From: Deltaproteobacteria bacterium
GTDB lineage: Bacteria; Desulfobacterota; DSM-4660; Desulfatiglandales; HGW-15
Assembly (NCBI GenBank): GCA_016930835.1
Contig: JAFGGA010000204.1
Span: forward strand, 1-64,000
DNA: 64,000 bases
Direction of reading: 5' to 3'
The notes below the pieces were generated by a model. The model made no database searches and was not told the DNA's origin. It saw only the letters and a program-made list of their open reading frames with translations. This document shows, in pieces, positions 1 to 64,000 of the stretch (position 1 is its first letter; each line of letters begins with the position of its first letter). Position numbers and translations under genes: made by a program.

Positions 1-50
1 ATGGCCTCGAAAAAACAATCCTGACCGGAACCTTCACTCTTTCATGGCAG

Positions 51-106
51 CCACCCCCTCCCCTAGCCCCTCCCGCCAGGGGAAAGGAAGCCGGGGCATA
101 CCCGGC
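51..106. repeat. G/C-rich interspersed repeat plus palindrome upstream of first gene
   Basis: Bases 51-87 form a C-rich then G-rich inverted tract (CCCCTCCCGCCAGGGG core) that resembles tracts near 48.56 kb and 57.26 kb. It is followed at 90-106 by a 6-bp stem, GCCGGG/CCCGGC, around GCATA. The latter resembles the TATAAAA-centred palindromes found elsewhere in the window. No gene is visible in bases 1-174. Confidence 0.6.
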
Positions 107-174
107 TATTAAGGCAGAGCCGAATATCTTTGACCCGATCCATAGGGCCGGGTTTTCCAAACGAAAAAAAACTT

Positions 175-1173
175 ATGTCTAAAAAAAGAAAAATCGCCGT
201 AATCGGCAGCAACTCCTTTTCAGGAAGCGACTTCATTGATCTTTTGCTTGAAGATGATCAAAACTCGGTCATAGGGATCAGTAGATCCGAAGAAAAGAGC
301 GCCTTGTTCTTGCCTTATAAGAGGCATTTCTGCCCGGATTTTCAATTCCACAGGCTGGATCTAAACACCCATACACGGGACATCATTGAACTGTTTGATT
401 CCTTTCAACCACAATATATCGTGAATTTTGCCGCACAAAGCGAGGTGGCCCCCAGCTGGCAGAATCCGGATCATTGGTATCAGACCAATGTCCTCTCACT
501 GGTGAAATTGATTCATCTTCTAAAAGACAAGGATTATCTTCGACGCTATGTCCACATATCCTCTCCCGAGGTGTACGGAACCTGCGAAGGGAGCATCACC
601 GAAACAGCTCCTTTAAACCCCACCACGCCTTATGCCGCCTCTAAGGCGGCAGCGGATCTTTATCTCTTTACGTTGGTCAAAAATTTTGATTTTCCCCTGA
701 TCATGATTCGATCAACCAACGTGTATGGGGCGCATCAACAATTATTCAAGGTCATTCCACGTACGGTTATCTACCTGAAACTCGGGAAAACCATCCAATT
801 ACACGGCGGTGGCGTAGCCGTCAAATCCTATATCCACATCCGCGATATTTCCATGGGGGAAATCGCGGCCATGCTGGATGGACAATCAGGAAGGATTTAC
901 CATCTATCACCGGATAAAGGTCACGAAGTCCGTCAAGTCGTGCGGATGCTCTGCGAAATAATGGGCAAGGATTTTCATTCTTCGACCATTTCAGTGGGGG
1001 AACGATTGGGACAAGACGCCGCCTATGTGATTGATTCATCGCAGGCGCGAAAGGAATTCGGATGGGGTCCGACAATCGATATGGAACATGGGTTATCGCA
1101 AGTGATCGAATGGATCGAGACCCATTGGGATCAAATTTTAAAAGAACCTTTGGAATACCAACATAAAGAATAA
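175..1173 (+). CDS. NAD-dependent epimerase/dehydratase (extended SDR, RmlB/GMD-like)
   Basis: A 332-residue extended short-chain dehydrogenase, probably a nucleotide-sugar 4,6-dehydratase or epimerase acting in the cytoplasm. The N-terminus carries the Rossmann glycine motif in an atypical form (GSNSFSG, about residues 11-17). The active-site region shows SSPEVYG near residue 130 and the YxxxK pair as YAASK (Tyr153, Lys157). The NVYGAHQQLFKVIPR stretch resembles the RmlB/GMD substrate loop. The frame opens upstream at a TTG (130), but ATG 175 directly precedes the conserved Rossmann strand, so I chose it; no strong ribosome-binding site is visible. It is the first gene of a long co-directional run of sugar genes. 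The exact substrate cannot be read from the sequence. Confidence 0.85.
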   Translation: MSKKRKIAVIGSNSFSGSDFIDLLLEDDQNSVIGISRSEEKSALFLPYKRHFCPDFQFHRLDLNTHTRDIIELFDSFQPQYIVNFAAQSEVAPSWQNPDHWYQTNVLSLVKLIHLLKDKDYLRRYVHISSPEVYGTCEGSITETAPLNPTTPYAASKAAADLYLFTLVKNFDFPLIMIRSTNVYGAHQQLFKVIPRTVIYLKLGKTIQLHGGGVAVKSYIHIRDISMGEIAAMLDGQSGRIYHLSPDKGHEVRQVVRMLCEIMGKDFHSSTISVGERLGQDAAYVIDSSQARKEFGWGPTIDMEHGLSQVIEWIETHWDQILKEPLEYQHKE

Positions 1174-1219
1174 AGTCCAACATGAATGAACGCGAAAAAT
1201 CATTAATCGGGAATCATTT

Positions 1220-2092
1220 ATGAATGACCAAGATTTTGTCAATGCGATCTCTAACGCAATCTACCAATCCATAAACATTGCCATCGAAAGACAACTCAAA
1301 TCCCAGGTTCTCCCTTTTTATACGCATGCAGCCCTGACAACATTAAGAAATGAATCACGCTCAATAGAACCTGGCAGAATATTAAGACATGGATATAAGG
1401 TATATTCACAAAACGATGAAGATGGATTGATTAATGAAATCTTTCGCCGAATCAGGATAAAACATCAAACATTTGTGGAAGTTGGAGTCGGGAACGGACT
1501 GGAGAATAATACCTTATGCCTATTAATACAAGGATGGCGAGGCTTGTGGATTGAAGGAAACAAAGATCACTGTAATTTTATTCAAAACAAATTTAGAACG
1601 GCGATCAATAAAAATAAGTTAACCCTCTGTCAATCTTTTGTGAATACGGAAAACATTAATGATCTCATCGAAAGAAATGGTTTTCACGGTGAGATAGATT
1701 TATTGAGTATCGATATTGACGGAAACGATTATCACATCTTTAAGGTTATTGATGCGATTTGCCCACGTGTCACCATGATCGAGTATAATTCAAAGTTTCC
1801 GCCCCCCGTGAAATGGGTCATGAAATATAATCCTCAACATCTGTATGACAGTACGGACTATTTTGGGGCGTCACTCAAATCATATGAAATCTTGTTTGCT
1901 CAGAAAGGATATTCATTGATCGGTTGTAACATCACGGGTGCGAATGCCTTTTTCATCAGAAATGATCTTGTCGGCGAACTCTTTTGCAAACCCTTTACCG
2001 CTGAAAACCATTATGAACCGGCGAGACCTTGGCTGGCAAGAGGATTTGTTTCCGGAAAGCCAGCCAATTATAAAGAATATGAAACCATATAG
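1220..2092 (+). CDS. FkbM-like SAM-dependent methyltransferase family protein
   Basis: A 290-residue protein of the type common in surface-polysaccharide and flagellar glycosylation loci. After a helical N-terminus comes the family segment SQNDEDGLINEIF near residue 70. A Rossmann-type SAM loop FVEVGVGNG lies at about 85-93, and an acidic motif LLSIDIDGNDY near 161. FkbM relatives O-methylate sugars; here the acceptor is unknown. It starts 46 bases after the preceding epimerase, and the next gene starts within about 10 bases of its stop, consistent with one operon. The base composition is more A/T-rich than the neighbouring epimerase. The assignment as a methyltransferase is by motif only. 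Confidence 0.7.
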   Translation: MNDQDFVNAISNAIYQSINIAIERQLKSQVLPFYTHAALTTLRNESRSIEPGRILRHGYKVYSQNDEDGLINEIFRRIRIKHQTFVEVGVGNGLENNTLCLLIQGWRGLWIEGNKDHCNFIQNKFRTAINKNKLTLCQSFVNTENINDLIERNGFHGEIDLLSIDIDGNDYHIFKVIDAICPRVTMIEYNSKFPPPVKWVMKYNPQHLYDSTDYFGASLKSYEILFAQKGYSLIGCNITGANAFFIRNDLVGELFCKPFTAENHYEPARPWLARGFVSGKPANYKEYETI

Positions 2093-2102
2093 GATGAACA
2101 AA

Positions 2103-2777
2103 ATGCAGACCAAAGAACCGCAATATCAGATTCAGTTCAACACACTCGAGGAAAAAGGGCCGGTGAGATTAGGACCGACGGCAGGCCACTTATATCGAAG
2201 CGATCCACGTCACCTCGGATTTTTATTGGCGAGATATAAATTTTGCGCCAAGCTCCTTTCAGGAAAGTCAGTCGTTCTGGAAGTCGGATGTGGTGATGGT
2301 TTCGGAACAGGCGTGATTCTGCAGGAAGTGGCATATGTCCACGGCGTGGATTTCGATGGGCTTTTCGTAAACAGCGCCCGGGAACTCGCAAAAAATGAAA
2401 ACATGAATTGTACTTTTGAACTATTGGATATCACCGAACATTCACCTCAAGGCCTTTTCGATGCAGCCTATTCCTTGGACCTGATTGAACATATCCCGAA
2501 GGAAAAAGAAAACAAATGCATGGAAAATATCTGCAAAGTCCTGGATAAAAATGCCCCTTGTATAATAGGTACTCCGAATATCACATCAAGAGCACATGCT
2601 TCACAATGGAGTAAGGAAGGCCATATCAATCTCAAAAGCGCGGAGACTCTGAAGGGCCTGCTTTCGGAATATTTTCAGAATGTCTTTATCTTCTCCATGA
2701 ATGATGAAGTGGTTCACACGGGTTTTTATCCCATGGCGCATTATTTAATGGCATTGGCTGTTGGGGTTAAGGGATAA
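2103..2777 (+). CDS. Class I SAM-dependent methyltransferase
   Basis: About 224 residues with a Methyltransferase_11/23-type fold. Motif I is VLEVGCGDGFGTG near residue 58, an acidic ligand follows in VHGVDFDG, and a motif-II-like AYSLDLIEHIP lies near 122. The start is chosen at ATG 2103 because an AGGA box (2091-2094) lies 8 bases upstream. ATG 2094 and ATG 2079 are alternatives, the latter overlapping the previous gene. It probably methylates a sugar intermediate or glycan in this cluster. The C-terminus is complete (TAA at 2775-2777), and the ribosome-binding site of the next gene begins at its last base. Confidence 0.8.
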   Translation: MQTKEPQYQIQFNTLEEKGPVRLGPTAGHLYRSDPRHLGFLLARYKFCAKLLSGKSVVLEVGCGDGFGTGVILQEVAYVHGVDFDGLFVNSARELAKNENMNCTFELLDITEHSPQGLFDAAYSLDLIEHIPKEKENKCMENICKVLDKNAPCIIGTPNITSRAHASQWSKEGHINLKSAETLKGLLSEYFQNVFIFSMNDEVVHTGFYPMAHYLMALAVGVKG

Positions 2778-2790
2778 AGGAGATTACATC

Positions 2791-3450
2791 ATGTCTGAAA
2801 TCAATTTATTGGATAAGTATCCGCGGTCAAAACGCCCTATTGATGATAGAGGCAATCTATTGACCGATGAGCATCGAAGCATCGCAAGGCGATTTGGCAG
2901 GGAATATTTTGACGGCGATCGTCTTTATGGTTATGGCGGGTATTCCTATCATCCACGTTTCTGGAAAGAGACGGTGAAGCGATTCCGAGACCATTATGGG
3001 CTTTCAGAAACTGCTTCCATATTGGATGTCGGTTGTGCAAAGGGATTCATGTTGCATGACTTTAAAGAGCTCATGCCCGATCTGCGAATCGCGGGTATTG
3101 ATATATCTTCATATGCATTGGAACATGCGATGGAGACGATGAGGCCTTATCTACAAATGGGCAATGCCAAGGAATTGCCGTTTGAAAATCATTCATTTGA
3201 TTTGGTCATTTCCATCAATACCGTTCACAACCTTGCATTGGATGAATGTAAACAAGCCATCCGGGAGATTCAAAGGGTGACACGGAAACATGCGTTCATA
3301 ACAATGGATGCATGGCGTACGGAAGATGAACGAGTTCGATTATCCAAATGGAACATCACGGCATTATCCTATATGCACGTGAATGATTGGCAAAAGTTAT
3401 TTAAAGACATCGGCTATACCGGCGATTATTACTGGTTTATTGCTGAGTAA
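2791..3450 (+). CDS. Class I SAM-dependent methyltransferase
   Basis: 219 residues. Motif I is ILDVGCAKGFMLHDF near residue 77, followed by the acidic IAGIDISSYALEHA and a DLVISINTVHNL segment near 137. The start ATG 2791 has a clear AAAGGAG ribosome-binding site (2776-2782); a longer TTG-initiated frame is less likely. It is distinct in sequence from the methyltransferase just upstream, so the two are not a recent tandem duplication. The region before motif I (RRFGREYFDGDRLYGYGG) resembles small methyltransferases next to radical SAM genes in glycan clusters. A role in glycan methylation is inferred from the neighbourhood. Confidence 0.8.
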   Translation: MSEINLLDKYPRSKRPIDDRGNLLTDEHRSIARRFGREYFDGDRLYGYGGYSYHPRFWKETVKRFRDHYGLSETASILDVGCAKGFMLHDFKELMPDLRIAGIDISSYALEHAMETMRPYLQMGNAKELPFENHSFDLVISINTVHNLALDECKQAIREIQRVTRKHAFITMDAWRTEDERVRLSKWNITALSYMHVNDWQKLFKDIGYTGDYYWFIAE

Positions 3451-3476
3451 ATGAACGATTAATGAAGGAATGGAAA

Positions 3477-4598
3477 ATGGGCTTTTATGATGAAATACCT
3501 ATTCTTCAACATTTTGATACATTGAAGCGGATTGAATCTGGCCAAGGATCACTTTGTGCGCCCATCCACGCCCGCCTGGAACCAACTGAATTGTGCAATT
3601 TTCGGTGTGATTTCTGCTGCTGGTATAACGGGGACCGGCACAAAACAATTCCTTCGGCACGGTTTACCGGGAAAAATATCTTCCGGCGACAACGTCTTCT
3701 GAAACTCATCGAAGAACTGATCCAATGCGGAACCATGGCCTTTTCATTCTCAGGAGGCGGCGATCCGTTGCTGTATCCTTGGATGGCTGTACTATTAAAG
3801 GTCATTTCCGAGCGGAAAAAACCTTTCGGGATCACTTCAAATATGGCCATGAATATCAGCGACGACTTGATAGGCGAACTGGCGAAAGCCGACTGGATAC
3901 GCTGGAGCATGAATGCAGGCACATATGATACCTATCTTAAAATCCATAATCCCATTGGAAGCAATGGACATAATATCTTCGAACGTGCTTTACATAATAT
4001 CAGACTGGTGAATGACATCCGTTTAAGAAGCAATCTCCGGTCCAATATCAATGCGAGTTATGTTGTGTCGGACACAAACAGTCATGACATATCAAACGCC
4101 ATCAAGCTGACGAAAGATCTGGGAGTAGCCTGTATATCTTTTCGAAAAGACACACCTGTGGTTAAGCAAGATTCAGCGAATCAATATAGCGAAAAAGAAG
4201 AACAAGATATCCTCACGGGAAAAGAACAATTCGAAACGGATCGATTTAAGGTCTATATAAACTACGATCGTCTGGAAGATACTCAAAAAGCGAATGATCC
4301 GGAATTATTCTGTTTTTACTCCAATCATAGTGTTTACATTGCAGCCGATGGGAGCGTATATCCATGCTGCTATGCGCGGTTGGACGCTAAATATGCCATT
4401 GGCAATGTCAATCATTCTGATTTTATGGAAATCTGGAATAGTAAAAAGCGAAGGGAAAATTATAAACATCTCATATTTGATCAATGTCCTACATGTGCCT
4501 ATGGCCAGACTATAAAGGCCCTAAAACCTTTATATGAAGGTAAAATCAAAGCCAAAGATATTTTTGTAAAGACCGTCCATCCCAATTACTTTATTTAA
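3477..4598 (+). CDS. Radical SAM/SPASM domain protein
   Basis: About 373 residues. The radical SAM cluster motif is CNFRCDFC (Cys40, Cys44, Cys47), followed by FSGGGDPLL, the GGE-like SAM-binding segment. The C-terminus has a SPASM-type pattern: FYSNHSVYIAADG, PCCYAR, IGNVN, then CPTC, able to bind an auxiliary 4Fe-4S cluster. Such enzymes modify peptides or sugars by radical chemistry. ATG 3477 has an AAGGA box 8 bases upstream and is preferred; ATG 3462 would add five residues. Placement between methyltransferases and a B12-radical SAM enzyme suggests a sugar or flagellin modification step. The substrate is unknown. Confidence 0.85.
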   Translation: MGFYDEIPILQHFDTLKRIESGQGSLCAPIHARLEPTELCNFRCDFCCWYNGDRHKTIPSARFTGKNIFRRQRLLKLIEELIQCGTMAFSFSGGGDPLLYPWMAVLLKVISERKKPFGITSNMAMNISDDLIGELAKADWIRWSMNAGTYDTYLKIHNPIGSNGHNIFERALHNIRLVNDIRLRSNLRSNINASYVVSDTNSHDISNAIKLTKDLGVACISFRKDTPVVKQDSANQYSEKEEQDILTGKEQFETDRFKVYINYDRLEDTQKANDPELFCFYSNHSVYIAADGSVYPCCYARLDAKYAIGNVNHSDFMEIWNSKKRRENYKHLIFDQCPTCAYGQTIKALKPLYEGKIKAKDIFVKTVHPNYFI

Positions 4599-4629
4599 GC
4601 CTTTTCATAATCCCTCTTTCCACATACAG

Positions 4630-6129
4630 ATGATAATCAGAAAAAATAAACCCATTCAAAAAATCTTGATCGTCATACCACCCATGAAACCGATTGATTA
4701 CGGGCATGGTTATGCACATAAGGTCAATTACATGCTGAGTCCAGTAGAGCCGCTGAGCCTGGCAGCCATGTTAATCAATCAAGGTTATGACGTTCGGATC
4801 CTGGACACGGGCCTTCACCAAAATGAAATGCTCACAAATACCAGCGAAGTGATTTCCGACTATCAACCGGATGCATTCGTCCTCGCAAATCAATTGATAT
4901 CATTTCAGATTGATGACTGGGATGGTGAACCTTTATTCTCAACGGCAAAGGCGATGGATCCCGAAATCATAACCATTACCACGGGAACATTCGCAACCAA
5001 TTTTCCAGAACGATGTATGAAATTGAATGCCATTGATTACGGTCTTAGAGGTGAAACGGATGAGACCCTTTGCAGGCTCATCGATGCGCTCAACCAAAAC
5101 CAGTCTATCGATGATATTCCCGGATTGTTTTATCGCTCCAATGGCGACAGCTTTCTTTCAGGAGCATTTCCCACCATCAATATCAATGATTTGCCAATGC
5201 CCGCAACCCACCTCATCGAACGATCATGTTATTGGTCATTTCCCGAGTATGGAAAGATTCGATACCCGGAAAAAAGCCATAAATATTGGGATATTCAGAC
5301 TTCCAGGGGATGTATTCATCATTGTCATTTTTGTTGTGTAGGTTTTTTACGAGGTGAACAAAAATGGAGGCGTAAATCACTTGACAGGATCATGGAAGAA
5401 GTGGAGTCCGCGCTCGATGATGGTGTTGAGGAAATACATTTCATTGATGATTTTTTTACGGCCACGCCAAAACAAATAATAAATTTTTGTGATAAAATCA
5501 AATCAAGAAACCTTCGCTTTCACTGGTTTGTTGCCCAAGGCATGCCTCTTCATCCGTTGAACGAAAAAGCACTGGAAGCCATGGTCAAAAACGGGATGTA
5601 TCGATTAATTGCCCCGTTTGAATCAGGCAACCAATCGGTATTAACGAATCTATATGGCAAAAAATTAACGCTTGCGCATTCCCGCAATGTCGCCAAATGG
5701 GCAAAATCGTTAGATATTGAATTGGTTGGGGCCTTTGTCATCGGGTATCCTGGTGAAACCAGAGAGCAACTTTTTCAAACCGTTGATTTAGCGGAGGAAC
5801 TGGATCCGGATTATGTCATCTTTTCCATTGCGACCCCTCTCATCGGAACAAAGCTCTACAAAACAGCGATGGATAATGGGTTGTTACCCAATGGTTATGA
5901 GTCCGTTGAAAAGATTGTCAAACGAACCCAAGGCGTTATGGAAAATGCGGGCATATCCAATGCGGTACTGGCCAAGGTTCGATATGGTGAATGGGACCGT
6001 ATCAATTTCTCTTCTCAGGAAAAAATCGAGAAATACGCGAGAATGGTTGGTTTGACCGTTAATGAGGTCGAAGCCCAAAGAAAACTTACACGAAGGTCAC
6101 TGGCGCAATTATTGAAAAATTATGAATAA
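4630..6129 (+). CDS. B12-binding domain radical SAM protein
   Basis: A 499-residue class B-type radical SAM enzyme. The N-terminal ~170 residues form a Rossmann-like cobalamin-binding domain (ILIVIPPMKPIDYG, LSLAAMLINQGYDVRILDTG). The radical SAM core follows, with SRGCIHHCHFCC (Cys228, Cys232, Cys235). Further core features are FIDDFFTA, FESGNQSV and FVIGYPGETREQ. Members often methylate unactivated carbon or phosphorus, so C-methylation of a glycan sugar is a reasonable inference, though other reactions occur in the family. The gene overlaps the next one by 8 bases, indicating translational coupling. Confidence 0.88.
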   Translation: MIIRKNKPIQKILIVIPPMKPIDYGHGYAHKVNYMLSPVEPLSLAAMLINQGYDVRILDTGLHQNEMLTNTSEVISDYQPDAFVLANQLISFQIDDWDGEPLFSTAKAMDPEIITITTGTFATNFPERCMKLNAIDYGLRGETDETLCRLIDALNQNQSIDDIPGLFYRSNGDSFLSGAFPTININDLPMPATHLIERSCYWSFPEYGKIRYPEKSHKYWDIQTSRGCIHHCHFCCVGFLRGEQKWRRKSLDRIMEEVESALDDGVEEIHFIDDFFTATPKQIINFCDKIKSRNLRFHWFVAQGMPLHPLNEKALEAMVKNGMYRLIAPFESGNQSVLTNLYGKKLTLAHSRNVAKWAKSLDIELVGAFVIGYPGETREQLFQTVDLAEELDPDYVIFSIATPLIGTKLYKTAMDNGLLPNGYESVEKIVKRTQGVMENAGISNAVLAKVRYGEWDRINFSSQEKIEKYARMVGLTVNEVEAQRKLTRRSLAQLLKNYE

Positions 6130-7045
6130 GATGCCGCCGCGCTTACCATCCGTCCTTGTCGTTGGAGTGAATGGATTGATCGGTCATAACCTCTACATCC
6201 ATTTTAAAAACTCCGGATGGCTCACTTTTGGAATCTCACATCATCCCGGGTCCGATGTTGCTTTTTCATTTGATTTATATCATCCGGATTATCAATCGCT
6301 CGAAAGCATGGCGAATCAGGTAGATTTCGCAATCATTTGCAGCGCGATAACAAACATCGAAAGATGCAAGAACGAACCCTCTGCTTATCAATTCAATGTC
6401 ATCAACACCATTGATCTAATAGATTATTTATGCCGTTTGAATGTCATCCCCATCTTTCTTTCCACCAATATGGTGTTTAAAGGGACAAGCCGATATTATT
6501 ATGAAGATGATGATCGTTATCCCACAACCACATACGGTAGACACAAAAGAGCGGTGGAAGATTATCTCTTGAAGTCCGGAAGGCCATTTCTCATCCTTCG
6601 ACTATGCAAGGTTATCGGGGTGGAGTATCAAGATGGAACCCTTTTAACCGGTTTTTTAGATCGTCTCAGATCCGGAAAGGAGATCATTTGCGCACGCGAT
6701 CAATACCTATCATTCACATATGTAGGCGATCTGATCAGGGCTCTTCAAATGCTGATCACCTCGAAAAGTTATGGTATCTTTCACATCAGTTCAATAGAAA
6801 TCTTTTCTCGACTTGAATTGGCCGTCCAGGTCGCCTATTTCTTTCAATTGGATCAAAAATACATCATCCCATGTTTCATGGAAGAGCTTGATTTCTCGGA
6901 ACCGCGTCCACAACATAACAGCCTTGACAGCACGAGAATCATTGGAATGTTTGGATTTAGCTTTTCAAACCTTCAAAATTGCTTATCCATGATTAAAACA
7001 AATTACGAAAATACACAATCCCTTAAACAGGCAATCCATTTTTAG
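6122..7045 (+). CDS. RmlD-like NAD(P)-dependent sugar reductase/epimerase
   Basis: A 307-residue extended SDR closest in character to dTDP-4-dehydrorhamnose reductase. The dinucleotide loop is VLVVGVNGLIGHNL (residues 10-23). The strand-4 region reads AIICSAITNIERCKNEP, as in RmlD proteins. The catalytic pair is Tyr138/Lys142 in TYGRHK. LSFTYVGDLIRAL resembles the late RmlD motif. It overlaps the B12-radical SAM gene by 8 bases and is followed 6 bases later by another SDR. It probably reduces a keto-sugar nucleotide. Since no complete RmlABC set is present, the substrate need not be the rhamnose precursor. Confidence 0.82.
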   Translation: MNKMPPRLPSVLVVGVNGLIGHNLYIHFKNSGWLTFGISHHPGSDVAFSFDLYHPDYQSLESMANQVDFAIICSAITNIERCKNEPSAYQFNVINTIDLIDYLCRLNVIPIFLSTNMVFKGTSRYYYEDDDRYPTTTYGRHKRAVEDYLLKSGRPFLILRLCKVIGVEYQDGTLLTGFLDRLRSGKEIICARDQYLSFTYVGDLIRALQMLITSKSYGIFHISSIEIFSRLELAVQVAYFFQLDQKYIIPCFMEELDFSEPRPQHNSLDSTRIIGMFGFSFSNLQNCLSMIKTNYENTQSLKQAIHF

Positions 7046-7051
7046 TATATC

Positions 7052-8029
7052 ATGAAAACAAGAAAGGCAGTCATTACAGGTGGGACCGGTTTTATCGGAA
7101 CCCATCTTTCCGAGATTTTAATCCACAACAGCTTCGAAGTCAGATCATTGACCTCTAATCAAAAGATAAAAAAGGATCTCGCCGTTACATATTGGAAAGG
7201 CGACATTCGAGACCTCGATTTCATGCGAAATGCGTGTAAGGATGCCGACGTGATCTTTCACTGCGCAGCCAAAGGCAACATGACGGAGTCTTTTACAAAA
7301 CCTTTCCTGTATCATGACGTAAATGTAAACGGCACGGCGACAGTCCTGGAAGCGGCCAGATTGGAATCTGTCAAAAAGGTGATTTTTCTGTCATCGGCCA
7401 TGTGTTACGGCATCCCCGATGAAGTCCCGACATCGGAATCAGCCCCCATATCCCCTACCAATCCTTATGCCACCTCCAAGGTTATGGCTGAAAGGCTTCT
7501 TTTGGATTGGGGGAAATATTATAGGATCCCCGTGGTGTCCTTAAGGTTATCTCTCGTTTATGGGCCTTTAATGTCCAAAACAAATGGAACCATATTTTCC
7601 ATATTGTTTCCGCAAAGATTGCACAATCTTCCGCTTACGGTTTGTAACGATGGGAATCAAAGGCGGGATTTCGTTCATGTCCAAGATGTGTGCCGTGCCG
7701 CATTAGCCGCCTTTGAAAGCCATGCCGACCAGCAGGTTTTTAATATTGGGGGAGGAGTGGCCCACACGGTCAATGAACTGATAAGGCTTATAGGAGGTTC
7801 CAATATCCTCAGGGTTCATGATCCTCGTGCTGTTCCCGATCATCTGGAATTAGATATCACCAGAGCCAAAAATATTTTGCGGTGGAGCCCAGAGATCGAC
7901 CTCAATCAAGGTGTTCAAGAATTGCTTGACGATATCCGCTACTGGAGCAATGAGACACCGCTCACGCCTTTAGATCTAGAAAATAGGATGAATGATTGGA
8001 CTGATTATCAAGCAACCCCTTCAATATAG
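7052..8029 (+). CDS. NAD-dependent epimerase/dehydratase (extended SDR)
   Basis: 325 residues. The Rossmann motif AVITGGTGFIGTHLSE is near the N-terminus. The series continues with VIFHCAAKGNMTES, LSSAMCYG and YATSK (Tyr139, Lys143). RRDFVHVQDVCRA is the canonical C-lobe substrate motif of UDP-glucose 4-epimerase and its relatives. FNIGGGVAHTVNELI supports the same family. It is a cytoplasmic nucleotide-sugar epimerase or dehydratase of unknown specificity. Spacing is tight on both sides (6 and 3 bases), so it is almost certainly co-transcribed with the RmlD-like and alcohol dehydrogenase genes. Confidence 0.87.
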   Translation: MKTRKAVITGGTGFIGTHLSEILIHNSFEVRSLTSNQKIKKDLAVTYWKGDIRDLDFMRNACKDADVIFHCAAKGNMTESFTKPFLYHDVNVNGTATVLEAARLESVKKVIFLSSAMCYGIPDEVPTSESAPISPTNPYATSKVMAERLLLDWGKYYRIPVVSLRLSLVYGPLMSKTNGTIFSILFPQRLHNLPLTVCNDGNQRRDFVHVQDVCRAALAAFESHADQQVFNIGGGVAHTVNELIRLIGGSNILRVHDPRAVPDHLELDITRAKNILRWSPEIDLNQGVQELLDDIRYWSNETPLTPLDLENRMNDWTDYQATPSI

Positions 8030-8032
8030 ACC

Positions 8033-9079
8033 ATGATACCCCCCAAGATCACTGAAGCAGCCGTATTATTTGAAACAAAAAAGGATCTCAGGATAACACC
8101 TCTTCAGGTTCCTGAATTAAAACCTGGGCAGGTCCTCGTTCAGATCGCTTATAGCGGAATATGTCATACCCAATTACTGGAGGTACAAGGGGCAAAAGGA
8201 AAGGACCCTTACCTCCCCCATACCCTGGGTCATGAAGGTTCCGGATCAGTCATTTGCGTGAGCGAAACGGTTACGAAAGTAAAACCCGGGGATCACGTGG
8301 TTCTTTCATGGATCAAGGGATCAGGAGCGGAAGTACCTTCGACTCGATATGCTTCAAACCAGGGTCATATTCATTCAGGTGCGATCAGTACTTTCATGCA
8401 ATATGCCGTCATCAGTGAAAATCGCGTGACATCCATTCCGTATGCCATTCCTTTACGCGAGGCCGCGCTTTTGGGTTGTGCGATTCCGACCGGGGTCGGC
8501 ATGGTATTCAATACCAGTGGTCTTCGGCCAGGGGGAAGCCTAGCCGTTTTCGGTGTTGGCGGGATCGGCATGAGCGCGATCCATGCCGCCGAAATATTGA
8601 ATGCATCGATCATAATCGCCGTGGACATCCATGAACACAAACTGGAATGGGCCAAACATTTCGGCGCGACACATGTGATTCACGCCGGAAAGGAAGATGC
8701 CCCGCAAAGGATCTTGAATATTACGAATCAAAAAGGGGTGGACTGCGCAATCGAGTCAGCGGGAATGGCGCATGTCATGGAAGCCGCTTTCAAGGCGACT
8801 CGAAAAAATGGGGGCATTTGTATCCTAGCGGGTAATCTTCCCCATGGAGAGGCTATTTCCATTAATCCATTTGACCTTATCCAAGGGAAAAAGATTATCG
8901 GCACATGGGGTGGTGAAACGCGGATTGATCAAGATATACCTTTTTATGTGAATTTGTACCTTGCCGGAAGGCTACACCTGAATGATTTTATCACACATGA
9001 ATACACATTAGGTCAAATCAATCACGCCTTACAAGATCTTCAGGGTGGAAAAGTGGGCAGGGCATTGATCAAAATGTGA
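8033..9079 (+). CDS. Zinc-dependent alcohol dehydrogenase, class III-like, without structural-zinc loop
   Basis: A 348-residue medium-chain dehydrogenase. Catalytic-zinc ligands are visible as Cys44 (GICHTQ), His67 with Glu68 (GHEGSG) and Cys149 (LGCAIPTGVG). The NAD loop is GVGGIG (174-179), and IIAVDIHEHKLEWAKHFGATH gives the acidic ribose-binding residue. The loop that normally carries four structural-zinc cysteines (about residues 95-118) has none here. This is a real departure from class III alcohol dehydrogenases, although structural-zinc-less members exist. It probably oxidises or reduces a sugar-derived alcohol or aldehyde. It lies 3 bases after the SDR and 25 before NeuB. Confidence 0.88.
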   Translation: MIPPKITEAAVLFETKKDLRITPLQVPELKPGQVLVQIAYSGICHTQLLEVQGAKGKDPYLPHTLGHEGSGSVICVSETVTKVKPGDHVVLSWIKGSGAEVPSTRYASNQGHIHSGAISTFMQYAVISENRVTSIPYAIPLREAALLGCAIPTGVGMVFNTSGLRPGGSLAVFGVGGIGMSAIHAAEILNASIIIAVDIHEHKLEWAKHFGATHVIHAGKEDAPQRILNITNQKGVDCAIESAGMAHVMEAAFKATRKNGGICILAGNLPHGEAISINPFDLIQGKKIIGTWGGETRIDQDIPFYVNLYLAGRLHLNDFITHEYTLGQINHALQDLQGGKVGRALIKM

Positions 9080-9104
9080 AATACTCGGAAAGGAGAATAA
9101 TAAT

Positions 9105-10148
9105 ATGGCGCAATTGACCATCGACCACAAACTGATCCATGATGATGGGGACTGCTATGTAATAGCGGAGATCGGCCATAATCATCAAGGAAGTCTTCAA
9201 ATGGCTAAGGAATTGTTTCGCGCCGCCAAGGAATGCGGGGCGGACGCCGTGAAGCTCCAGAAACGTAATAATCCCGGCCTCTATACAGAAGAACTATACA
9301 ACAAACCATATGATCATGAAAACAGTTTTGGGGCAACATATGGGGAACACCGGGAGGCACTGGAATTCGGTCTTGAAGAATATGAGGAATTGATCCAATA
9401 CGCCAAGGATATCGGGATCACGTTTTTTGCTACCGCTTTTGACTTTCAAAGCGCTGACTTTTTGGCTGATCTGAATATGCCTGCATTTAAGATTGCCTCA
9501 GGAGATCTCACCAATACGCCTCTATTGAAATACGTGGCTAAGTTCCATAAGCCCATGCTCATCAGTACCGGTGGAGGAACGATGAAAGACGTGATCCGGG
9601 CATATGACACGATCATGCCGATTAATCCTCAACTATGTATCATGCAATGTACGGCGGGTTACCCTCCGGCGTATGAAGAAATGAATCTAAGAGTGATTCA
9701 AACCTTTCGAGCAAGATTCCCGGATATCATCATCGGTCTCTCATCCCATGATAGTGGCATCGCCATGCCTCTTATCGGTTATATACTTGGGGCCCGTATT
9801 ATCGAAAAACACTTTACCCTGAACCGCGCCATGAAAGGGACCGATCATGCCTTTTCCCTGGAGCGTCCAGGACTTTCAAAGGTCATACGTGACTTGCGCC
9901 GTGCCAGAGTAGCCTTGGGGGATGGGGTTAAGCAGCCTTATCCTTCAGAAAAAGCACCATTATTCAAAATGGCAAAAAAATTAGTAGCATCAACCGATAT
10001 TCCAGCAGGACATGTATTAACCCGTGACGACATAGCCATTAAGTCACCCAATGATGGAATGCCTCCTTATGAGATTGAAAAGATTATTGGCGAAAAAATG
10101 CCTTATGCCATGAAAAAAGATGAGGCCTTTTCATATCTGAACCAATAA
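9105..10148 (+). CDS. neuB: NeuB-family ulosonic/sialic acid synthase
   Basis: 347 residues. The N-terminal TIM barrel carries the NeuB signature AEIGHNHQGSLQMAKEL, ADAVKLQKRNN, FKIASGDLTN and ISTGGG. It also has IEKHFTLNRAMKGTDHAFSLE, which includes the metal and phosphoenolpyruvate ligand region. The C-terminal antifreeze-like SAF domain (about 285-347) shows KLVASTDIPAGHVLTRDDIAIKSP. The enzyme condenses phosphoenolpyruvate with an aldose to make a nonulosonic or related ulosonic acid. Ribosome-binding site GAAAGGAGAA precedes ATG 9105. No NeuC-like epimerase or LegI/PseG gene is nearby, so the acceptor sugar is uncertain. Confidence 0.9.
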   Translation: MAQLTIDHKLIHDDGDCYVIAEIGHNHQGSLQMAKELFRAAKECGADAVKLQKRNNPGLYTEELYNKPYDHENSFGATYGEHREALEFGLEEYEELIQYAKDIGITFFATAFDFQSADFLADLNMPAFKIASGDLTNTPLLKYVAKFHKPMLISTGGGTMKDVIRAYDTIMPINPQLCIMQCTAGYPPAYEEMNLRVIQTFRARFPDIIIGLSSHDSGIAMPLIGYILGARIIEKHFTLNRAMKGTDHAFSLERPGLSKVIRDLRRARVALGDGVKQPYPSEKAPLFKMAKKLVASTDIPAGHVLTRDDIAIKSPNDGMPPYEIEKIIGEKMPYAMKKDEAFSYLNQ

Positions 10149-10159
10149 GGGGTTTACCA

Positions 10160-10978
10160 ATGACCAATGATCTCTTTAATGTGAAAGACAAGGTCGTGGT
10201 TATTACAGGCGGAATGGGCCAACTGGGGAGACAGTTCTCGTCAGCCTTATTGGAAAGTGGGGCGAAAGTTGCAGTTTTTGACCTGAATACTCATAAAGAC
10301 CCAATGCAAGAACAGTTTGGAGAGTGCATCGGTCCGGAAAATTTGAGTTTTTTTCCTGTAGATGTAACGAAAAAAGAAACCATAATAGACGCCTTGAAAA
10401 GGGTTGAAGATTCTTGGGGCATACCACACGCTTTGATCAACAACGCTGCCTTGGACTTCCCGCCGGGTGCGCCTGTCAATGAAAATGGGCCGTTTGAATC
10501 TTATCCGGAGTCATCTTGGGATAAAATCATGGAAGTCAATGTGAAGGGCGTTTTTCTTTGCTGCCAGGTTCTCGGCGGGCGCATGGCTGAGGCAGGCAGG
10601 GGTTCGATTATTAATATCTGCTCCATATATGGACTTGTCTCACCGGATCAACGATTATACGAATACCGTCGAATAAATGAGCAACCATTTTACAAACCAG
10701 CAGCTTATTCGGTATCCAAATCGGCGCTTCTAAACCTGACAAGATATCTCTCCACCTATTGGGCCTCAAAAAATGTTCGCGTGAATACACTCACCTTTGG
10801 CGGCGTTTATAATCATCAGGATTCAAAATTCTTGGAAGGATACTGCAACCGCGTACCTTTAAGACGCATGGCCGATGAGTCTGAATATAATGGCGCGGTC
10901 ATTTTTTTGATATCCGATGCCTCCTCCTACATGACCGGATCAAATATGATCATTGACGGAGGATGGACGGCGCTATAA
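10160..10978 (+). CDS. Classical short-chain dehydrogenase/reductase
   Basis: 272 residues with TGGMGQLG (16-23) as the cofactor loop, NNAALDFPPG for the NNAG motif, INICSIYGL for the catalytic serine strand, and YSVSK (Tyr183, Lys187). The C-terminus GSNMIIDGGWTAL is typical for the family. Homologues of this type commonly follow neuB in flagellin or lipopolysaccharide ulosonic acid clusters. The gene starts 11 bases after neuB, strongly suggesting that it acts on the NeuB substrate or product. It is followed by a 145-base gap carrying a GCGCC-type repeat. Confidence 0.88.
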   Translation: MTNDLFNVKDKVVVITGGMGQLGRQFSSALLESGAKVAVFDLNTHKDPMQEQFGECIGPENLSFFPVDVTKKETIIDALKRVEDSWGIPHALINNAALDFPPGAPVNENGPFESYPESSWDKIMEVNVKGVFLCCQVLGGRMAEAGRGSIINICSIYGLVSPDQRLYEYRRINEQPFYKPAAYSVSKSALLNLTRYLSTYWASKNVRVNTLTFGGVYNHQDSKFLEGYCNRVPLRRMADESEYNGAVIFLISDASSYMTGSNMIIDGGWTAL

Positions 10979-11060
10979 AGCACTTCTTTGAAAGCTATTT
11001 TGAAAATGAAACGGAGTCATCCACTCAAAGTGGCCGCAGATAACCTTAGAATGAATGGCT

Positions 11061-11087
11061 CAAGGCGCAGGGCACGGGGTGCGGGGC
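11061..11087. repeat. GCGCC-rich boundary repeat
   Basis: A degenerate tract (AAGGCGCAGGGCACGGGGTG core) lies in the gap between the SDR and aldehyde dehydrogenase genes. It is one of nine related tracts located at gene boundaries in this window. Confidence 0.55.
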
Positions 11088-11123
11088 TTATAGTGGAATA
11101 ATGTGTTGAAAGGAAAAGACATT

Positions 11124-12587
11124 ATGCATGCCGGAGATTTGATATCAAACTGGATCAATGGGCGCGAACAGCCAACCGTTAACGGCATGGTTTTCCAAAA
11201 AGTCGATCCCACAAACGGGAAACCATTGTGGGATGTATCCCGGTCAAACTTGGAAGATGTGCGGCAAGCCGTAAATGCCGCTCGTCAAGCGCAGCCAAGT
11301 TGGGCGGATGTCCCCCCTGTAAAACGAGGATCGATATTGCATGAAATGGCCTTGGCGATGGGAAAAAGGCAGATGGAGATTGCACGGATTGTGGCTTCAG
11401 AAACAGGCAAATCACTAAAAGATGCTGTGGCGGAGACCGAAGGGGCAATTTCCTTGGGGCTATTTTATGCCAGTGAAGGCCAACGGCTTTATGGCCGAAC
11501 CACCACCAGTTCCATCCCCCAAAAATACGTCATGACGGTTCGTCAACCTGTCGGTGTCGCCGGACTTATCACTGCCGCAAATACCCCTATCGCAAACGTG
11601 GCCTGGAAAATTTTTCCAGCGCTGATATGCGGTAACGCCGTCGTCTTAAAAGCCGCGGAAGACACACCGGCAACCGCCTGGATTATGGGACTTATTGCAC
11701 ACGAATGCGGCCTGCCCCAGGGTATATTGAATATTATCCAAGGTTACGGTGAAGAAGCCGGTCGACCCCTGGTGGAACATCATGATGTCGATATCATCAG
11801 CTTCACCGGATCAACGGCAGTAGGTCGTTTTATTCACCAAACAGCAGGTAAGCGACTGGCCAAGGTTTCACTTGAATTGGGGGGAAAGAATCCAATCGTC
11901 ATTTGTGATGATGCAGATCTTGGCAATGCCAACAAATGGACTGTTTTATCGGCCTTCAGCAACGCAGGACAAAGATGTGCATCCGGGAGTCGGATCATCA
12001 TCTTCAACGACATCTATGCTCAGTTCCGCGACATGCTTGTTCGTCACACCAACGAACTGAAGATCGGCCCAAGAGATGAGGATGATTTTGGACCCGTTAT
12101 CAACAAAAAACAATTGGATCACATGTTGGCCGTTGTGGATCGTGCACAAAAAAATGGGGCGTTGATCTTAACCGGTGGAACTCGGTTAAATGATCCGGAC
12201 CATGCAAATGGATTTTATATGGCGCCGACATTATTAGAAAATGTTAAGCCGCGTGATGAAATATCAACCACTGAGCTATTCGGACCCATCGCATGTCTCT
12301 ACAGGGTGAACAATTTTCAAGAGGCCTTGACATTGGCGAATGATTCACCCTATGGTTTAACAGCGTGTATCCATACGAGAAGCCTACATCGGGCCATGGA
12401 GTTTACAAAACGTGTTCAGTCCGGAGTCGCAATCGTTAATGCCGGTACATATGGAAGTGAGCCCCATATGCCCTTCGGCGGCTTGAAAGCGTCCGGTAAT
12501 GGCTGGCGTGAACCCGGAACCGAGGCAATCGACATCTATTCAGAACTGAAAAATATTTACATCAACACGGATCCGGCATTTCTATAA
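11124..12587 (+). CDS. NAD(P)-dependent aldehyde dehydrogenase
   Basis: 487 residues from ATG 11124, which has AAAGGA nine bases upstream; a GTG at 11103 is the longer alternative. The family motifs are complete: the cofactor-binding FTGSTAVGR, general base Glu251 in LELGGKNP, and catalytic Cys285 in NAGQRCASG. The C-terminal MPFGGLKASGNGWREPG and EAIDIYSELKNIYI are also present. It oxidises an aldehyde to an acid; the substrate may be the sugar-derived aldehyde made by neighbouring dehydrogenases. It resembles the 2,5-dioxovalerate/succinate-semialdehyde dehydrogenase group, but specificity cannot be fixed from motifs. Gaps on both sides contain repeats. Confidence 0.9.
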   Translation: MHAGDLISNWINGREQPTVNGMVFQKVDPTNGKPLWDVSRSNLEDVRQAVNAARQAQPSWADVPPVKRGSILHEMALAMGKRQMEIARIVASETGKSLKDAVAETEGAISLGLFYASEGQRLYGRTTTSSIPQKYVMTVRQPVGVAGLITAANTPIANVAWKIFPALICGNAVVLKAAEDTPATAWIMGLIAHECGLPQGILNIIQGYGEEAGRPLVEHHDVDIISFTGSTAVGRFIHQTAGKRLAKVSLELGGKNPIVICDDADLGNANKWTVLSAFSNAGQRCASGSRIIIFNDIYAQFRDMLVRHTNELKIGPRDEDDFGPVINKKQLDHMLAVVDRAQKNGALILTGGTRLNDPDHANGFYMAPTLLENVKPRDEISTTELFGPIACLYRVNNFQEALTLANDSPYGLTACIHTRSLHRAMEFTKRVQSGVAIVNAGTYGSEPHMPFGGLKASGNGWREPGTEAIDIYSELKNIYINTDPAFL

Positions 12588-12699
12588 TTACCTTCATACC
12601 TGTCCAGATAAGATTTCCGGGGGTACGGGGATCTCCTTGCGGAATCGAAAAAAGAGAAAACTGGTAACCATTTAGGTTTTTCTAAGTCCAAACGATTGG

Positions 12700-12830
12700 A
12701 TTTCGCGCCAAATTTTTCAAAAATCTAAAATGATACGAAAACTGAAATGAACCCTGTTATGGACCTTATTGAAGAACAACAATCTCAATAATGAAAAAGA
12801 TCGAATAAAATCTCTTTTGGATACCGATAT
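12700..12830 (+). repeat. Composite interspersed repeat overlapping the 5' end of the FkbM gene
   Basis: The segment TTTTTCAAAAATCTAAAATG followed by a block containing CCTGTTATGGACCTTATTGA recurs, in whole or part, near 39.80 kb (inverted), 46.67 kb and 56.74 kb. It supplies the start region of the downstream FkbM gene. Confidence 0.55.
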
Positions 12831-13803
12831 CAACCAATATAGGTTTATGAATAAAGTGAACTCCACTCTGTTTGAGCACGATACCGATTTCTCTCAAACA
12901 TCATATTATAGCTCTCTTAAACGTGTTCCCGCATGGCTGAAAACCCATGTGGATCGGTATCGGAACGATCCGTTCTTTCGCGAGGTATCCAATGAAAAAG
13001 CGAACAGGATTCGTCAATATGTGAGGGGGAAGGCATACAAGGATAATATCGATCTAGCGGAATATCAAATTGAACTTTGGTTGGATGACAATATTGATTT
13101 TCTGATCTGGCTATACGGATACTATGAAATCCATGAAAGTCGCATGTTTTTAAGCCTTTTAAAACCGGATAATGTGGTTGTGGATGTAGGTGCGAATATC
13201 GGTTACTATTCTTTATTGGCTGCATCACGGACAGGTAATGGAGGAAAGGTTTTCGCCTTTGAGCCCGTCCCTCTAACATTTTTCAGGTTGAAAAAGAATG
13301 TTCAACGTATCGAATGCGTTGAAGCACTTCAGATGGCTTGCGGTGATGAGGATGGTTTTACCGAAATCTATATTTCTGATTTTAGGGTAAATGGCCAGAG
13401 CGGTTGTTCACGAATTCTGTCCCCTCTGCCGAACAATCCAAACATCAAGGAAAAGGTCCCATTAATCCGGTTGGATACGTTTTTCGGGGGGAAAAAACAG
13501 ACCAAGATTGATCTCATGAAAATCGATACAGAGGGATATGAATTAAAAGTCCTGATGGGCTCTGAAAATATTCTACGTGACAACAAGGATATCAAAATCC
13601 TCCTTGAAATGAATGAAAAATATATCCGGATGTGCGGTTCCACTCCCGAGGATTTTTTCGATTATTTAGAGGGGTTCGGGTTACATCCCTGGCGTCTTGT
13701 TTACACCGAGGCCAGTAAGTGGATATTTCAAGAAGATAATGGTTTTCAAGGCAATCGTTCTTTGCATCTTTTTTCAAGAAATTACCCGATATCCCACACC
13801 TAA
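12769..13803 (+). CDS. FkbM family methyltransferase
   Basis: About 344 residues. The SAM loop is VVDVGANIGYYSLLAA near residue 137, the acidic motif FAFEPVPLTFFRLKKN follows, and the FkbM signature IDLMKIDTEGYELKVLMGS lies near 247. These are standard marks of FkbM O-methyltransferases. The start is uncertain. The frame opens at TTG 12769 inside an interspersed repeat without a clear ribosome-binding site, and the first in-frame ATG is 12847. The roughly 110 residues before the fold are unassigned. Their first 25 resemble an untranslated stretch before the sulfotransferase fusion near 46.7 kb. It probably methylates a glycan sugar. Confidence 0.85.
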   Translation: MKNNNLNNEKDRIKSLLDTDINQYRFMNKVNSTLFEHDTDFSQTSYYSSLKRVPAWLKTHVDRYRNDPFFREVSNEKANRIRQYVRGKAYKDNIDLAEYQIELWLDDNIDFLIWLYGYYEIHESRMFLSLLKPDNVVVDVGANIGYYSLLAASRTGNGGKVFAFEPVPLTFFRLKKNVQRIECVEALQMACGDEDGFTEIYISDFRVNGQSGCSRILSPLPNNPNIKEKVPLIRLDTFFGGKKQTKIDLMKIDTEGYELKVLMGSENILRDNKDIKILLEMNEKYIRMCGSTPEDFFDYLEGFGLHPWRLVYTEASKWIFQEDNGFQGNRSLHLFSRNYPISHT

Positions 13804-13831
13804 CATCAAGGATCCAGTCTCCAGAAACACC

Positions 13832-14590
13832 ATGAAAGCGATCGCACTCATCCCGGCCCGTTCAGGATCTCTCCGCGTTCCAGATAAAAATGTCAGGCCG
13901 CTGTCAGGGCATCCCCTGATGGCTTATACCATCTCAGCGGCCATTAAAAGCAGGCTATTTGAAGCGGTCATGGTATCGACCGACTCCGAATACTATGCGG
14001 AGGTGGCCCGTTATTATGGCGCGGAGGTTCCTTTTTTAAGACCATCGGCAATGGCCAGCGAGTGCTCGCCGGATATCGAGTGGATTGAATACACACTTAA
14101 GCAGTTGGAGGATGAAGGGCATCAATACGATTGTTTTTCCATTTTAAGACCCACCAGTCCGTTTCGCCAAGTGAATACAATAAAACGCGCATGGAAAGCA
14201 TTTACCTCTGACAAGACGATCGATTCCCTGAGGGCCGTTGAGAAGTGTAAACAACATCCCGGCAAGATGTGGGTGATACGTGGAAACAGGATGATGCCGC
14301 TCTTGCCTTTAAACGAATCAAACCAACCTTGGCATAGCCGCCCTTATCAATCGCTGCCCGAAGTATATGTGCAGAACGCCAGCCTTGAAATGGCTTGGAC
14401 ACGCGTTGTTTTGGAAACGCACACCATCTCCGGAAATCACGTTATGCCGTTTTTCACCGAGGATTATGAAGGGTTTGACATCAATGACCCGTATGATTGG
14501 CAATTGGCCGAACAATTGGTCAAAACCGGAAAGGCACGACTGCCCAAGGTCGGCCTAGAACCTTTTATTTTTATAAAGAGATTACCATGA
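13832..14590 (+). CDS. neuA: NeuA-type CMP-ulosonic acid synthetase (cytidylyltransferase)
   Basis: 252 residues, starting at ATG 13832 where the nucleotide-binding motif begins: ALIPARSGSLRVPDKNVRPL, the acylneuraminate cytidylyltransferase signature. MVSTDSEYYAEVARYYGAEV and DCFSILRPTSPFR match motifs 2 and 3 of the family, and YVQNASLEMAW is close to the C-terminal YxxNG region. The enzyme activates an ulosonic acid with CTP for use by glycosyltransferases and should act on the product of the upstream NeuB. The stop overlaps the transketolase start as ATGA, so the two are translationally coupled, a strong hint that transketolase belongs to the same pathway. Confidence 0.88.
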   Translation: MKAIALIPARSGSLRVPDKNVRPLSGHPLMAYTISAAIKSRLFEAVMVSTDSEYYAEVARYYGAEVPFLRPSAMASECSPDIEWIEYTLKQLEDEGHQYDCFSILRPTSPFRQVNTIKRAWKAFTSDKTIDSLRAVEKCKQHPGKMWVIRGNRMMPLLPLNESNQPWHSRPYQSLPEVYVQNASLEMAWTRVVLETHTISGNHVMPFFTEDYEGFDINDPYDWQLAEQLVKTGKARLPKVGLEPFIFIKRLP

Positions 14591-16512
14591 TAAAAATCAA
14601 AATAATCCCTCGCGAGGCATTTAACCAACTCCAGGAGATGGACATCGATAAATACGCCAAAATGTCGCTGATTGCCGACATGTGCCGAGCCAATACACTT
14701 TCAGCGGTCAAACTGGCCGGCTCGGGTCATCTGGGCTCCAGTTTCAGCGCAATGGATATTGTATCGTGGTTATATTATCAGGAAATGAATACCCTTCATG
14801 AAGGAATACATTCTCAGAATCGCGATATCTATTTTTCTTCAAAAGGGCATGATGTCCCCGGACTCTATTCCATCCTATATTCAGCGGGCATTATTCCCAA
14901 GGAAAAATTTCTTAAGCTCCGTCGGATTGACGGTCTGGACGGCCATCCTCACATAAGTATCCCCGGCATCGAAGCCAACAGCGGATCTCTTGGGATGGGG
15001 ATATCCAAGGCAAAAGGAATGGCGTTCGCGAAAAATCTACTGAAACGATCCGGTCGTTTATTCGTCTTGACCGGCGATGGCGAACTCCAGGAAGGACAAA
15101 TTTATGAGGCTCTCCAGTCAACGGTTCATCAAAAGCTGAACAACCTAAATGTAATCGTGGATCATAATAAGGTCCAATCTGATAAACCCGTTTGTGAGAT
15201 CATTGATCTAAGGGATTTGGAGACCAAATTCCGTGCGTTCGGGTGGTATGTGGAGCGTTGTGATGGTCATGATTTCAGGCAACTCGAACAAGTGCTGGCA
15301 CGATTTCGAGAGATTAACGACAAGCCCAAGATCCTGATTGCCGACACCATTAAAGGCAAAGGTGTCTCATTCATGGAGCACCCGAATTCGCTAAAAGATG
15401 GTAATGGCCTCTACCAATGGCATTCCGGTGCGCCTGACGATATATCATTTTTGACGGCCCAGGATGAGCTTTTTACCCGTATCCATCATGCCTTGTCAAA
15501 CAAAGGCCTGCCATCAATCGCTGCTCAGGAAATATCCCATGAAAAAAAATCATCCGGAGTCACATCCGAATATGTATCCGATGCCTTTGGTGAATCGCTT
15601 GTTCATCTTGCAGCTGAACGGGACGATATAGTGGTCTTGGATGCCGATTTGGCCGCGGATTGTCACCTGAGGGAATTTGAAAAAAAATATCCGGATCGTT
15701 TTATTGAAAACGGGATAGCCGAGCAAGATATGGTCTCCATGGCCGGGGGACTGGCCATCCAAGGTCTCCTGCCGGTGGTCAACACATTCGGGGCCTTTCT
15801 GGCCTCGAGGGCAAATGAACAGATATATAATAACACAAGTGAAAACACCCGGATCATTTACGTATGTCATTACGCCGGTTTAATCCCTGCAGGTCCAGGG
15901 CTATCCCACCAATCTCTTCGAGATATATCTCTGTTCAGCGCTCTTCCGAATACGGAGATCATTCAACCCGCTAATGCAACTGAAACACGCATGGTGGTCG
16001 ATTATTGTATCAACCATGCGAAGGGAAATTGTGTGATCCGCGTGGTCATCGGGCCTTCTCCACGTCATCTCAATCTGCCCGCCGGTTATCGACTGCGACC
16101 TGGAGTTGGTGCAACCTTGAGGGAAGGAAAAGATGCCGTACTATTTGCCTATGGACCGGTCATGCTGCATGAGGCCTTGGAAGCAGCCGAGATCTTGGAA
16201 AACAACGGCTTGACATTAACCGTCATCAACATGCCCTGGCTGAATCGTGTCGATCCTTCGTGGCTGAAGGGCGCTGTCGATGCGTATTCTTCGGTGTATG
16301 TATTAGAAGACCATGCCATCGTCGGCGGTCTTGGGAATACCATCCTCAACAAAATGGCTCAATTACAGATGCTGGATCATCGACGTTTTGGGATATTCGG
16401 CATTCAAGGAATGCCCGCATGGGGAACCCCATCTGAGGTTTTACATTTCCATGGATTAAGCGGCCCGGATTTGGCAAAGTCGATTATCAAAGATCACGAG
16501 GTCAAAGCATAA
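14587..16512 (+). CDS. Transketolase, full-length single chain
   Basis: 641 residues. The N-terminal half has GSGHLGSSFSAMDI and the thiamine diphosphate motif GDGELQEGQ at about 163 with the distal NNLNVIVDHN. The pyrimidine-domain half contains FIENGIAEQDMVSMAGGLA with the catalytic Glu379, and HYAGLIPAGPGLSHQSLRDI. Both halves are in one chain, unlike split transketolases that often occur in such clusters. It transfers two-carbon ketol units between sugars. The ATGA overlap with the CMP-sugar synthetase suggests a dedicated biosynthetic role, such as making or lengthening an unusual sugar, rather than housekeeping pentose metabolism. Confidence 0.9.
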   Translation: MIKIKIIPREAFNQLQEMDIDKYAKMSLIADMCRANTLSAVKLAGSGHLGSSFSAMDIVSWLYYQEMNTLHEGIHSQNRDIYFSSKGHDVPGLYSILYSAGIIPKEKFLKLRRIDGLDGHPHISIPGIEANSGSLGMGISKAKGMAFAKNLLKRSGRLFVLTGDGELQEGQIYEALQSTVHQKLNNLNVIVDHNKVQSDKPVCEIIDLRDLETKFRAFGWYVERCDGHDFRQLEQVLARFREINDKPKILIADTIKGKGVSFMEHPNSLKDGNGLYQWHSGAPDDISFLTAQDELFTRIHHALSNKGLPSIAAQEISHEKKSSGVTSEYVSDAFGESLVHLAAERDDIVVLDADLAADCHLREFEKKYPDRFIENGIAEQDMVSMAGGLAIQGLLPVVNTFGAFLASRANEQIYNNTSENTRIIYVCHYAGLIPAGPGLSHQSLRDISLFSALPNTEIIQPANATETRMVVDYCINHAKGNCVIRVVIGPSPRHLNLPAGYRLRPGVGATLREGKDAVLFAYGPVMLHEALEAAEILENNGLTLTVINMPWLNRVDPSWLKGAVDAYSSVYVLEDHAIVGGLGNTILNKMAQLQMLDHRRFGIFGIQGMPAWGTPSEVLHFHGLSGPDLAKSIIKDHEVKA

Positions 16513-16538
16513 GGCCTTACGCCCTGAGCCTTACGCCA
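16511..16538. repeat. GCGCC/TACGCC boundary repeat
   Basis: The tract CCTTACGCCCTGAGCCTTAC begins at the transketolase stop codon and ends just before the next start. It belongs to the same degenerate family as the other boundary tracts. Confidence 0.55.
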
Positions 16539-16544
16539 TTTTTC

Positions 16545-19427
16545 ATGCTTTCCACCATCGCCTTCATAGAAAATGACATGTATGTCCGGAATTTTATTAC
16601 GTCCGGGGCGTTCGATTTTTTGATGCGTGATGATGGTTTTGCTTTCTGTGTCTCTGAGATTGTTCAAAAATTAAAGGGTTCAATCCCCGCTGAAAGAATA
16701 ATCAAGACCTATGAACGAAATAAAAAAAATATTTCCCTCACCTATCGATTTAATAAGATTTCTACCTTGGCATTAAGAGAAAAATCATCCACTCTTGATA
16801 TCAAGGCCAAAAAAGGCTGGTTCGGTGAATATACCCATGAAGATCGTCTCATGGCCTCTGTAAAGGACTACAACCTTACCCGGCAATACTTTTTAAAATG
16901 CTTTGAGAATAATCATACCATTGAAGCCATCATAAAGGAACACCGGCCCGGTCTGGTCATTTTCCCGGTGACCGGCGTGGAATCCACCGGCACGGAGCTT
17001 ATTCTACTGTCTCAAAAATATCATTTTCAAACCCTTTTCCTGGTGAATGGGTGGGATAATCTGTCCAGTAAAGGGATCTTCCCCGTTCTACCCGACTATC
17101 TGGGCGCTTGGGGACCCCAATCCCTTGTGGACGCGGTTGAGATACAAGGGATGCGACCTCACCGCGTTTTTTTACTTGGATCGGCAAGATACGAAGACTA
17201 TTTCAAATCGGAGAATTTACATACATCTCCATTTTCACATCAACACATATTATTCGCGGGCGCCACCACCCCCTGCGATGAAATCACACCCCTTCAAATC
17301 ATTGAACAAGCCATGGAAGATCTTGGGATTGACGATACCCAGGTCGTTTACAGGCCCCATCCCTGGCGGGAAAAGCGCAACTGTTTTGACGTATTCGAAC
17401 CGGAAAAATATAAACACATCATATTAGATCCCCAGATTGAACACGATTATTTTAACGAAAAACAGCGAGGTACCGAATCGGTCTCCAGCCAGAATTTTCC
17501 GAGATTGAATTATTATCCAAGCCTTGTGAAGCATGCCCTCTTTGCCGTATCACCCATGTCGTCTATGAGTTTGGAAGCCGCTCTTTTTGACGTTCCGGTT
17601 ATCATATTGGCCAACAAAGACGAATATCACCCGGTTCCCCCCGATTTACAGGCTGCGTATAAACATTTTGAAGGGGCGGATGAGGTACCAGGCTGGTTCT
17701 TTATCCATGACCTTAACGCGCTGAAGGAACGATTCAAAGAACTATTTATTCGATTCAAGAATGAATCCCCTGCAAACCGGCAATACAAAGGAATCCTTTC
17801 CAATGCAATGAAAAAGTATCTCTATTTTGACAATCAATCCTACGCGCAACGACTTTTCAATGCCACAAATGAGATCCATGCAGGCATGCTGGAAAGAGGA
17901 TGGCGATCAGATATGATGAACGCCATTCAAACGAACCACCGGGATATTCAATCTAAGAGAATAGACGATGAAGATATTTTAAAAGAAGCAGACCGGTTGA
18001 GTCGCATCGGTGATACGAATGGCGCTTTATCCGCTTATGGACGGATAATCCAATCAACACCCGAACATGTGGATGTCCATTATAAAATGGCACTCTTATA
18101 TTATCAGATCGGGCAATTGAACCTTGCCGTTGAACATTTTAAAAAGATCGCTGAACTTGAACCCGGGGAGGTATCCGTTCTGAATAATCTGGGAGTCCTT
18201 TGCTATGAGACAAGGCAATACCTTGACGCGATTGACTACCTGCAAAGGGCCTTGGGAAAAAGCCCGAATTATCCGGATGCCTGGCATAACCTTTCAAGGG
18301 TTTATCTGGCTCTAAAACAAGAAGAAAATGCGGCTAGGGCCTTAACGGAATGTCTCACGAGGGCGCCGGATCATGATCTTGCACGTGAAACCTTGGGCCA
18401 ACTCCATCCTGAAAATATCCAGCCCATCATTGCTTCCATGCCCAGAGTCTCATTGCCGTGCAAGAACCAGTCATCCATCAATCTTATGAATAAAGACTAC
18501 TCCGGTCATCGAATCGTTCGCGAAAATGGCCGAATGTATATCGAAAACGGAAAAGGTCGGGAACATTTTCGTGTTCACCTGGTCAGTGCTCGATGGACAA
18601 ACCATCCTTGGGGCTACGGTAATGAGGCCTTTCGCGCACTTATCCGAATGGGGTTTGATGTGATTGACACGGACTTTCGGCATGATTTTGACCAACTATC
18701 GGAACTCCTTCAACAAGAGGCCCACCTCACCCTTGTATTGAAAGGCGATCGCATCCCGCCCGATCTGATCCGACGAATTCCCGGGTTCAGTATCCTCTGG
18801 TATCCGGATGACCTTCTGGTCACCGAGCACGGTCCTCGTGATATCGCCTATAATGGACATGCATTTGACCGCGTTTATGGATTTGCAAAATATGATTTGG
18901 CGGAATACGAAAAATATGGCGTACAGGATATTCGATGGCTCCCTTTATCGTGCGACCCATACACCCATCGGAAACTGAACTTACCCAAGAGTTACGATCT
19001 CTCCTTTGTAGGCAACATCTATCCCAACCGCCGAGCGATGCTCGATCGATTAAAAAAATCCTTTAATATATATATTACACGGGCCTTTGGTGAAAAGATG
19101 GTTCGCATCTTCAATCAATCCAAGATCGTCCTGAACCTGGGCATCGGATCAGGCGGTATCCAGCACAGGGTTTTTGAGGCACTGGCCTGCGGTTCTATGT
19201 TTTTAACCAATGAATTGCCTGGAGAAGAACGCATCTTCCAAGACCGGGTTCATCTTGTCTATTACAATGAAGAGAACCTTGAAACCCTCATCCAATACTA
19301 TTTGGACCATGAGGATGAGCGTGAAGCCATTGCAAAACAAGGGCATGATGAGGTGCTTGAGAAGCACACCTTTGAACATCGAATGGACCGGATCATTCAG
19401 GATATCTTTCAACCGGAGATCCCATGA
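16545..19427 (+). CDS. Multidomain glycosyltransferase: GT-B (CDP-glycerol-transferase-like) - TPR - CgeB-like GT
   Basis: 960 residues. Residues 1-~440 look like a GT-B enzyme of the capsule/CDP-glycerophosphotransferase type, with VYRPHPWREKRN and SPMSSMSLEAALFDVPVIIL matching its donor-site half. Residues ~490-610 are TPR repeats (YKMALLYYQIGQLNLAVEHF, LNNLGVLCYETRQYLDAI, WHNLSRVYLALKQEENAA). Residues ~674-960 form a CgeB-like glycosyltransferase ending in GGIQHRVFEALACGSMFLTN and a YYLDHEDEREAIAKQG tail. Two catalytic units joined by a TPR scaffold suggest processive or sequential glycosylation of one protein target. It overlaps the next gene by 4 bases (ATGA). No membrane segments are visible. 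Confidence 0.82.
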   Translation: MLSTIAFIENDMYVRNFITSGAFDFLMRDDGFAFCVSEIVQKLKGSIPAERIIKTYERNKKNISLTYRFNKISTLALREKSSTLDIKAKKGWFGEYTHEDRLMASVKDYNLTRQYFLKCFENNHTIEAIIKEHRPGLVIFPVTGVESTGTELILLSQKYHFQTLFLVNGWDNLSSKGIFPVLPDYLGAWGPQSLVDAVEIQGMRPHRVFLLGSARYEDYFKSENLHTSPFSHQHILFAGATTPCDEITPLQIIEQAMEDLGIDDTQVVYRPHPWREKRNCFDVFEPEKYKHIILDPQIEHDYFNEKQRGTESVSSQNFPRLNYYPSLVKHALFAVSPMSSMSLEAALFDVPVIILANKDEYHPVPPDLQAAYKHFEGADEVPGWFFIHDLNALKERFKELFIRFKNESPANRQYKGILSNAMKKYLYFDNQSYAQRLFNATNEIHAGMLERGWRSDMMNAIQTNHRDIQSKRIDDEDILKEADRLSRIGDTNGALSAYGRIIQSTPEHVDVHYKMALLYYQIGQLNLAVEHFKKIAELEPGEVSVLNNLGVLCYETRQYLDAIDYLQRALGKSPNYPDAWHNLSRVYLALKQEENAARALTECLTRAPDHDLARETLGQLHPENIQPIIASMPRVSLPCKNQSSINLMNKDYSGHRIVRENGRMYIENGKGREHFRVHLVSARWTNHPWGYGNEAFRALIRMGFDVIDTDFRHDFDQLSELLQQEAHLTLVLKGDRIPPDLIRRIPGFSILWYPDDLLVTEHGPRDIAYNGHAFDRVYGFAKYDLAEYEKYGVQDIRWLPLSCDPYTHRKLNLPKSYDLSFVGNIYPNRRAMLDRLKKSFNIYITRAFGEKMVRIFNQSKIVLNLGIGSGGIQHRVFEALACGSMFLTNELPGEERIFQDRVHLVYYNEENLETLIQYYLDHEDEREAIAKQGHDEVLEKHTFEHRMDRIIQDIFQPEIP

Positions 19428-21091
19428 AATTCGGCAGCGTTGACATGTTTATGGATTTAAGCAACTGGGGCTATCGTATGGGTAGACCCGTGGCCAATGA
19501 AGGTTTTTTGAAAGCCTTGCTGACTTACGGCAGCTATGATGAATATGAATTCTTTTGCCCTGATTCATTCCATATGGATTATTTTTTAAAAAGGATTTCC
19601 AGGATAATAGATGATCCTCAGAATATCAAAAGGGTAAAACCGTCCCTCCAAATCGCATTGTCCGAATCCATTCGAACGGAAAAATATCAAATATTTCATA
19701 TGGGTGATTTCACGTATTTCATGCCCTATCTTATTGGAATGCGAAATCGACTTGCCGAAAACCCTTTCCCCATTACCGGTATAACCCACTCTCTGGATGC
19801 TCTCTATATGAACCTTCGATATCTGGAACTTGTTTATGCCTGCCCTGCATCCTTTGACGGAATCATCTGTACAAGCCAAGCTGCGAAGCAAAGTGTTGAA
19901 AAGGGACTTAATAGGCTTTTCAAAAGGGTAAACGAGGTCACCCGTAAAACATTGGACCTGCCAGTAAGATTCAAGAAGATTCCATTAGGTATTGATGATG
20001 ATCTTTTTAACCAAACGGATAAGGCTGATGCCAGAAGATATTTTCATATTCCGGATCATGCGGTCGTGGCGCTCTCAGTGGGACGGCTGTCATTGAGGCA
20101 GAAATGCGACTGGTCGCCGGTCTTTGAGCTTTTATCGAGGATGTATAAAAATGAAAACATCGAAAATCTCCTTCTCCTTTTTGCCGGCGGCGCTGATGAA
20201 TCGGATGTATCCCTTTTGGAAGCACTCATTTCTCGCTATTGCTTAGAGGAGAAAGTTCTTCTCTTGCCCAATTTTTCCGCAGACATAAAGACCCGGCTCT
20301 ATAAGGCCGCGGATTTTTATATCTCTGTTGTAGATAACTTCCAGGAAACCTTTGGGTTAAATATCATAGAAGCCATGGCGTCCGGACTACCGGTAATCGC
20401 ATCCGATTTTAGTGGATACCGTGAAAGCGTTGTAAACAATAAAAACGGTTTTTTAATCTCCACCCGATGGCTCTCCGAGCTTCCGGAATTTCTCAATGAA
20501 AACCTGGCCGTTCTTGACCCTTCATTGACAAAGCTCTATTTATCACAGACCGTGGCCCTTGATCTGGATCAACTGCATCGAGCCATCAAGACCCTTTACC
20601 AAGAGGATATGCTGAGAAAATCAATGGGATTCCAATCCATCATCATGGCGAAGCAATATCGATGGGAAAACATCATTCATTCCTATGAAGACTTCTGGGC
20701 TTCCCTGGCCGAAGAGGCGTCGAGTTCAAAGTATGGCGCATTAAAAACAAACCTGGACATCCTGGAGGGAGAAATTTTGAATACATTTTCCCATTATCCT
20801 TCGTATATTTTATCGGAGAATGATGAATTTTCCATTACCCGCGTAGGACAGGATGTTTTGGACAACAAGATCGCACTGACCAAATATCAAGACGTCTCCG
20901 TCTGCTTTTTTGATGAACTTGAACATCTCATTCTTAATCTGTTGTTAACAGGGAATCTCTCCCTAGAGTCGATAAAAGATTATGCCGCTGAAAAATTAGA
21001 AGCCACTCGCGGACAGACTCTGTTTCATTTGGGTTGGTTGCTAAAACATGGGGCAATAAGAGTAAGCAAGGCGCATGGCGTAAAGATCTGA
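19424..21091 (+). CDS. Glycosyltransferase family 4 protein
   Basis: 555 residues. The GT4 core is clear: acceptor-side GITHSLDALYMN, IKTRLYKAADFYISVV, and the EX7E donor motif ETFGLNIIEAMASGLPVIAS near residue 308. The last ~130 residues extend beyond a usual GT4, with a region (QDVSVCFFDELEHLILNLLL) I cannot assign. The extreme C-terminal residues (KAHGVKI) are encoded by a GCGCC-type interspersed repeat, so the original stop was probably elsewhere. The ATGA overlap with the upstream gene indicates coupling. It probably adds one sugar to the flagellin glycan; donor and acceptor are unknown. Confidence 0.85.
   Translation: MKFGSVDMFMDLSNWGYRMGRPVANEGFLKALLTYGSYDEYEFFCPDSFHMDYFLKRISRIIDDPQNIKRVKPSLQIALSESIRTEKYQIFHMGDFTYFMPYLIGMRNRLAENPFPITGITHSLDALYMNLRYLELVYACPASFDGIICTSQAAKQSVEKGLNRLFKRVNEVTRKTLDLPVRFKKIPLGIDDDLFNQTDKADARRYFHIPDHAVVALSVGRLSLRQKCDWSPVFELLSRMYKNENIENLLLLFAGGADESDVSLLEALISRYCLEEKVLLLPNFSADIKTRLYKAADFYISVVDNFQETFGLNIIEAMASGLPVIASDFSGYRESVVNNKNGFLISTRWLSELPEFLNENLAVLDPSLTKLYLSQTVALDLDQLHRAIKTLYQEDMLRKSMGFQSIIMAKQYRWENIIHSYEDFWASLAEEASSSKYGALKTNLDILEGEILNTFSHYPSYILSENDEFSITRVGQDVLDNKIALTKYQDVSVCFFDELEHLILNLLLTGNLSLESIKDYAAEKLEATRGQTLFHLGWLLKHGAIRVSKAHGVKI
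21068..21085. repeat. GCGCC repeat inside the 3' end of the GT4 gene
   Basis: AAGGCGCATGGCGTAAAG is the reverse-complement form of the boundary tract and encodes the last residues of the GT4 protein. Confidence 0.5.
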
Positions 21092-21104
21092 GCGATAGAG
21101 AATC

Positions 21105-22619
21105 ATGCTCGAAAAGGCCATTAAATGGATCAAGACATACACAATTTCTAATCAGGGTGTCGCTGTCACTTCAAAAAGGCAAATCAGCTACCCCGAGGTT
21201 ACAGGATATCTCATCCCTGCCCTGCTTTCAGTGGGTGAGCACGACCTTGCCCGTCAATATGCCGAATGGTTGGTTTCGGCGCAGAAACAAGATGGTTCTT
21301 TTTACGGAGCAGGAGATCATTGTGGGTATGCTTTTGACACCGGCCAAGTTATCAAAGGGTGGAATGCCATGCTGGATCGATTGCCTCGGTTGGAGATGCC
21401 TTTACGTAAAGCATGCGATTGGATAATGGAAACAGCCGATGCCACAACCGGAAGACTTTTGGTCCCGCGAACCAATACATCCTGGAGCCTGGGCCGGCGT
21501 GGTGAAGTTAGCGAAGGTATCCATCTCTATGTCTTACCGGCATTACGTGATACCGGGGAGATACTCAATGAACCCAAATACACGAGATTTGCGAATCGAT
21601 CATTGGACTATTATCTCAACAATAGCCCTTTAGCGGATTTTTCACAATCAAACGCCATGACTCACTTTTTTGCCTATATCCAGGAAGCCCTGCTGGAACT
21701 GGGTTGTGATGACAAGGCCCTTGAGGGCATGGTCTCCGTCTCGGAATACCAACAACCAACGGGCGCGATTCCGGCTTATTCGGATGTCCCCTGGGTATGC
21801 TCCACGGGGATGGCGCAATTGGCACTGGTATGGTATCGATTGGGAGATTCAGGCCGTGCGGATTCGGCACTATCTTTTCTTGAAAAGTTCCAGAACCCGA
21901 GCGGTGGATTCTTCGGTTCTTATGGTGTGCAGGCTGAATATTTTCCATCCGAAGAAATATCTTGGGCCCCTAAATTCATTATAGACGCAATCCAACAAAA
22001 AATTGCCAACCACTTTGATCAAACCGCGGATCACTATCGATCCGATATTGCTATATCAGATGGACGCGTCCAGGCGTTGTTAAGACATTTGGGAGATCTG
22101 ACCGATAAAAACCTCCTTGATGCGGGATGTGGTAAAGGCCGATATTCCATTTTTCTGAAACACTGCTTCCCCAATGCAAACATCACTGCTCTGGATATTT
22201 CTCTGGAGATGCTCAAGGACATTCCGAATGCGATTAAAACGGTTCATCATGGTCTTTTAAACATGCCATTTCCGGATCATTCTTTTGATTCGGTTATTTG
22301 TATTGAGGCCTTGGAACATGTAATACAGATTGAACAAGGCATTCAAGAGCTTACCCGTGTGCTCGCCCCGGGCGGGAAGCTCGTAATTATCGATAAAAAC
22401 CATGAAAAAAAAGGAAAACTGGGGGTTGAGCCTTGGGAAAAATGGTTTGAAAAAGATGCCCTGCTTCAGTTCATGAAAAATAACGGTCTGGATGCCCTGG
22501 CTGAATTCATCGGCTATGACCAAGTATTGCAGCCGGATGGGCTTTTCATCTGCTGGTGGGGAACAAAGGCGCAGGGCGCATCCACCTTCACACAAGGCTT
22601 CCGTGGACAGGGGGCATAA
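21105..22619 (+). CDS. Alpha/alpha-toroid (terpene-cyclase-like) domain fused to a SAM methyltransferase
   Basis: 504 residues with an unusual architecture. Residues 1-~295 show repeated QxDGSF-type segments (SAQKQDGSFYGAG, FQNPSGGFFGSYG, YQQPTGAIPAYSD). They alternate with helices typical of the alpha/alpha toroid found in terpene cyclases, prenyltransferases and some glycosidases. Residues ~335-480 are a Methyltransferase_11-type domain (LLDAGCGKGRYSIFL, ALDISLEML, MPFPDHSFDSVICIEALEHV). The C-terminal tail after ICWWGTK is encoded by a GCGCC repeat. No cyclase DxDD catalytic motif was seen, so the toroid may bind or cleave a glycan. The methyltransferase probably acts on a sugar. Confidence 0.72.
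   Translation: MLEKAIKWIKTYTISNQGVAVTSKRQISYPEVTGYLIPALLSVGEHDLARQYAEWLVSAQKQDGSFYGAGDHCGYAFDTGQVIKGWNAMLDRLPRLEMPLRKACDWIMETADATTGRLLVPRTNTSWSLGRRGEVSEGIHLYVLPALRDTGEILNEPKYTRFANRSLDYYLNNSPLADFSQSNAMTHFFAYIQEALLELGCDDKALEGMVSVSEYQQPTGAIPAYSDVPWVCSTGMAQLALVWYRLGDSGRADSALSFLEKFQNPSGGFFGSYGVQAEYFPSEEISWAPKFIIDAIQQKIANHFDQTADHYRSDIAISDGRVQALLRHLGDLTDKNLLDAGCGKGRYSIFLKHCFPNANITALDISLEMLKDIPNAIKTVHHGLLNMPFPDHSFDSVICIEALEHVIQIEQGIQELTRVLAPGGKLVIIDKNHEKKGKLGVEPWEKWFEKDALLQFMKNNGLDALAEFIGYDQVLQPDGLFICWWGTKAQGASTFTQGFRGQGA
22565..22580. repeat. GCGCC repeat inside the 3' end of the toroid-methyltransferase gene
   Basis: AAGGCGCAGGGCGCAT encodes part of the C-terminal tail after the methyltransferase fold and matches the boundary repeat family. 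Confidence 0.5.
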
Positions 22620-22630
22620 AGGGCTGGGTG

Positions 22631-22671
22631 TCAGAGGTCAGAGATCAGGAATCAGGAGTCAGAAGTCAGAA
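22631..22671. repeat. Simple TCAG-type tandem repeat
   Basis: About six degenerate copies of a 6-8 base unit (TCAGAGATCAGGAATCAGGA and onward) lie between two genes. It looks like a short microsatellite. Confidence 0.7.
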
Positions 22672-22694
22672 TATGGACTGTCTTGTTTAATCGT

Positions 22695-22735
22695 TAGGCG
22701 GCGGAGCCGCGTTATATAAAATGTCGCCCGCGGCA
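22695..22735. repeat. Palindrome with TATAAAA centre
   Basis: GGCGGAGCCGCG and CGCCCGCGGC arms flank TTATATAAAATG. The palindrome covers the upstream ATG at 22721, which argues against that codon as the start of the next gene. Confidence 0.5.
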
Positions 22736-22747
22736 TTGTATTCTATC

Positions 22748-25393
22748 ATGATTCATCCAAATACCCAGCAAACCCCATCCTTATCGGACCAGGTCCCTCT
22801 TGTCTCCATTGTCCTTCCGACATACAATCATCGGTCTTTTTTACCAAAAGCCATCCAAAGCATCTTTGCCCAGACATTTAAAAACTTTGAGCTGATCATC
22901 GTTAATGATGGGTCAACGGATGGAACATGTGAATATCTGTCCGGAATCAAGGACGATCGCATTAGAATCATTCACCAGGAAAATCAGCGTTTGCCCAACG
23001 CACTGAATAACGGCTTCAAAATAGCACGCGGGGAGCTGTTCACATGGATTTCATCAGATAATTATTATTCGCCCATCTTTTTAGACGCTCTTGTTTCCGC
23101 CTTAAATGCATATCCCATTGCGGGCTTTGCCTATTCCGCCTTTGCTTGGATTAACGCAAAAGATGAGATCACCCGCATTATCCGTAATCAAGACCTGACT
23201 TACCATGCCTTATTGGCATGGAATCCGGGAATCGCCTCCTTTATGTACAGACGCACATGTCATGAACAATCGGGTTATTATAATCCGGCTTTAGAGGGGG
23301 CGGAGGACTGGGATATGTGGCTTCGCATCACGGAAAAATTCCAGACCGTATACGTCCCTGAAATCTTATGCTATTACAGGCAGCATCTTCAAAGCATGTC
23401 CGGCTCCATAACACACCGGATTCAAACATCATCCCAAAAGGCATTCACCGAGGCCATCAAACGGAATCAATATCAATTCAATATGGATGCCCTTTATCCA
23501 TCTATCAGTCTTTGTACGGACCAAAACAAGGCGAGGTTTCATGCATGTCTGGATTTCGGGACCACTTTGTTGACCTCCCCGTTTGCGCCATTGGAATTGT
23601 CCTGTCGGTTCCTGGAAGAGGCCCTGTCCCACATTCCCAATTCCATCCTCGCAGCGACCAATCTGGCCGTGGCCTATGCACGAAATAGACAATGGGACAA
23701 AGCCATGGGATTGGTCACTCAACTCCGTGATGTAAACAATACGAAGGCGAAGATCATGTGCGATGAGATCCGAGAAGCATTCAACCGAAGGAATCCGGAA
23801 CCATTAAAAGAAACCCCGCTCTTTAGATTAGACAAAGAATATTCAGAACTTTTTACATTGGAAACCAAGAACATCTATTCTTTTACGGATGATATGCCCA
23901 ACGCTTCGGAACAATCATCATCCGATTCACATGATGGAATCTCTAAAGTGGATCCCCATGCGGTCATGAAGCCTTTTGATTTATTTGATGATAAGGTATC
24001 CGATGAGGAATCGAGGTCCACACCAGGGGAAATCGATAAGAAGATATTACAGAGCGAACAACTCTTTCATGAAGGACGGTATATTGAGGCCGAGGGTCTT
24101 TTACAAACCCTTCTTAAGGCCCACCCTTACCATCCGCAGGTCCTGAATACCCTTGCCTGCATCCTTTGGGAAACGGGCAGGAAACAAGAGGCCATTCAAT
24201 CATTTATTCAAGCCGTGGAGATCGCACCGGATGATCGTGATATCATCTGGAACGTCGGCCAAATTTTTTTTGAGATCGGTTCAGTGGAAGAGGCGGTTGA
24301 GATCTATAAACATTATCTTGAACAGTACCCTGAGGACCAAGAGATTGCGACGGTTGTTGAAGCTTCGAGGCATAGGGACTCAAGGCCGGGCATAAGATAT
24401 TCCGCCCCGTCTAAACCCCAGCCGCAAATATTTTATTTTTGTTATGACCATCAAAAGCCTTCAGGTGGGCAAAGACAGATGTATCGTCATGTGGATATCC
24501 TTAATCAACATGGATATCAAAGCTTTGCCCTTCACATGCAGTCCGATTATCGGTTAACCTGGTTTGATAACCAAACAGCGGTTATTTCCTTAGATAAATT
24601 CCAAAAGATATACCGGTCGGAACACGATATTATGGTCTTGCCGGAAGATCTCGGAGATAGGATCCTATCTTTTCCAGGCAAGAAGGTTATCTTCAATCAA
24701 GGCGTTTATTTGGGTTTTTATTCATTAGGCTTAAAAAAAGTTCGCGCCTATCCCTATTTGGACTCCGACATCAAAGCCGTTATAGTGGTCTCGGAACATA
24801 ACCGCGAATATCTGGAGTTTGCCTATCCAGGTGTCAAGATATACAGGACATTTAATGGCGTCGAAGATAAAAAATTCACCTATCAACCTGTGCAACAAAA
24901 AAAGAAGCAGATTGCTTGTCTGCCAGCGAAAAATCCTCTAGACCTGGCCCAGGTGTTTCATATCCTCTCATCTCGTTCCGTCCAGGGATTGAATCAAACA
25001 GGGGACTACCAATGGAGCTTTATCGAAAATCTATCTGAAACAGATGTGATTCGCACCTTACAAGATTCATTGATTTTTATCTTTCTCAGCACGGAGGAAG
25101 GATTTCCCTTAATGCCTTTGGAGGCCATGCTTTCCGGATGCCTGGTCGTAGGATACAAGGCTGGCCCCCTATTGGAATGTTTAAACAATGGAAATTCATT
25201 TCTTTGTCCGAAAGGCGATGCGTTGGCGGTTGCCAGAACCATTGAAGATATCACGACATCTCTTCAATCAAACGCCGCGGATCTTCAAACCGTGAGTCTT
25301 GCGGCATTGAATAAGGCCGGGGAATATTCTCCTAAAAGAGAAGAAGAGAGTATCATAACGGCTTGGGAAGGAATAGTTGGCGATATCTCATAG
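22748..25393 (+). CDS. Fused GT2 - TPR - GT-B glycosyltransferase
   Basis: 881 residues from ATG 22748; an in-frame ATG at 22721 lies in a palindrome and is disfavoured. Residues ~18-240 are a GT2 domain: VSIVLPTYNHRSFLPKAI, LIIVNDGSTDGT, FTWISSDNYY (metal-site region) and EGAEDWDMWLRI. Residues ~430-540 hold TPRs (EGRYIEAEGLLQTLLKAHP, VLNTLACILWETGRKQEAIQ). Residues ~560-880 form a GT-B domain beginning FYFCYDHQKPSGGQRQMYRH, with EEGFPLMPLEAMLSGCLVVG as donor motif. Two transferases in one chain imply coupled sugar additions. Domain linkers are acidic and of low complexity. Confidence 0.85.
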   Translation: MIHPNTQQTPSLSDQVPLVSIVLPTYNHRSFLPKAIQSIFAQTFKNFELIIVNDGSTDGTCEYLSGIKDDRIRIIHQENQRLPNALNNGFKIARGELFTWISSDNYYSPIFLDALVSALNAYPIAGFAYSAFAWINAKDEITRIIRNQDLTYHALLAWNPGIASFMYRRTCHEQSGYYNPALEGAEDWDMWLRITEKFQTVYVPEILCYYRQHLQSMSGSITHRIQTSSQKAFTEAIKRNQYQFNMDALYPSISLCTDQNKARFHACLDFGTTLLTSPFAPLELSCRFLEEALSHIPNSILAATNLAVAYARNRQWDKAMGLVTQLRDVNNTKAKIMCDEIREAFNRRNPEPLKETPLFRLDKEYSELFTLETKNIYSFTDDMPNASEQSSSDSHDGISKVDPHAVMKPFDLFDDKVSDEESRSTPGEIDKKILQSEQLFHEGRYIEAEGLLQTLLKAHPYHPQVLNTLACILWETGRKQEAIQSFIQAVEIAPDDRDIIWNVGQIFFEIGSVEEAVEIYKHYLEQYPEDQEIATVVEASRHRDSRPGIRYSAPSKPQPQIFYFCYDHQKPSGGQRQMYRHVDILNQHGYQSFALHMQSDYRLTWFDNQTAVISLDKFQKIYRSEHDIMVLPEDLGDRILSFPGKKVIFNQGVYLGFYSLGLKKVRAYPYLDSDIKAVIVVSEHNREYLEFAYPGVKIYRTFNGVEDKKFTYQPVQQKKKQIACLPAKNPLDLAQVFHILSSRSVQGLNQTGDYQWSFIENLSETDVIRTLQDSLIFIFLSTEEGFPLMPLEAMLSGCLVVGYKAGPLLECLNNGNSFLCPKGDALAVARTIEDITTSLQSNAADLQTVSLAALNKAGEYSPKREEESIITAWEGIVGDIS

Positions 25394-25404
25394 TCATCCT
25401 TAGT

Positions 25405-26946
25405 ATGTCTCATCCTTTTTTGATTGTTCAAGTAGAGCCTCCACAAGCCGGGAATCAAGGTGACTATTTCTACCGCACTTACGCCCCAGGTGTTTCCATG
25501 GCCAAGGAAGACGATGTCTGGGTTGTCACTTTGACGAATGTCCATCGCAGGAAACATATCATTATGGACATGGCCGACGTGCTCATTTTAAAGAACATCA
25601 GTGATCCGGATCTGCTTCCTCTGATGAAAAAGAGAAACTCCGAATCCAAGCCAACCGTATTCGAAATAGCCGATGACTTGAATGCCCTGCAACCATGGAA
25701 CCCTGTATACCCGTTTTTTAAAAATCCGGAAAACCTATCAACACTATATCACCTCGCCCGTCGATGTGATGCCTTACAGTTTACCGTGACCGAACTCCAG
25801 CGCCTTTATGGCCATCTGAATAATCGTCATATCGTATTCCCCAACCAGATTCTCCAACCACCTCCTGAGCGCCGTTTATCTCAAAAACGGAAAACCATTA
25901 TCGGTTGGGGGGGATCCCATGGGCATCTGGAAGACATGGCGGAGATCGCGCCCTACCTGATAGAGTGGATGGATCAACATCCGGAGGTTCATTTATGCCT
26001 TATGGGGTCGGATCCCATCTGGCGCCTCTTTGATGATATACCGCGGGCAAAAAAAACCCATATATTGCCTGGCTCACTGGATGATTACTATCGTTTTCTA
26101 TCCACAATTGATATTGGTGTCGGGCATCTAAAAAACACCGCCTTTAACCGGTCCAGGTCTGATGTAAAATTCTTGGAATATGCTGTTTCAGGAGTGGTAC
26201 CGGTTATGACTCATTTGGAATCTTATCTTTACAGCTTGGAGCATGGGCGAACAGGCTTTTTGTATCATACTATAGAAGAATGTCTTCAAATCCTGGATCA
26301 TTTGGTGGAAAATCCGACTTTAAGATATCAAGTCTCGCGATCAGCCCGTGAGTATGTACTCAAAGAAAGGCTCCAAGAGCAACATAACGAAAATAGAATC
26401 GATTTTTATGGCTCTTTGGTCCCCAAAAACGTCAAGCCGCGAGACAAATCACAATATATTACATCACTTTTTCATGAATGGTCGCTGCTTGAAGGGAGTG
26501 CCCAACAAGGTAGATATCTCAATCTGCGGCCATCTCATTTTGAAATGCTTCTCCATGATGGACTTGTGGCCATGCAAATGGATGGCGATCCTGAAAGGGC
26601 TGATGATTTGTTTCACCAGGCATCCATATTGGAGCCGGATAATCACCTTCCATATCTATATGGGGCAACGGTCTCTGCTGATCCTATTGATAATCTGAAA
26701 AAAGCCGTTGAACGGATGCCTCATTCCATAAAGGCCAGATTACTGCTCGGACAGGAGTACTTTCGAAAGGGCGATGTAAAGGCGGCGCTTGAAAGCTTTG
26801 ACTCAGCCGCCCGCATTTGCCCGGATTACGAAGTCCCATATCACAGAGTGGTATCCCTTCTCCAGACCATTGGAGAAAAGGAACAGGCCGAAATATTGAT
26901 GCAAAAGACCATGTCGTTAAATACATGTTATGGATGTCAATCATAG
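25405..26946 (+). CDS. Glycosyltransferase (GT-B) with C-terminal TPR
   Basis: 513 residues. The N-terminal half begins FLIVQVEPPQAGNQGDYFYR. The donor-side half has IIGWGGSHGHLEDMAEI, LSTIDIGVGHLKNTAFNRSRSDVKFLEYAVSGV-type sequence and HGRTGFLYHTIEECL, matching GT-B enzymes that use an SxxKxxEY signature. Residues ~400-505 are TPR (GLVAMQMDGDPERADDLF, LLLGQEYFRKGDVKAALESF). ATG 25405 is preferred over an upstream frame-extending codon that overlaps the previous gene. It follows the GT2-TPR-GT-B gene by 11 bases and likely works on the same glycan. Confidence 0.82.
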   Translation: MSHPFLIVQVEPPQAGNQGDYFYRTYAPGVSMAKEDDVWVVTLTNVHRRKHIIMDMADVLILKNISDPDLLPLMKKRNSESKPTVFEIADDLNALQPWNPVYPFFKNPENLSTLYHLARRCDALQFTVTELQRLYGHLNNRHIVFPNQILQPPPERRLSQKRKTIIGWGGSHGHLEDMAEIAPYLIEWMDQHPEVHLCLMGSDPIWRLFDDIPRAKKTHILPGSLDDYYRFLSTIDIGVGHLKNTAFNRSRSDVKFLEYAVSGVVPVMTHLESYLYSLEHGRTGFLYHTIEECLQILDHLVENPTLRYQVSRSAREYVLKERLQEQHNENRIDFYGSLVPKNVKPRDKSQYITSLFHEWSLLEGSAQQGRYLNLRPSHFEMLLHDGLVAMQMDGDPERADDLFHQASILEPDNHLPYLYGATVSADPIDNLKKAVERMPHSIKARLLLGQEYFRKGDVKAALESFDSAARICPDYEVPYHRVVSLLQTIGEKEQAEILMQKTMSLNTCYGCQS

Positions 26947-26948
26947 AG

Positions 26949-26967
26949 TGGCATTTTATAGGCCACC
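26949..26967. repeat. TTTTATA-centred palindrome
   Basis: GTGGC and GCCAC arms flank ATTTTATAG just after the stop codon. It is a member of the TATAAAA palindrome family. Confidence 0.5.
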
Positions 26968-27081
26968 GTAAAAAACAATGGCTGTGACAGAATAAAGGCA
27001 TGAATAAAAATCACATTCCGATAGAATCAGATAAAATATCTGGCCCTGCGAATGACAATCTTCGTGGGATGTTCGTCTTTT

Positions 27082-27113
27082 CCCTGTGCGCCGCTTGCCC
27101 TGCCGTAGCCTTC
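27082..27113. repeat. GCGCC-rich boundary repeat
   Basis: CCCTGTGCGCCGCTTGCCCT lies in the 208-base gap between a glycosyltransferase and a methyltransferase gene. It matches the boundary tract family. No gene is supported in the gap. Confidence 0.5.
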
Positions 27114-27154
27114 AGGAGACGGCGGCTGCGTCATGCACCTAGTACCTAATCTAT

Positions 27155-27775
27155 ATGAAGCTATCCCCGACACACATCCAACGGTTTGAAAATTTTTTAG
27201 ATCTCATCAAGACCCACACCTACCCTGAAGCGCTCACGGATCTTCATTCCAATTTGACTCAGAGGATGCTGGAGTACTTCCTTGCAAAATGCCCGCTGGA
27301 ATCAACCAGTAAGATCCTGGATGTAGGCTGTGGCCAAGGAGTCGCTCTTCAATGGTTTATGCGAAAGGGTTTTCACCCAATCGGCATAACCCTCAATCAG
27401 GAGGACATCGCTGCCTGTCGCAATAAGGGCTACGATGTGATCGAGATGGATCAGTCTTTTATGGATTTTGATGATAAGACGTTTGATCTTATTTGGTGTA
27501 GACATTGCATTGAACACAGCGTCTTTCCATATTTTACGCTCCATGAATTCAATCGTGTTCTAAGGCAAAGAGGATATCTGTATATTGAGGTGCCCGCACC
27601 TGATACCAGTTGTAAGCACCAGACAAACATGAACCACTACAGTGTGTTGGGGAAAAATATGTGGGCCTCGTTGATGATCAGGGCGGGTTTTACCGTGCTT
27701 GAGGACATAGATATATCCTTCAAGGTTCAAGCGGGGCCTGATGTATATTTTGCCTTTATTTTACAGAAAAAATAA
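27155..27775 (+). CDS. Class I SAM-dependent methyltransferase
   Basis: 206 residues. Motif I is ILDVGCGQGVALQWF near residue 53, followed by GITLNQEDIAACRNKG and the motif DFDDKTFDLIWCRHCIEHSVF. VLRQRGYLYIEVPAPD is the typical post-motif strand. It is a compact single-domain enzyme, probably modifying a sugar or a flagellin residue. Its stop overlaps the ribosome-binding site of the following FkbM gene, so the two methyltransferases are co-expressed. Confidence 0.82.
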   Translation: MKLSPTHIQRFENFLDLIKTHTYPEALTDLHSNLTQRMLEYFLAKCPLESTSKILDVGCGQGVALQWFMRKGFHPIGITLNQEDIAACRNKGYDVIEMDQSFMDFDDKTFDLIWCRHCIEHSVFPYFTLHEFNRVLRQRGYLYIEVPAPDTSCKHQTNMNHYSVLGKNMWASLMIRAGFTVLEDIDISFKVQAGPDVYFAFILQKK

Positions 27776-27785
27776 AAGGATCTCT

Positions 27786-28661
27786 ATGACTTCCATGACA
27801 ACACCCTTAAAAGCCGATTCGCATAAAGTCCTACCCATTACCCTCTCATTCAACGGCCGGGAAATTGAATTCACCCTGACTTTAGATACGTCTCTATTCG
27901 GTCAGAAAATCATGTGGGATTATCTCTCCCGGGGCCGGCTGAATGAGCCGGAAACATCCCAATTCGTCATACATGCACTAAAACCCGGAGACTGTTTTTT
28001 AGATATCGGTGCTCATATCGGCTATTTTTCCTTACTGGCCTCGGCATTGGTGGGTGATGATGGGAAGGTGATTTCCTTTGAGCCTGATGAAGCGAACTTC
28101 AACCATCTAAACCAAAACATTATGCTGAATTCCTTTCTCAACATCCATGCCAGAAACCAGGCTCTAGGAGCAACTATAGAAAAAAAGACCTTTTTCATCA
28201 ATTCAGATGCGGATGGGGGACACGCCTTATGGGATGTAGGCCTGCATCCCTTTAATAAAAAAAGCCGTGTCAACAGATTCACTCGAGATATACAAGTCCA
28301 AACCATCGATTCCATTATCGGCGATCATCAAATCGATAATCTTAAGCTAATCAAAATCGACACGGAAGGCGCCGAACAAAGCATCCTACAAGGAGGAGTA
28401 AAAACCATCCAAAAACATCAAGTCCCATATATTATCTGTGAAATAAACCGTTTCGGGCTGGGGCAAATGAACTCCAACGAATTTTCATTCAGATCGTTCG
28501 TGGAGGCAATGGGTTATCAACCCTATCTTCTGGCAGATGGGCGCAATGGACCCTTGATTATTCGTCTCAAGGATCATCAGACATTGGATACGCAAAATGT
28601 TTTCAACCTGCTCTTTGTTCGAAATGGCATCGCTCTACCGGAAGCATATATAAAGGAGTAA
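27786..28661 (+). CDS. FkbM family methyltransferase
   Basis: 291 residues from ATG 27786, with AAAAGGA just upstream; the longer frame from 27741 overlaps the previous gene and lacks a site. SAM loop FLDIGAHIGYFSLLAS is near residue 70, ISFEPDEANFNHLNQN follows, and the family signature LKLIKIDTEGAEQSILQGG is near 190. It differs from the FkbM gene near 13 kb in its N-terminal region, so the two are paralogues rather than duplicates. It is followed 3 bases later by a sulfotransferase, suggesting methylation and sulfation of the same glycan. Confidence 0.88.
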   Translation: MTSMTTPLKADSHKVLPITLSFNGREIEFTLTLDTSLFGQKIMWDYLSRGRLNEPETSQFVIHALKPGDCFLDIGAHIGYFSLLASALVGDDGKVISFEPDEANFNHLNQNIMLNSFLNIHARNQALGATIEKKTFFINSDADGGHALWDVGLHPFNKKSRVNRFTRDIQVQTIDSIIGDHQIDNLKLIKIDTEGAEQSILQGGVKTIQKHQVPYIICEINRFGLGQMNSNEFSFRSFVEAMGYQPYLLADGRNGPLIIRLKDHQTLDTQNVFNLLFVRNGIALPEAYIKE

Positions 28662-28664
28662 GAA

Positions 28665-29939
28665 ATGACCATCTTTGAAATCAATAAAGAAATACAGCGT
28701 GGAGAGCAAATCCTCCAAAAAGGATATGTTCAAGAAGCACTCACCATATTTGATTCCATACTTGAAAAGGATCCTGGAAATAACCTGGCCTTGAATGATA
28801 AAGGCGTCGCCTTGAATCAGTTGGGCCGTTATGATCAGGCCATTGAAATCTTTCAAAAACTGTTGGCGAAAAAGGCGGCGAACCCGACTGTCGTATTTAA
28901 CCTGATCGCAAATTATATGAAGAGCGAACAATGGTGGGATGCGGGGAAAATATTCAAAGAATACGGACACGTTTTGGCACACGAGGATTTCGAGAATATC
29001 CAGCGGAGACTCCAGGCCGCCCAAGCAGGGCAAAAGGAACCTTATTCCCCTGCTTCGAATACATTTGATTATGCGTATATCCATGAAACGCTCATGCCGA
29101 TGGCCTCTAAGAGGCTGTTCTTTATTATGGGAGTTCCCAAATCAGGAACAACATGGGTTCAACACCTGTTAAACGGTCATCCGGAGATCAGTTGCTCAGG
29201 GGAGGGAGATTTTAATAGAATAATGAACGCCCTGAAGGATATGGCGAATAATTACAACAGGCATATCACGGGCATTAATAAAAACATTGGGATAGAAAAC
29301 TATTTGACATTTCAACAGAAGGATCTTCAATATCTATTTACAACAGCGATCTTTCTTTTATTCAGGCACTGGCCAACCAATGGGAATGATCGAATCATCG
29401 GCTCAAAGAATCCAATCATGATCAAATCCATTGAACCCTACCCGTCTCTCTTTCCACAATCAAAATACATCCATATCATACGTGATGGCCGGGACGTGGT
29501 CACATCAGCCTGGTTTAATAATTTAAGGGGGAACAAAGAGGACACCTTGTGCCGTTGGCCTGACTTCCATTGTTTTGTTGAATTCGGTATGCGGGAATGG
29601 GTCGCGGATATGACAAAGGCACGCTCATTTGGAAAGACCTATAATGAAAGATATCTCGAGGTTCGATATGAAGATCTTCACAACAATCCGAATCCGATCC
29701 TTGAAAAAATGCTTGAATTTCTGGGCGTTGATCCTTCGTTAGAAAGTTTGGGACAATGCATTCAAGCCGGATCGTTTAAATCTTTGTCTCATGGCCGTGA
29801 AAGGGGGCAGGAAGACCGGAACGCCTTCTTCCGCAAAGGGATTATCGGTGATTGGAAAAATCATTTTGCCCCTGAAGACGAGGATCTATTCATGGGATAC
29901 GCCGGAAAATTATTAGAGGAGCTGGGATATTCTTCGTAG
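28665..29939 (+). CDS. TPR-sulfotransferase
   Basis: 424 residues. Residues ~5-110 are TPR repeats (EQILQKGYVQEALTIFDSIL, LNDKGVALNQLGRYDQAIEI). Residues ~145-424 are a PAPS-dependent sulfotransferase. The 5'-phosphosulfate loop is PKSGTTW at 158-164, and the 3'-phosphate motif is RDGRDVVTSAW near 273. The later VRYEDLHNNPNPILEKML and FRKGIIGDWKNHF match region IV and the Sulfotransfer_1 C-terminus. It should transfer sulfate to a glycan hydroxyl in the cytoplasm, because no signal or membrane segment is visible. TPR fusion parallels the glycosyltransferases around it and suggests recruitment to a shared acceptor. Confidence 0.92.
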   Translation: MTIFEINKEIQRGEQILQKGYVQEALTIFDSILEKDPGNNLALNDKGVALNQLGRYDQAIEIFQKLLAKKAANPTVVFNLIANYMKSEQWWDAGKIFKEYGHVLAHEDFENIQRRLQAAQAGQKEPYSPASNTFDYAYIHETLMPMASKRLFFIMGVPKSGTTWVQHLLNGHPEISCSGEGDFNRIMNALKDMANNYNRHITGINKNIGIENYLTFQQKDLQYLFTTAIFLLFRHWPTNGNDRIIGSKNPIMIKSIEPYPSLFPQSKYIHIIRDGRDVVTSAWFNNLRGNKEDTLCRWPDFHCFVEFGMREWVADMTKARSFGKTYNERYLEVRYEDLHNNPNPILEKMLEFLGVDPSLESLGQCIQAGSFKSLSHGRERGQEDRNAFFRKGIIGDWKNHFAPEDEDLFMGYAGKLLEELGYSS

Positions 29940-30019
29940 GGGCGACCATGTGTCTCCAGTTGTGTGGCTGACCGGCAGAGGATGCGCTTTGGCAAGACGG
30001 TCCGTTTAGCCTCATTCCG

Positions 30020-30048
30020 GTACGGTCGGGTATAAAACCCGACCGTAC
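30020..30048. repeat. Perfect 12-bp palindrome with ATAAA loop
   Basis: GTACGGTCGGGT (30020-30031) pairs perfectly with ACCCGACCGTAC (30037-30048). It is the best example of the TATAAAA palindrome family. There is no T-run, so it is not a standard terminator. Confidence 0.85.
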
Positions 30049-30079
30049 TGCGGAGGACAATGCGATCGAGATTCCTCTT

Positions 30080-30110
30080 TACCCTTTGCGCCCCGCGCCA
30101 TACGCCTTTT
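30080..30110. repeat. GCGCC-rich boundary repeat
   Basis: ACCCTTTGCGCCCCGCGCCA ends six bases before the start of the next gene. It closely matches the tract near 43.05 kb. Confidence 0.6.
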
Positions 30111-30115
30111 GTATC

Positions 30116-31279
30116 ATGATTTATCTCTTTTTTCCAATAGGTTCCGGATCAGGATGGGATACCTGCGGTAAGTACCTTTCCTTGGAATTATCAAAGCTCA
30201 TGGATGTCAGCATCGTAACCGCATCCCAAATCTCACCGGAATATATCGAAGATGAACTGGAGTGTTATGCTCTCAGCAATATCCCCATCAATACCGTGAA
30301 TGAGTATGACTTTGACCGGCAAAAAAAAAGGGTAAAAGGAATTTCCATCCGCACCTTGAACGACCTGGATCTGCGATTATGGCTTTCCGAAATTCAATCC
30401 GAAAGGACCATAGGATACACATTTTATTTGGGTACGCCTCTGAGTGCAAGGGATCGGGATGCGGCCGGAAGTCTTGATCTTATCGTCGCCGGTTCTTCAT
30501 TTTGTGAAGAGCGGCTCAAACAGGTCGGCCTTACAAATACTAAAACCGTCATCCAAGGGATCGATCCCGGGATATACAATCCCCATCATGCCGCAAAATC
30601 TAGGTTACAAGATCGATTTATCATCTTTTCAGGCGGCAAATTGGAATATCGTAAAGGACAGGATATTGTGCTCAAGGCGTTTAAAGCGTTTTCAGAAAAA
30701 CATTCCGACGCGCTCTTAGTCAATGCCTGGTTTAATCAATGGGAATTCAGCCTCAAGACCATGTTGGAAAGCCGCCTGATCGAGTTCTGTTTTGATGCCG
30801 GCAATTTCATGAAAAGCATGGTTGATCTAATCCGGATGAACCATATTGATCCTGAAAAGGTGATTACATTACCTCTAAAAACGCCTCACCAATTGGCTAA
30901 TATCTTTAGAAATACGGATATTGGTCTATTCCCCAACCGATGCGAAGGGGGCACGAATCTAATGCTCATGGAATACATGGCATGTGGTAAACCAGTCATC
31001 GCCACGTCCAAAACCGGACATTCGGATATTATTGAACCGGAGAACCCTTTTGCGGTCAAGCACTATGAATCGGTTCATCCACGGAGCAATCGATTCTCTG
31101 AATATGAGGAATGGGTAGAGCCGAATGTCGATGAGATCATTGCCCTTCTGGAGACGGCCTATAATCATCCGGAACAATGCCTTCAGGAAGGAATCAAGGC
31201 GGGAAAGCGATTGGCGAATATGACTTGGGAAAAGGCTGCCGGGTCTTTTCATGAAATCTCCCGGGATTTGATATCATGA
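30116..31279 (+). CDS. Glycosyltransferase family 4 protein (paralogue of the 39.9 kb gene)
   Basis: 387 residues. ATG 30116 is chosen because the frame upstream runs through a GCGCC repeat. The GT4 core includes FPIGSGSGWDTCGKYLSLEL at the N-terminus, FSGGKLEYRKGQDIVLKAF near residue 172, and the donor motif CEGGTNLMLMEYMACGKPVI near 275. The gene at 39.9 kb shares IIQGIDP, FSGGKLE.RKGQD and GLFPNRCEGGTNL, so the two are clear paralogues. Both are followed by a GT9 gene through a 4-base start/stop overlap. It probably adds a sugar to the flagellin glycan. Confidence 0.87.
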   Translation: MIYLFFPIGSGSGWDTCGKYLSLELSKLMDVSIVTASQISPEYIEDELECYALSNIPINTVNEYDFDRQKKRVKGISIRTLNDLDLRLWLSEIQSERTIGYTFYLGTPLSARDRDAAGSLDLIVAGSSFCEERLKQVGLTNTKTVIQGIDPGIYNPHHAAKSRLQDRFIIFSGGKLEYRKGQDIVLKAFKAFSEKHSDALLVNAWFNQWEFSLKTMLESRLIEFCFDAGNFMKSMVDLIRMNHIDPEKVITLPLKTPHQLANIFRNTDIGLFPNRCEGGTNLMLMEYMACGKPVIATSKTGHSDIIEPENPFAVKHYESVHPRSNRFSEYEEWVEPNVDEIIALLETAYNHPEQCLQEGIKAGKRLANMTWEKAAGSFHEISRDLIS

Positions 31280-32385
31280 CGCAACGGACCATGGACCTCA
31301 TAACGATCACGAACAAATTTGTTTTAGCCACCCATGAACAATACCGGACCGTCATGCTTCAAAGTGGCAAAACCTATTTGATGCATAAAAATCCATTGGA
31401 GAACATCATCGAAAAGGGCTTGGGGAAATATGCTAAAGGGTATGATTATCTCGATCACCTTTCCCAAAATGATCTACAGCCTCATAAAAAATCCCTTATC
31501 GTTCTTTTCCTGTTTGATGGCGGCCTCGGTGATGCCATTTCTCTTGCCTTGCTACTGGATGCCTTGAAAACGGAATATAACATCTTATGCAATGTGGCGT
31601 GCAAATATGAAATCTGGCAGACCATTCTCTGGCCGTTAGGCTTCCGGGGAAGTTGGTTTCAAGTCCCGCTTGATCTGGAAAGGATTCAGGTCCATGATCG
31701 CATCCAAATAAGGGCTGATCGATTTTTTCACGGTAACCCTGCCAAATGGGAACTTTGTGTCATCAACGAAATGAGCAAGTCCTATGGAGTTGATCTTTCA
31801 AATCGAACCCTGCGATATATGGTTCCTGAAATAATAACCAAAAGGATGGTCCTTCCGAGTACCTTGAAAATACGCATTGGCGTGAATCTGGACTCCAATG
31901 GTCTCACGCGAAGTTATCCGTTTGCCCTTCAACCTGTTCTCATTCAGTATCTCTTGGAAGCGGGATTTGAAGTATTTCTTCTCGGTCTCCATGAACCGAA
32001 TATCATGGAACCTAAAAACGACTGTCTTCATAATTATTGCGGTCAGACAACGGTCATGGAATTAGCGGCATTAATACGCCAGATGGATTTCATGTTATGC
32101 ATGGACTCCTTTATGGCCCATCTTTCAAATATTCTCGGAATCAAGACCCTGGTTTTATTCAGTGTGACCAGAAAAGGAATCTATGCCTGGCATAAACATG
32201 TTTCATGTCTGGAGAGTCTGATTCCTTGCAGCCCTTGTGGTGAGATCGGCAATGAATGTCCAAGGCGGCTTGATGGATGCCGGGCCTTTTCCCATGAGAG
32301 TATAACCCCGGAGATTATCATCCAAACAATCATCCATCAATGCGTAAACCATCTGAATGCTACAATCTTGAAATCTTTTCTTTAA
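31276..32385 (+). CDS. GT9-like (heptosyltransferase-type) glycosyltransferase
   Basis: 369 residues. LIVLFLFDGGLGDAISLALL is the GT9-type N-terminal loop. MDFMLCMDSFMAHLSNILGIKTLVLF is the C-terminal nucleotide-binding segment, equivalent to the D-(S/T)-x3-H motif of heptosyltransferases. A cysteine-rich stretch (CSPCGEIGNECPRRLDGC) near the end recurs in the GT9-like proteins at 36.5 and 42.3 kb and may bind a metal. It overlaps the preceding GT4 stop as ATGA. The first ~75 residues are an extension without a recognised domain. Confidence 0.78.
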   Translation: MTQRTMDLITITNKFVLATHEQYRTVMLQSGKTYLMHKNPLENIIEKGLGKYAKGYDYLDHLSQNDLQPHKKSLIVLFLFDGGLGDAISLALLLDALKTEYNILCNVACKYEIWQTILWPLGFRGSWFQVPLDLERIQVHDRIQIRADRFFHGNPAKWELCVINEMSKSYGVDLSNRTLRYMVPEIITKRMVLPSTLKIRIGVNLDSNGLTRSYPFALQPVLIQYLLEAGFEVFLLGLHEPNIMEPKNDCLHNYCGQTTVMELAALIRQMDFMLCMDSFMAHLSNILGIKTLVLFSVTRKGIYAWHKHVSCLESLIPCSPCGEIGNECPRRLDGCRAFSHESITPEIIIQTIIHQCVNHLNATILKSFL

Positions 32386-32421
32386 AATCGTTACGATTGA
32401 TGACTTGAATCATCAAATGAA

Positions 32422-33420
32422 ATGACATTCAGTGATGATATGAACATAGCCGTATCCATTGCCATCACAGGCGGTATAGGCGGTATTGAAAGGAATATCT
32501 TCACTTTCACAAAGGCCCTGACATCTTATTCCATTGATATCTATACCATGCAATTTATTCCAAGGGGATTTGTTCCGCGTGGAAAAAATGTCACGATCAA
32601 ATGGTTTGAAAAAAAAGAAAGTGATCTGTACATTGCTTTAGATGATCAAAAATATTACGATCTATATTTTTACTATGCGGCTTGTCAGCCCATCTATATA
32701 GGAGATCACCTGAATGTTGGTAAAAAAATTATTGTGCCCAATGGAAATGATATCAGGGCCATTGAAAACAGATTTGACCATGTGATCTGCCAAGCTGACG
32801 ATGGGATAAGATATTTTAGTAACAACCATAAAAAAATCTCCATCACCCCATGCGTCATTATTCCGGTAAACCGCACGGAATACATTCCGAATATCCCCGA
32901 TCAATATTTTTTAACGGTTTTTAATCCATATGATCGTGAATCGCTTTATGAAGACGGGCTGAAACCCACTAAAGGATATGATCTCATCTATGAGCTGGCG
33001 GATCACATGACATTGCCTTTGATATGGTGTCACAGTGGAGAGTCTTTGCCCGTTAGCCATAACATCAAAAATCACCCCAACATCATCCATTTTTCCAATC
33101 TGGCTCAGGAAAAACTTTACTATCTTTATGAGAATGCAACCGCTTATGTATCATTTTCCAGAGAGGAGAGCTTTGGATGGTCCTTGGCGGATGCGATTAT
33201 GTTTGACAAACCTATTATTAGTCGCAACATCGGAATTATTTCTTCTCTTAACAAAGATCAACCCGGTTTATACATTTATCATGATAAAGATCAATTACTG
33301 GATTTGTTACATTGCAAAACCTTTCACAAAGGAAATTATGACAAGGCGCCATTTTCTCCTGTCCTCTTTAAAAATAAAATATTGGCTTTGGCGGGAAAGG
33401 CTCCGGCTGTATTGCAATGA
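32422..33420 (+). CDS. Glycosyltransferase family 4-like protein, compact
   Basis: 332 residues. The N-terminal loop is AVSIAITGGIGGIERNIFTFTKAL. The middle has ICQADDGIRYF, and the donor-side region has LYENATAYVSFSREESFGWSLADAIMFDKPII, an EX7E-type GT4 pattern. It is shorter than most GT4 enzymes but appears complete at both ends. An internal ATG at 32440 is an alternative start. A 263-base region without a recognisable gene follows. The composition is A/T-rich compared with its neighbours. Sugar specificity is unknown. Confidence 0.78.
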   Translation: MTFSDDMNIAVSIAITGGIGGIERNIFTFTKALTSYSIDIYTMQFIPRGFVPRGKNVTIKWFEKKESDLYIALDDQKYYDLYFYYAACQPIYIGDHLNVGKKIIVPNGNDIRAIENRFDHVICQADDGIRYFSNNHKKISITPCVIIPVNRTEYIPNIPDQYFLTVFNPYDRESLYEDGLKPTKGYDLIYELADHMTLPLIWCHSGESLPVSHNIKNHPNIIHFSNLAQEKLYYLYENATAYVSFSREESFGWSLADAIMFDKPIISRNIGIISSLNKDQPGLYIYHDKDQLLDLLHCKTFHKGNYDKAPFSPVLFKNKILALAGKAPAVLQ

Positions 33421-33683
33421 TAAAAAACGCATCATTTTCACTCTTAAAAATATCCTTGACTAGCCACCGTCAGATCGAATTTTCGCTTGCCATATTGCGG
33501 CCTTCTAAGGCTAACTGATCTTGTTCGGACAATTTTGAAATGAACAGACCTAATCTTGCCCTTGACCCAATTTGGGAAGAGGTGTTGAAAGACAAAGATG
33601 CTGATATACTCTCTCAGTCTGCCGGATGTTATTTTAATGTAATTCGTGAAATTCATATCATCTTAAAGGTGCAAAAATAGTCC

Positions 33684-35522
33684 ATGAAACCGGAGCCCAC
33701 CCTTTCATTATTTATGATCGTCAAAAATGAAGAGGCCATGCTTGCACGCTGCTTGAAAAGCGCCAGACAATACGTAAATGAGATCATCATCGTTGATACC
33801 GGTTCCACGGATCAAAGCGTTGATATTGCAAAAAAGTTTGATGCAAAGGTATATCACCACACATGGGAAGGTGATTTCGCGAAACACCGTAACCAGGCTA
33901 TTGGTTATGCCACCGGTGATTGGTTGTTGATGTTGGATGCGGATGAAGAATTAAGAGAAGGTAGCGGGGAGATATTACTGGAAGCTATTCGAACCGATGA
34001 GGTGGATGCCATAGAGGTGTTCAATGTCAGTTTTTTTAACAAAGGCGTTAGTGAGGCATGGCTGAATCAAACCAGGGTATTTAAAAACAAACCAGAAATC
34101 CGTTATACGGGCATTGTTCATGAACAACTGATCGGTGTTGCTCGGAGTAGAAGATATCCCATATTTCTCAATCATTACGGCTATGACCTTGAGAAGGATA
34201 TGGCTGAAAAAAAACACCAACGAAACGTCAGTCTTATCAAAAAACAGATTCATAAAGAACCGGATAACTACTTTCACCATTTGAACCTAGCCGTTTCCTA
34301 TTCCACCCACTTTGAATTTCAAAAGGCTGTAGAAGAAGGTCTCGAAGCAGTTAGATTGGCGGAGGACAAAAACATCTTTGATCATAACTTGTTATGGGCC
34401 AAGTATATTGTGGCGTCTGCCTATTACAAACTGGATGATCTGGATCAGGCTGAAAAACAAGCTATGGCGGCCATAGAGCTATCACCGGATCACCTGGATT
34501 CGAACTTTATCTTGGCCCTGGTATATCATCGAAAAAAAATTTGGGACAAGTTAGAAATCATATCTGGAAAGATACTTTCACTCTATAAATTGCTTTATCA
34601 ATCACCTGAAGCCTTTAGCTCTCGTTTAATCCATATGGCTAATGAAGAGTGGCGTATCCATATCGGGCTGGGTGATATGTATCTGAGCCAAGGAGACCTT
34701 GAAAAGGCTGTTCAATCGTTTGACGCCGCCTTGAGAATAACCTCTAATCAAAGTGAGTGTTATAGGATAATCGGTGATTGCTTTCGATATAAAAAATCTT
34801 ACGAATACGCTAAGGCACATTACAAATCTGCCATAGAACAGCGCTATGATAATGCGGAAGCCATATACGGTCTGGCCTTAACATATAAAGACCAGAGTGA
34901 CGATGCCAGATATTCAGAATTGATGGAATCCATTAAAAAAAACTGGACAGAAAATCCCGAGATTTTCTGCGAAATGGGCATTTTGAATATCAAAAAAGGA
35001 AGATATGAGTCGGCCATTGATCATTTTCAGCAAGCTATTGCATTAAATAAAGACTATTTTCCCGCATATATCAATCTTGCCCTGGCATACAAATATCTCG
35101 GGAAACTGGATGATGCACTGGATGCCAACCTCCAAGGACTGAGATTAAGACCGCATGAAATAGATGTACTTATCAACCTTGGCCATCTTTATTATACAAA
35201 AGGCGAATTCCCTTTAGCCAAAGAAATTTTTTTGGAGGTCCTGGAACGGCAACCGGACCATATGGATGTACTGCTTTATGCGAGTGAACTTTTCCTGATG
35301 GATAATAATATTGAAATGTGTGTGCATCAATGTGATCAGATCTTAAAAGTGCTGGGATTGCCTTGTGACATGACATTATCGAGTATAACCGATCTGGCGG
35401 GCCTTTTCGTACTGGTAGGTCACGTATTACACGAGAATCAAAAACCGAATCTTTCCAAAAAAGCATTCCAAATCGCCTTTCAACTCGACCCACGGATCGG
35501 CGTGATCTGGGAAGCCTCTTAA
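33684..35522 (+). CDS. GT2 glycosyltransferase with C-terminal TPR array
   Basis: 612 residues. Residues 1-~230 are a GT2 domain: LSLFMIVKNEEAMLARCLKS, IIIVDTGSTDQSVDIAKKF, EGDFAKHRNQAIGYATGDW and the metal-binding DAD in LMLDADEEL near residue 85. Residues ~240-600 are TPRs (DDLDQAEKQAMAAIELSPDH, GRYESAIDHFQQAIALNKDY, GKLDDALDANLQGLRLRPHE). Paralogues lie at 36.8 kb (double) and 43.1 kb. Such GT2-TPR enzymes are common in flagellin glycosylation islands. The TPR array could hold the protein acceptor. It ends two bases before the following GT9-like gene. Confidence 0.9.
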   Translation: MKPEPTLSLFMIVKNEEAMLARCLKSARQYVNEIIIVDTGSTDQSVDIAKKFDAKVYHHTWEGDFAKHRNQAIGYATGDWLLMLDADEELREGSGEILLEAIRTDEVDAIEVFNVSFFNKGVSEAWLNQTRVFKNKPEIRYTGIVHEQLIGVARSRRYPIFLNHYGYDLEKDMAEKKHQRNVSLIKKQIHKEPDNYFHHLNLAVSYSTHFEFQKAVEEGLEAVRLAEDKNIFDHNLLWAKYIVASAYYKLDDLDQAEKQAMAAIELSPDHLDSNFILALVYHRKKIWDKLEIISGKILSLYKLLYQSPEAFSSRLIHMANEEWRIHIGLGDMYLSQGDLEKAVQSFDAALRITSNQSECYRIIGDCFRYKKSYEYAKAHYKSAIEQRYDNAEAIYGLALTYKDQSDDARYSELMESIKKNWTENPEIFCEMGILNIKKGRYESAIDHFQQAIALNKDYFPAYINLALAYKYLGKLDDALDANLQGLRLRPHEIDVLINLGHLYYTKGEFPLAKEIFLEVLERQPDHMDVLLYASELFLMDNNIEMCVHQCDQILKVLGLPCDMTLSSITDLAGLFVLVGHVLHENQKPNLSKKAFQIAFQLDPRIGVIWEAS

Positions 35523-35524
35523 CC

Positions 35525-36673
35525 ATGCAATTTCTCGTTGCCAATCATGATACCACAGCCCGTATCTTCGGTCATACTTATCTTTTAAAGGGTTTTAGAA
35601 ATCCTCTCGCGGATTGGAAGGATATCCTTGTCGCGGACGACGCTGCCACTTCAGATTTGTTGCGGCACCACAAAGAATCCCTCTCTTCCGCCGCTTTGGA
35701 CCAGGATCAAATCGCGGATCTTCCAGCGCCTTTATCATCCCTGGATCAAATCAAAAATGGAAACAAGATCCTGCTTTTGAGAAGCGGTGGTATCGGTGAT
35801 CACATCATGCTTTTGCCGGCCCTTAAGGCATTCAGGAATAGATTAAAAGATCAATCCGTCACTATACAACTTTCGGTTCAAGAGGATATGTTTCCTATCT
35901 TTCAGGGAAATAATGATATTGATCATCTATATCCACTCCCTTTATCTTTATCCGATATGTTGATGGCGGATTTCTTCATTGATTTTTCAGGATCTCTTGA
36001 AAAGGCCCTTAACAATGATCTCCACCTGACCGACTATTTTATGCGTGCTTTCCATCTTAATCGTCATGGCGCCTATGACATGAATGGACTGGTATCTGGG
36101 AATCTTTCAAATTCATCATTGATCATTACACTGTTCAGCAGACTTAAGAAGATGAATCCGGGCCGGAGGATTATTTTTTTGAATTGGCGCGCTAGCACGC
36201 GCATAAAGAGTCTCCCGCCATATCTTTTTGCAGAGATCACGAAACAATCAAAAGATATCATATTTGTGGCCGGCCATCCCAATTCATTCGCTTCCATTAC
36301 CGATGAAGAAATATCAAAACATAATCTTCAAGCCATTAACATCAGTTCTCACCTCAAAACGCTTTATGATTATTTTACGGCGGTCTCGCTTTCTGACATG
36401 GTTATCTGCTCGGATACATCTACCTATCATATCGCTTCGCTTTACCAAAAACCATCGATGGTTATCACCGGTCCGACATATCCAGTGCTGACCAAATACT
36501 ATCCACGCTGTATCGCTATTGAGGCCCGATATCATGGAGACCTTTGCCAGGCACCATGTGGTCGGGTGCGGGGTGAATGTCCAGAGGCACAGCGTCTGAA
36601 GACGCCATTCAGCCCCTGCCTGATGTCGATATCACCGCGGGAAGTGGCAAGTGAGTATCATCATTTTGTATAA
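35525..36673 (+). CDS. GT9-like glycosyltransferase
   Basis: 382 residues. After a ~75-residue unassigned N-terminus comes ILLLRSGGIGDHIMLLPALKAF, the GT9 loop. Later come FLNWRASTRIKSLPPYLFAEI and SLSDMVICSDTSTYHIASLYQKPSMVITG, the heptosyltransferase-type donor segment. The C-terminus has a cysteine cluster (CQAPCGRVRGECPEAQRL), shared in outline with the GT9-like proteins at 32 and 42 kb. It begins two bases after the GT2-TPR stop, so both are co-translated. Donor sugar unknown. Confidence 0.8.
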   Translation: MQFLVANHDTTARIFGHTYLLKGFRNPLADWKDILVADDAATSDLLRHHKESLSSAALDQDQIADLPAPLSSLDQIKNGNKILLLRSGGIGDHIMLLPALKAFRNRLKDQSVTIQLSVQEDMFPIFQGNNDIDHLYPLPLSLSDMLMADFFIDFSGSLEKALNNDLHLTDYFMRAFHLNRHGAYDMNGLVSGNLSNSSLIITLFSRLKKMNPGRRIIFLNWRASTRIKSLPPYLFAEITKQSKDIIFVAGHPNSFASITDEEISKHNLQAINISSHLKTLYDYFTAVSLSDMVICSDTSTYHIASLYQKPSMVITGPTYPVLTKYYPRCIAIEARYHGDLCQAPCGRVRGECPEAQRLKTPFSPCLMSISPREVASEYHHFV

Positions 36674-36680
36674 GATATAT

Positions 36681-36722
36681 GGCGTAAGGTATTCGGTTTG
36701 TCCTTTGCTCTTTACGCTACGC
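36681..36722. repeat. GCGTAAGG/TACGC boundary repeat
   Basis: An imperfect inverted pair, GGCGTAAGG and CTTTACGCTACGC, lies in the gap downstream of the GT9-like gene. It is a divergent member of the boundary tract family. Confidence 0.4.
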
Positions 36723-36777
36723 ACCTGTATCTCGAACCGCCCGAAGAAAAACTGGTCATAAAATCCCGATCCATTGC

Positions 36778-36798
36778 GGCCGGGTATAAAACCCGTCC
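36778..36798. repeat. TATAAAA-centred palindrome
   Basis: GGCCGGGT and ACCCGTCC arms flank ATAAA. It is nearly the same as the core of the perfect palindrome at 30.02 kb. Confidence 0.65.
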
Positions 36799-36832
36799 CT
36801 GTGATAAACAGTTTCTAAAAAAAGATTCCATA

Positions 36833-39418
36833 ATGAAACCCACCCTTTCCCTCTGTATGATCGTCAAAAACGAGGAAAACCTCCTTCCCCGTTGTCTGGA
36901 TAGTGCCAAGGACATAGTCGACGAGATCATCATCGTGGATACCGGCTCAACGGATAATACGATCCAGATTGCACAACAATATGGTGCAAAAGTCCATATT
37001 CATCCGTGGGAAAATGATTTTTCAAAACACCGTAATCAGTCCATCTCCTACGCCTCCAGTGAATGGATTCTCTACCTTGACGCGGATGAAGAGCTGATCC
37101 CGCCAAGTGGGCAAATCATCAAAAACGCGATCCAAAATCAAAGCATCGATAGCATCGCTGTACAGATCATCAACCCATTTAACAACGGGAAAAATCAAGC
37201 TGTATTCAACGCGGTTCGTATCTTTAAAAAACATGTCCGATTTGAAGGCATTGTCCATAACAGGGAGACGGGCTGCGTGAACACCCTTTTTTATCCTGTC
37301 CGCATCTTACATCATGGATATAATCTGAATATTGAAAAGACGAAGGTGAAATTTGCCAGGACTTCAAGTCTTCTAAAAGAGCAGATCCATCAAGATCCGG
37401 ATAATCCATTACCCCACCACTATTTATCCGCATCATACTTAAGCATGGGTGTCTTTGAACAAGACTATTTCCATAAGGCGGTCCATGAGGGTATGAAAGC
37501 TATTCACCTGGCCAAAGAGCAACAAAATGGTGACCCAATCTTTCTCTGCAGCCACTATATCGTCGCGGCAAGTCACCTGAACCTGGGGAATATCGTTGAC
37601 GCGGAGGCTTTATGTAAAAAAGCGTTGGATATTTTCCCAGACCATTTGGATTCGTATTTCCTCCTTGCCAAAATATACGACCGAAAAGGAGAAATCCTCC
37701 TGGGCAAGAAGTCGGCTGAGCGTTATCTTGCCGTGCATGATGAAATAACCAATAACCCGGGCAAGTTCGGGAGGTTGATTAACAACTCATATTGGGGCCG
37801 ATGGCTGATCAAAATTTTCCTTGGCAAGATCATTTATGAAGAAGGGGAGATACAGAAAGCCCACCGAATGTTTAAAGAGGCCATTGAGAACGCAAAAGAA
37901 AACGCTGAGAGTTATCGTCTGATCGGTGAATTTTTCTTACGAAAAGCCGTATTTCATGAAGCCGTCGCACACCTTGAGCAAGCGACCAGGGTTCAGGAAG
38001 ATCAGTTAACGCTTTACATGCTGATGGAAAGCTATGGTCAACTATGGGATGTAGACAATCAAATCAATATTCTAAAAAAAATAATCAAAGCATTTCCTCA
38101 AGAAATAGACAATATCAATCGAATCGGGTTGGTTCAATTTGAGAGGCTAAATTACAAATTAGCGAATTTTTGCCTGGAAAAGGCGGTTGAGATGGGGAGA
38201 AAAACGCCTGAAAACCTATTGAAGCTCAATCATGCCAGAGATATTTTAAGGCGGATTGATCAAACGAAGAGAACAAACATCGATTCACCACCCTCCATAT
38301 CGGCATGTCTTATGGTCAAGAATGAAGAGGTTTTTCTTGGAAACTGTCTTAAAAGCATCAAACCTCATGTGGACGAAATCATCGTAGTAGACACTGGGTC
38401 AACGGACAAAACCGTAGAGATTGCCAAGGGATACGGGGCAAAGGTATATCATCATCCATGGGAAGGAGATTTCAGTAAACATCGTAATCAAAGCATATCC
38501 TATGCGCGGGGTGATTGGATTTTAGTGATCGATGCGGATGAAGTTCTGGAAAGGGAAAGTGCTGAATTTTTAAGGGGTATTGTCAACAACACCCTTAAAA
38601 ATGCACTCCTTATTAAAGAGATCAATTGCACGAAGTCAGGTGAACTCCGATCCGTATTCGGTTTTCCGCGCATATTCAGGAACTTTATGGGATGCCATTA
38701 TCGAGGCATCGTCCATAACCAGCCCTATTTCCCCGGAGAAGCAGAACCCACACCCATCACGTTTTTTCATTTCGGTTACGATCAAACCCCTGGAAAAATG
38801 GCTGAAAAGAGGAAGCGAACCATTGACCTGTTGGAAAAGCAAATCATGCAGGAACCCGATGCCCTGTTCCCCAGATTCAATCTGGCCATCAGCCGATTCG
38901 GGGCTGGGGATTATGCCGAAGCAGTAAAACAAGGATCAAAAACCATTGAACTTTTAAAGAAATATCGCATCCGGGACCCCGGATACGGCACCATCTATTA
39001 TATCACGGGCATGGCCTTGTTATATATGGATCAAATAGATCAGGCAGAACAAACCGCCAAAGAAGGTATCCAGTTCTATCCGGAAAACATGGATGCCTAT
39101 TTTGTTTTAACGCTCGTATATGACCGGCAAAATGATCATCTCAATACCACAAAATTTGGAGAAGGTTTCTTACAGCTTTATCGAAGGATATTAGACGCCC
39201 ATGTGATCTTCAATATTGAATATCGTACTATTGGCGGGGCATGGAATATCATGCTCGTCCTGAGTCTGGCCTATTTTCAAATGGGGCAATGGGACCAATC
39301 CCATCTCTATTTTCAAGAGGCCTGCCGAGTGGCTTCATTGGATGCCTTCCCGCAGTTGGAACGTGACAGGATGGCTAAAACCATACAATACGGAACAACC
39401 CATTCTTCAACAGCTTGA
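36833..39418 (+). CDS. Tandem GT2-TPR-GT2-TPR glycosyltransferase
   Basis: 861 residues. The start is ATG 36833 because the open frame upstream crosses a palindrome. It contains two complete copies of the GT2-TPR module. The first GT2 has LSLCMIVKNEENLLPRCLDS, HPWENDFSKHRNQSISYASS and YLDADEEL. The second, starting near residue 486, has ISACLMVKNEEVFLGNCLKS, HPWEGDFSKHRNQSISYARG and VIDADEVL. TPRs follow each. Both DAD metal motifs are intact, so both halves could be active. This is an internal duplication related to the single-module genes at 33.7 and 43.1 kb. It may add two sugars in sequence or form a polymerising pair. Confidence 0.9.
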   Translation: MKPTLSLCMIVKNEENLLPRCLDSAKDIVDEIIIVDTGSTDNTIQIAQQYGAKVHIHPWENDFSKHRNQSISYASSEWILYLDADEELIPPSGQIIKNAIQNQSIDSIAVQIINPFNNGKNQAVFNAVRIFKKHVRFEGIVHNRETGCVNTLFYPVRILHHGYNLNIEKTKVKFARTSSLLKEQIHQDPDNPLPHHYLSASYLSMGVFEQDYFHKAVHEGMKAIHLAKEQQNGDPIFLCSHYIVAASHLNLGNIVDAEALCKKALDIFPDHLDSYFLLAKIYDRKGEILLGKKSAERYLAVHDEITNNPGKFGRLINNSYWGRWLIKIFLGKIIYEEGEIQKAHRMFKEAIENAKENAESYRLIGEFFLRKAVFHEAVAHLEQATRVQEDQLTLYMLMESYGQLWDVDNQINILKKIIKAFPQEIDNINRIGLVQFERLNYKLANFCLEKAVEMGRKTPENLLKLNHARDILRRIDQTKRTNIDSPPSISACLMVKNEEVFLGNCLKSIKPHVDEIIVVDTGSTDKTVEIAKGYGAKVYHHPWEGDFSKHRNQSISYARGDWILVIDADEVLERESAEFLRGIVNNTLKNALLIKEINCTKSGELRSVFGFPRIFRNFMGCHYRGIVHNQPYFPGEAEPTPITFFHFGYDQTPGKMAEKRKRTIDLLEKQIMQEPDALFPRFNLAISRFGAGDYAEAVKQGSKTIELLKKYRIRDPGYGTIYYITGMALLYMDQIDQAEQTAKEGIQFYPENMDAYFVLTLVYDRQNDHLNTTKFGEGFLQLYRRILDAHVIFNIEYRTIGGAWNIMLVLSLAYFQMGQWDQSHLYFQEACRVASLDAFPQLERDRMAKTIQYGTTHSSTA

Positions 39419-39581
39419 AGATGTTTTTCATACGGCGCTGCCAACAAATTGGATTGATTTGAGCACGGGGATGATTCCCAACACTCAAAAGACATATTTA
39501 TATGGGCACCCATTGGTGTCCAAAGCAAATTTTATTTGAGGTAACAGATTAGCCTTTTGAAAATTGTGAGATGCAAGGCTT

Positions 39582-39740
39582 GGATTCCGCGATCAAGTCG
39601 TGGAATGACGGTTGATCTTACGATCGCTATACCTTCATGAAGCACGCATTTTATTTTTCCTGATGATTTCCCCTTTTCCGCCTGCCTGCGCCGCGCTCGA
39701 CGCGGTAGACAGGTCATTCCGCGACTTGATCGCGGAATCC
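39582..39740. repeat. Paired inverted GGATTCCGCG palindromes
   Basis: Copy 1 (39582-39609) begins GGATTCCGCGATCAAGTCG. Copy 2 (39713-39740) is its near-perfect reverse complement. Each copy is itself palindromic. They occupy the 473-base gap before the next gene; no gene is supported there. A similar pair lies at 56.62-56.73 kb. Confidence 0.85.
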
Positions 39741-39774
39741 AATTGTTTCGATTTTTTAAAACAGCTAAAGTGAT

Positions 39775-39850
39775 ATAATTTGAATTTTTTTAATTTAAGT
39801 GATTGTTTTTGAATTACGTCCAGAACAGGTTTCATTTCAGGTTTCCCTTT
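39775..39850 (-). repeat. Composite interspersed repeat, inverted copy
   Basis: AAGTGATTGTTTTTGAATTA followed by a segment containing AACAGGTTTCATTTCAGGTT is the reverse complement of the repeat at 12.7 and 46.67 kb. The open frame upstream of the next GT4 gene runs through it. Confidence 0.55.
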
Positions 39851-39891
39851 TTATCGATAGAGAAAGGGGGTACGACCATTTTTGGACAAGA

Positions 39892-41322
39892 ATGATGGGC
39901 ACCAATAAAATCCACATGATCATGCCCATCGGGATGAACCACGGATGGGGCATCTGCGGCCGCTATTTGACCGAAGAGCTATCGAAACTTTGTGATATAG
40001 AGCTGATTACCGGGGAATTTTCCATGAACGATGTCCAGAATGAAATGGAATTCAATCATCTCAACGCTCTACGAAAAAAGCAAAACCCTCTATTTAGCGA
40101 TGATGAAGAACTTGAATACCCGGTTATACAGGCCATACGCGGAATAACGATGGAACCTTGGTATCAGACGTACCGAAGTCCTTTTCGTGTCGGATATACG
40201 TTCTTCGAAAGTGACACCATTGCACCTGAAGCGATCGATCACGCGAAAGCGCATTTTGATTTCATCGTCGCAGGATCAAGTTGGTGTGAGCGCATTCTTA
40301 ACGAATTCGGATTTGAAAACACCAGAACCATCATTCAAGGAATAGACCCGCTGCTCTTTCATCCGAATGATACTGCCAAGACCTTGTATGAGGATAAGTT
40401 TGTCATTTTTTCCGGTGGTAAGCTGGAATTGCGAAAAGGACAGGACCTGGTGATTCGGGCCTTCAAAATCATGCAGGATAAATACCCGGACGTGATGCTG
40501 GTAAATCTCTGGTACAACCATTGGACCCAATCCATGGAGTCCATGGCCCTCTCGCCCCATATCCGGTTTGACATGCCCAAAGGGGACTATATAAAGGCTG
40601 TTCATCATCTGTTGTCTGTTAATGGAATCGATACCGACAGGGTGATCACCCTCCCGCCCAAACAAAATCATGAATTGTCGGCCATCTATAAAAATACGGA
40701 CATCGGGCTCTTTCCCAACCGATGTGAGGGAGGGACCAACCTGGTCTTGATGGAATACATGGCCTGTGGAAAACCGGTGATTGCATCCTATTCATCCGGG
40801 CATAAGGATATCTTATCCGACCGGAATTCCGTGCCTATCAAATCAATGAGACCGTTTGTCGTCCAGAATCAAGATAACAGCATCCTGTATACATGGGATG
40901 ACCCGGATCTTGATGAGATCATCTCGGCGTTGGAATGGGCCTATTGGCACCGGGACAAGATAAAACCAATCGGCGGGACAGCGGGAGAAGATCTTTCCCA
41001 TCAAACATGGGCTTGTTCAGCCGAAGCGTTTTATAACGTTATTTGCGGACCTTCATCCAAACACAACCCTGTCGCCGATCCCATCGATCATAAACGTCAA
41101 GAAGCCCCCGCGTTGTATAAAGAGCAAGAACATCCCCCTGTAAAAGACCCTGAAAAATTCCTCTACGATATTCTCCATAGCCAGACCGGACAAGGCCCTA
41201 TAACCCTGAGGGATATGATGAAAAAGCTAAGGGATCATTGTGGAGAATTCTCAAGAACCGAGGCCATTCTCCATATGATGGAAGCGCTTGTCATTGAATC
41301 CACCGAAAGGCGAGGTTGGTGA
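39892..41322 (+). CDS. Glycosyltransferase family 4 protein with C-terminal extension
   Basis: 476 residues from ATG 39892; the frame extends upstream only through an interspersed repeat, and ATG 39895 is equally possible. The core matches the GT4 at 30.1 kb: MPIGMNHGWGICGRYLTEEL, FSGGKLELRKGQDLVIRAF near residue 174, and CEGGTNLVLMEYMACGKPVI. It adds a ~100-residue C-terminal tail (DPEKFLYDILHSQTGQGPIT, EFSRTEAILHMMEALVIES) that is helical and unassigned. Its stop overlaps the next GT9 start as GTGA, repeating the gene order seen at 30-32 kb. Confidence 0.86.
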   Translation: MMGTNKIHMIMPIGMNHGWGICGRYLTEELSKLCDIELITGEFSMNDVQNEMEFNHLNALRKKQNPLFSDDEELEYPVIQAIRGITMEPWYQTYRSPFRVGYTFFESDTIAPEAIDHAKAHFDFIVAGSSWCERILNEFGFENTRTIIQGIDPLLFHPNDTAKTLYEDKFVIFSGGKLELRKGQDLVIRAFKIMQDKYPDVMLVNLWYNHWTQSMESMALSPHIRFDMPKGDYIKAVHHLLSVNGIDTDRVITLPPKQNHELSAIYKNTDIGLFPNRCEGGTNLVLMEYMACGKPVIASYSSGHKDILSDRNSVPIKSMRPFVVQNQDNSILYTWDDPDLDEIISALEWAYWHRDKIKPIGGTAGEDLSHQTWACSAEAFYNVICGPSSKHNPVADPIDHKRQEAPALYKEQEHPPVKDPEKFLYDILHSQTGQGPITLRDMMKKLRDHCGEFSRTEAILHMMEALVIESTERRGW

Positions 41323-43019
41323 ATATCCTTGTGATTCAGACATCTCGTTTTGGCGATCTTCTGCAAACAACCCCCATGCTTCACGCGTTGAGGGTACGAT
41401 ATCCAGACGCCTCCATCAGCGTTCTATCCAGGTATAATGTAATGGAGATCTATCAAGACAATCCGGATTTGGATCATCTGGAGTTATTCAATATCGAAGA
41501 ATATACCCGCCGTCTGATGAGCGCCCCCCAAAACATCTTCGACGCATATATTGAACTACGCGAAGCCGTGGATCATTTAAAGGCCATGAACTTCGATATG
41601 GTGATCAACGTAACCCACGACCGGTTCAGTACCTTTTTGACTCATCTTATCACATCATCCCGAATAAAAGGGATGTATTTGTCTCCAAACAAAAAACTAC
41701 ACATCAAGATCAACGGCCTGTGGTTTCAATACCTACGATGCACATCCAATTTTCGGATGGTTGCCTCATTTAATTTGGCGGATATCTATAAAAACGCTGT
41801 GGGGGGCTCAATAGAAACGCAACGGCTCTTTTTCCATATATCGAAAGATTCGATATCAAAGGCCGATACCCTTCTGGGCCCAACCATAAAGGATGCGGAA
41901 TCTTTTCGCTATATCGGATTTCAGTTGGGGACCAGCACGGGCAATAGACGCTGGCCCAGTGAATATTTCATTGAACTGGGTAACCGGCTTCAGAATGAGA
42001 TGAACACGAAAATTGTCTTACTGGGAAGCAAAGATGAAAAAAAAATCGGGGAGAAGGTCATTGAGGGCATGACTGAAAAACCCATTGATCTGATCGGTGA
42101 GACGAATATATCGGTTCTCGCATCAATATTGAATAGATGCGCGCTACTGGTCACCAATGATACAGGGACCATGCACTTGGCAGCGGCCGTGGGAACGCCT
42201 TGTATCGCCCTATTCTTCGAAAGCGCCAATCCCTTTCAGACCGGTCCTTATGGGGAAGGGCATATTATTTGTTCACCGGACCTGGATTGTTTTCCCTGTC
42301 CAACCACCTTTGAATGCAATGACAAGAGATGTCTCCACCGAATTCCCGTTGAGACGGTTTATCGATTGATTCAAGACAGACTGGGAAAAAATCCTTCCTT
42401 TCAGATTCCTCAACCCATTGGAATGCGTATGTTCAAAACGCGATTTGACCCGTTAGGTGTGTGGGACGCCTGGCCCGTGGGAAGATTGAATCTAAAAAAG
42501 AAGGATATCATCAGGCGGCTATATCGACATATGTGGCTTCGATTCGCATGCCGATCTCGCGAATGGAACGTGGGCTCGACAGAACCCGTTTTACAAGATG
42601 AATTGAAAAACGACCTAAGGCAGTGGTCGCAAAATTACTTCCTGAAAGATCCGGAGATCCAAAAATGGCTTAGTGACTTTCAAGAAGGCTTGGAAACCTT
42701 GACCGGGATTGTAGACAGAGGTCTCGGCCTTATAAAGGCGATGGTTTTATCCATTCAAAATGTATCACTGGCCCCTGCATATATAAAAAAACAATCCGAT
42801 ATCCTTGGAGTATTGGAAAAAAAAATCATTCAATCCGGTCAGGATGATCTTTTCGTCGGTCAATTAACGAATCTTTTTCAACTCGAATTGGAGCAGATTC
42901 ATGATGCCCCTTTCTTGATCATGCTGAATGCCTGGAAGCAGGTATATGATAATTTAGGAACCAGGATGAGGATACTCGAAGAAGAGATCCGGCTGATGAG
43001 GGAAGCCTTGGGCTGTTGA
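41319..43019 (+). CDS. GT9 family (heptosyltransferase-like) glycosyltransferase with C-terminal helical domain
   Basis: 566 residues. GTG 41319, overlapping the upstream stop as GTGA, is preferred over TTG 41316. The N-terminus ILVIQTSRFGDLLQTTPMLHAL is classic GT9. The donor half has IGFQLGTSTGNRRWPSEYFIEL and CALLVTNDTGTMHLAAAVGTPCIALFF, the heptosyltransferase signature with the conserved D-T-G-x2-H. Next is a Cys-rich CFPCPTTFECNDKRCLH. The final ~190 residues are helical and unassigned. This is the clearest GT9 in the window. Heptose as donor is possible but not shown. Confidence 0.88.
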   Translation: MNILVIQTSRFGDLLQTTPMLHALRVRYPDASISVLSRYNVMEIYQDNPDLDHLELFNIEEYTRRLMSAPQNIFDAYIELREAVDHLKAMNFDMVINVTHDRFSTFLTHLITSSRIKGMYLSPNKKLHIKINGLWFQYLRCTSNFRMVASFNLADIYKNAVGGSIETQRLFFHISKDSISKADTLLGPTIKDAESFRYIGFQLGTSTGNRRWPSEYFIELGNRLQNEMNTKIVLLGSKDEKKIGEKVIEGMTEKPIDLIGETNISVLASILNRCALLVTNDTGTMHLAAAVGTPCIALFFESANPFQTGPYGEGHIICSPDLDCFPCPTTFECNDKRCLHRIPVETVYRLIQDRLGKNPSFQIPQPIGMRMFKTRFDPLGVWDAWPVGRLNLKKKDIIRRLYRHMWLRFACRSREWNVGSTEPVLQDELKNDLRQWSQNYFLKDPEIQKWLSDFQEGLETLTGIVDRGLGLIKAMVLSIQNVSLAPAYIKKQSDILGVLEKKIIQSGQDDLFVGQLTNLFQLELEQIHDAPFLIMLNAWKQVYDNLGTRMRILEEEIRLMREALGC

Positions 43020-43040
43020 AATCCACCGTGACGTTCATCC

Positions 43041-43073
43041 TTACCCTTTGCGCCAAGCGCCATACGGCTTGCA
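43041..43073. repeat. GCGCC-rich boundary repeat
   Basis: TACCCTTTGCGCCAAGCGCC lies between the GT9 and GT2-TPR genes. It is nearly identical in its first half to the tract at 30.08 kb. Confidence 0.6.
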
Positions 43074-43095
43074 CTTTTTTTAAAGAATCATTTCA

Positions 43096-44931
43096 ATGAT
43101 CCATACCAACCCCACCATATCCGCCATCATGATCGTCAGGGATGAAGAAACCAATCTTGCCCGCTGCCTCAGCAGCATCAGGGATCAAGTGGATGAAATC
43201 ATCATTGTGGATACGGGCTCAACGGATGCGACCATGGATATCGCGAAAAAATACGGGGCCAAAATCTTTGAACATCCATGGGAAAACGATTTCAGCAAAC
43301 ATCGTAATCAATCCGTAGGATATGCAAACAGTGATTGGCTTTTTCAAATAGATGCTGATGAAGAACTCATTCTGGGGGATGGATCTACACTAAGGGAGAC
43401 CGTAAAAGCCTGCGATGACGTGGACGCTATTCTTATCACGCTGGAAAGCAGATGGGAAAACGGTCTTCAATCGATCCACAACACCATACGCATTTTCAGA
43501 AATCTGCCGCATATCCGTTACAAAGGGCGAGTCCATAATGAAGTGGTCGGAGTACGTACCGGCAAATATGTACCATTGCGTCTTTTTCATTACGGCTATG
43601 ATGTGGATGAGGCCACATTTGAGAGAAAGTTCCATCGGACCGTCAATATCCTGCTCCAAGACGTCAAAGACGACCCGAAAAATCCAAGGGCCCATCACTA
43701 CCTTGGAATTTCTTACCTGAGTAAAAATATGTACGACGAGGCTATTCAATCAGCGGAAACAGCTATTTCCCTTTGCCGTGATCAGGGGAATCTCAGTGAC
43801 CTCTATTCGGGTTCTTATTATGTGGCTTCTGTCGCCCATATGCGACAAGGGAATCGGGACAAAGCGGAATATTGGGCAAAAGAGGCCCTCCAATCCTATC
43901 CTATTCATCTTGATTCCCTATTCGTGCTCTCCGAGGTCTATTACCAGAAGCGAGATTTGCCTTTATTCTATCAATATACCAACCAATATTTGGATCTGCT
44001 CAAAGAGCTTGAGGAGAGTGGTGAGCGTTTTGGTACCTATATATTCCAAACCACCGGATTTAGATGGCTGGCTTATCTTTATCGGGCATGTATCCAGATG
44101 GATCAAGGCATTTTGGAAAGGGCTGCTCAAGAGCTTGAAAACGCCCTGAATCTGGCACCGGACAAAAGCCATTTCCATCATCTCTTGGCGGGATATTACC
44201 TGCAAAATCATCAGATTGAAAAGTCGGCCCTAGAGTTTGAAAAGGCCCTGGAAGAATCACCGGATAACATTGAAGTGTTGTGGGATTTTTCTCAACTCCG
44301 AAAAAAAAGAGACGAGTATGGGAGTGCAAAAGAACTGTTTGAGAGGATCCTAACGATCCAGCCTCTTCACAAACAAGCCCTTTTTGAAATGGGAAACGAG
44401 CATCTGAAGAGCCTTCAATTGGAGTCGGCCATTGAGTATTACCAACGCGTCCTTGAGATAGATAATCAACACATTTCTACCAAGATGAACATGGCCTTGG
44501 CACTCCGAAAGATGGGGCAATTTGACGCATCCATCCGGTATTCACTCGATGTTATCAAAGAAAAGCCCTCTTCTTTGGAGGCCCTTTCAAACCTGGCCTA
44601 TGCTTATTACGGACAAGGAAATGACAAAATGGCCGCTACATACTTCATGAAAATTTCGAAATTCCACCCCGATCAACCAGATCCCCATGTATATCTGGCG
44701 CTTATCTTTCTGAGTAACAACGATTTGGAGTCTTGCGTCAGCTCATGTGATCACTTATTAAGTTTGTTAGGCCTTGAAAGAAACCTGGTCCTGGATTCAT
44801 TCAGCGACCTGGGGGATAGATTCTTCAGCATCGCTCAAAAGCTTTCCGGCCTGAACCAGTCTCATCTTTCCAGTATTTGTCTTCAAATCGGGCAAATCCT
44901 TGCCGATGCTGATTCTCCCGCTCACATCTGA
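43096..44931 (+). CDS. GT2 glycosyltransferase with C-terminal TPR array
   Basis: 611 residues. The GT2 domain has ISAIMIVRDEETNLARCLSS, IIIVDTGSTDATMDIAKKYG, HPWENDFSKHRNQSVGYANS and QIDADEEL near residue 85. A run of TPRs fills about 200-590 (KNMYDEAIQSAETAISLCRD, LQLESAIEYYQRVLEIDNQH, GQFDASIRYSLDVIKEKPSS). It is almost the same length and layout as the 33.7 kb gene, supporting local duplication. It is the last glycosyltransferase before flagellin and has no terminator-like hairpin with T-run after it. Confidence 0.9.
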   Translation: MIHTNPTISAIMIVRDEETNLARCLSSIRDQVDEIIIVDTGSTDATMDIAKKYGAKIFEHPWENDFSKHRNQSVGYANSDWLFQIDADEELILGDGSTLRETVKACDDVDAILITLESRWENGLQSIHNTIRIFRNLPHIRYKGRVHNEVVGVRTGKYVPLRLFHYGYDVDEATFERKFHRTVNILLQDVKDDPKNPRAHHYLGISYLSKNMYDEAIQSAETAISLCRDQGNLSDLYSGSYYVASVAHMRQGNRDKAEYWAKEALQSYPIHLDSLFVLSEVYYQKRDLPLFYQYTNQYLDLLKELEESGERFGTYIFQTTGFRWLAYLYRACIQMDQGILERAAQELENALNLAPDKSHFHHLLAGYYLQNHQIEKSALEFEKALEESPDNIEVLWDFSQLRKKRDEYGSAKELFERILTIQPLHKQALFEMGNEHLKSLQLESAIEYYQRVLEIDNQHISTKMNMALALRKMGQFDASIRYSLDVIKEKPSSLEALSNLAYAYYGQGNDKMAATYFMKISKFHPDQPDPHVYLALIFLSNNDLESCVSSCDHLLSLLGLERNLVLDSFSDLGDRFFSIAQKLSGLNQSHLSSICLQIGQILADADSPAHI

Positions 44932-44978
44932 AAGACCATCCCATTGTCTTCTTTCCTTTGCTTGGATGCTATTCGCAG

Positions 44979-45080
44979 GCCGGCATTTTATATGCCGCCG
45001 TAATGGCGGTCGGTTGCAGGACAGCAACCCGGTCATCAAAATACCGTTCCATCAAGGCCGGATGTAAAATCCAACCTTAC
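44979..45080. repeat. Cluster of TATAAAA/TTTTATA palindromes upstream of fliC
   Basis: Three hairpin units lie in tandem. GGCCGGCATTTTATATGCCG begins at 44979. GGTTGC/GCAACC arms lie around 45013-45030. AAGGCCGGATGTAAAATCCA begins at 45054. The cluster lies upstream of the flagellin promoter. Confidence 0.55.
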
Positions 45081-45136
45081 GAAAAACCAACCTGCCGAAC
45101 GTTCTGAAATAAACGCGTATACCATGATATTTTTAT

Positions 45137-45164
45137 TAAAGTTTTCCTCCCGACAGGTCGATGA
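45137..45164 (+). promoter_or_regulatory. Sigma-28 (FliA) promoter of fliC
   Basis: The -35 TAAAGTTT (45137-45144) matches the enterobacterial sigma-28 consensus exactly. The -10 GTCGATGA (45157-45164) matches GCCGATAA at six of eight positions, with a 12-base spacer. This predicts a transcript start near 45172 and a leader of about 165 bases. Confidence 0.75.
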
Positions 45165-45171
45165 GGTATGT

Positions 45172-45337
45172 GAATGTGAGATCAAGGAAGGAGGTGAACG
45201 GGAGTCAAAGCAAGTCCTTTACAGAAAAGGACGCATAATTGGATCATTTGATCCATTTTCACCCCCGGCAAGGATGCCGGACAAACATTAAACCTTATCA
45301 AAACAAAATACATTAAAAATCAAGGAGGATTTTTACT
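45172..45337 (+). promoter_or_regulatory. Structured fliC leader with CsrA-type hairpin and strong ribosome-binding site
   Basis: Hairpins: GTCCTTT/AAAGGAC (45214-45232), TGGATCA/TGATCCA (45240-45255) and CCGGCA-AGGA-TGCCGG (45265-45280). The last presents AGGA exactly in the loop within CAAGGATG, the core of the known CsrA-binding consensus. A second GGA-rich site is the ribosome-binding site AAGGAGGA before ATG 45338, and AAGGAAGGAGG lies at 45184-45194. CsrA/FliW control is inferred; neither gene is in the window. Confidence 0.6.
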
Positions 45338-46459
45338 ATGGGATTAAGAATTCAAAACAACATTTCGGCGATGAACGCTCACAGACAATTGAGCATTGCC
45401 GACTCATCTCTTGCGAAATCACTGGAAAGATTATCATCCGGTTATCGGATCAACAGCGGCGCGGACGACGCGGCCGGTCTGGCCATTTCAAACAGCATGC
45501 GTGCGGATATCGCCAGTTTTAAAGTGGCTTCAAGGAACACCTCCGAGGCCAACGCCCTCTTGCAGGTGGCCGGTGGCGCATTGTCACAGGTTTCATCCAT
45601 GCTTACCCGTTTGAAAGAGCTGGCCACCCAGGCCTCTTCCGCGAACGCCAACTCCAACCTGACCAAGATCAACGACGAGGCCGCAAAGGTTATCGCGGAA
45701 ATCGACCGGATCGCCGATTCCACGGAATATGCGGATACAATGCTCATCAACGGTACTTTCGGTGTATCCATCTCCGGTTGCTCTTCCGTCGTGAATTCCG
45801 CCAGTGGTTACAGCGGTGTCTCCGGAATGAAACAGGCTGGCAAGTACACCTTCACCACGGATGCCGGCGCCACCACCATCACATTGACCCATGCAGGCGG
45901 TTCAGAGGCTGTTTACGGCGTCAGCGCTCCCACGACAGGGACCCAAAGTGATGTCTACTTCTCTTCCGTCGGTATCACCCTTAAGATCAACAGCGGTTTC
46001 ACGGGAACATCCGACTTCACCATCACGGCTTCCGCCTCGGGTAGCGCCGACTTCCAGGTGGGCGCCGAGAATACGGCCGACAACCGGATCGCCGTGTCAT
46101 TGGGTAACGCCACCAAAGAGAAACTCGGAACCACGGCCGGCAGCTCAGCTTTGACGGATATCGATCTGACCAGCGCGGCAAAAGCCCAATCGGCCCTTGA
46201 CTACATTGACGATGCCATCTCGGATATCTCCAAGGTCCAGGGCGATGTCGGCGCCTACCAGAACAGGCTCTCCTTCGCGGCACTGAACTTGGCCACCACA
46301 ACGGAGAATATGCAGGCCGCCGAATCGGTCATCCGCGACGTGGATATGGCTGCTGAAATGACAACCTTCACCAAGAACCAGATCCTCATGCAGGCCGGTA
46401 CAGCCATGTTGGCCCAGGCGAATATGGCCCCGCAGCAGGTATTGTCTCTGTTCGGATAA
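45338..46459 (+). CDS. fliC: Flagellin
   Basis: 373 residues. The N-terminal D0/D1 region is canonical (LRIQNNISAMNAHRQL, LERLSSGYRINSGADDAAGL, LLQVAGGALSQVSSMLTRL). So is the C-terminal D1/D0 region (DISKVQGDVGAYQNRLSFAA, ESVIRDVDMAAEMTTFTKNQ, MLAQANMAPQQVLSLFG). The variable centre (about 145-255) is rich in Ser, Thr, Gly and Ala, giving many possible O-glycosylation sites, as expected for the target of the island upstream. It has a sigma-28 promoter, a structured leader, a strong ribosome-binding site and its own terminator, so it is a single-gene transcript. Codon use is more G/C-rich and uniform than in the glycosyltransferases. Confidence 0.97.
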   Translation: MGLRIQNNISAMNAHRQLSIADSSLAKSLERLSSGYRINSGADDAAGLAISNSMRADIASFKVASRNTSEANALLQVAGGALSQVSSMLTRLKELATQASSANANSNLTKINDEAAKVIAEIDRIADSTEYADTMLINGTFGVSISGCSSVVNSASGYSGVSGMKQAGKYTFTTDAGATTITLTHAGGSEAVYGVSAPTTGTQSDVYFSSVGITLKINSGFTGTSDFTITASASGSADFQVGAENTADNRIAVSLGNATKEKLGTTAGSSALTDIDLTSAAKAQSALDYIDDAISDISKVQGDVGAYQNRLSFAALNLATTTENMQAAESVIRDVDMAAEMTTFTKNQILMQAGTAMLAQANMAPQQVLSLFG

Positions 46460-46530
46460 AATCGTAAAGCGATTGGATAAAGCGCGACGATATCGCTTAA
46501 GGTTGAATAACGATAAACACTTTAAAAACA

Positions 46531-46562
46531 AACCCCGCTTCTTCCAGAAGCGGGGTTTTTTA
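46531..46562 (+). terminator. Rho-independent terminator of fliC
   Basis: A perfect 12-bp stem, AACCCCGCTTCT / AGAAGCGGGGTT, with a TCC loop is followed by a run of T. It is the strongest terminator in the window. Confidence 0.93.
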
Positions 46563-46659
46563 TGGCACTGATATTGCAGTTAAAATACTACAAGCAATAT
46601 TTCACGGCCCTACTCCGCCGTTTGATATATCTAAAAAACCACACCTGTCCAAAAACGAT

Positions 46660-46760
46660 ATAGGGATACCTGTTATGGACGTTATTGAAAAACAATCACT
46701 TAAACAGGCAAAAAGCTCGAATCGAATCTATTCTGGAAACCAATGAAAACAAACCTTGCT
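46660..46760 (+). repeat. Composite interspersed repeat with coding remnant
   Basis: CCTGTTATGGACGTTATTGA matches 12.75 kb at 19 of 20 positions, and the similarity continues downstream with reduced identity. In the frame used at 12.77 kb it reads LKNNHLNRQKARIESILET, like the FkbM N-terminus, but the frame then closes without joining the downstream gene. Confidence 0.55.
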
Positions 46761-46793
46761 GGAGGCCTTATCAACGGGGGTCCGTGCAGGTCT

Positions 46794-48605
46794 ATGGCTG
46801 ACTCCAAAAAAATCCTCATTATCCAGGAAAACGGTCGGAATGAACGGAATATGCAATTTCGAGAATGCTTTGCGCTTCAAAGGGCATTTCATTACCTGGG
46901 TACAATCGCTGATGTATGGGGAATAGGGCACGAAAATTTCCATCAACCCTTTGCAGAAATCATGCGGTATTATGATGCGGTTATTTCCCTTGAAAATTAT
47001 GACACGGGATGGCACCCAAACCTCAAGAAAGTAAAGGTCCCAAGGCTGTTCTGGTGTATTGACGCCCATATGGGGATCGAACGATATGTGGATTTTGTCC
47101 GTCGCATCGGATTTGATATTGTTCTCAACGCGACTGAGCACTTTGTGGATACCTTTAAAAACATAGTAGATGCCAGTTTGTGGCTCCCCAATGCCTATGA
47201 TAGTTTTCTGATCGATAAGATTTTCGGGGTCCGGAAAACCATCCCCATTGGTTTTTGCGGTAACGTGGTCAACCGGGGCGGATGGATTCAACACCTGAAA
47301 AAACATTGGGATCTGGTGCACCACCAGATGGTCATTGGTCCGGATATGGTGCGTGCCGTGAATTCCTATCAGATCCATTGGAACCGTAACGTCTCCATAG
47401 ACATCAATTACAGGACCTTTGAGACCTTGGGTTGCAGGACATTCCTTCTGACCAATGAGACACCCGGCCTGAACAGACTGTTCACACCGGAAAAACACTT
47501 GGTCACCTACAAAGACAAGGATGACCTCGACCATAAAATCACCTACTATCTCAAACATCCGAAAGAGCGTGAAGCCATAGCCAGGGAAGGATACATGCAT
47601 GTCCGCCGTTATCACCGGTACATCAGCCGGGCGGAGCGGATACTGGAGATACTGGGCTGCAAAACCCGGGATAAAATACAGCCCGGCACCAGAACACCCA
47701 TCCGTGATATTACGGAGCAGATGATATCCGCAAAACAGTTTCTATTCCTATCAGGCGCTACAAAATCTGGAACGACCCTGTTGGCAAACGCGCTGAATCT
47801 ATCGGATCGAATATCATTTTTAAAAAATATGGAAGGAAAACTGGAAGAAGGACAATGGGTACAAGATGTTTACGAATGGGGAAAAGGCAATCAAGACCTC
47901 ACTGAAAAATTTCATTTCACTGAAGACCATGTCCTCACCACTGTCGATAATCGTATCCGGCTGTTCAGAACGTGGTCCCGATACTGGGACCTTTCAAAGC
48001 CCCTTTTAGCGGAAAAAAGCCCTCATAACGTCATCAAGACCCGTTTTCTTCAAGCACTCTTCCCCAATTCCAGGTTTATCATCCTGGTGCGCAACGGGAT
48101 CGTTCAGGCAACCGGCGAAGCCCTTCAGGAAAATAGGAATCCGCTCATCTGTTGCCAAGAATGGGTGCGAGCTTATGAAATATTGATCAATGACCTGGGA
48201 CATATTCATCAATACCTTCTGGTGCGCTATGAGGATATGACCAATAATGTGGAAGAGACATTTGAAAAATTATGTGTATTTATCAGTATCCCCCCTATTC
48301 ATGTGAATAATCGATCGTTCTACGTCCATGCCTTTCCAAATGGGGTGAAAAGACCGGATATGAACAGCATTCAAGACATGAGCAAACCCCATATCGAAAA
48401 TTTTATATATAGAATCGATCATACAACCCAACAAAAGATGTTTCAGATATGCGGCCCCATCATGCAACAATTCGGTTACAGTATCGAGATTGCCGATTAC
48501 CACGAATACCTGAAGGATCAGAACCATTGCCGCCTGCTTAGGGCTTATCCGGAAAATCCCCTACCCCTACCCCCTCCAGCGAGGGGATGGGGGATTAATG
48601 GATGA
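46794..48605 (+). CDS. CgeB-like glycosyltransferase fused to sulfotransferase
   Basis: About 603 residues from ATG 46794; ATG 46743 lies in a repeat and is less likely. Residues 1-~295 resemble the CgeB-like GT domain at the end of the 16.5 kb gene (INYRTFETLGCRTFLLTNETPG, YYLKHPKEREAIAREGYMHV-like tail). Residues ~315-580 are a sulfotransferase. Its phosphosulfate loop is TKSGTTLL near 323, its 3'-phosphate strand FIILVRNGIVQATGEAL near 433, and LLVRYEDMTNNVEETFEKL follows. The last residues (NPLPLPPPARGWGING) are translated from a C-rich interspersed repeat, so the native C-terminus was probably altered. It would couple sugar addition with sulfation. Confidence 0.82.
   Translation: MADSKKILIIQENGRNERNMQFRECFALQRAFHYLGTIADVWGIGHENFHQPFAEIMRYYDAVISLENYDTGWHPNLKKVKVPRLFWCIDAHMGIERYVDFVRRIGFDIVLNATEHFVDTFKNIVDASLWLPNAYDSFLIDKIFGVRKTIPIGFCGNVVNRGGWIQHLKKHWDLVHHQMVIGPDMVRAVNSYQIHWNRNVSIDINYRTFETLGCRTFLLTNETPGLNRLFTPEKHLVTYKDKDDLDHKITYYLKHPKEREAIAREGYMHVRRYHRYISRAERILEILGCKTRDKIQPGTRTPIRDITEQMISAKQFLFLSGATKSGTTLLANALNLSDRISFLKNMEGKLEEGQWVQDVYEWGKGNQDLTEKFHFTEDHVLTTVDNRIRLFRTWSRYWDLSKPLLAEKSPHNVIKTRFLQALFPNSRFIILVRNGIVQATGEALQENRNPLICCQEWVRAYEILINDLGHIHQYLLVRYEDMTNNVEETFEKLCVFISIPPIHVNNRSFYVHAFPNGVKRPDMNSIQDMSKPHIENFIYRIDHTTQQKMFQICGPIMQQFGYSIEIADYHEYLKDQNHCRLLRAYPENPLPLPPPARGWGING
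48557..48598. repeat. C-rich interspersed repeat inside the 3' end of the GT-sulfotransferase gene
   Basis: CCCTACCCCTACCCCCTCCA then GAGGGGATGGGG, related to tracts at 51 and 57261. It encodes the proline-rich C-terminus of the gene above. Confidence 0.6.
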
Positions 48606-48654
48606 ACACTAACTGCAATTCCGCTGGGAATTGTAGAATATAAAGGCTTCCCGG

Positions 48655-48690
48655 AGCCCTGCGCCATGTGCCTTGCGCCCTGCGCCTTTA
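48655..48690. repeat. GCGCC-rich boundary repeat
   Basis: CCCTGCGCCATGTGCCTTGC and onward, the most regular member of the family, ends 20 bases before the next start codon. Confidence 0.65.
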
Positions 48691-48709
48691 AAAAACACGG
48701 AGGACCATC

Positions 48710-51700
48710 ATGATCATTCGCATAGACGATTACCCGCACGGTGATCTCATGAATTACAATCGCTTGCTTGCCGATCCGAATTATGATCACCGAGAACATG
48801 TGTACCATTTTTTGCAGGCCTTTGAAAAAACGGGCGTACCCTATGTCTTAGGTGTATCACCCGGATTGATTGATCTTGAATCGGATCTCTTCTTTCTTCA
48901 AACACTACGCCATTGCGAAGTGGCCATGCATGGATTCAGTCACGGCTGGTCTGAATTTGCCGATACATGGCACAAGATCACGGAGACATGGCCGAAGGGG
49001 GGAGAATTCGCCTTTGATTCAAAGGAGACGATTCGGGACAAGATAAAACGTGGTTTGGATATATTGGGCGAATTTAGGATCCAAAAATTCATACCTCCTT
49101 TCAACGCCTATACCCAAGACCTCCTGGATATTTTAAACGAATTGGGATTTAAGATGATCATGGGCGGGCGTCAGACCATTCAATTCCACATGGATAAATT
49201 GGACCATGGTGACCTCATCCTGGATATCTGCGTCCCCCCCCTGTGTAACGACAGCGATAAGATCCTCCCCCACCTTGAACCGGCTATCCGGGGCCGAAAG
49301 ACCATCCTCCTGCATTGGATATACGAGCCTCCAGCAAATGTCACTCACTGGACTCGCATTGCTGAAACGGTAAAACAACATAAAAACCATGAATTATCCT
49401 TTCTAGAAGAGCGAAACCATCAATATCAAGATGGTGTTAGATTAAACAATGGCTTCAACCCGGGCAGCAAGAACCTTGACTTAGGAAAAACCGTGTCGGT
49501 CCATCCAGTCTCCCCCACGAAGGCCGGGCTCCAGACGACTTTAGAAAACCAGGATTCCGGCATTCACCGGAATGACGCCATTCAGGTCACGTCCCTTGAT
49601 CCCGGACCCGCATCGACATCCTTACACGCCTTCCACCCATATCAGGGAAGCAGGGATTCTCTCCGATCTCTTCCCATCGCTATGGTTACCGAGACCATGA
49701 ATTATATTTCCGGTGGCGTACGGTGCATCGCGGAAGTCCTGAACGGTCTCGTATCCAGGGGTTATCAAGCCCAATGCCATGTCACCCTGCCCGACCTGGG
49801 TTGTAGCTGGCTTGAAACCCGATTTCCGATTTTGCCGGCAAGGGCACTAGACCAGTTCCACGGCATCCTCATAAGCCCCTATTCTCCCACTTCGGAGATG
49901 GTGGCCCGTTCGAAGGCCAAGGGGAAATTCTACTGGGTCCATTCATACGAACCCAAGTTCCCGGAGATCACCGGACGTCCGGATTCATGGCGGACCATGT
50001 CGGAGAATTCATATCGATTGGAGGAATTGCAGTACATAGCCACTTCATCCTATGTGAGGATGATTTTGGAATTGATATACAAGCGTAAACCACTTTCGCC
50101 ATTGGTCCCGGGCGGCGTGGACACATCCTTGTTCAGACCTGGACCTAAGGGCAATCATCCGCTTAGGGTCATGTTCCTCAGTAGGGAAAATACATTTCGC
50201 GGCACCTCGGATATTATTGAAGGGCTGCGCATGGCGCATGATCAAGGTTATACATTTGATCTCCGGATTATGGGTCAGGCACTGGATATAAAAGGCCTGC
50301 CGCACACATTGATACCGGCCCTGCCCCAGAAAGAATTCGCCGCATTATTGGGAACCGCTGACATCTTCATCCATGCGAGTCATTTTGAGGGCCTCCCCTT
50401 ACCGCCCCTGGAGGCAATGGCCTCGCGATGTGCTGTCATCTCGACCTATATCGGAGCCAGTGATTATCTGCTCCACCAGTATAACGCGCTTGTCGTACCG
50501 CCCAAAAGACCCGATAAGATAGCTCAAGCCCTTATCAAACTGGCCATTGATCCCAATCTTCGGGAACGATTGGGGAACAACGGCTACGATACGGTGCTGA
50601 ACGGGTATACATGGGATCATACGATCGATCATTTGGAGGAGGCCTTGGAGGAAGGAATGAATCGTCTCGGGTATCCATCGAATGTAAAAGGGTCAGACAA
50701 CCACCAACGTCTTATCCATCCACCTGTTCAAACGGGACAAGAGATGAATGAAAAATCTACACGGTCCGTATCCAAAGGCCCTGACGATATGCCGCCGCTG
50801 GTTTCCGCGATTGTGTCCACCTATAACTCCGAAAAATACATCAAGGGATGTCTAGAAGATCTGGAGGCCCAGACCATTGCGAGAAGGTTGGAGATCATTG
50901 TGGTGGACAGCGCTTCACAACAAAACGAGCGGGCCATTGTAAAAGAATTTCAGCGGAAATATGACAATATTGTGTATATACGAACCGACAAGCGCGAATC
51001 GGTCTATGAGGCATGGAATCGCGGGATTAAAGCATCGAGGGGCATTTACATCACCAATGCCAACACGGACGACCGCCACCGAAAAGATGCCTTTGAACGT
51101 ATGGCGGATGTCTTGGACACCAGGACGGACATCGCCCTGGTGTATGCGGATGTGATCATCACCAAACATGAAAACGAGACATTTGAAAGGTGTACACCAT
51201 TCGACGTTTATTATTGGTTGGATTGGGATAGACGATTCTTGTTGGAGAAGGGATCTTTTATCGGGCCCCAACCCATGTGGCGCAGAACACTCCATGATGA
51301 ATATGGTTATTTTGATGGCTCCCTTAAGACCTCCGGCGATTATGAATTCTGGCTGCGAATCTCTCAAACCAATGATTTCCTTCGTATCCCGATCCTTTTA
51401 GGTCTCTATTTGGAATCACCGGATAGCATCGAACACCGGCATAAGGCTGAGAAGGAAGGGGAAAACATTATGATCCTGGAAATGTATCAAAAAGCCGACA
51501 AGGCCGGCGATATTATCAGGCGCGCGTATTCGGACGATGTCAACCATCTCATGGATGTCCATAACGCCAAGGCCGAGGAATTATATAGTAAAGGGAATGT
51601 CATCGCGGCCAGGATCATCTTTAAACAAATCCTGAATAAAAACCCCGCTCTCGCAGCACCTATGAACAATCTGGGAGTGATGGCCTTTCAGGAAAATTCA

Positions 51701-52039
51701 CTGGATGAAGCCATATCTTGGTTTGAACGTGCCCTCCAGATCGATCCGAATTACTTTGAGGCCGTGGAAAACATGAGTAAATGCTTGGAAGAGAGAGGTG
51801 ATTTCAAGAGTGCCACGGAATGGTACAGGCGTGCGCTGGTGTTGAGACCTGATGAGATATACATATTAAATGCACTCGGGAACACCTTAGTGCAGACAGA
51901 GAACATACTTGAGGCAAAGGAAGTTTACGAACGATCACTCCAGTTGGATGATCAGCAGGATCATATCCAGGTTATTCTCAGAGAAATTGCTCAACTGGAG
52001 GGATCTTTTAAACAAGGCTGGCAGGCCAATTGCACCTAA
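48710..52039 (+). CDS. Four-part protein: polysaccharide deacetylase-like - GT4 - GT2 - TPR
   Basis: 1109 residues; ribosome-binding site CGGAGGA precedes ATG 48710. Residues 1-~235 resemble a polysaccharide-deacetylase fold (IIRIDDYPHGD, CEVAMHGFSHGW, KFIPPFNAYTQDLLDIL). Residues ~266-290 are translated from an interspersed intergenic repeat and form a linker. Residues ~322-640 are a GT4 domain (PLVPGGVDTSLFRPG, HASHFEGLPLPPLEAMASRC). Residues ~695-905 are a GT2 domain (VSAIVSTYNSEKYIKGCL, ITNANTDDRHRKDAFERM, SGDYEFWLRIS). TPRs fill ~945-1090 (PMNNLGVMAFQENSLDEAIS). The repeat-derived linker suggests fusion of two once-separate genes. It probably trims and extends the same glycan. Confidence 0.88.
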   Translation: MIIRIDDYPHGDLMNYNRLLADPNYDHREHVYHFLQAFEKTGVPYVLGVSPGLIDLESDLFFLQTLRHCEVAMHGFSHGWSEFADTWHKITETWPKGGEFAFDSKETIRDKIKRGLDILGEFRIQKFIPPFNAYTQDLLDILNELGFKMIMGGRQTIQFHMDKLDHGDLILDICVPPLCNDSDKILPHLEPAIRGRKTILLHWIYEPPANVTHWTRIAETVKQHKNHELSFLEERNHQYQDGVRLNNGFNPGSKNLDLGKTVSVHPVSPTKAGLQTTLENQDSGIHRNDAIQVTSLDPGPASTSLHAFHPYQGSRDSLRSLPIAMVTETMNYISGGVRCIAEVLNGLVSRGYQAQCHVTLPDLGCSWLETRFPILPARALDQFHGILISPYSPTSEMVARSKAKGKFYWVHSYEPKFPEITGRPDSWRTMSENSYRLEELQYIATSSYVRMILELIYKRKPLSPLVPGGVDTSLFRPGPKGNHPLRVMFLSRENTFRGTSDIIEGLRMAHDQGYTFDLRIMGQALDIKGLPHTLIPALPQKEFAALLGTADIFIHASHFEGLPLPPLEAMASRCAVISTYIGASDYLLHQYNALVVPPKRPDKIAQALIKLAIDPNLRERLGNNGYDTVLNGYTWDHTIDHLEEALEEGMNRLGYPSNVKGSDNHQRLIHPPVQTGQEMNEKSTRSVSKGPDDMPPLVSAIVSTYNSEKYIKGCLEDLEAQTIARRLEIIVVDSASQQNERAIVKEFQRKYDNIVYIRTDKRESVYEAWNRGIKASRGIYITNANTDDRHRKDAFERMADVLDTRTDIALVYADVIITKHENETFERCTPFDVYYWLDWDRRFLLEKGSFIGPQPMWRRTLHDEYGYFDGSLKTSGDYEFWLRISQTNDFLRIPILLGLYLESPDSIEHRHKAEKEGENIMILEMYQKADKAGDIIRRAYSDDVNHLMDVHNAKAEELYSKGNVIAARIIFKQILNKNPALAAPMNNLGVMAFQENSLDEAISWFERALQIDPNYFEAVENMSKCLEERGDFKSATEWYRRALVLRPDEIYILNALGNTLVQTENILEAKEVYERSLQLDDQQDHIQVILREIAQLEGSFKQGWQANCT
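49507..49580. repeat. Intergenic-type repeat embedded in coding sequence
   Basis: Contains CACGAAGGCCGGGCTCCAGA and then GATTCCGGCATTCACCGGAA. It aligns along its length with the non-coding repeat at 57331-57415 and is read in frame as a linker between two enzyme domains. Confidence 0.8.
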
Positions 52040-52105
52040 ATGATAGCAATGACACGGCCCAAGCGGCCCCTTTACCATGGCCCCGGCCGGAGCACCCTGA
52101 AATAT

Positions 52106-52133
52106 TTAAGTTTTGAGCAACATCTTCCGATGA
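52106..52133 (+). promoter_or_regulatory. Sigma-28 (FliA) promoter of fliD
   Basis: -35 TTAAGTTT (52106-52113), a 12-base spacer and -10 TCCGATGA (52126-52133). The architecture is the same as the fliC promoter, including the CGATGA core. The predicted start is near 52141, about 54 bases before the fliD ATG. Confidence 0.68.
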
Positions 52134-52194
52134 TTATTAATGAACCAGGAAGGTTTTTCCCTGTTTTTTTAATATCAAATACTTAGGAGTTTAT

Positions 52195-55100
52195 ATGGGT
52201 TTAAGCACCAATCTCATCAGCGGCCTTTCAAGCGGATTTGACTGGAGGTCCGTCATCGACCAGTTGATCGCCATTGAACACCGTCGCGTGGACCTCGTGG
52301 AGGAGGAGCAGACCCAATACAAAGAAAAACTGGAGATCCTGCAGACCATCAACAGCAAACTCCTGACCCTAAAATCCGAGTCAACCAAAATGGCTGATTT
52401 TGATACGTTTAAGGTCTTTACATCGAGCCTCAGCACCAACTCTTCCAGCTACAGCGCCTCGGACTTCCTCTCCGTCACCACCAACACGGATGCCACGCCG
52501 GGCTCCCATACCATTACCATGAACGCCAATTCAAGCGTCGCCCAGGCCCGACAAATATCTTCCAAGAGCTTTTCCGGGTATGATACGGACCTTGACCTCG
52601 CTGGAGAATTTATCATCAACGGCAGGGCCGTCGCCGTGGAAGATGGCGATTCCCTGCAAGATATCAAAAACAAGATCAACAATCTGAATACCGGAACCGA
52701 TGCGACGGGCGTCACGGCTTCCATCCTGACGGCGTCTTCAAGCAACTACCGTTTGATATTGACAAGCGATAATACAGGCAAAGACGCCTTTACGATTTTT
52801 GACGCCAGCAGCGACGGCGTGAATATCCTTTCAAGCGGCTTGGGATTTACGGATGGCACCACGTCCATTAAAAATTATATCAGCAACGGGGTCCAGTCCG
52901 AGTCCTTTGCCAGCAGTTCATCCACGGTACAATCCATAATGGGGTTAAATACCGCACAAAACGGATCAGTCACCATCGGATCGTTTGCCGTCACCATAGA
53001 CCTTGCGGACTCCCTTACAGATATTGCCGCTGACATCAATACAGCGGCCAATGCGGCCGGTTCCAATGTCAGCGCATCCGTGGTATCGACCACGGAGGAC
53101 AATGTAACCACCTATAGGCTGAAAATAGAAAACACCACCAATTTTACGGACGCCAACAATGTGCTCCAGACCTTGGGGATACTCGATGGCGACCAGGGTA
53201 GTGTTGAAGAAGTGCACGTCAGTGACACGGCCAATACATTGGTGGCGGGTGGTGGTCCTATCGTTGAAGGAACTCGATTTAATGAGATTGATACGACCGG
53301 CAGCCCCGGGAATAATGTGGGGGTGGGTGATACGATTACCATTATGGGCATCGATCATGATGGAAACACAGTATCGGGGACCTTTGACCCGGCCGATATG
53401 CAAACGGCCACGGTAGGTGACTTGCTTGATGAGATCGAAAGTGTCTTCGGGCTTTCCGCCGGAAGCGCCACCATTGATGCAAACGGCAGGATCCAAATTC
53501 AAGATGATTCATCGGGCGACAGCCAACTCAGCATTCAACTGATAGCCAATAACGAAGAGGGGGGTACACTCAATCTTGGGACCCTCAGTGCCACAAATGA
53601 AGGCTATACCATGCAGGTTCGCTCAGGTCAGGACGCGAGTGTCATCATCGACGGCATGGCGATCACCAGTTCATCCAATATTATTGATGATGTCATAGCA
53701 GGGGTGAGCTTGAACCTCCTGACGGTGGAATCAGGATCCACGGTGAATCTGACCGTTTCAAGGGATTTTGATACCATCAAGGCATCCGTGCAAAACCTTT
53801 TGGATGCCTATAACGACATCATCGCGGATATCAACGAACAATTCGCTTATGATGAAGAGACGGAGACTGCGGGCCTTCTTCAGGGGGACGGCACGCTCAG
53901 TTCCATTAAATTCGATATCACCAATATCGCCATCAGCGCCATCAGTGATATTTCAACCTCCATGAATGCCTTTTCACTTATCGGAATCAACACCCTCATC
54001 GATTATTCCGACCATTCAAATGACGGGAAACTGACGATTGATGACGATGACTTTATGGATGCCCTGCGAAATAATTTTAATGATTTTGCGAGGGTTTTTA
54101 TTGCAGAAGGGTCCACCACTGACGGTGATGTGGAATATATCAGTCACACGAATGATACGGTGGCCGGCGAATATGATATAGAGATCACAACAGCGGCCTC
54201 CCAGGCGACCGTGACGGGCTCCTCAACCCTGACCACCGGTATCGGGGCCGCAAATATCGAAGTCTTATCCATCGTTCAAGGCGACCGCGTCGGTTCTGTT
54301 ATTCTGAACGGTGCATCCGGTGAAAACGGCAGTTCTATCGATAATATCGTTAATGCCATCAATTCGGAACTGGACGCCAAATACACACAGACCCTGATGG
54401 GCAGTGTTAAAAATACCACCGATGCGAGCCAAACAACCGCTATTACCAGCAGCACCAAGTGGGATAGTGTGTATAGTGGTGGAACATTGGCAGGATTGGC
54501 TAGTGATGAGGTCATCACCTTTACCGGGCACAGGAATAATGGAACGGAAGTCACGGGAAGCTATACCATCTCAGATGTTTCATCGGATACGGTTCAAGGT
54601 CTCTTGTCCGCAATTGAGGCCTCATTTGACTATGAGGTTACCGCCGCTATCAATTCAAATGGTTATCTCCAAGTCACCAGCAAGACCACGGGTAACAGTC
54701 AATTGGATATCACCGTGACAGGCCCGACCGATAAAAACCTTGACTTTGGAACCGTCACCACATCCAATCTCGTGGGGAGCGTGAGAAACACCACCGATGG
54801 AACCAACGCCATCCTTTCCACAACCACTTGGGATGGTATTCATGGCAGCACGGTCACAACCGGCGATGTGTTTCAGTTCGCGGGTTATACGAGCAGTGGT
54901 AATGACGTATACGGCAGTTTCACGGTTGACCTTGGCAATACATCTTATGATGATGTGGGGGATTTTCTCAGTGAGATTGAATCGGCCTTTAATGCGGCCG
55001 GCGGTAACGTGACAGCTTCCATATCCGATGGCCGGGTTATGCTGAGTGACGGCGCCACCAATAGCACCGTGGGTATGGATATCATCGAGCCCAGCGGTAA

Positions 55101-55707
55101 AGGGGTGAGTTTTGGAACCTTTAGCGGCGGTACAACCGGCCGTTACGCTGTTGATGTAACAGCGTCAAAAGACGGAAGTGATCAATTGGTCCTTACCCAT
55201 GATGAATATGGAAGCGGGCAGAGCTTCACCATACAGGTAAGTAATACCAATCTCGGCTTAACCGACAACCAGACCTATAGCGGCGTCGATGTTGCAGGCA
55301 CCATCAATGGTGAGGCCGCCACAGGCGCCGGCCAAGTACTGACTGGCAATGCTCCGGCAGAGGGTGAAACCACCAGTATCGAAGGTCTGGTTATCAAATA
55401 TACCGGGACTACGACAGGGTCTCAAGGTCAGGTCAAGATCACCATGGGTGTCGCGGAGTTGATGGATCGCACCCTTTTCAATATCACGGATCAATATGAA
55501 GGCTACCTGGCCTTCAAACTGGATTCCTATGAAGATAAGATCAGTGATTTTGACACCAAGATTGAAGAGATGGAGGCATTGCTGGATCAAAAAATGGAAT
55601 TAATGATCAACAATTTTGTATCCATGGAATTGGCCCTGTCCAAGATCCAGCAAATGAGCAATTGGTTGACCGGTCAGGTTCAAGCGGCCAATAGCGCTTG
55701 GGGATAA
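52195..55707 (+). CDS. fliD: Flagellar hook-associated protein 2 (filament cap), oversized
   Basis: 1170 residues, about twice the usual FliD length. The N-terminal family region is clear (LISGLSSGFDWRSVIDQLIAIE). The C-terminal coiled-coil region is complete (DSYEDKISDFDTKIEEMEAL, MELALSKIQQMSNWLTGQV). Between them lie three related segments at about residues 357-465, 745-857 and 873-980. They share the pattern VGDTITI.G.D..G..V.G.F, a DLLDEIESVF-type helix and a QLSIQL...LNFGT ending. These are probably extra surface domains of the cap. It has a sigma-28 promoter, and ribosome-binding site AGGAG lies seven bases before ATG 52195. fliS and flaG follow. Confidence 0.94.
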   Translation: MGLSTNLISGLSSGFDWRSVIDQLIAIEHRRVDLVEEEQTQYKEKLEILQTINSKLLTLKSESTKMADFDTFKVFTSSLSTNSSSYSASDFLSVTTNTDATPGSHTITMNANSSVAQARQISSKSFSGYDTDLDLAGEFIINGRAVAVEDGDSLQDIKNKINNLNTGTDATGVTASILTASSSNYRLILTSDNTGKDAFTIFDASSDGVNILSSGLGFTDGTTSIKNYISNGVQSESFASSSSTVQSIMGLNTAQNGSVTIGSFAVTIDLADSLTDIAADINTAANAAGSNVSASVVSTTEDNVTTYRLKIENTTNFTDANNVLQTLGILDGDQGSVEEVHVSDTANTLVAGGGPIVEGTRFNEIDTTGSPGNNVGVGDTITIMGIDHDGNTVSGTFDPADMQTATVGDLLDEIESVFGLSAGSATIDANGRIQIQDDSSGDSQLSIQLIANNEEGGTLNLGTLSATNEGYTMQVRSGQDASVIIDGMAITSSSNIIDDVIAGVSLNLLTVESGSTVNLTVSRDFDTIKASVQNLLDAYNDIIADINEQFAYDEETETAGLLQGDGTLSSIKFDITNIAISAISDISTSMNAFSLIGINTLIDYSDHSNDGKLTIDDDDFMDALRNNFNDFARVFIAEGSTTDGDVEYISHTNDTVAGEYDIEITTAASQATVTGSSTLTTGIGAANIEVLSIVQGDRVGSVILNGASGENGSSIDNIVNAINSELDAKYTQTLMGSVKNTTDASQTTAITSSTKWDSVYSGGTLAGLASDEVITFTGHRNNGTEVTGSYTISDVSSDTVQGLLSAIEASFDYEVTAAINSNGYLQVTSKTTGNSQLDITVTGPTDKNLDFGTVTTSNLVGSVRNTTDGTNAILSTTTWDGIHGSTVTTGDVFQFAGYTSSGNDVYGSFTVDLGNTSYDDVGDFLSEIESAFNAAGGNVTASISDGRVMLSDGATNSTVGMDIIEPSGKGVSFGTFSGGTTGRYAVDVTASKDGSDQLVLTHDEYGSGQSFTIQVSNTNLGLTDNQTYSGVDVAGTINGEAATGAGQVLTGNAPAEGETTSIEGLVIKYTGTTTGSQGQVKITMGVAELMDRTLFNITDQYEGYLAFKLDSYEDKISDFDTKIEEMEALLDQKMELMINNFVSMELALSKIQQMSNWLTGQVQAANSAWG

Positions 55708-55759
55708 ATAATCAGAGAGCCTTAAAACCTCATTTAAAATAAATGATGCCAATATAAGC

Positions 55760-55806
55760 GATTTAGATGACCTCATTCGTAAGGGTTCTAAATCTATCAT
55801 TACGAA
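55760..55806 (+). promoter_or_regulatory. Possible RNA pseudoknot in the fliS leader
   Basis: Two interleaved inverted repeats: GATTTAGA (55760-55767) with TCTAAATC (55787-55794), and TTCGTAA (55776-55782) with TTACGAA (55800-55806). The second arm ends seven bases before the AAGGAGG ribosome-binding site (55813-55819). The pairing order fits an H-type pseudoknot or two alternative hairpins. Confidence 0.45.
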
Positions 55807-55824
55807 ATTTTCAAGGAGGATCAA

Positions 55825-56265
55825 ATGATTTACGGAAAAAGATTTGCCAATTATGACCGAACAAGCGTGGAAACGGCCGGTAAGGTGGAACTTATTATTA
55901 TGTGTTATGATAAAGCCATACAATCTCTTGCTCAATCAAAGGCCCACTATCAAAGTCATGAGTATGAATTGAAGGCCCGTAGACTTCAAAAAGCACTGGA
56001 TATTATCAATGAATTGCAGGGGTGCCTGGACCTGGAGCAGGGAGGACAGATTGCCAGGAATCTAGACGCCATTTACACCTATACGACCCAAAGGTTACTT
56101 ATTGGAGATATTAAAGGGAATCTAGCCGCATTTGACGAAGTCATACATATATTGGGGGAATTGAAAGACGCATGGCAAGCCATCTCTTCGAAAAAGGAGA
56201 GCCAGTTCAGTGATATAGCGGTCACCGATTCACCCAGGATCGGCATGGCACAGGTCGCGGCCTGA
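55825..56265 (+). CDS. fliS: Flagellin export chaperone
   Basis: 146 residues. The N-terminus YGKRFANYDRTSVETAGKVELIIMCYDKAI matches FliS, including the tyrosine-containing Y-x3-Y region and the LI.M.YD.AI helix. ALDIINELQGCLDLEQGGQIARNLDAIYTY is the second conserved block. It binds the flagellin C-terminus in the cytoplasm and prevents premature assembly. It follows fliD by 117 bases, with a strong AAGGAGG ribosome-binding site. The last ~20 residues are variable. A 584-base gap with repeats follows. Confidence 0.95.
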   Translation: MIYGKRFANYDRTSVETAGKVELIIMCYDKAIQSLAQSKAHYQSHEYELKARRLQKALDIINELQGCLDLEQGGQIARNLDAIYTYTTQRLLIGDIKGNLAAFDEVIHILGELKDAWQAISSKKESQFSDIAVTDSPRIGMAQVAA

Positions 56266-56356
56266 TGACGATCCTCTTTCGCTTGGAAAGGAAACGATAC
56301 CATGCTTATCTGAAATACTCACCTGGTGGCTTTAAGACCTTAAAGCAATGGAGTGC

Positions 56357-56405
56357 TGGAGCATTGGAAGAAGCGTATCGTATATGCCATTGCCCCAACG
56401 CTCCA
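56357..56405. repeat. Inverted repeat in the fliS-flaG gap
   Basis: TGGAGCATTGG (56357-56367) pairs at 10 of 11 positions with CCAACGCTCCA (56395-56405). No gene is supported in bases 56266-56849. Confidence 0.55.
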
Positions 56406-56620
56406 ACCCTTTCATGATTACGACATCCCGGAGATGCCATGAACGGTTTGCCCTTCATCGTGTGTGCCGTAATCGGAATCATCCTCCAAATCACTTATCC
56501 GGGAACCCCATATTCCCTGTTCCAATCGTCTGAAAAAATATTTCAAGAATAAATTTCTGAATGCCGATGAAATAATTAGAGAAATCGTAACAAGTTGGAT
56601 CTGTTCAAAGCACAAACCTT

Positions 56621-56728
56621 GGATTCCGCGATCAAGTCGCGGAATGACGGGCAGAAAACAGAAATGACAAGTTACTGTTCTGTAACCGTGAACCATATTG
56701 GTCATTCCGCGACTTGATCGCGGAATCC
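56621..56728. repeat. Paired inverted GGATTCCGCG palindromes
   Basis: Copy 1 at 56621-56648 and its exact reverse complement at 56701-56728, 52 bases apart. They are the same element as at 39.58-39.74 kb. Confidence 0.88.
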
Positions 56729-56739
56729 ACGAATTTGAC

Positions 56740-56790
56740 CAGAATTTTTCAAAAATTTAAAGTCATACGAGAAATCCTTTTCCATGCCCA
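56740..56790. repeat. Left part of the composite interspersed repeat
   Basis: GAATTTTTCAAAAATTTAAA followed by GTCATACGAG matches the segment at 12.71 kb and abuts the palindrome pair. Confidence 0.45.
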
Positions 56791-56849
56791 ATAAGAAGGC
56801 AAAAAATATTTAATGATTGGCATGAAAAGTGAGAAGGAGGATTTGATAA

Positions 56850-57239
56850 ATGCTTGAAACAATAAAATCAGTAACATCGGAAGCCATAGAGCCATCTGTA
56901 TCTATTTTAGGATCGAACAGTGTACCCCTGGAAAAAGAGAAAAAGACCGTTTTCAATACCGAAAAGACCTTAATCCGGGAAAAAGATCATATCGGATCAA
57001 AAAAACAGGGGGATTCCGGCGCAAGGATCGAACATATTGCCCAGGCCATGGATAATTATGTCCAGTCCATTCGGCGGGACCTTAAAATCCAAGTCCATCA
57101 AAATACAGGCAAGCTGATTGTAAAAGTAATTTCAGAGAATGATGGCAAGGTCATCAGAGAGATTCCCCCGGAGGAACTTCTGGACTTGGCCGCCAAGGTA
57201 GAGGAGATGATGGGGGTTTTGTTCAATGAAAACGCCTGA
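56850..57239 (+). CDS. flaG: FlaG family protein
   Basis: 129 residues. The C-terminal half is the conserved FlaG domain: NYVQSIRRDLKIQVHQNTGK, LIVKVISENDGKVIREIPPEELLDLAAKVEEM. The N-terminal ~60 residues are variable and charged. FlaG influences filament length in several bacteria; the molecular role is not settled. Ribosome-binding site GAAGGAGGA lies upstream. Its position after fliC-fliD-fliS is typical. No sigma-28 box was convincing in the upstream gap. Confidence 0.93.
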   Translation: MLETIKSVTSEAIEPSVSILGSNSVPLEKEKKTVFNTEKTLIREKDHIGSKKQGDSGARIEHIAQAMDNYVQSIRRDLKIQVHQNTGKLIVKVISENDGKVIREIPPEELLDLAAKVEEMMGVLFNENA

Positions 57240-57260
57240 AAACAAATCATCTCAAGCATC

Positions 57261-57300
57261 GAACCCCCATTCCCTTGAAAGGGAGGGGTTGGGTTCATTA
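57261..57300. repeat. C-rich/G-rich interspersed repeat
   Basis: CCCCCATTCCCTTGAAAGGG and GAGGGGTTGGGTTC form a long imperfect hairpin without a T-run. It belongs to the family seen at 51 and 48557. Confidence 0.6.
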
Positions 57301-57330
57301 ATGTTGATTTGGCGGATTTGGTTGAGAAGT

Positions 57331-57415
57331 ACCGTCACCCCTGCAAAGGCCGGGGTCCGGGAAAATTGAAAAACCCTGGATTCCGGCGATTGTCGGAATG
57401 ACAATCAGGCGGTTC
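57331..57415. repeat. Interspersed repeat with GATTCCGG...CCGGAAT-type core
   Basis: Contains CACCCCTGCAAAGGCCGGGG and GGATTCCGGCGATTGTCGGA. It is the non-coding counterpart of the copy inside the 48.7 kb gene. Confidence 0.8.
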
Positions 57416-57535
57416 ACCCCTTTCTTCAAATGGCATAATTCAACGACATTGAGGGTCAGAGCGAAGGTGGTATGGCCGTAACAACAGAAACATTCAATTT
57501 AAACGATCTATTCGTATCCAGCAAGGGCGCTATCA

Positions 57536-58213
57536 TTGAAGATTCTTATTGTGGATGATGACAAAAAACTCTTATCCGTCCTCAAAACCATATTTATTGA
57601 AGAGGATCATGAAATCGTTACGTGCAGCGATGGATTAGATGCCATCAAAACATGCCGGAATCAGGTTTTTGATCTGATTATCACCGACCTCATGATGCCA
57701 GGCGCTAATGGCATGGAAGTCTTGAAAGAGGCCAAAAAGATCCACCCGGAAACCCTTGTTATTTTGATCACCGGCTACGCGTCCCTTGAGACCGCCGTTC
57801 AAGCCATTCGGGACGGCGCATATGACTATCTCACAAAGCCGTTCAAATTGGAAGAGATCAAGATTGTGGTCCGTAACGCGGAAGAAAAGATACTTTTGAT
57901 CCGTGAAAACCGAAGGCTGCTCCAGAAACTCCAAGAGGCCTATACGGAGCTCCATATGGTCAAAAAGGTTATGAGCACACAATCGGGTGAAGATCATACA
58001 AACAGCGACGAAGCAGCCGGAAACGGCGACAACCATGAACCGTTTATAGCCGGCAGTATGCTGCCGTTATATTACACAGAAAACCGAAAAGCCCTGGCGT
58101 CACCGGCCTTAACGGATCTGGAGCGTATCTCAACATTAAGGGAAAAAGGTCTCATATCGGAAGAGGAGTTCAACCTGTGCAAAACAAGGCTTTTCAAGAA
58201 TATCAGTCTTTAG
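57536..58213 (+). CDS. Response regulator with C-terminal SHOCT domain
   Basis: 225 residues. The receiver domain (1-~120) has acidic DDD near residue 7, phospho-acceptor Asp in LIITDLMMPG, Thr/Ser in ILITGYAS and Lys in LTKPFKLEEI. A helical linker follows, then a short SHOCT-type motif (DLERISTLREKGLISEEEFN) at the C-terminus. There is no DNA-binding domain, so it probably acts by protein contact or oligomerisation. The start is TTG 57536 with AAGGG seven bases upstream, since no ATG precedes the receiver core. It overlaps the following HD-GYP gene by 37 bases, suggesting a functional pair. Confidence 0.86.
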   Translation: MKILIVDDDKKLLSVLKTIFIEEDHEIVTCSDGLDAIKTCRNQVFDLIITDLMMPGANGMEVLKEAKKIHPETLVILITGYASLETAVQAIRDGAYDYLTKPFKLEEIKIVVRNAEEKILLIRENRRLLQKLQEAYTELHMVKKVMSTQSGEDHTNSDEAAGNGDNHEPFIAGSMLPLYYTENRKALASPALTDLERISTLREKGLISEEEFNLCKTRLFKNISL

Positions 58214-59742
58214 ACAGTCATGAACCTGAATTGTTTAAGATCCTGATCGTGGATGATGAACCCACGATTATCGAAACCCTAAGGTCTTTTCTACAGAACC
58301 TGGATATTGGCCAAGTCACCGGGGCCGACTGTGGCGAAGAGGCCCTGGAATATGTAGAGCAAAATCAGTACGATTATATCTTTATTGATCTGATGATGCC
58401 GGGAATGAACGGCATTGATTTGCTAAAAAAAATCCAACCGTATCACTACCCGACAAACATCATCATCATGACCGGGTACCCTTCCATGAACGCCGTAATC
58501 GATTCCATGCACAACGGAGCGGCGGATTTTCTTGTCAAGCCTTTTCAATTTGATGACATCAAGGTTGTTTTAAAAAGACTCCAGAGACTTCGCGACCTAA
58601 AGGAAAAAAACTGGGCCCTTCATCAGGAATTGGGGGAGAAAAAAAAGGTTGAAGAACTCAATGAACAGCTGGGGCGAAGGATCCATCTGCAAACGATTTT
58701 ATTCAATATCGTAAATTCCTTGTCGGAGATGAATCAACCCAACGAGATCTATCGTTACCTGGTTGATAAAGCGGTTGAATCATGCATTGCGGAAAAGGCC
58801 TGCTTCATGATCTATGATCGGGAAGAGGCCAAACTCCTCGTTCTTTCTCAAAAAGGGTTGGGATTGGCTCCGGGTGTCAAGGCGGACCTAACCAGCGGCT
58901 CGAACGGAAAACGAATGATAGACGGTGTTTTCATCCAATCGCATTTTGGAAAGGCCTTTACCGGAAAAATTCCCCTGGACAAGCCATACACATTCGATGG
59001 GTTAATATCCGTTCCGTTCAATATCCGAAATGAGCCATTCGGTGTACTTTTGGTTGCCGATAAAAAGGAAGGCATTCCATTTGATAAAGAGGATGAATTT
59101 ATCCTCCAATTTTTATCCAAAAAAGCTGCCTTGAACATCGAGAACATGGCCCTTTATGGGAACCTGAAGGAGAATCTCCTGGCCTCCTTCATGTCTCTTG
59201 TGAGCGCCATCGAAGCCAAGGACTCCTATACCCAGCAACACTCTTCCAGGGTCACCGACCTCTCCATCAAACTGGCTAAAAAAATGAGGTGTTCACCGGA
59301 GGATATCAAAAGGCTAGAGTTGACGGGTCCACTCCATGACATCGGCAAGATCGGCATTCAGGACAGTATTTTAAATAAGCCGGGCAGCCTGACGGATGAT
59401 GAATTCGCCCAGATCAAGACCCATCCCTTGATCGGCGTGAATATTGTTAGCCCCCTTGGTTTGGATAAAGGAGAGGTTGCCATCATCAGAAACCACCATG
59501 AACGTTGGGATGGCCGGGGCTATCCTGACGGCCTTTCAGGTGAGAAGATACCACGTGTCTCCCGAATCCTCGCTGTAGCCGACGCATTCGATGCCATGAG
59601 CTCAAGCAGGGCTTACCGTCAAGCGCTCCCCTTCATTGTGTGTATCCATGAACTGGAGAGGAATAGCGGCACCCAGTTCGACCCGGAAGTGGTGAAGGCC
59701 GCGCTTGCCGTTTTCAAAAATGAAGGTTACTCCTCGCGCTAA
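58177..59742 (+). CDS. REC-GAF-HD-GYP cyclic-di-GMP phosphodiesterase
   Basis: 521 residues from GTG 58177, with ribosome-binding site GAGGAG eight bases upstream. The receiver domain has Asp in FIDLMMPGMNG and Lys in LVKPFQFDDI. A GAF-like middle (about 170-320) is followed by an HD-GYP domain: HSSRVTDLSIKLAKK, PLHDIGKIGIQDSILNKPG, HHERWDGRGYPDGLSG and RILAVADAFDAM. The metal-binding HD and the GYP signature are intact, so it should degrade c-di-GMP. This is consistent with a role in the motile-sessile switch beside flagellar genes and a PilZ receptor. Confidence 0.94.
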   Translation: MQNKAFQEYQSLDSHEPELFKILIVDDEPTIIETLRSFLQNLDIGQVTGADCGEEALEYVEQNQYDYIFIDLMMPGMNGIDLLKKIQPYHYPTNIIIMTGYPSMNAVIDSMHNGAADFLVKPFQFDDIKVVLKRLQRLRDLKEKNWALHQELGEKKKVEELNEQLGRRIHLQTILFNIVNSLSEMNQPNEIYRYLVDKAVESCIAEKACFMIYDREEAKLLVLSQKGLGLAPGVKADLTSGSNGKRMIDGVFIQSHFGKAFTGKIPLDKPYTFDGLISVPFNIRNEPFGVLLVADKKEGIPFDKEDEFILQFLSKKAALNIENMALYGNLKENLLASFMSLVSAIEAKDSYTQQHSSRVTDLSIKLAKKMRCSPEDIKRLELTGPLHDIGKIGIQDSILNKPGSLTDDEFAQIKTHPLIGVNIVSPLGLDKGEVAIIRNHHERWDGRGYPDGLSGEKIPRVSRILAVADAFDAMSSSRAYRQALPFIVCIHELERNSGTQFDPEVVKAALAVFKNEGYSSR

Positions 59743-59776
59743 AAAATTTATTATTCTTTATTCACCTGTTTTATGA

Positions 59777-59782
59777 TATAAT
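59777..59782 (+). promoter_or_regulatory. Candidate -10 box upstream of the PilZ gene
   Basis: A perfect TATAAT; no good -35 (TTCTTT at 17 bases is weak). It lies about 200 bases before the PilZ start in an otherwise featureless gap. Confidence 0.3.
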
Positions 59783-59979
59783 ACATCGAATCAATTCGGG
59801 AGAAAACCGATCAACCCCTTTGAATGAAAATGCTTCCACTGGATCCCCTTAATGAGCATACCATGACATGCCTTTTCAGCCAAAATGCTTCAATATCCAC
59901 GATTTTCGCCCACGATGGCATGGAATTTTTCATTCAAAGGATTACTCGAATACCATTTTTTTTAAAGCGTTAGATAACT

Positions 59980-60558
59980 ATGGCACACTCCACAAAAAAC
60001 AGACGCAATCATTATCGAGTCGAAATTCATATCCCCGTACACTGGCGTTTCCTGGACAATCAAGAGATTCATCTTGTTAAAGATGGTCTTGGGCAGACCA
60101 TATTTAAGCAAGACGACCTCCGCACCCCCATTGATGAATATCTGAAGCAGGTCATACCGGATTCCCCGGAAGAACAGATCTTCCGCTCTCTCCAGTATCT
60201 AGATAATAAGTTGGATTATTTGATTGAGCAGGTCCTTTTGAGATCAACCGATGGCCTCATGGTCCGGGGTGAGATCATTGAACTGAGTGCATCGGGGATT
60301 AAATTCATTTCACGGGAACCCATACCCATCGGGACCTACCTGGTGATGAATATGATTATCCCGGGGACCATTCAATATCAGATTAACTTTGTAACGGAAG
60401 TAATGAGGGCTGAACAAAGAGATCACGACACCGTCATGGCAGCCAATATCATCTACATCGATAAAGATACCCAAGAATCAATCATCAAGGTTATCTTTCA
60501 AAGACAGCGTGAAGACATACGGAGAACAACAGATTCGGAGGAAATAAATGTTGATTGA
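59980..60558 (+). CDS. PilZ domain c-di-GMP-binding protein
   Basis: 192 residues. The c-di-GMP-binding RxxxR motif appears early as RRNHYRV (about 8-14). The second motif is in ELSASGIKFIS near residue 106, matching D/N-x-S-x2-G with Glu at the first position. Between them is an insert with a helical stretch (YLDNKLDYLIEQVLL). The C-terminal barrel is TYLVMNMIIP and VTEVMRAEQRD. It is probably a c-di-GMP receptor. The stop overlaps the next gene by 11 bases. Confidence 0.88.
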   Translation: MAHSTKNRRNHYRVEIHIPVHWRFLDNQEIHLVKDGLGQTIFKQDDLRTPIDEYLKQVIPDSPEEQIFRSLQYLDNKLDYLIEQVLLRSTDGLMVRGEIIELSASGIKFISREPIPIGTYLVMNMIIPGTIQYQINFVTEVMRAEQRDHDTVMAANIIYIDKDTQESIIKVIFQRQREDIRRTTDSEEINVD

Positions 60559-61291
60559 AATACCCCTATGGGACCTTATTCCTTTATATCGTTGGGCTTC
60601 TCTGGGCAAAGTAATAGGCGGATTGGTGCATAATTTAAATGGCCCCCTGCAAAATATAGGATTGGACATCGAGATGACTAAACATCTTCTCTCCAACACC
60701 AAACCTTTGGGTGAAACCGAGCTGAAAACCGTTTTGACCCGTATCAGACGCATGGGAGAAGAGTTCGAGCGAATTGACCAATTGATAAAGACCGCCGCCG
60801 TAAGGGCTAGTCAGGATGATGATTATTTCAATTTCCTGCACATGAATGAGTTCATCAAGCAAGAATTCGACTTTTGCAGGAACAACCTTTATTTTAAGCA
60901 CAATGTGCAGACGGAGTTCAAATTTCAAAAAAATCTTCCCACCCTGAGAAACCTGCCGAAGGATCTCATAATGGCCTTAAGCGCTTTCATACATACCTTT
61001 GTGGATGAGTTGGAGGATCGAAAGATAAAAAGGCTGTTCATCAAGACATCCATGAACACCAATCTAAAAATCACGCTCGAGACAAAGGATGGGCATTTAT
61101 CCGATCAGTTCATGGATCAACTTGACCGTGAAATCAACGACTCGCCGGCTTTAAGCATGGATGATCACAAGATAGACATCCTGTTCCCCTTGATCATTTT
61201 TCACAAGACAGGTGTTTTGGCCTCAGGTAAAAAATCGTCAACCGGCTCAAAAATTTCCCTCCAGATTCCTATGCATAATCCCCCCGCTTAA
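60548..61291 (+). CDS. Degenerate histidine-kinase-like protein
   Basis: 247 residues. The N-terminus has a clear dimerisation/H-box, SLGKVIGGLVHNLNGPLQNI, with the phospho-acceptor His in context. The expected ATPase part is poorly conserved. The N-box position reads LIMALSAFIHTFVDEL without its asparagines, and no DxGxG was found, although SKISLQIPM resembles a terminal strand. It may be a scaffold or phosphotransfer protein rather than an active kinase. Overlap with the PilZ gene suggests a joint role in c-di-GMP or flagellar signalling. It converges with the - strand gene, overlapping it by 23 bases. Confidence 0.7.
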   Translation: MLIEIPLWDLIPLYRWASLGKVIGGLVHNLNGPLQNIGLDIEMTKHLLSNTKPLGETELKTVLTRIRRMGEEFERIDQLIKTAAVRASQDDDYFNFLHMNEFIKQEFDFCRNNLYFKHNVQTEFKFQKNLPTLRNLPKDLIMALSAFIHTFVDELEDRKIKRLFIKTSMNTNLKITLETKDGHLSDQFMDQLDREINDSPALSMDDHKIDILFPLIIFHKTGVLASGKKSSTGSKISLQIPMHNPPA

Positions 61292-61748
61292 ATCTCGTGA
61301 TTTCCTTGCCTAATGTAATGGATAGATCGGTGATCACGGATTTCAACGTTCCCGGTATTCCGGGCATTGCTTCCATCTCACGCAAAAAATCCAATCGGCC
61401 TTCAAGATGATCCATTAAAGGATCAAGATCATGAATAGGTATGGAATCATCCGCTAGTCTGGCGGCATAAAAATCCACCATATCAAGGGTCTCATACAGC
61501 GATTTTAGAAGTTCGTTTTTCTGGGTCGACGCCATGGATGGTGTTTTATTTTCCACTCCATTAAGGATCTGGACACCACTCAGAATGGGGCCCATGCCCT
61601 CATTGGTCTTGTTGACCCTGCGGGTTTCCCCGGATGGGGTGGTCAACTGCTCCATGATACTCTGAAAATTACCTGAAGCAGTCTTTTTTCTGCTGGTTTG
61701 TTTGTCAATATGTGACGAAACAGGCCCTTGGACTTCATGTATCTTCAT
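61269..61748 (-). CDS. Uncharacterised protein behind a sigma-54 promoter
   Basis: 159 residues, not recognised. The N-terminal ~75 residues are polar and probably disordered (QTSRKKTASGNFQSIMEQLT). The C-terminal ~85 are helical (LLKSLYETLDMVDFYAARLA, DPLMDHLEGRLDFLREMEAM). Ribosome-binding site AGAAGGAGG precedes the ATG, and a good sigma-54 promoter lies about 60 bases upstream, a type used for class II flagellar genes. A flagellar role is therefore likely but unproven. A small export-apparatus-associated or regulatory protein is possible. It is not a match to FlgM or FlgN by visible motif. Confidence 0.75.
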   Translation of the reverse strand: MKIHEVQGPVSSHIDKQTSRKKTASGNFQSIMEQLTTPSGETRRVNKTNEGMGPILSGVQILNGVENKTPSMASTQKNELLKSLYETLDMVDFYAARLADDSIPIHDLDPLMDHLEGRLDFLREMEAMPGIPGTLKSVITDLSITLGKEITRFKRGDYA

Positions 61749-61805
61749 GATTACCTCCTTCTACGATAATCACTCTATGGTTCTTCATTATGACTCCCAT
61801 AAAGA

Positions 61806-61821
61806 TGCAAATCGACTGCCA
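61806..61821 (-). promoter_or_regulatory. Sigma-54 promoter for the 159-residue gene
   Basis: On the - strand, TGGCAG-TCGAT-TTGCA places GG and GC at the required spacing and matches the -24/-12 consensus except at two flanking positions. The predicted start is near 61794. Confidence 0.7.
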
Positions 61822-61987
61822 TAGGCCGCTGAGCAAATGGTTTTCACACCTTTTTTTAATTGGAGGGTTTTTCATTGAAATTAAACCATGATATCAATAA
61901 GTTATAATAGAAAAACCAGTGGGAAAAATCCCCTATTCGATTTCTGAACCGGAGTAAATCCTTCTGGGTGTCAAAATGTGTTCGGGA

Positions 61988-62008
61988 GGTAGGTATTTTA
62001 TTCCTACC
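61988..62008. repeat. TTTTATT-centred palindrome overlapping the cheB remnant stop
   Basis: GGTAGG and CCTACC arms flank TATTTTATT. It covers the stop codon of the cheB remnant on the - strand and may also act as a transcript-end hairpin. Confidence 0.5.
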
Positions 62009-62219
62009 GGGCCATCATCTCAAGCACTGTTTTGGTCATGTTTCGCAGTGTTTCTACCTTATCCACAGCCCCGAGCCTGATGGTCTCCGTTCCGCCAGTC
62101 GATGCACCGATGGCACTGAACGACCAATGCCAGAGCAAACGGGCTATCATTGAGCGTATTGACGGAAACATTAGAAGTCTTTTGAATCCCTTTCAGATCC
62201 GCCAAGGCACTGTCGAACG
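62004..62219 (-). pseudogene. cheB: cheB remnant (protein-glutamate methylesterase) with internal deletion and frameshift
   Basis: On the - strand, a linker-like stretch (KTSNVSVNTLNDSPF) reads in one frame to ALVV. After a one-base shift near 62126 it continues SAIGASTGGTETI, the CheB catalytic-serine motif. It then passes directly to RLGAVDKVETLRNMTKTVLE and a stop, which is a CheB C-terminus. The receiver domain and nearly all of the catalytic domain are missing. It is therefore non-functional as it stands. Alternatively the assembly has collapsed here. CheB identity rests on GASTGGTE and the GAVDKV tail. Confidence 0.7.
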
Positions 62220-62328
62220 AAACCACTTTCATATCGGGATCTTCCGCAACAGCCATTATTTTATGGGCCATCCGCGGGATCGGTTTGAATTTCTCGATAT
62301 CTTTAATGATCGTCTTAACGTCGTTCAT
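62220..62328 (-). pseudogene. Truncated HDOD-domain gene
   Basis: Begins with a proper ATG overlapping the cheD stop (ATGA) and ribosome-binding site GGGGAGG. The first ~36 residues (VKTIIKDIEKFKPIPRMAHK, IMAVAEDPDMKV) match the start of HDOD signalling proteins. The frame then enters cheB linker-like sequence, and the rest of the HDOD domain is absent. Intact relatives are several-fold longer. The junction lies near 62220. Confidence 0.65.
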
Positions 62329-62640
62329 ATCTCAACCTCCCCATTACCTGAAATCTTGATCCAGACCTTGCCGTCTTTGACTGCCAGTTTAATGGTTCGA
62401 TTGACCACCCCTCCCAAGTCTTCATAATCGATCATCACGCTATTTTCCCAAAGCATTTTTCGAACAGCCATATCATTGCGTGTTCCGATATTAAAAAATC
62501 CTTGTTGGTCAAGAATCTGCGCACCTCCCGCCACAACGACCTTCATCCACTCTTTCTTAGCGCCCAGATTATAGGCTGATTGAAAAAGGCTCGGCAGGCC
62601 GGTATCGCAAAACATAAAAGGGTTGGCTCTCGCTTTATGG
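62325..62640 (-). pseudogene. cheD: cheD remnant (chemoreceptor deamidase), 5' part missing
   Basis: The frame reads NPFMFCDTGLPSLFQSAYNL, then MKVVVAGGAQILDQQGFFNIGTRN and a normal C-terminus (VMIDYEDLGGVVNRTIKLAV). The first third, including the region with the catalytic cysteine and histidine of CheD, is missing. Its upstream frame merges into cheA sequence near 62640. ATG 62615 could initiate a short product, but without the catalytic part. Confidence 0.78.
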
Positions 62641-63450
62641 GAATGATAGATTTTTCCTCCCCGGCCCTTATGATCATGCCTTCCATGATGGCAAGAGTAA
62701 GCGGCAGACTGATTCGGAAGGTTGATCCCCGACCCGGATTGGAGCTGATTTCCACCCGGCCTTTTCGCAATTCAATATTTTTTTAACCACGTCCATACCC
62801 ACCCCGCGTCTGGAAACATCCGTCACCTTTGTTGCCGTTGAAAAACCCGATTGAAAAATCAGGTTATGGATTTCCAGATCACTCATTCTCGTTTCATCGA
62901 CAATCAGATTGTTTGTTTTTGCTTTCTGAATAATCTTTTCTTTATCCAACCCTCGCCCATCATCCATAATCTCAGGATAATATTTGCTCCGAGATGATAG
63001 GCCTTCAGATGAGAGGCTCCCCTTCGCGGCTTTCCAATCTTTTCCCGTTCATCGGGAAACTCGATACCATGGTCTATTGCATTGCGGATCATATGCACCA
63101 TGGGCTCATAAAATTCTTCCACTGCATTGCGATCGATTTCAGTCTCCTGGCCGAACATGAGAAGATCCACTTCTTTGCCGGCCTTTCTAGCCAGATCCCT
63201 CACCAACTTGACCATCTTCTAAAAGAAGAAAATCACTACTCCCGTCGAAAATGAGCTTTTCCAAGTGGATGTGTAAGGCTTGGATCAGGTCTGAAAAGAG
63301 GGTGTGGCCCGATTGCCTGACGAGCCCTTCCAACGTCTGGGTATCCTTTATAAGCTTTCCCAAAACCGGGAGATCTCCCGGCTCCAATGTGATGACGTGA
63401 AGTGCGATCTTTTCAATAATCTTATCAATCGTCGTAATAGAACGCGGCAT
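62641..63450 (-). pseudogene. cheA: cheA remnant (chemotaxis histidine kinase), deleted and frameshifted
   Basis: ATG 63450 has ribosome-binding site CAGGAGT. The first ~75 residues (SITTIDKIIEKIALHVITLE) are followed, after a junction near 63215 and a frame change, by MVKLVRDLARKAGKEVDLLM and VHMIRNAIDHGIEFPDE, the N-box. One base is missing near 62970 (CTGAG for CTGGAG), after which MDDGRGLDKEKI and GVGMDVV follow. A second base is missing in an A7 run near 62783, before GRVEISSNPGRGSTFRISLP. The phosphotransfer core, dimerisation helices and CheW-like domain are missing. Three frames are needed to read it. Confidence 0.82.
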
Positions 63451-63612
63451 CTGGATCCAGACTCCTGATTGAAGGTAACAACCAGATGGATGCTCGAAAA
63501 AACACGGATAGACACATCGATTGGCGTTGTGGCGGGATTCGAGTACTCTGCTTTAGGGACTCGGAAAAATGTTATTGGGTAACCAAGCCTTAGACTCCCG
63601 AAAAAATAAGAA

Positions 63613-63996
63613 CTAGGCTCCAAAGACCTTTTTTAATTTTTCATTAAAGGTTTCCGGGGTAAAAGGCTTAACGATATAATTGCTCACTCCGGCCTTAACC
63701 GCTTCAACAACGTTCTCTTTTTGTCCTTCGGCCGTAACCATTAAGAAAGGGATAGCCTTGAGACCACCATCCTCCCTGACGGCCTTTAAGAGATCCAACC
63801 CGCTCATATTCGGCATATTCCAATCCGATACGATCAATCCCACCTTTTCTTTTTTCAGTTCCTCAAGGGCGGTGGTGCCGTCTTCCGCTTCAATGATATT
63901 CGTGAATCCCAGTTGCTTGAGAACACCCTTTACAATCCGCCTCATGGTTGCAAAATCATCAACCACCAAAATTTTCATGGATGTATCAATGGACAT
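63613..63996 (-). CDS. cheY: Chemotaxis response regulator CheY
   Basis: 127 residues; a single receiver domain. KILVVDDFATMRRIVKGVLKQLGF is typical CheY. The phospho-acceptor Asp is in LIVSDWNMPN, Thr in MVTAEG and Lys in IVKPFTPE. ATG 63996 is four bases from the window end, so its ribosome-binding site is not visible; ATG 63978 (MKILVVDD) is an alternative. It controls flagellar switching via FliM. The gene is intact, in contrast to the chemotaxis genes downstream of it. Confidence 0.95.
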   Translation of the reverse strand: MSIDTSMKILVVDDFATMRRIVKGVLKQLGFTNIIEAEDGTTALEELKKEKVGLIVSDWNMPNMSGLDLLKAVREDGGLKAIPFLMVTAEGQKENVVEAVKAGVSNYIVKPFTPETFNEKLKKVFGA

Positions 63997-64000
63997 ATTC

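Follow-up and report, generated by a model that had tools for sequence, protein, structure and literature searches.

The window analysed here is the whole stretch of 64,000 bases from position 1 to position 64,000 of contig C45 (84,800 bases) in the draft genome of a Deltaproteobacteria bacterium (G000; 4.70 Mb in 224 contigs, 95.5% complete, with 3.8% estimated contamination). On the minus strand, positions 62004–63450 hold a collapsed cheA–cheD–HDOD–cheX–cheB operon from which REC, placed between HDOD and cheX in relatives, has disappeared. Its order and orientation match those of the intact orthologous operon of a relative, G001 (locus L048), which served as the reference for the relic in tblastn and frameshift-aware alignment. 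The order in G001 is cheZ, cheY, cheA (749 aa), cheD (159 aa), HDOD (282 aa), REC (155 aa), cheX (158 aa) and cheB (348 aa), followed by a gene of 158 aa and by two genes named by eye, one kinase-like and one PilZ-like; the six genes from cheA to cheB are confirmed by Pfam. The intact operons used to match the window came from members of the same family (G001, G002, G003, G010 and G011) and from other families of the order. Six-frame reading of 62004–63450 found no intact gene, the only frames being short ones on the minus strand. In operon order, the features of the locus are the following.

63613–63996, minus strand: cheY, intact, the retained flagellar response regulator (86% identity to the CheY of G001)
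63211–63450, minus strand: N-terminal piece of the cheA relic, which matches aa 1–80 of CheA in G001 and lies before the Hpt domain
63211–63224, minus strand: deletion junction in cheA, placed by the overlapping ends of two tblastn matches and by the junction sequence
62639–63218, minus strand: HATPase domain piece of the cheA relic (aa 436–629), from frameshift-aware alignment
62638–62639, minus strand: cheA–cheD junction, at which aa 629 of cheA meets aa 57 of cheD, with about 0.56 kb lost
62328–62636, minus strand: cheD relic (aa 57–159; 72% identity to the CheD of G001)
62236–62328, minus strand: HDOD relic, the first ~31 codons (tblastn E 6e-9 with the HDOD of G001)
62116–62235, minus strand: probable cheX relic, the C-terminal ~38 codons, from operon position and likeness to CheX tails
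62085–62114, minus strand: start of the methylesterase domain in the cheB relic, AIGASTGGTE, identical at 10/10 residues to the motif in CheB of relatives
62004–62087, minus strand: C-terminal tail and stop of the cheB relic (aa 323–347 at 62087–62013; 52% identity, E 2e-4)
61269–61748, minus strand: a 159-aa gene that marks the far edge of the operon (36–42% identity, collinear in G001, G003, G009, G008 and G016)

Measured from the cheA start to the cheB stop, the operon spans 5,591 bases in G001 versus about 1,447 in the window. The damage consists of two one-base frameshifts and about five deletions, which, judged from G001, took roughly 1.06, 0.56, 1.56, 0.5 and 0.45 kb; the third removes all of REC. 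The cheA and cheD pieces were matched by tblastn with E values of 1e-34 to 1e-52, all pieces stand in operon order, and we regard a chance origin of these in-order matches as negligible. An earlier note on this DNA had described cheA, cheD, HDOD and cheB as reduced to pieces in operon order, which is borne out by tblastn and by frameshift-aware alignment to G001; its list of four genes was incomplete, as it overlooked the piece of a probable fifth, cheX. It had also counted three one-base frameshifts, two of which were confirmed at 62975/62974 and 62778/62777, while the one placed near 62126 proved to be the cheX-to-cheB junction.

The N-terminal piece of cheA shows 24–41% tblastn identity to CheA of the same family and of further members of the same order. 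At the junction that follows it, aa 81–435 are lost (about 1.06 kb), including the Hpt and dimerisation domains. Both one-base losses fall in the HATPase piece, the second within an A7 run. The first third of cheD is missing, including the GSC motif (aa 26–28 in the G001 CheD), and the Pfam CheD match begins at profile position 19; the surviving aa 57–159 continue without a break into the start of HDOD. The REC gene, which stands between HDOD and cheX in relatives, is wholly absent from the window. For the stretch at 62235–62116, HDOD/REC was tried as a label and dropped in favour of cheX. It is most likely a cheX tail and is the weakest label of the relic anatomy: a search with the CheX HMM alone gave nothing significant for this piece, so the label rests on its operon position and on the cheX tail of the flagellar locus of G002, against which 17 of 10,000 shuffles score as well. 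In cheB, the AIGASTGGTE motif is fused at about 62087 to the last 25 residues of the protein, and the join falls at a repeated E-A-I-K/R stretch, with E-A-I-K codons at both sites in relatives. Two junctions may lie at such short repeats, namely these E-A-I-K codons in cheB and AGAAGATGG in cheA, which may be a repeat common to both sides of its junction.

Coding capacity is broken in every gene, by domain-removing deletions in cheA, cheD, HDOD, cheX and cheB and by the absence of REC, and the stretch is homologous to the intact operon with conserved synteny. Judged by its sequence, 62004–63450 is a pseudogene relic of an ancestral flagellum-linked chemosensory operon, cheA–cheD–HDOD–REC–cheX–cheB. 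On both sides the relic is bordered by undamaged genes that are collinear with those of relatives. The earlier note had called cheY and the flagellar genes intact; cheY, cheZ and the 159-aa gene are indeed whole, among others, and so are flhA and the flagellin genes. CheZ was confirmed by Pfam (48.3 bits, cut-off 30.7). The 159-aa gene, searched against Pfam and NCBIfam, matched neither; in the relatives compared, it comes after cheB, or after cheY where the operon is gone.

Selection on the relic was assessed from changes unique to G000 at otherwise invariant sites, with G001, G003 and G010 as the reference. For the cheA relic, amino-acid changes stood at 28/135 in G000 versus 27/348 for the three relatives taken together (Fisher p = 1.7e-4) and changes at second codon positions at 19/164 versus 14/449 (p = 1.4e-4); rates at third positions were equal (p = 0.86). 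The cheD relic gave 13/70 lineage-specific changes versus 15/186 (p = 0.024), and the same test on cheY and cheZ of G000 found no excess change (p = 1.0 and 0.84, respectively). These counts take sites as independent and draw on few genomes, and they are supporting rather than conclusive evidence that the relic is under relaxed selection relative to the intact orthologs.

The earlier note had allowed that the region might be a collapsed or low-quality piece of assembly; on that reading, the true genome would carry an intact operon. The assembly is indeed a draft, and one of the two frameshifts sits inside the A7 homopolymer; against this, five separate deletions lie in order within 1.4 kb between clean flanks, and an intact copy was not found elsewhere in the genome. 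Since nonsynonymous substitutions are in excess in the relic and the same locus has decayed in four relatives, we consider an artefact very unlikely. It is no more credible that the remaining fragments still yield functional small proteins. One such fragment, a 96-codon tail of cheD, forms an uninterrupted frame that includes an ATG and retains its 72% identity to the G001 protein, but it comes from a gene whose first third, with the GSC motif, is gone and in which lineage-specific changes are also raised, and the same genes are entirely lost in sister lineages.

A search of G000 for a second full cheA/cheB, as the earlier note had proposed, revealed two intact sets, at C45:70.8–77.4 kb and C50:9.5–15.4 kb, neither of which is of the old type represented by the relic. 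The C45 set begins 7 kb beyond the window edge and runs cheA (1087 aa)–MCP–cheW–cheB–cheR, upstream of M23–223aa–cheZ–cheY; its CheA has Hpt, kinase, CheW and C-terminal receiver domains. The C50 set is complete, with MCP, CheD, CheB, CheR, CheW and a CheA of 690 aa. Across G000, searches found neither another intact old-type operon nor a second copy of the relic's CheA N-terminus, and CheD matches elsewhere are of other types. The MCP between the 1087-aa cheA and cheW (L003:12496–14172, on C45 outside the window) has a Mcp40H-20 type sensor; a 45% identical MCP follows cheA in G014, and there is none at that place in G009, G008 or G016. On contig C76 of G000 (L111; 3558 bases), genes for a TrmJ-like methyltransferase and CheD stand together with the first part of a CheZ that is 36% identical to the C45 CheZ, and a second TrmJ-like gene, on C135, is 68% identical to the C76 copy; C76 probably represents contamination by a related species.

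Given these two intact che operons, one of which adjoins the same cheZ–cheY, chemotaxis function has probably been kept in G000 and the old signalling core superseded. The earlier note had suggested, as one of two readings, that chemotaxis was lost while motility genes were kept, and whole loss would fit a destroyed flagellum-linked core next to intact flhA and flagellin genes; with two intact che operons that include MCPs, and with cheY and cheZ intact and under normal constraint, this suggestion is unsupported and we give it very little credence. The relic should be annotated neither as a working cheA/cheD nor as a loss of chemotaxis.

The state of the old locus was read in G000, G002, G009, G008 and G016, five of the six genomes with the 1087-type CheA; the sixth, G014, is 74% complete. 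Decay is graded among these genomes: two genes are broken in G002, five are in fragments and one is gone in G000, one stub is left in G009, and nothing in G008 and G016. Contig C325, which carries the flagellar locus of G002, retains cheD, HDOD and REC, and has a cheX with an internal deletion and a cheB cut to aa 7–85; it ends before cheA. G002 also has the new cheA, on C284. The two genomes with both systems are thus G002, with its old operon partly broken, and G000, with the relic, and the 6% contamination of G002 is a caveat on its reading as an intermediate. Away from the flagellar genes, G002 carries on C201 (L139:13830–19583) a complete second old-type operon with another gene order, cheA–cheD–REC–cheX–HDOD–cheB, which would be either a paralogous system or contamination. 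In G009, G008 and G016, cheA (1087 aa)–cheW–cheB–cheR lies upstream of cheZ–cheY as in G000, and the gap from cheY to the 159-aa gene is 415, 289 and 288 bases, respectively. The gap of G009 contains an HDOD stub of ~34 codons (E 4e-8); a search of the other two for remains of the old operon found nothing recognisable, and blastn of the relatives' gaps against the relic gave chance-level words only. The cheY/cheZ pair is intact and collinear in G000, G009, G008 and G016; that of G002 is on C53, where cheZ is seen in part. Upstream of M23, G001 and G003 have a cheD-like gene, and the 1087-type operon is absent there. A contig search for congeners with the same relic returned only more distant old-type operons.

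A midpoint-rooted FlhA tree of 12 flagellated family members groups G000, G009, G002, G014, G008 and G016 in one clade (support 100/99), with no resolution inside it. The 1087-type CheA is present in exactly these six genomes and forms one clade in the CheA tree (98/98), well apart from the old type; the copies of G014 and G002 are on short contigs that do not cover the full operon set. Old-type CheA occurs in G001, G002, G003, G010 and G011, in other members of the order, and in Desulfobotulus and Desulfotignum. Since old-type operons are found in other genera of the family and in other families of the order, the loss is derived. It also occurs without the 1087-type system, as the old operon is absent from G005 and G012, which are flagellated and fall outside the FlhA clade. 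On the simplest history, the ancestor of the six genomes would have gained the new core, and the old one would then have been lost at differing rates. In the old-type CheA of G001 (L048:2992–5238), aa 301–354 resemble the MshE-type cyclic di-GMP-binding motif model (36.1 bits against a cut-off of 38), a hint that cyclic di-GMP may have been an input into the old kinase.

The best explanation, and in our judgement a likely one, is that an additional core took over the flagellar CheY/CheZ output and that the old core then decayed. In an ancestor of the lineage, a second core, cheA (1087 aa)–cheW–cheB–cheR, would have come to sit upstream of cheZ–cheY in the same flagellar region. Its CheA would then have begun to phosphorylate the retained CheY, on which CheZ would act as the phosphatase. 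As a consequence, the genes for the old kinase, deamidase, phosphatase and methylesterase would have become dispensable and eroded through frameshifts and through deletions, some of which may have arisen between short direct repeats. What we observe is the anatomy of the relic, the relaxed selection on it, an intact second operon elsewhere on its contig and, among relatives, decay in graded steps; what we infer is the signalling from the new CheA to this CheY and the motor, and the order of events, takeover and then decay. A true relic would also be expected had the takeover been made by the C50 operon, or been shared between both. C50 encodes a complete set, and its CheA class occurs in G008 and G016 as well; this type is seen only in those two genomes and G000, however, whereas the 1087-type adjoins cheZ–cheY in four genomes and matches the clade of loss, which makes a role for C50 in the takeover unlikely.

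Takeover by the core next to cheZ–cheY has a published parallel. In gammaproteobacteria, an F7 system took over the output of F6, of which cheY and cheZ were kept and the rest was lost in stages (Ortega et al., 2020; PMC7184735). In both cases two chemosensory systems coexist, one takes the flagellar output, the old cheY/cheZ are kept, and cheA, cheB and others are lost stepwise. Nevertheless, there are differences. The present case concerns another phylum and other CheA types and is read from sequence; moreover, the displaced operon can still be recognised where it stood, and the incoming core adjoins the retained cheZ–cheY. Adaptation of CheY at the CheA interface was seen in the F6-to-F7 case (PMC7184735); among the few sequences compared here, no CheY column separates new-clade from old-type genomes. 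In Campylobacterota, Mo et al. (2022; PMC9321776) describe F-class switches as following substantial flagellar gene alterations. As described there, those switches likewise exchange the primary flagellum-linked chemosensory class, but in the present family the gene order of cheZ, cheY, the 159-aa gene and the flanks is conserved. The relic resembles ordinary bacterial pseudogenes in its deletions, its frameshifts and the relaxed selection on a dispensable operon, and differs from them in extending over a whole operon and several lineages, in graded stages, with a candidate replacement alongside.

Since the F6-to-F7 and Campylobacterota switches have been published, the kind of event is already known and the novelty here is modest; the particular part is the graded series together with a readable relic in place. 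With moderate confidence, we view the locus as a counterpart of the F6-to-F7 takeover that arose independently and in place, in which the core beside cheZ–cheY would have taken over and the resident core has been kept at successive stages of decay in living genomes. When one chemosensory system takes over the flagellar motor from another, this is usually deduced from the presence and absence of whole systems. Because the relic still sits where the operon once stood, and sister genomes show stages before and after it, the order of gain, coexistence and decay becomes testable.
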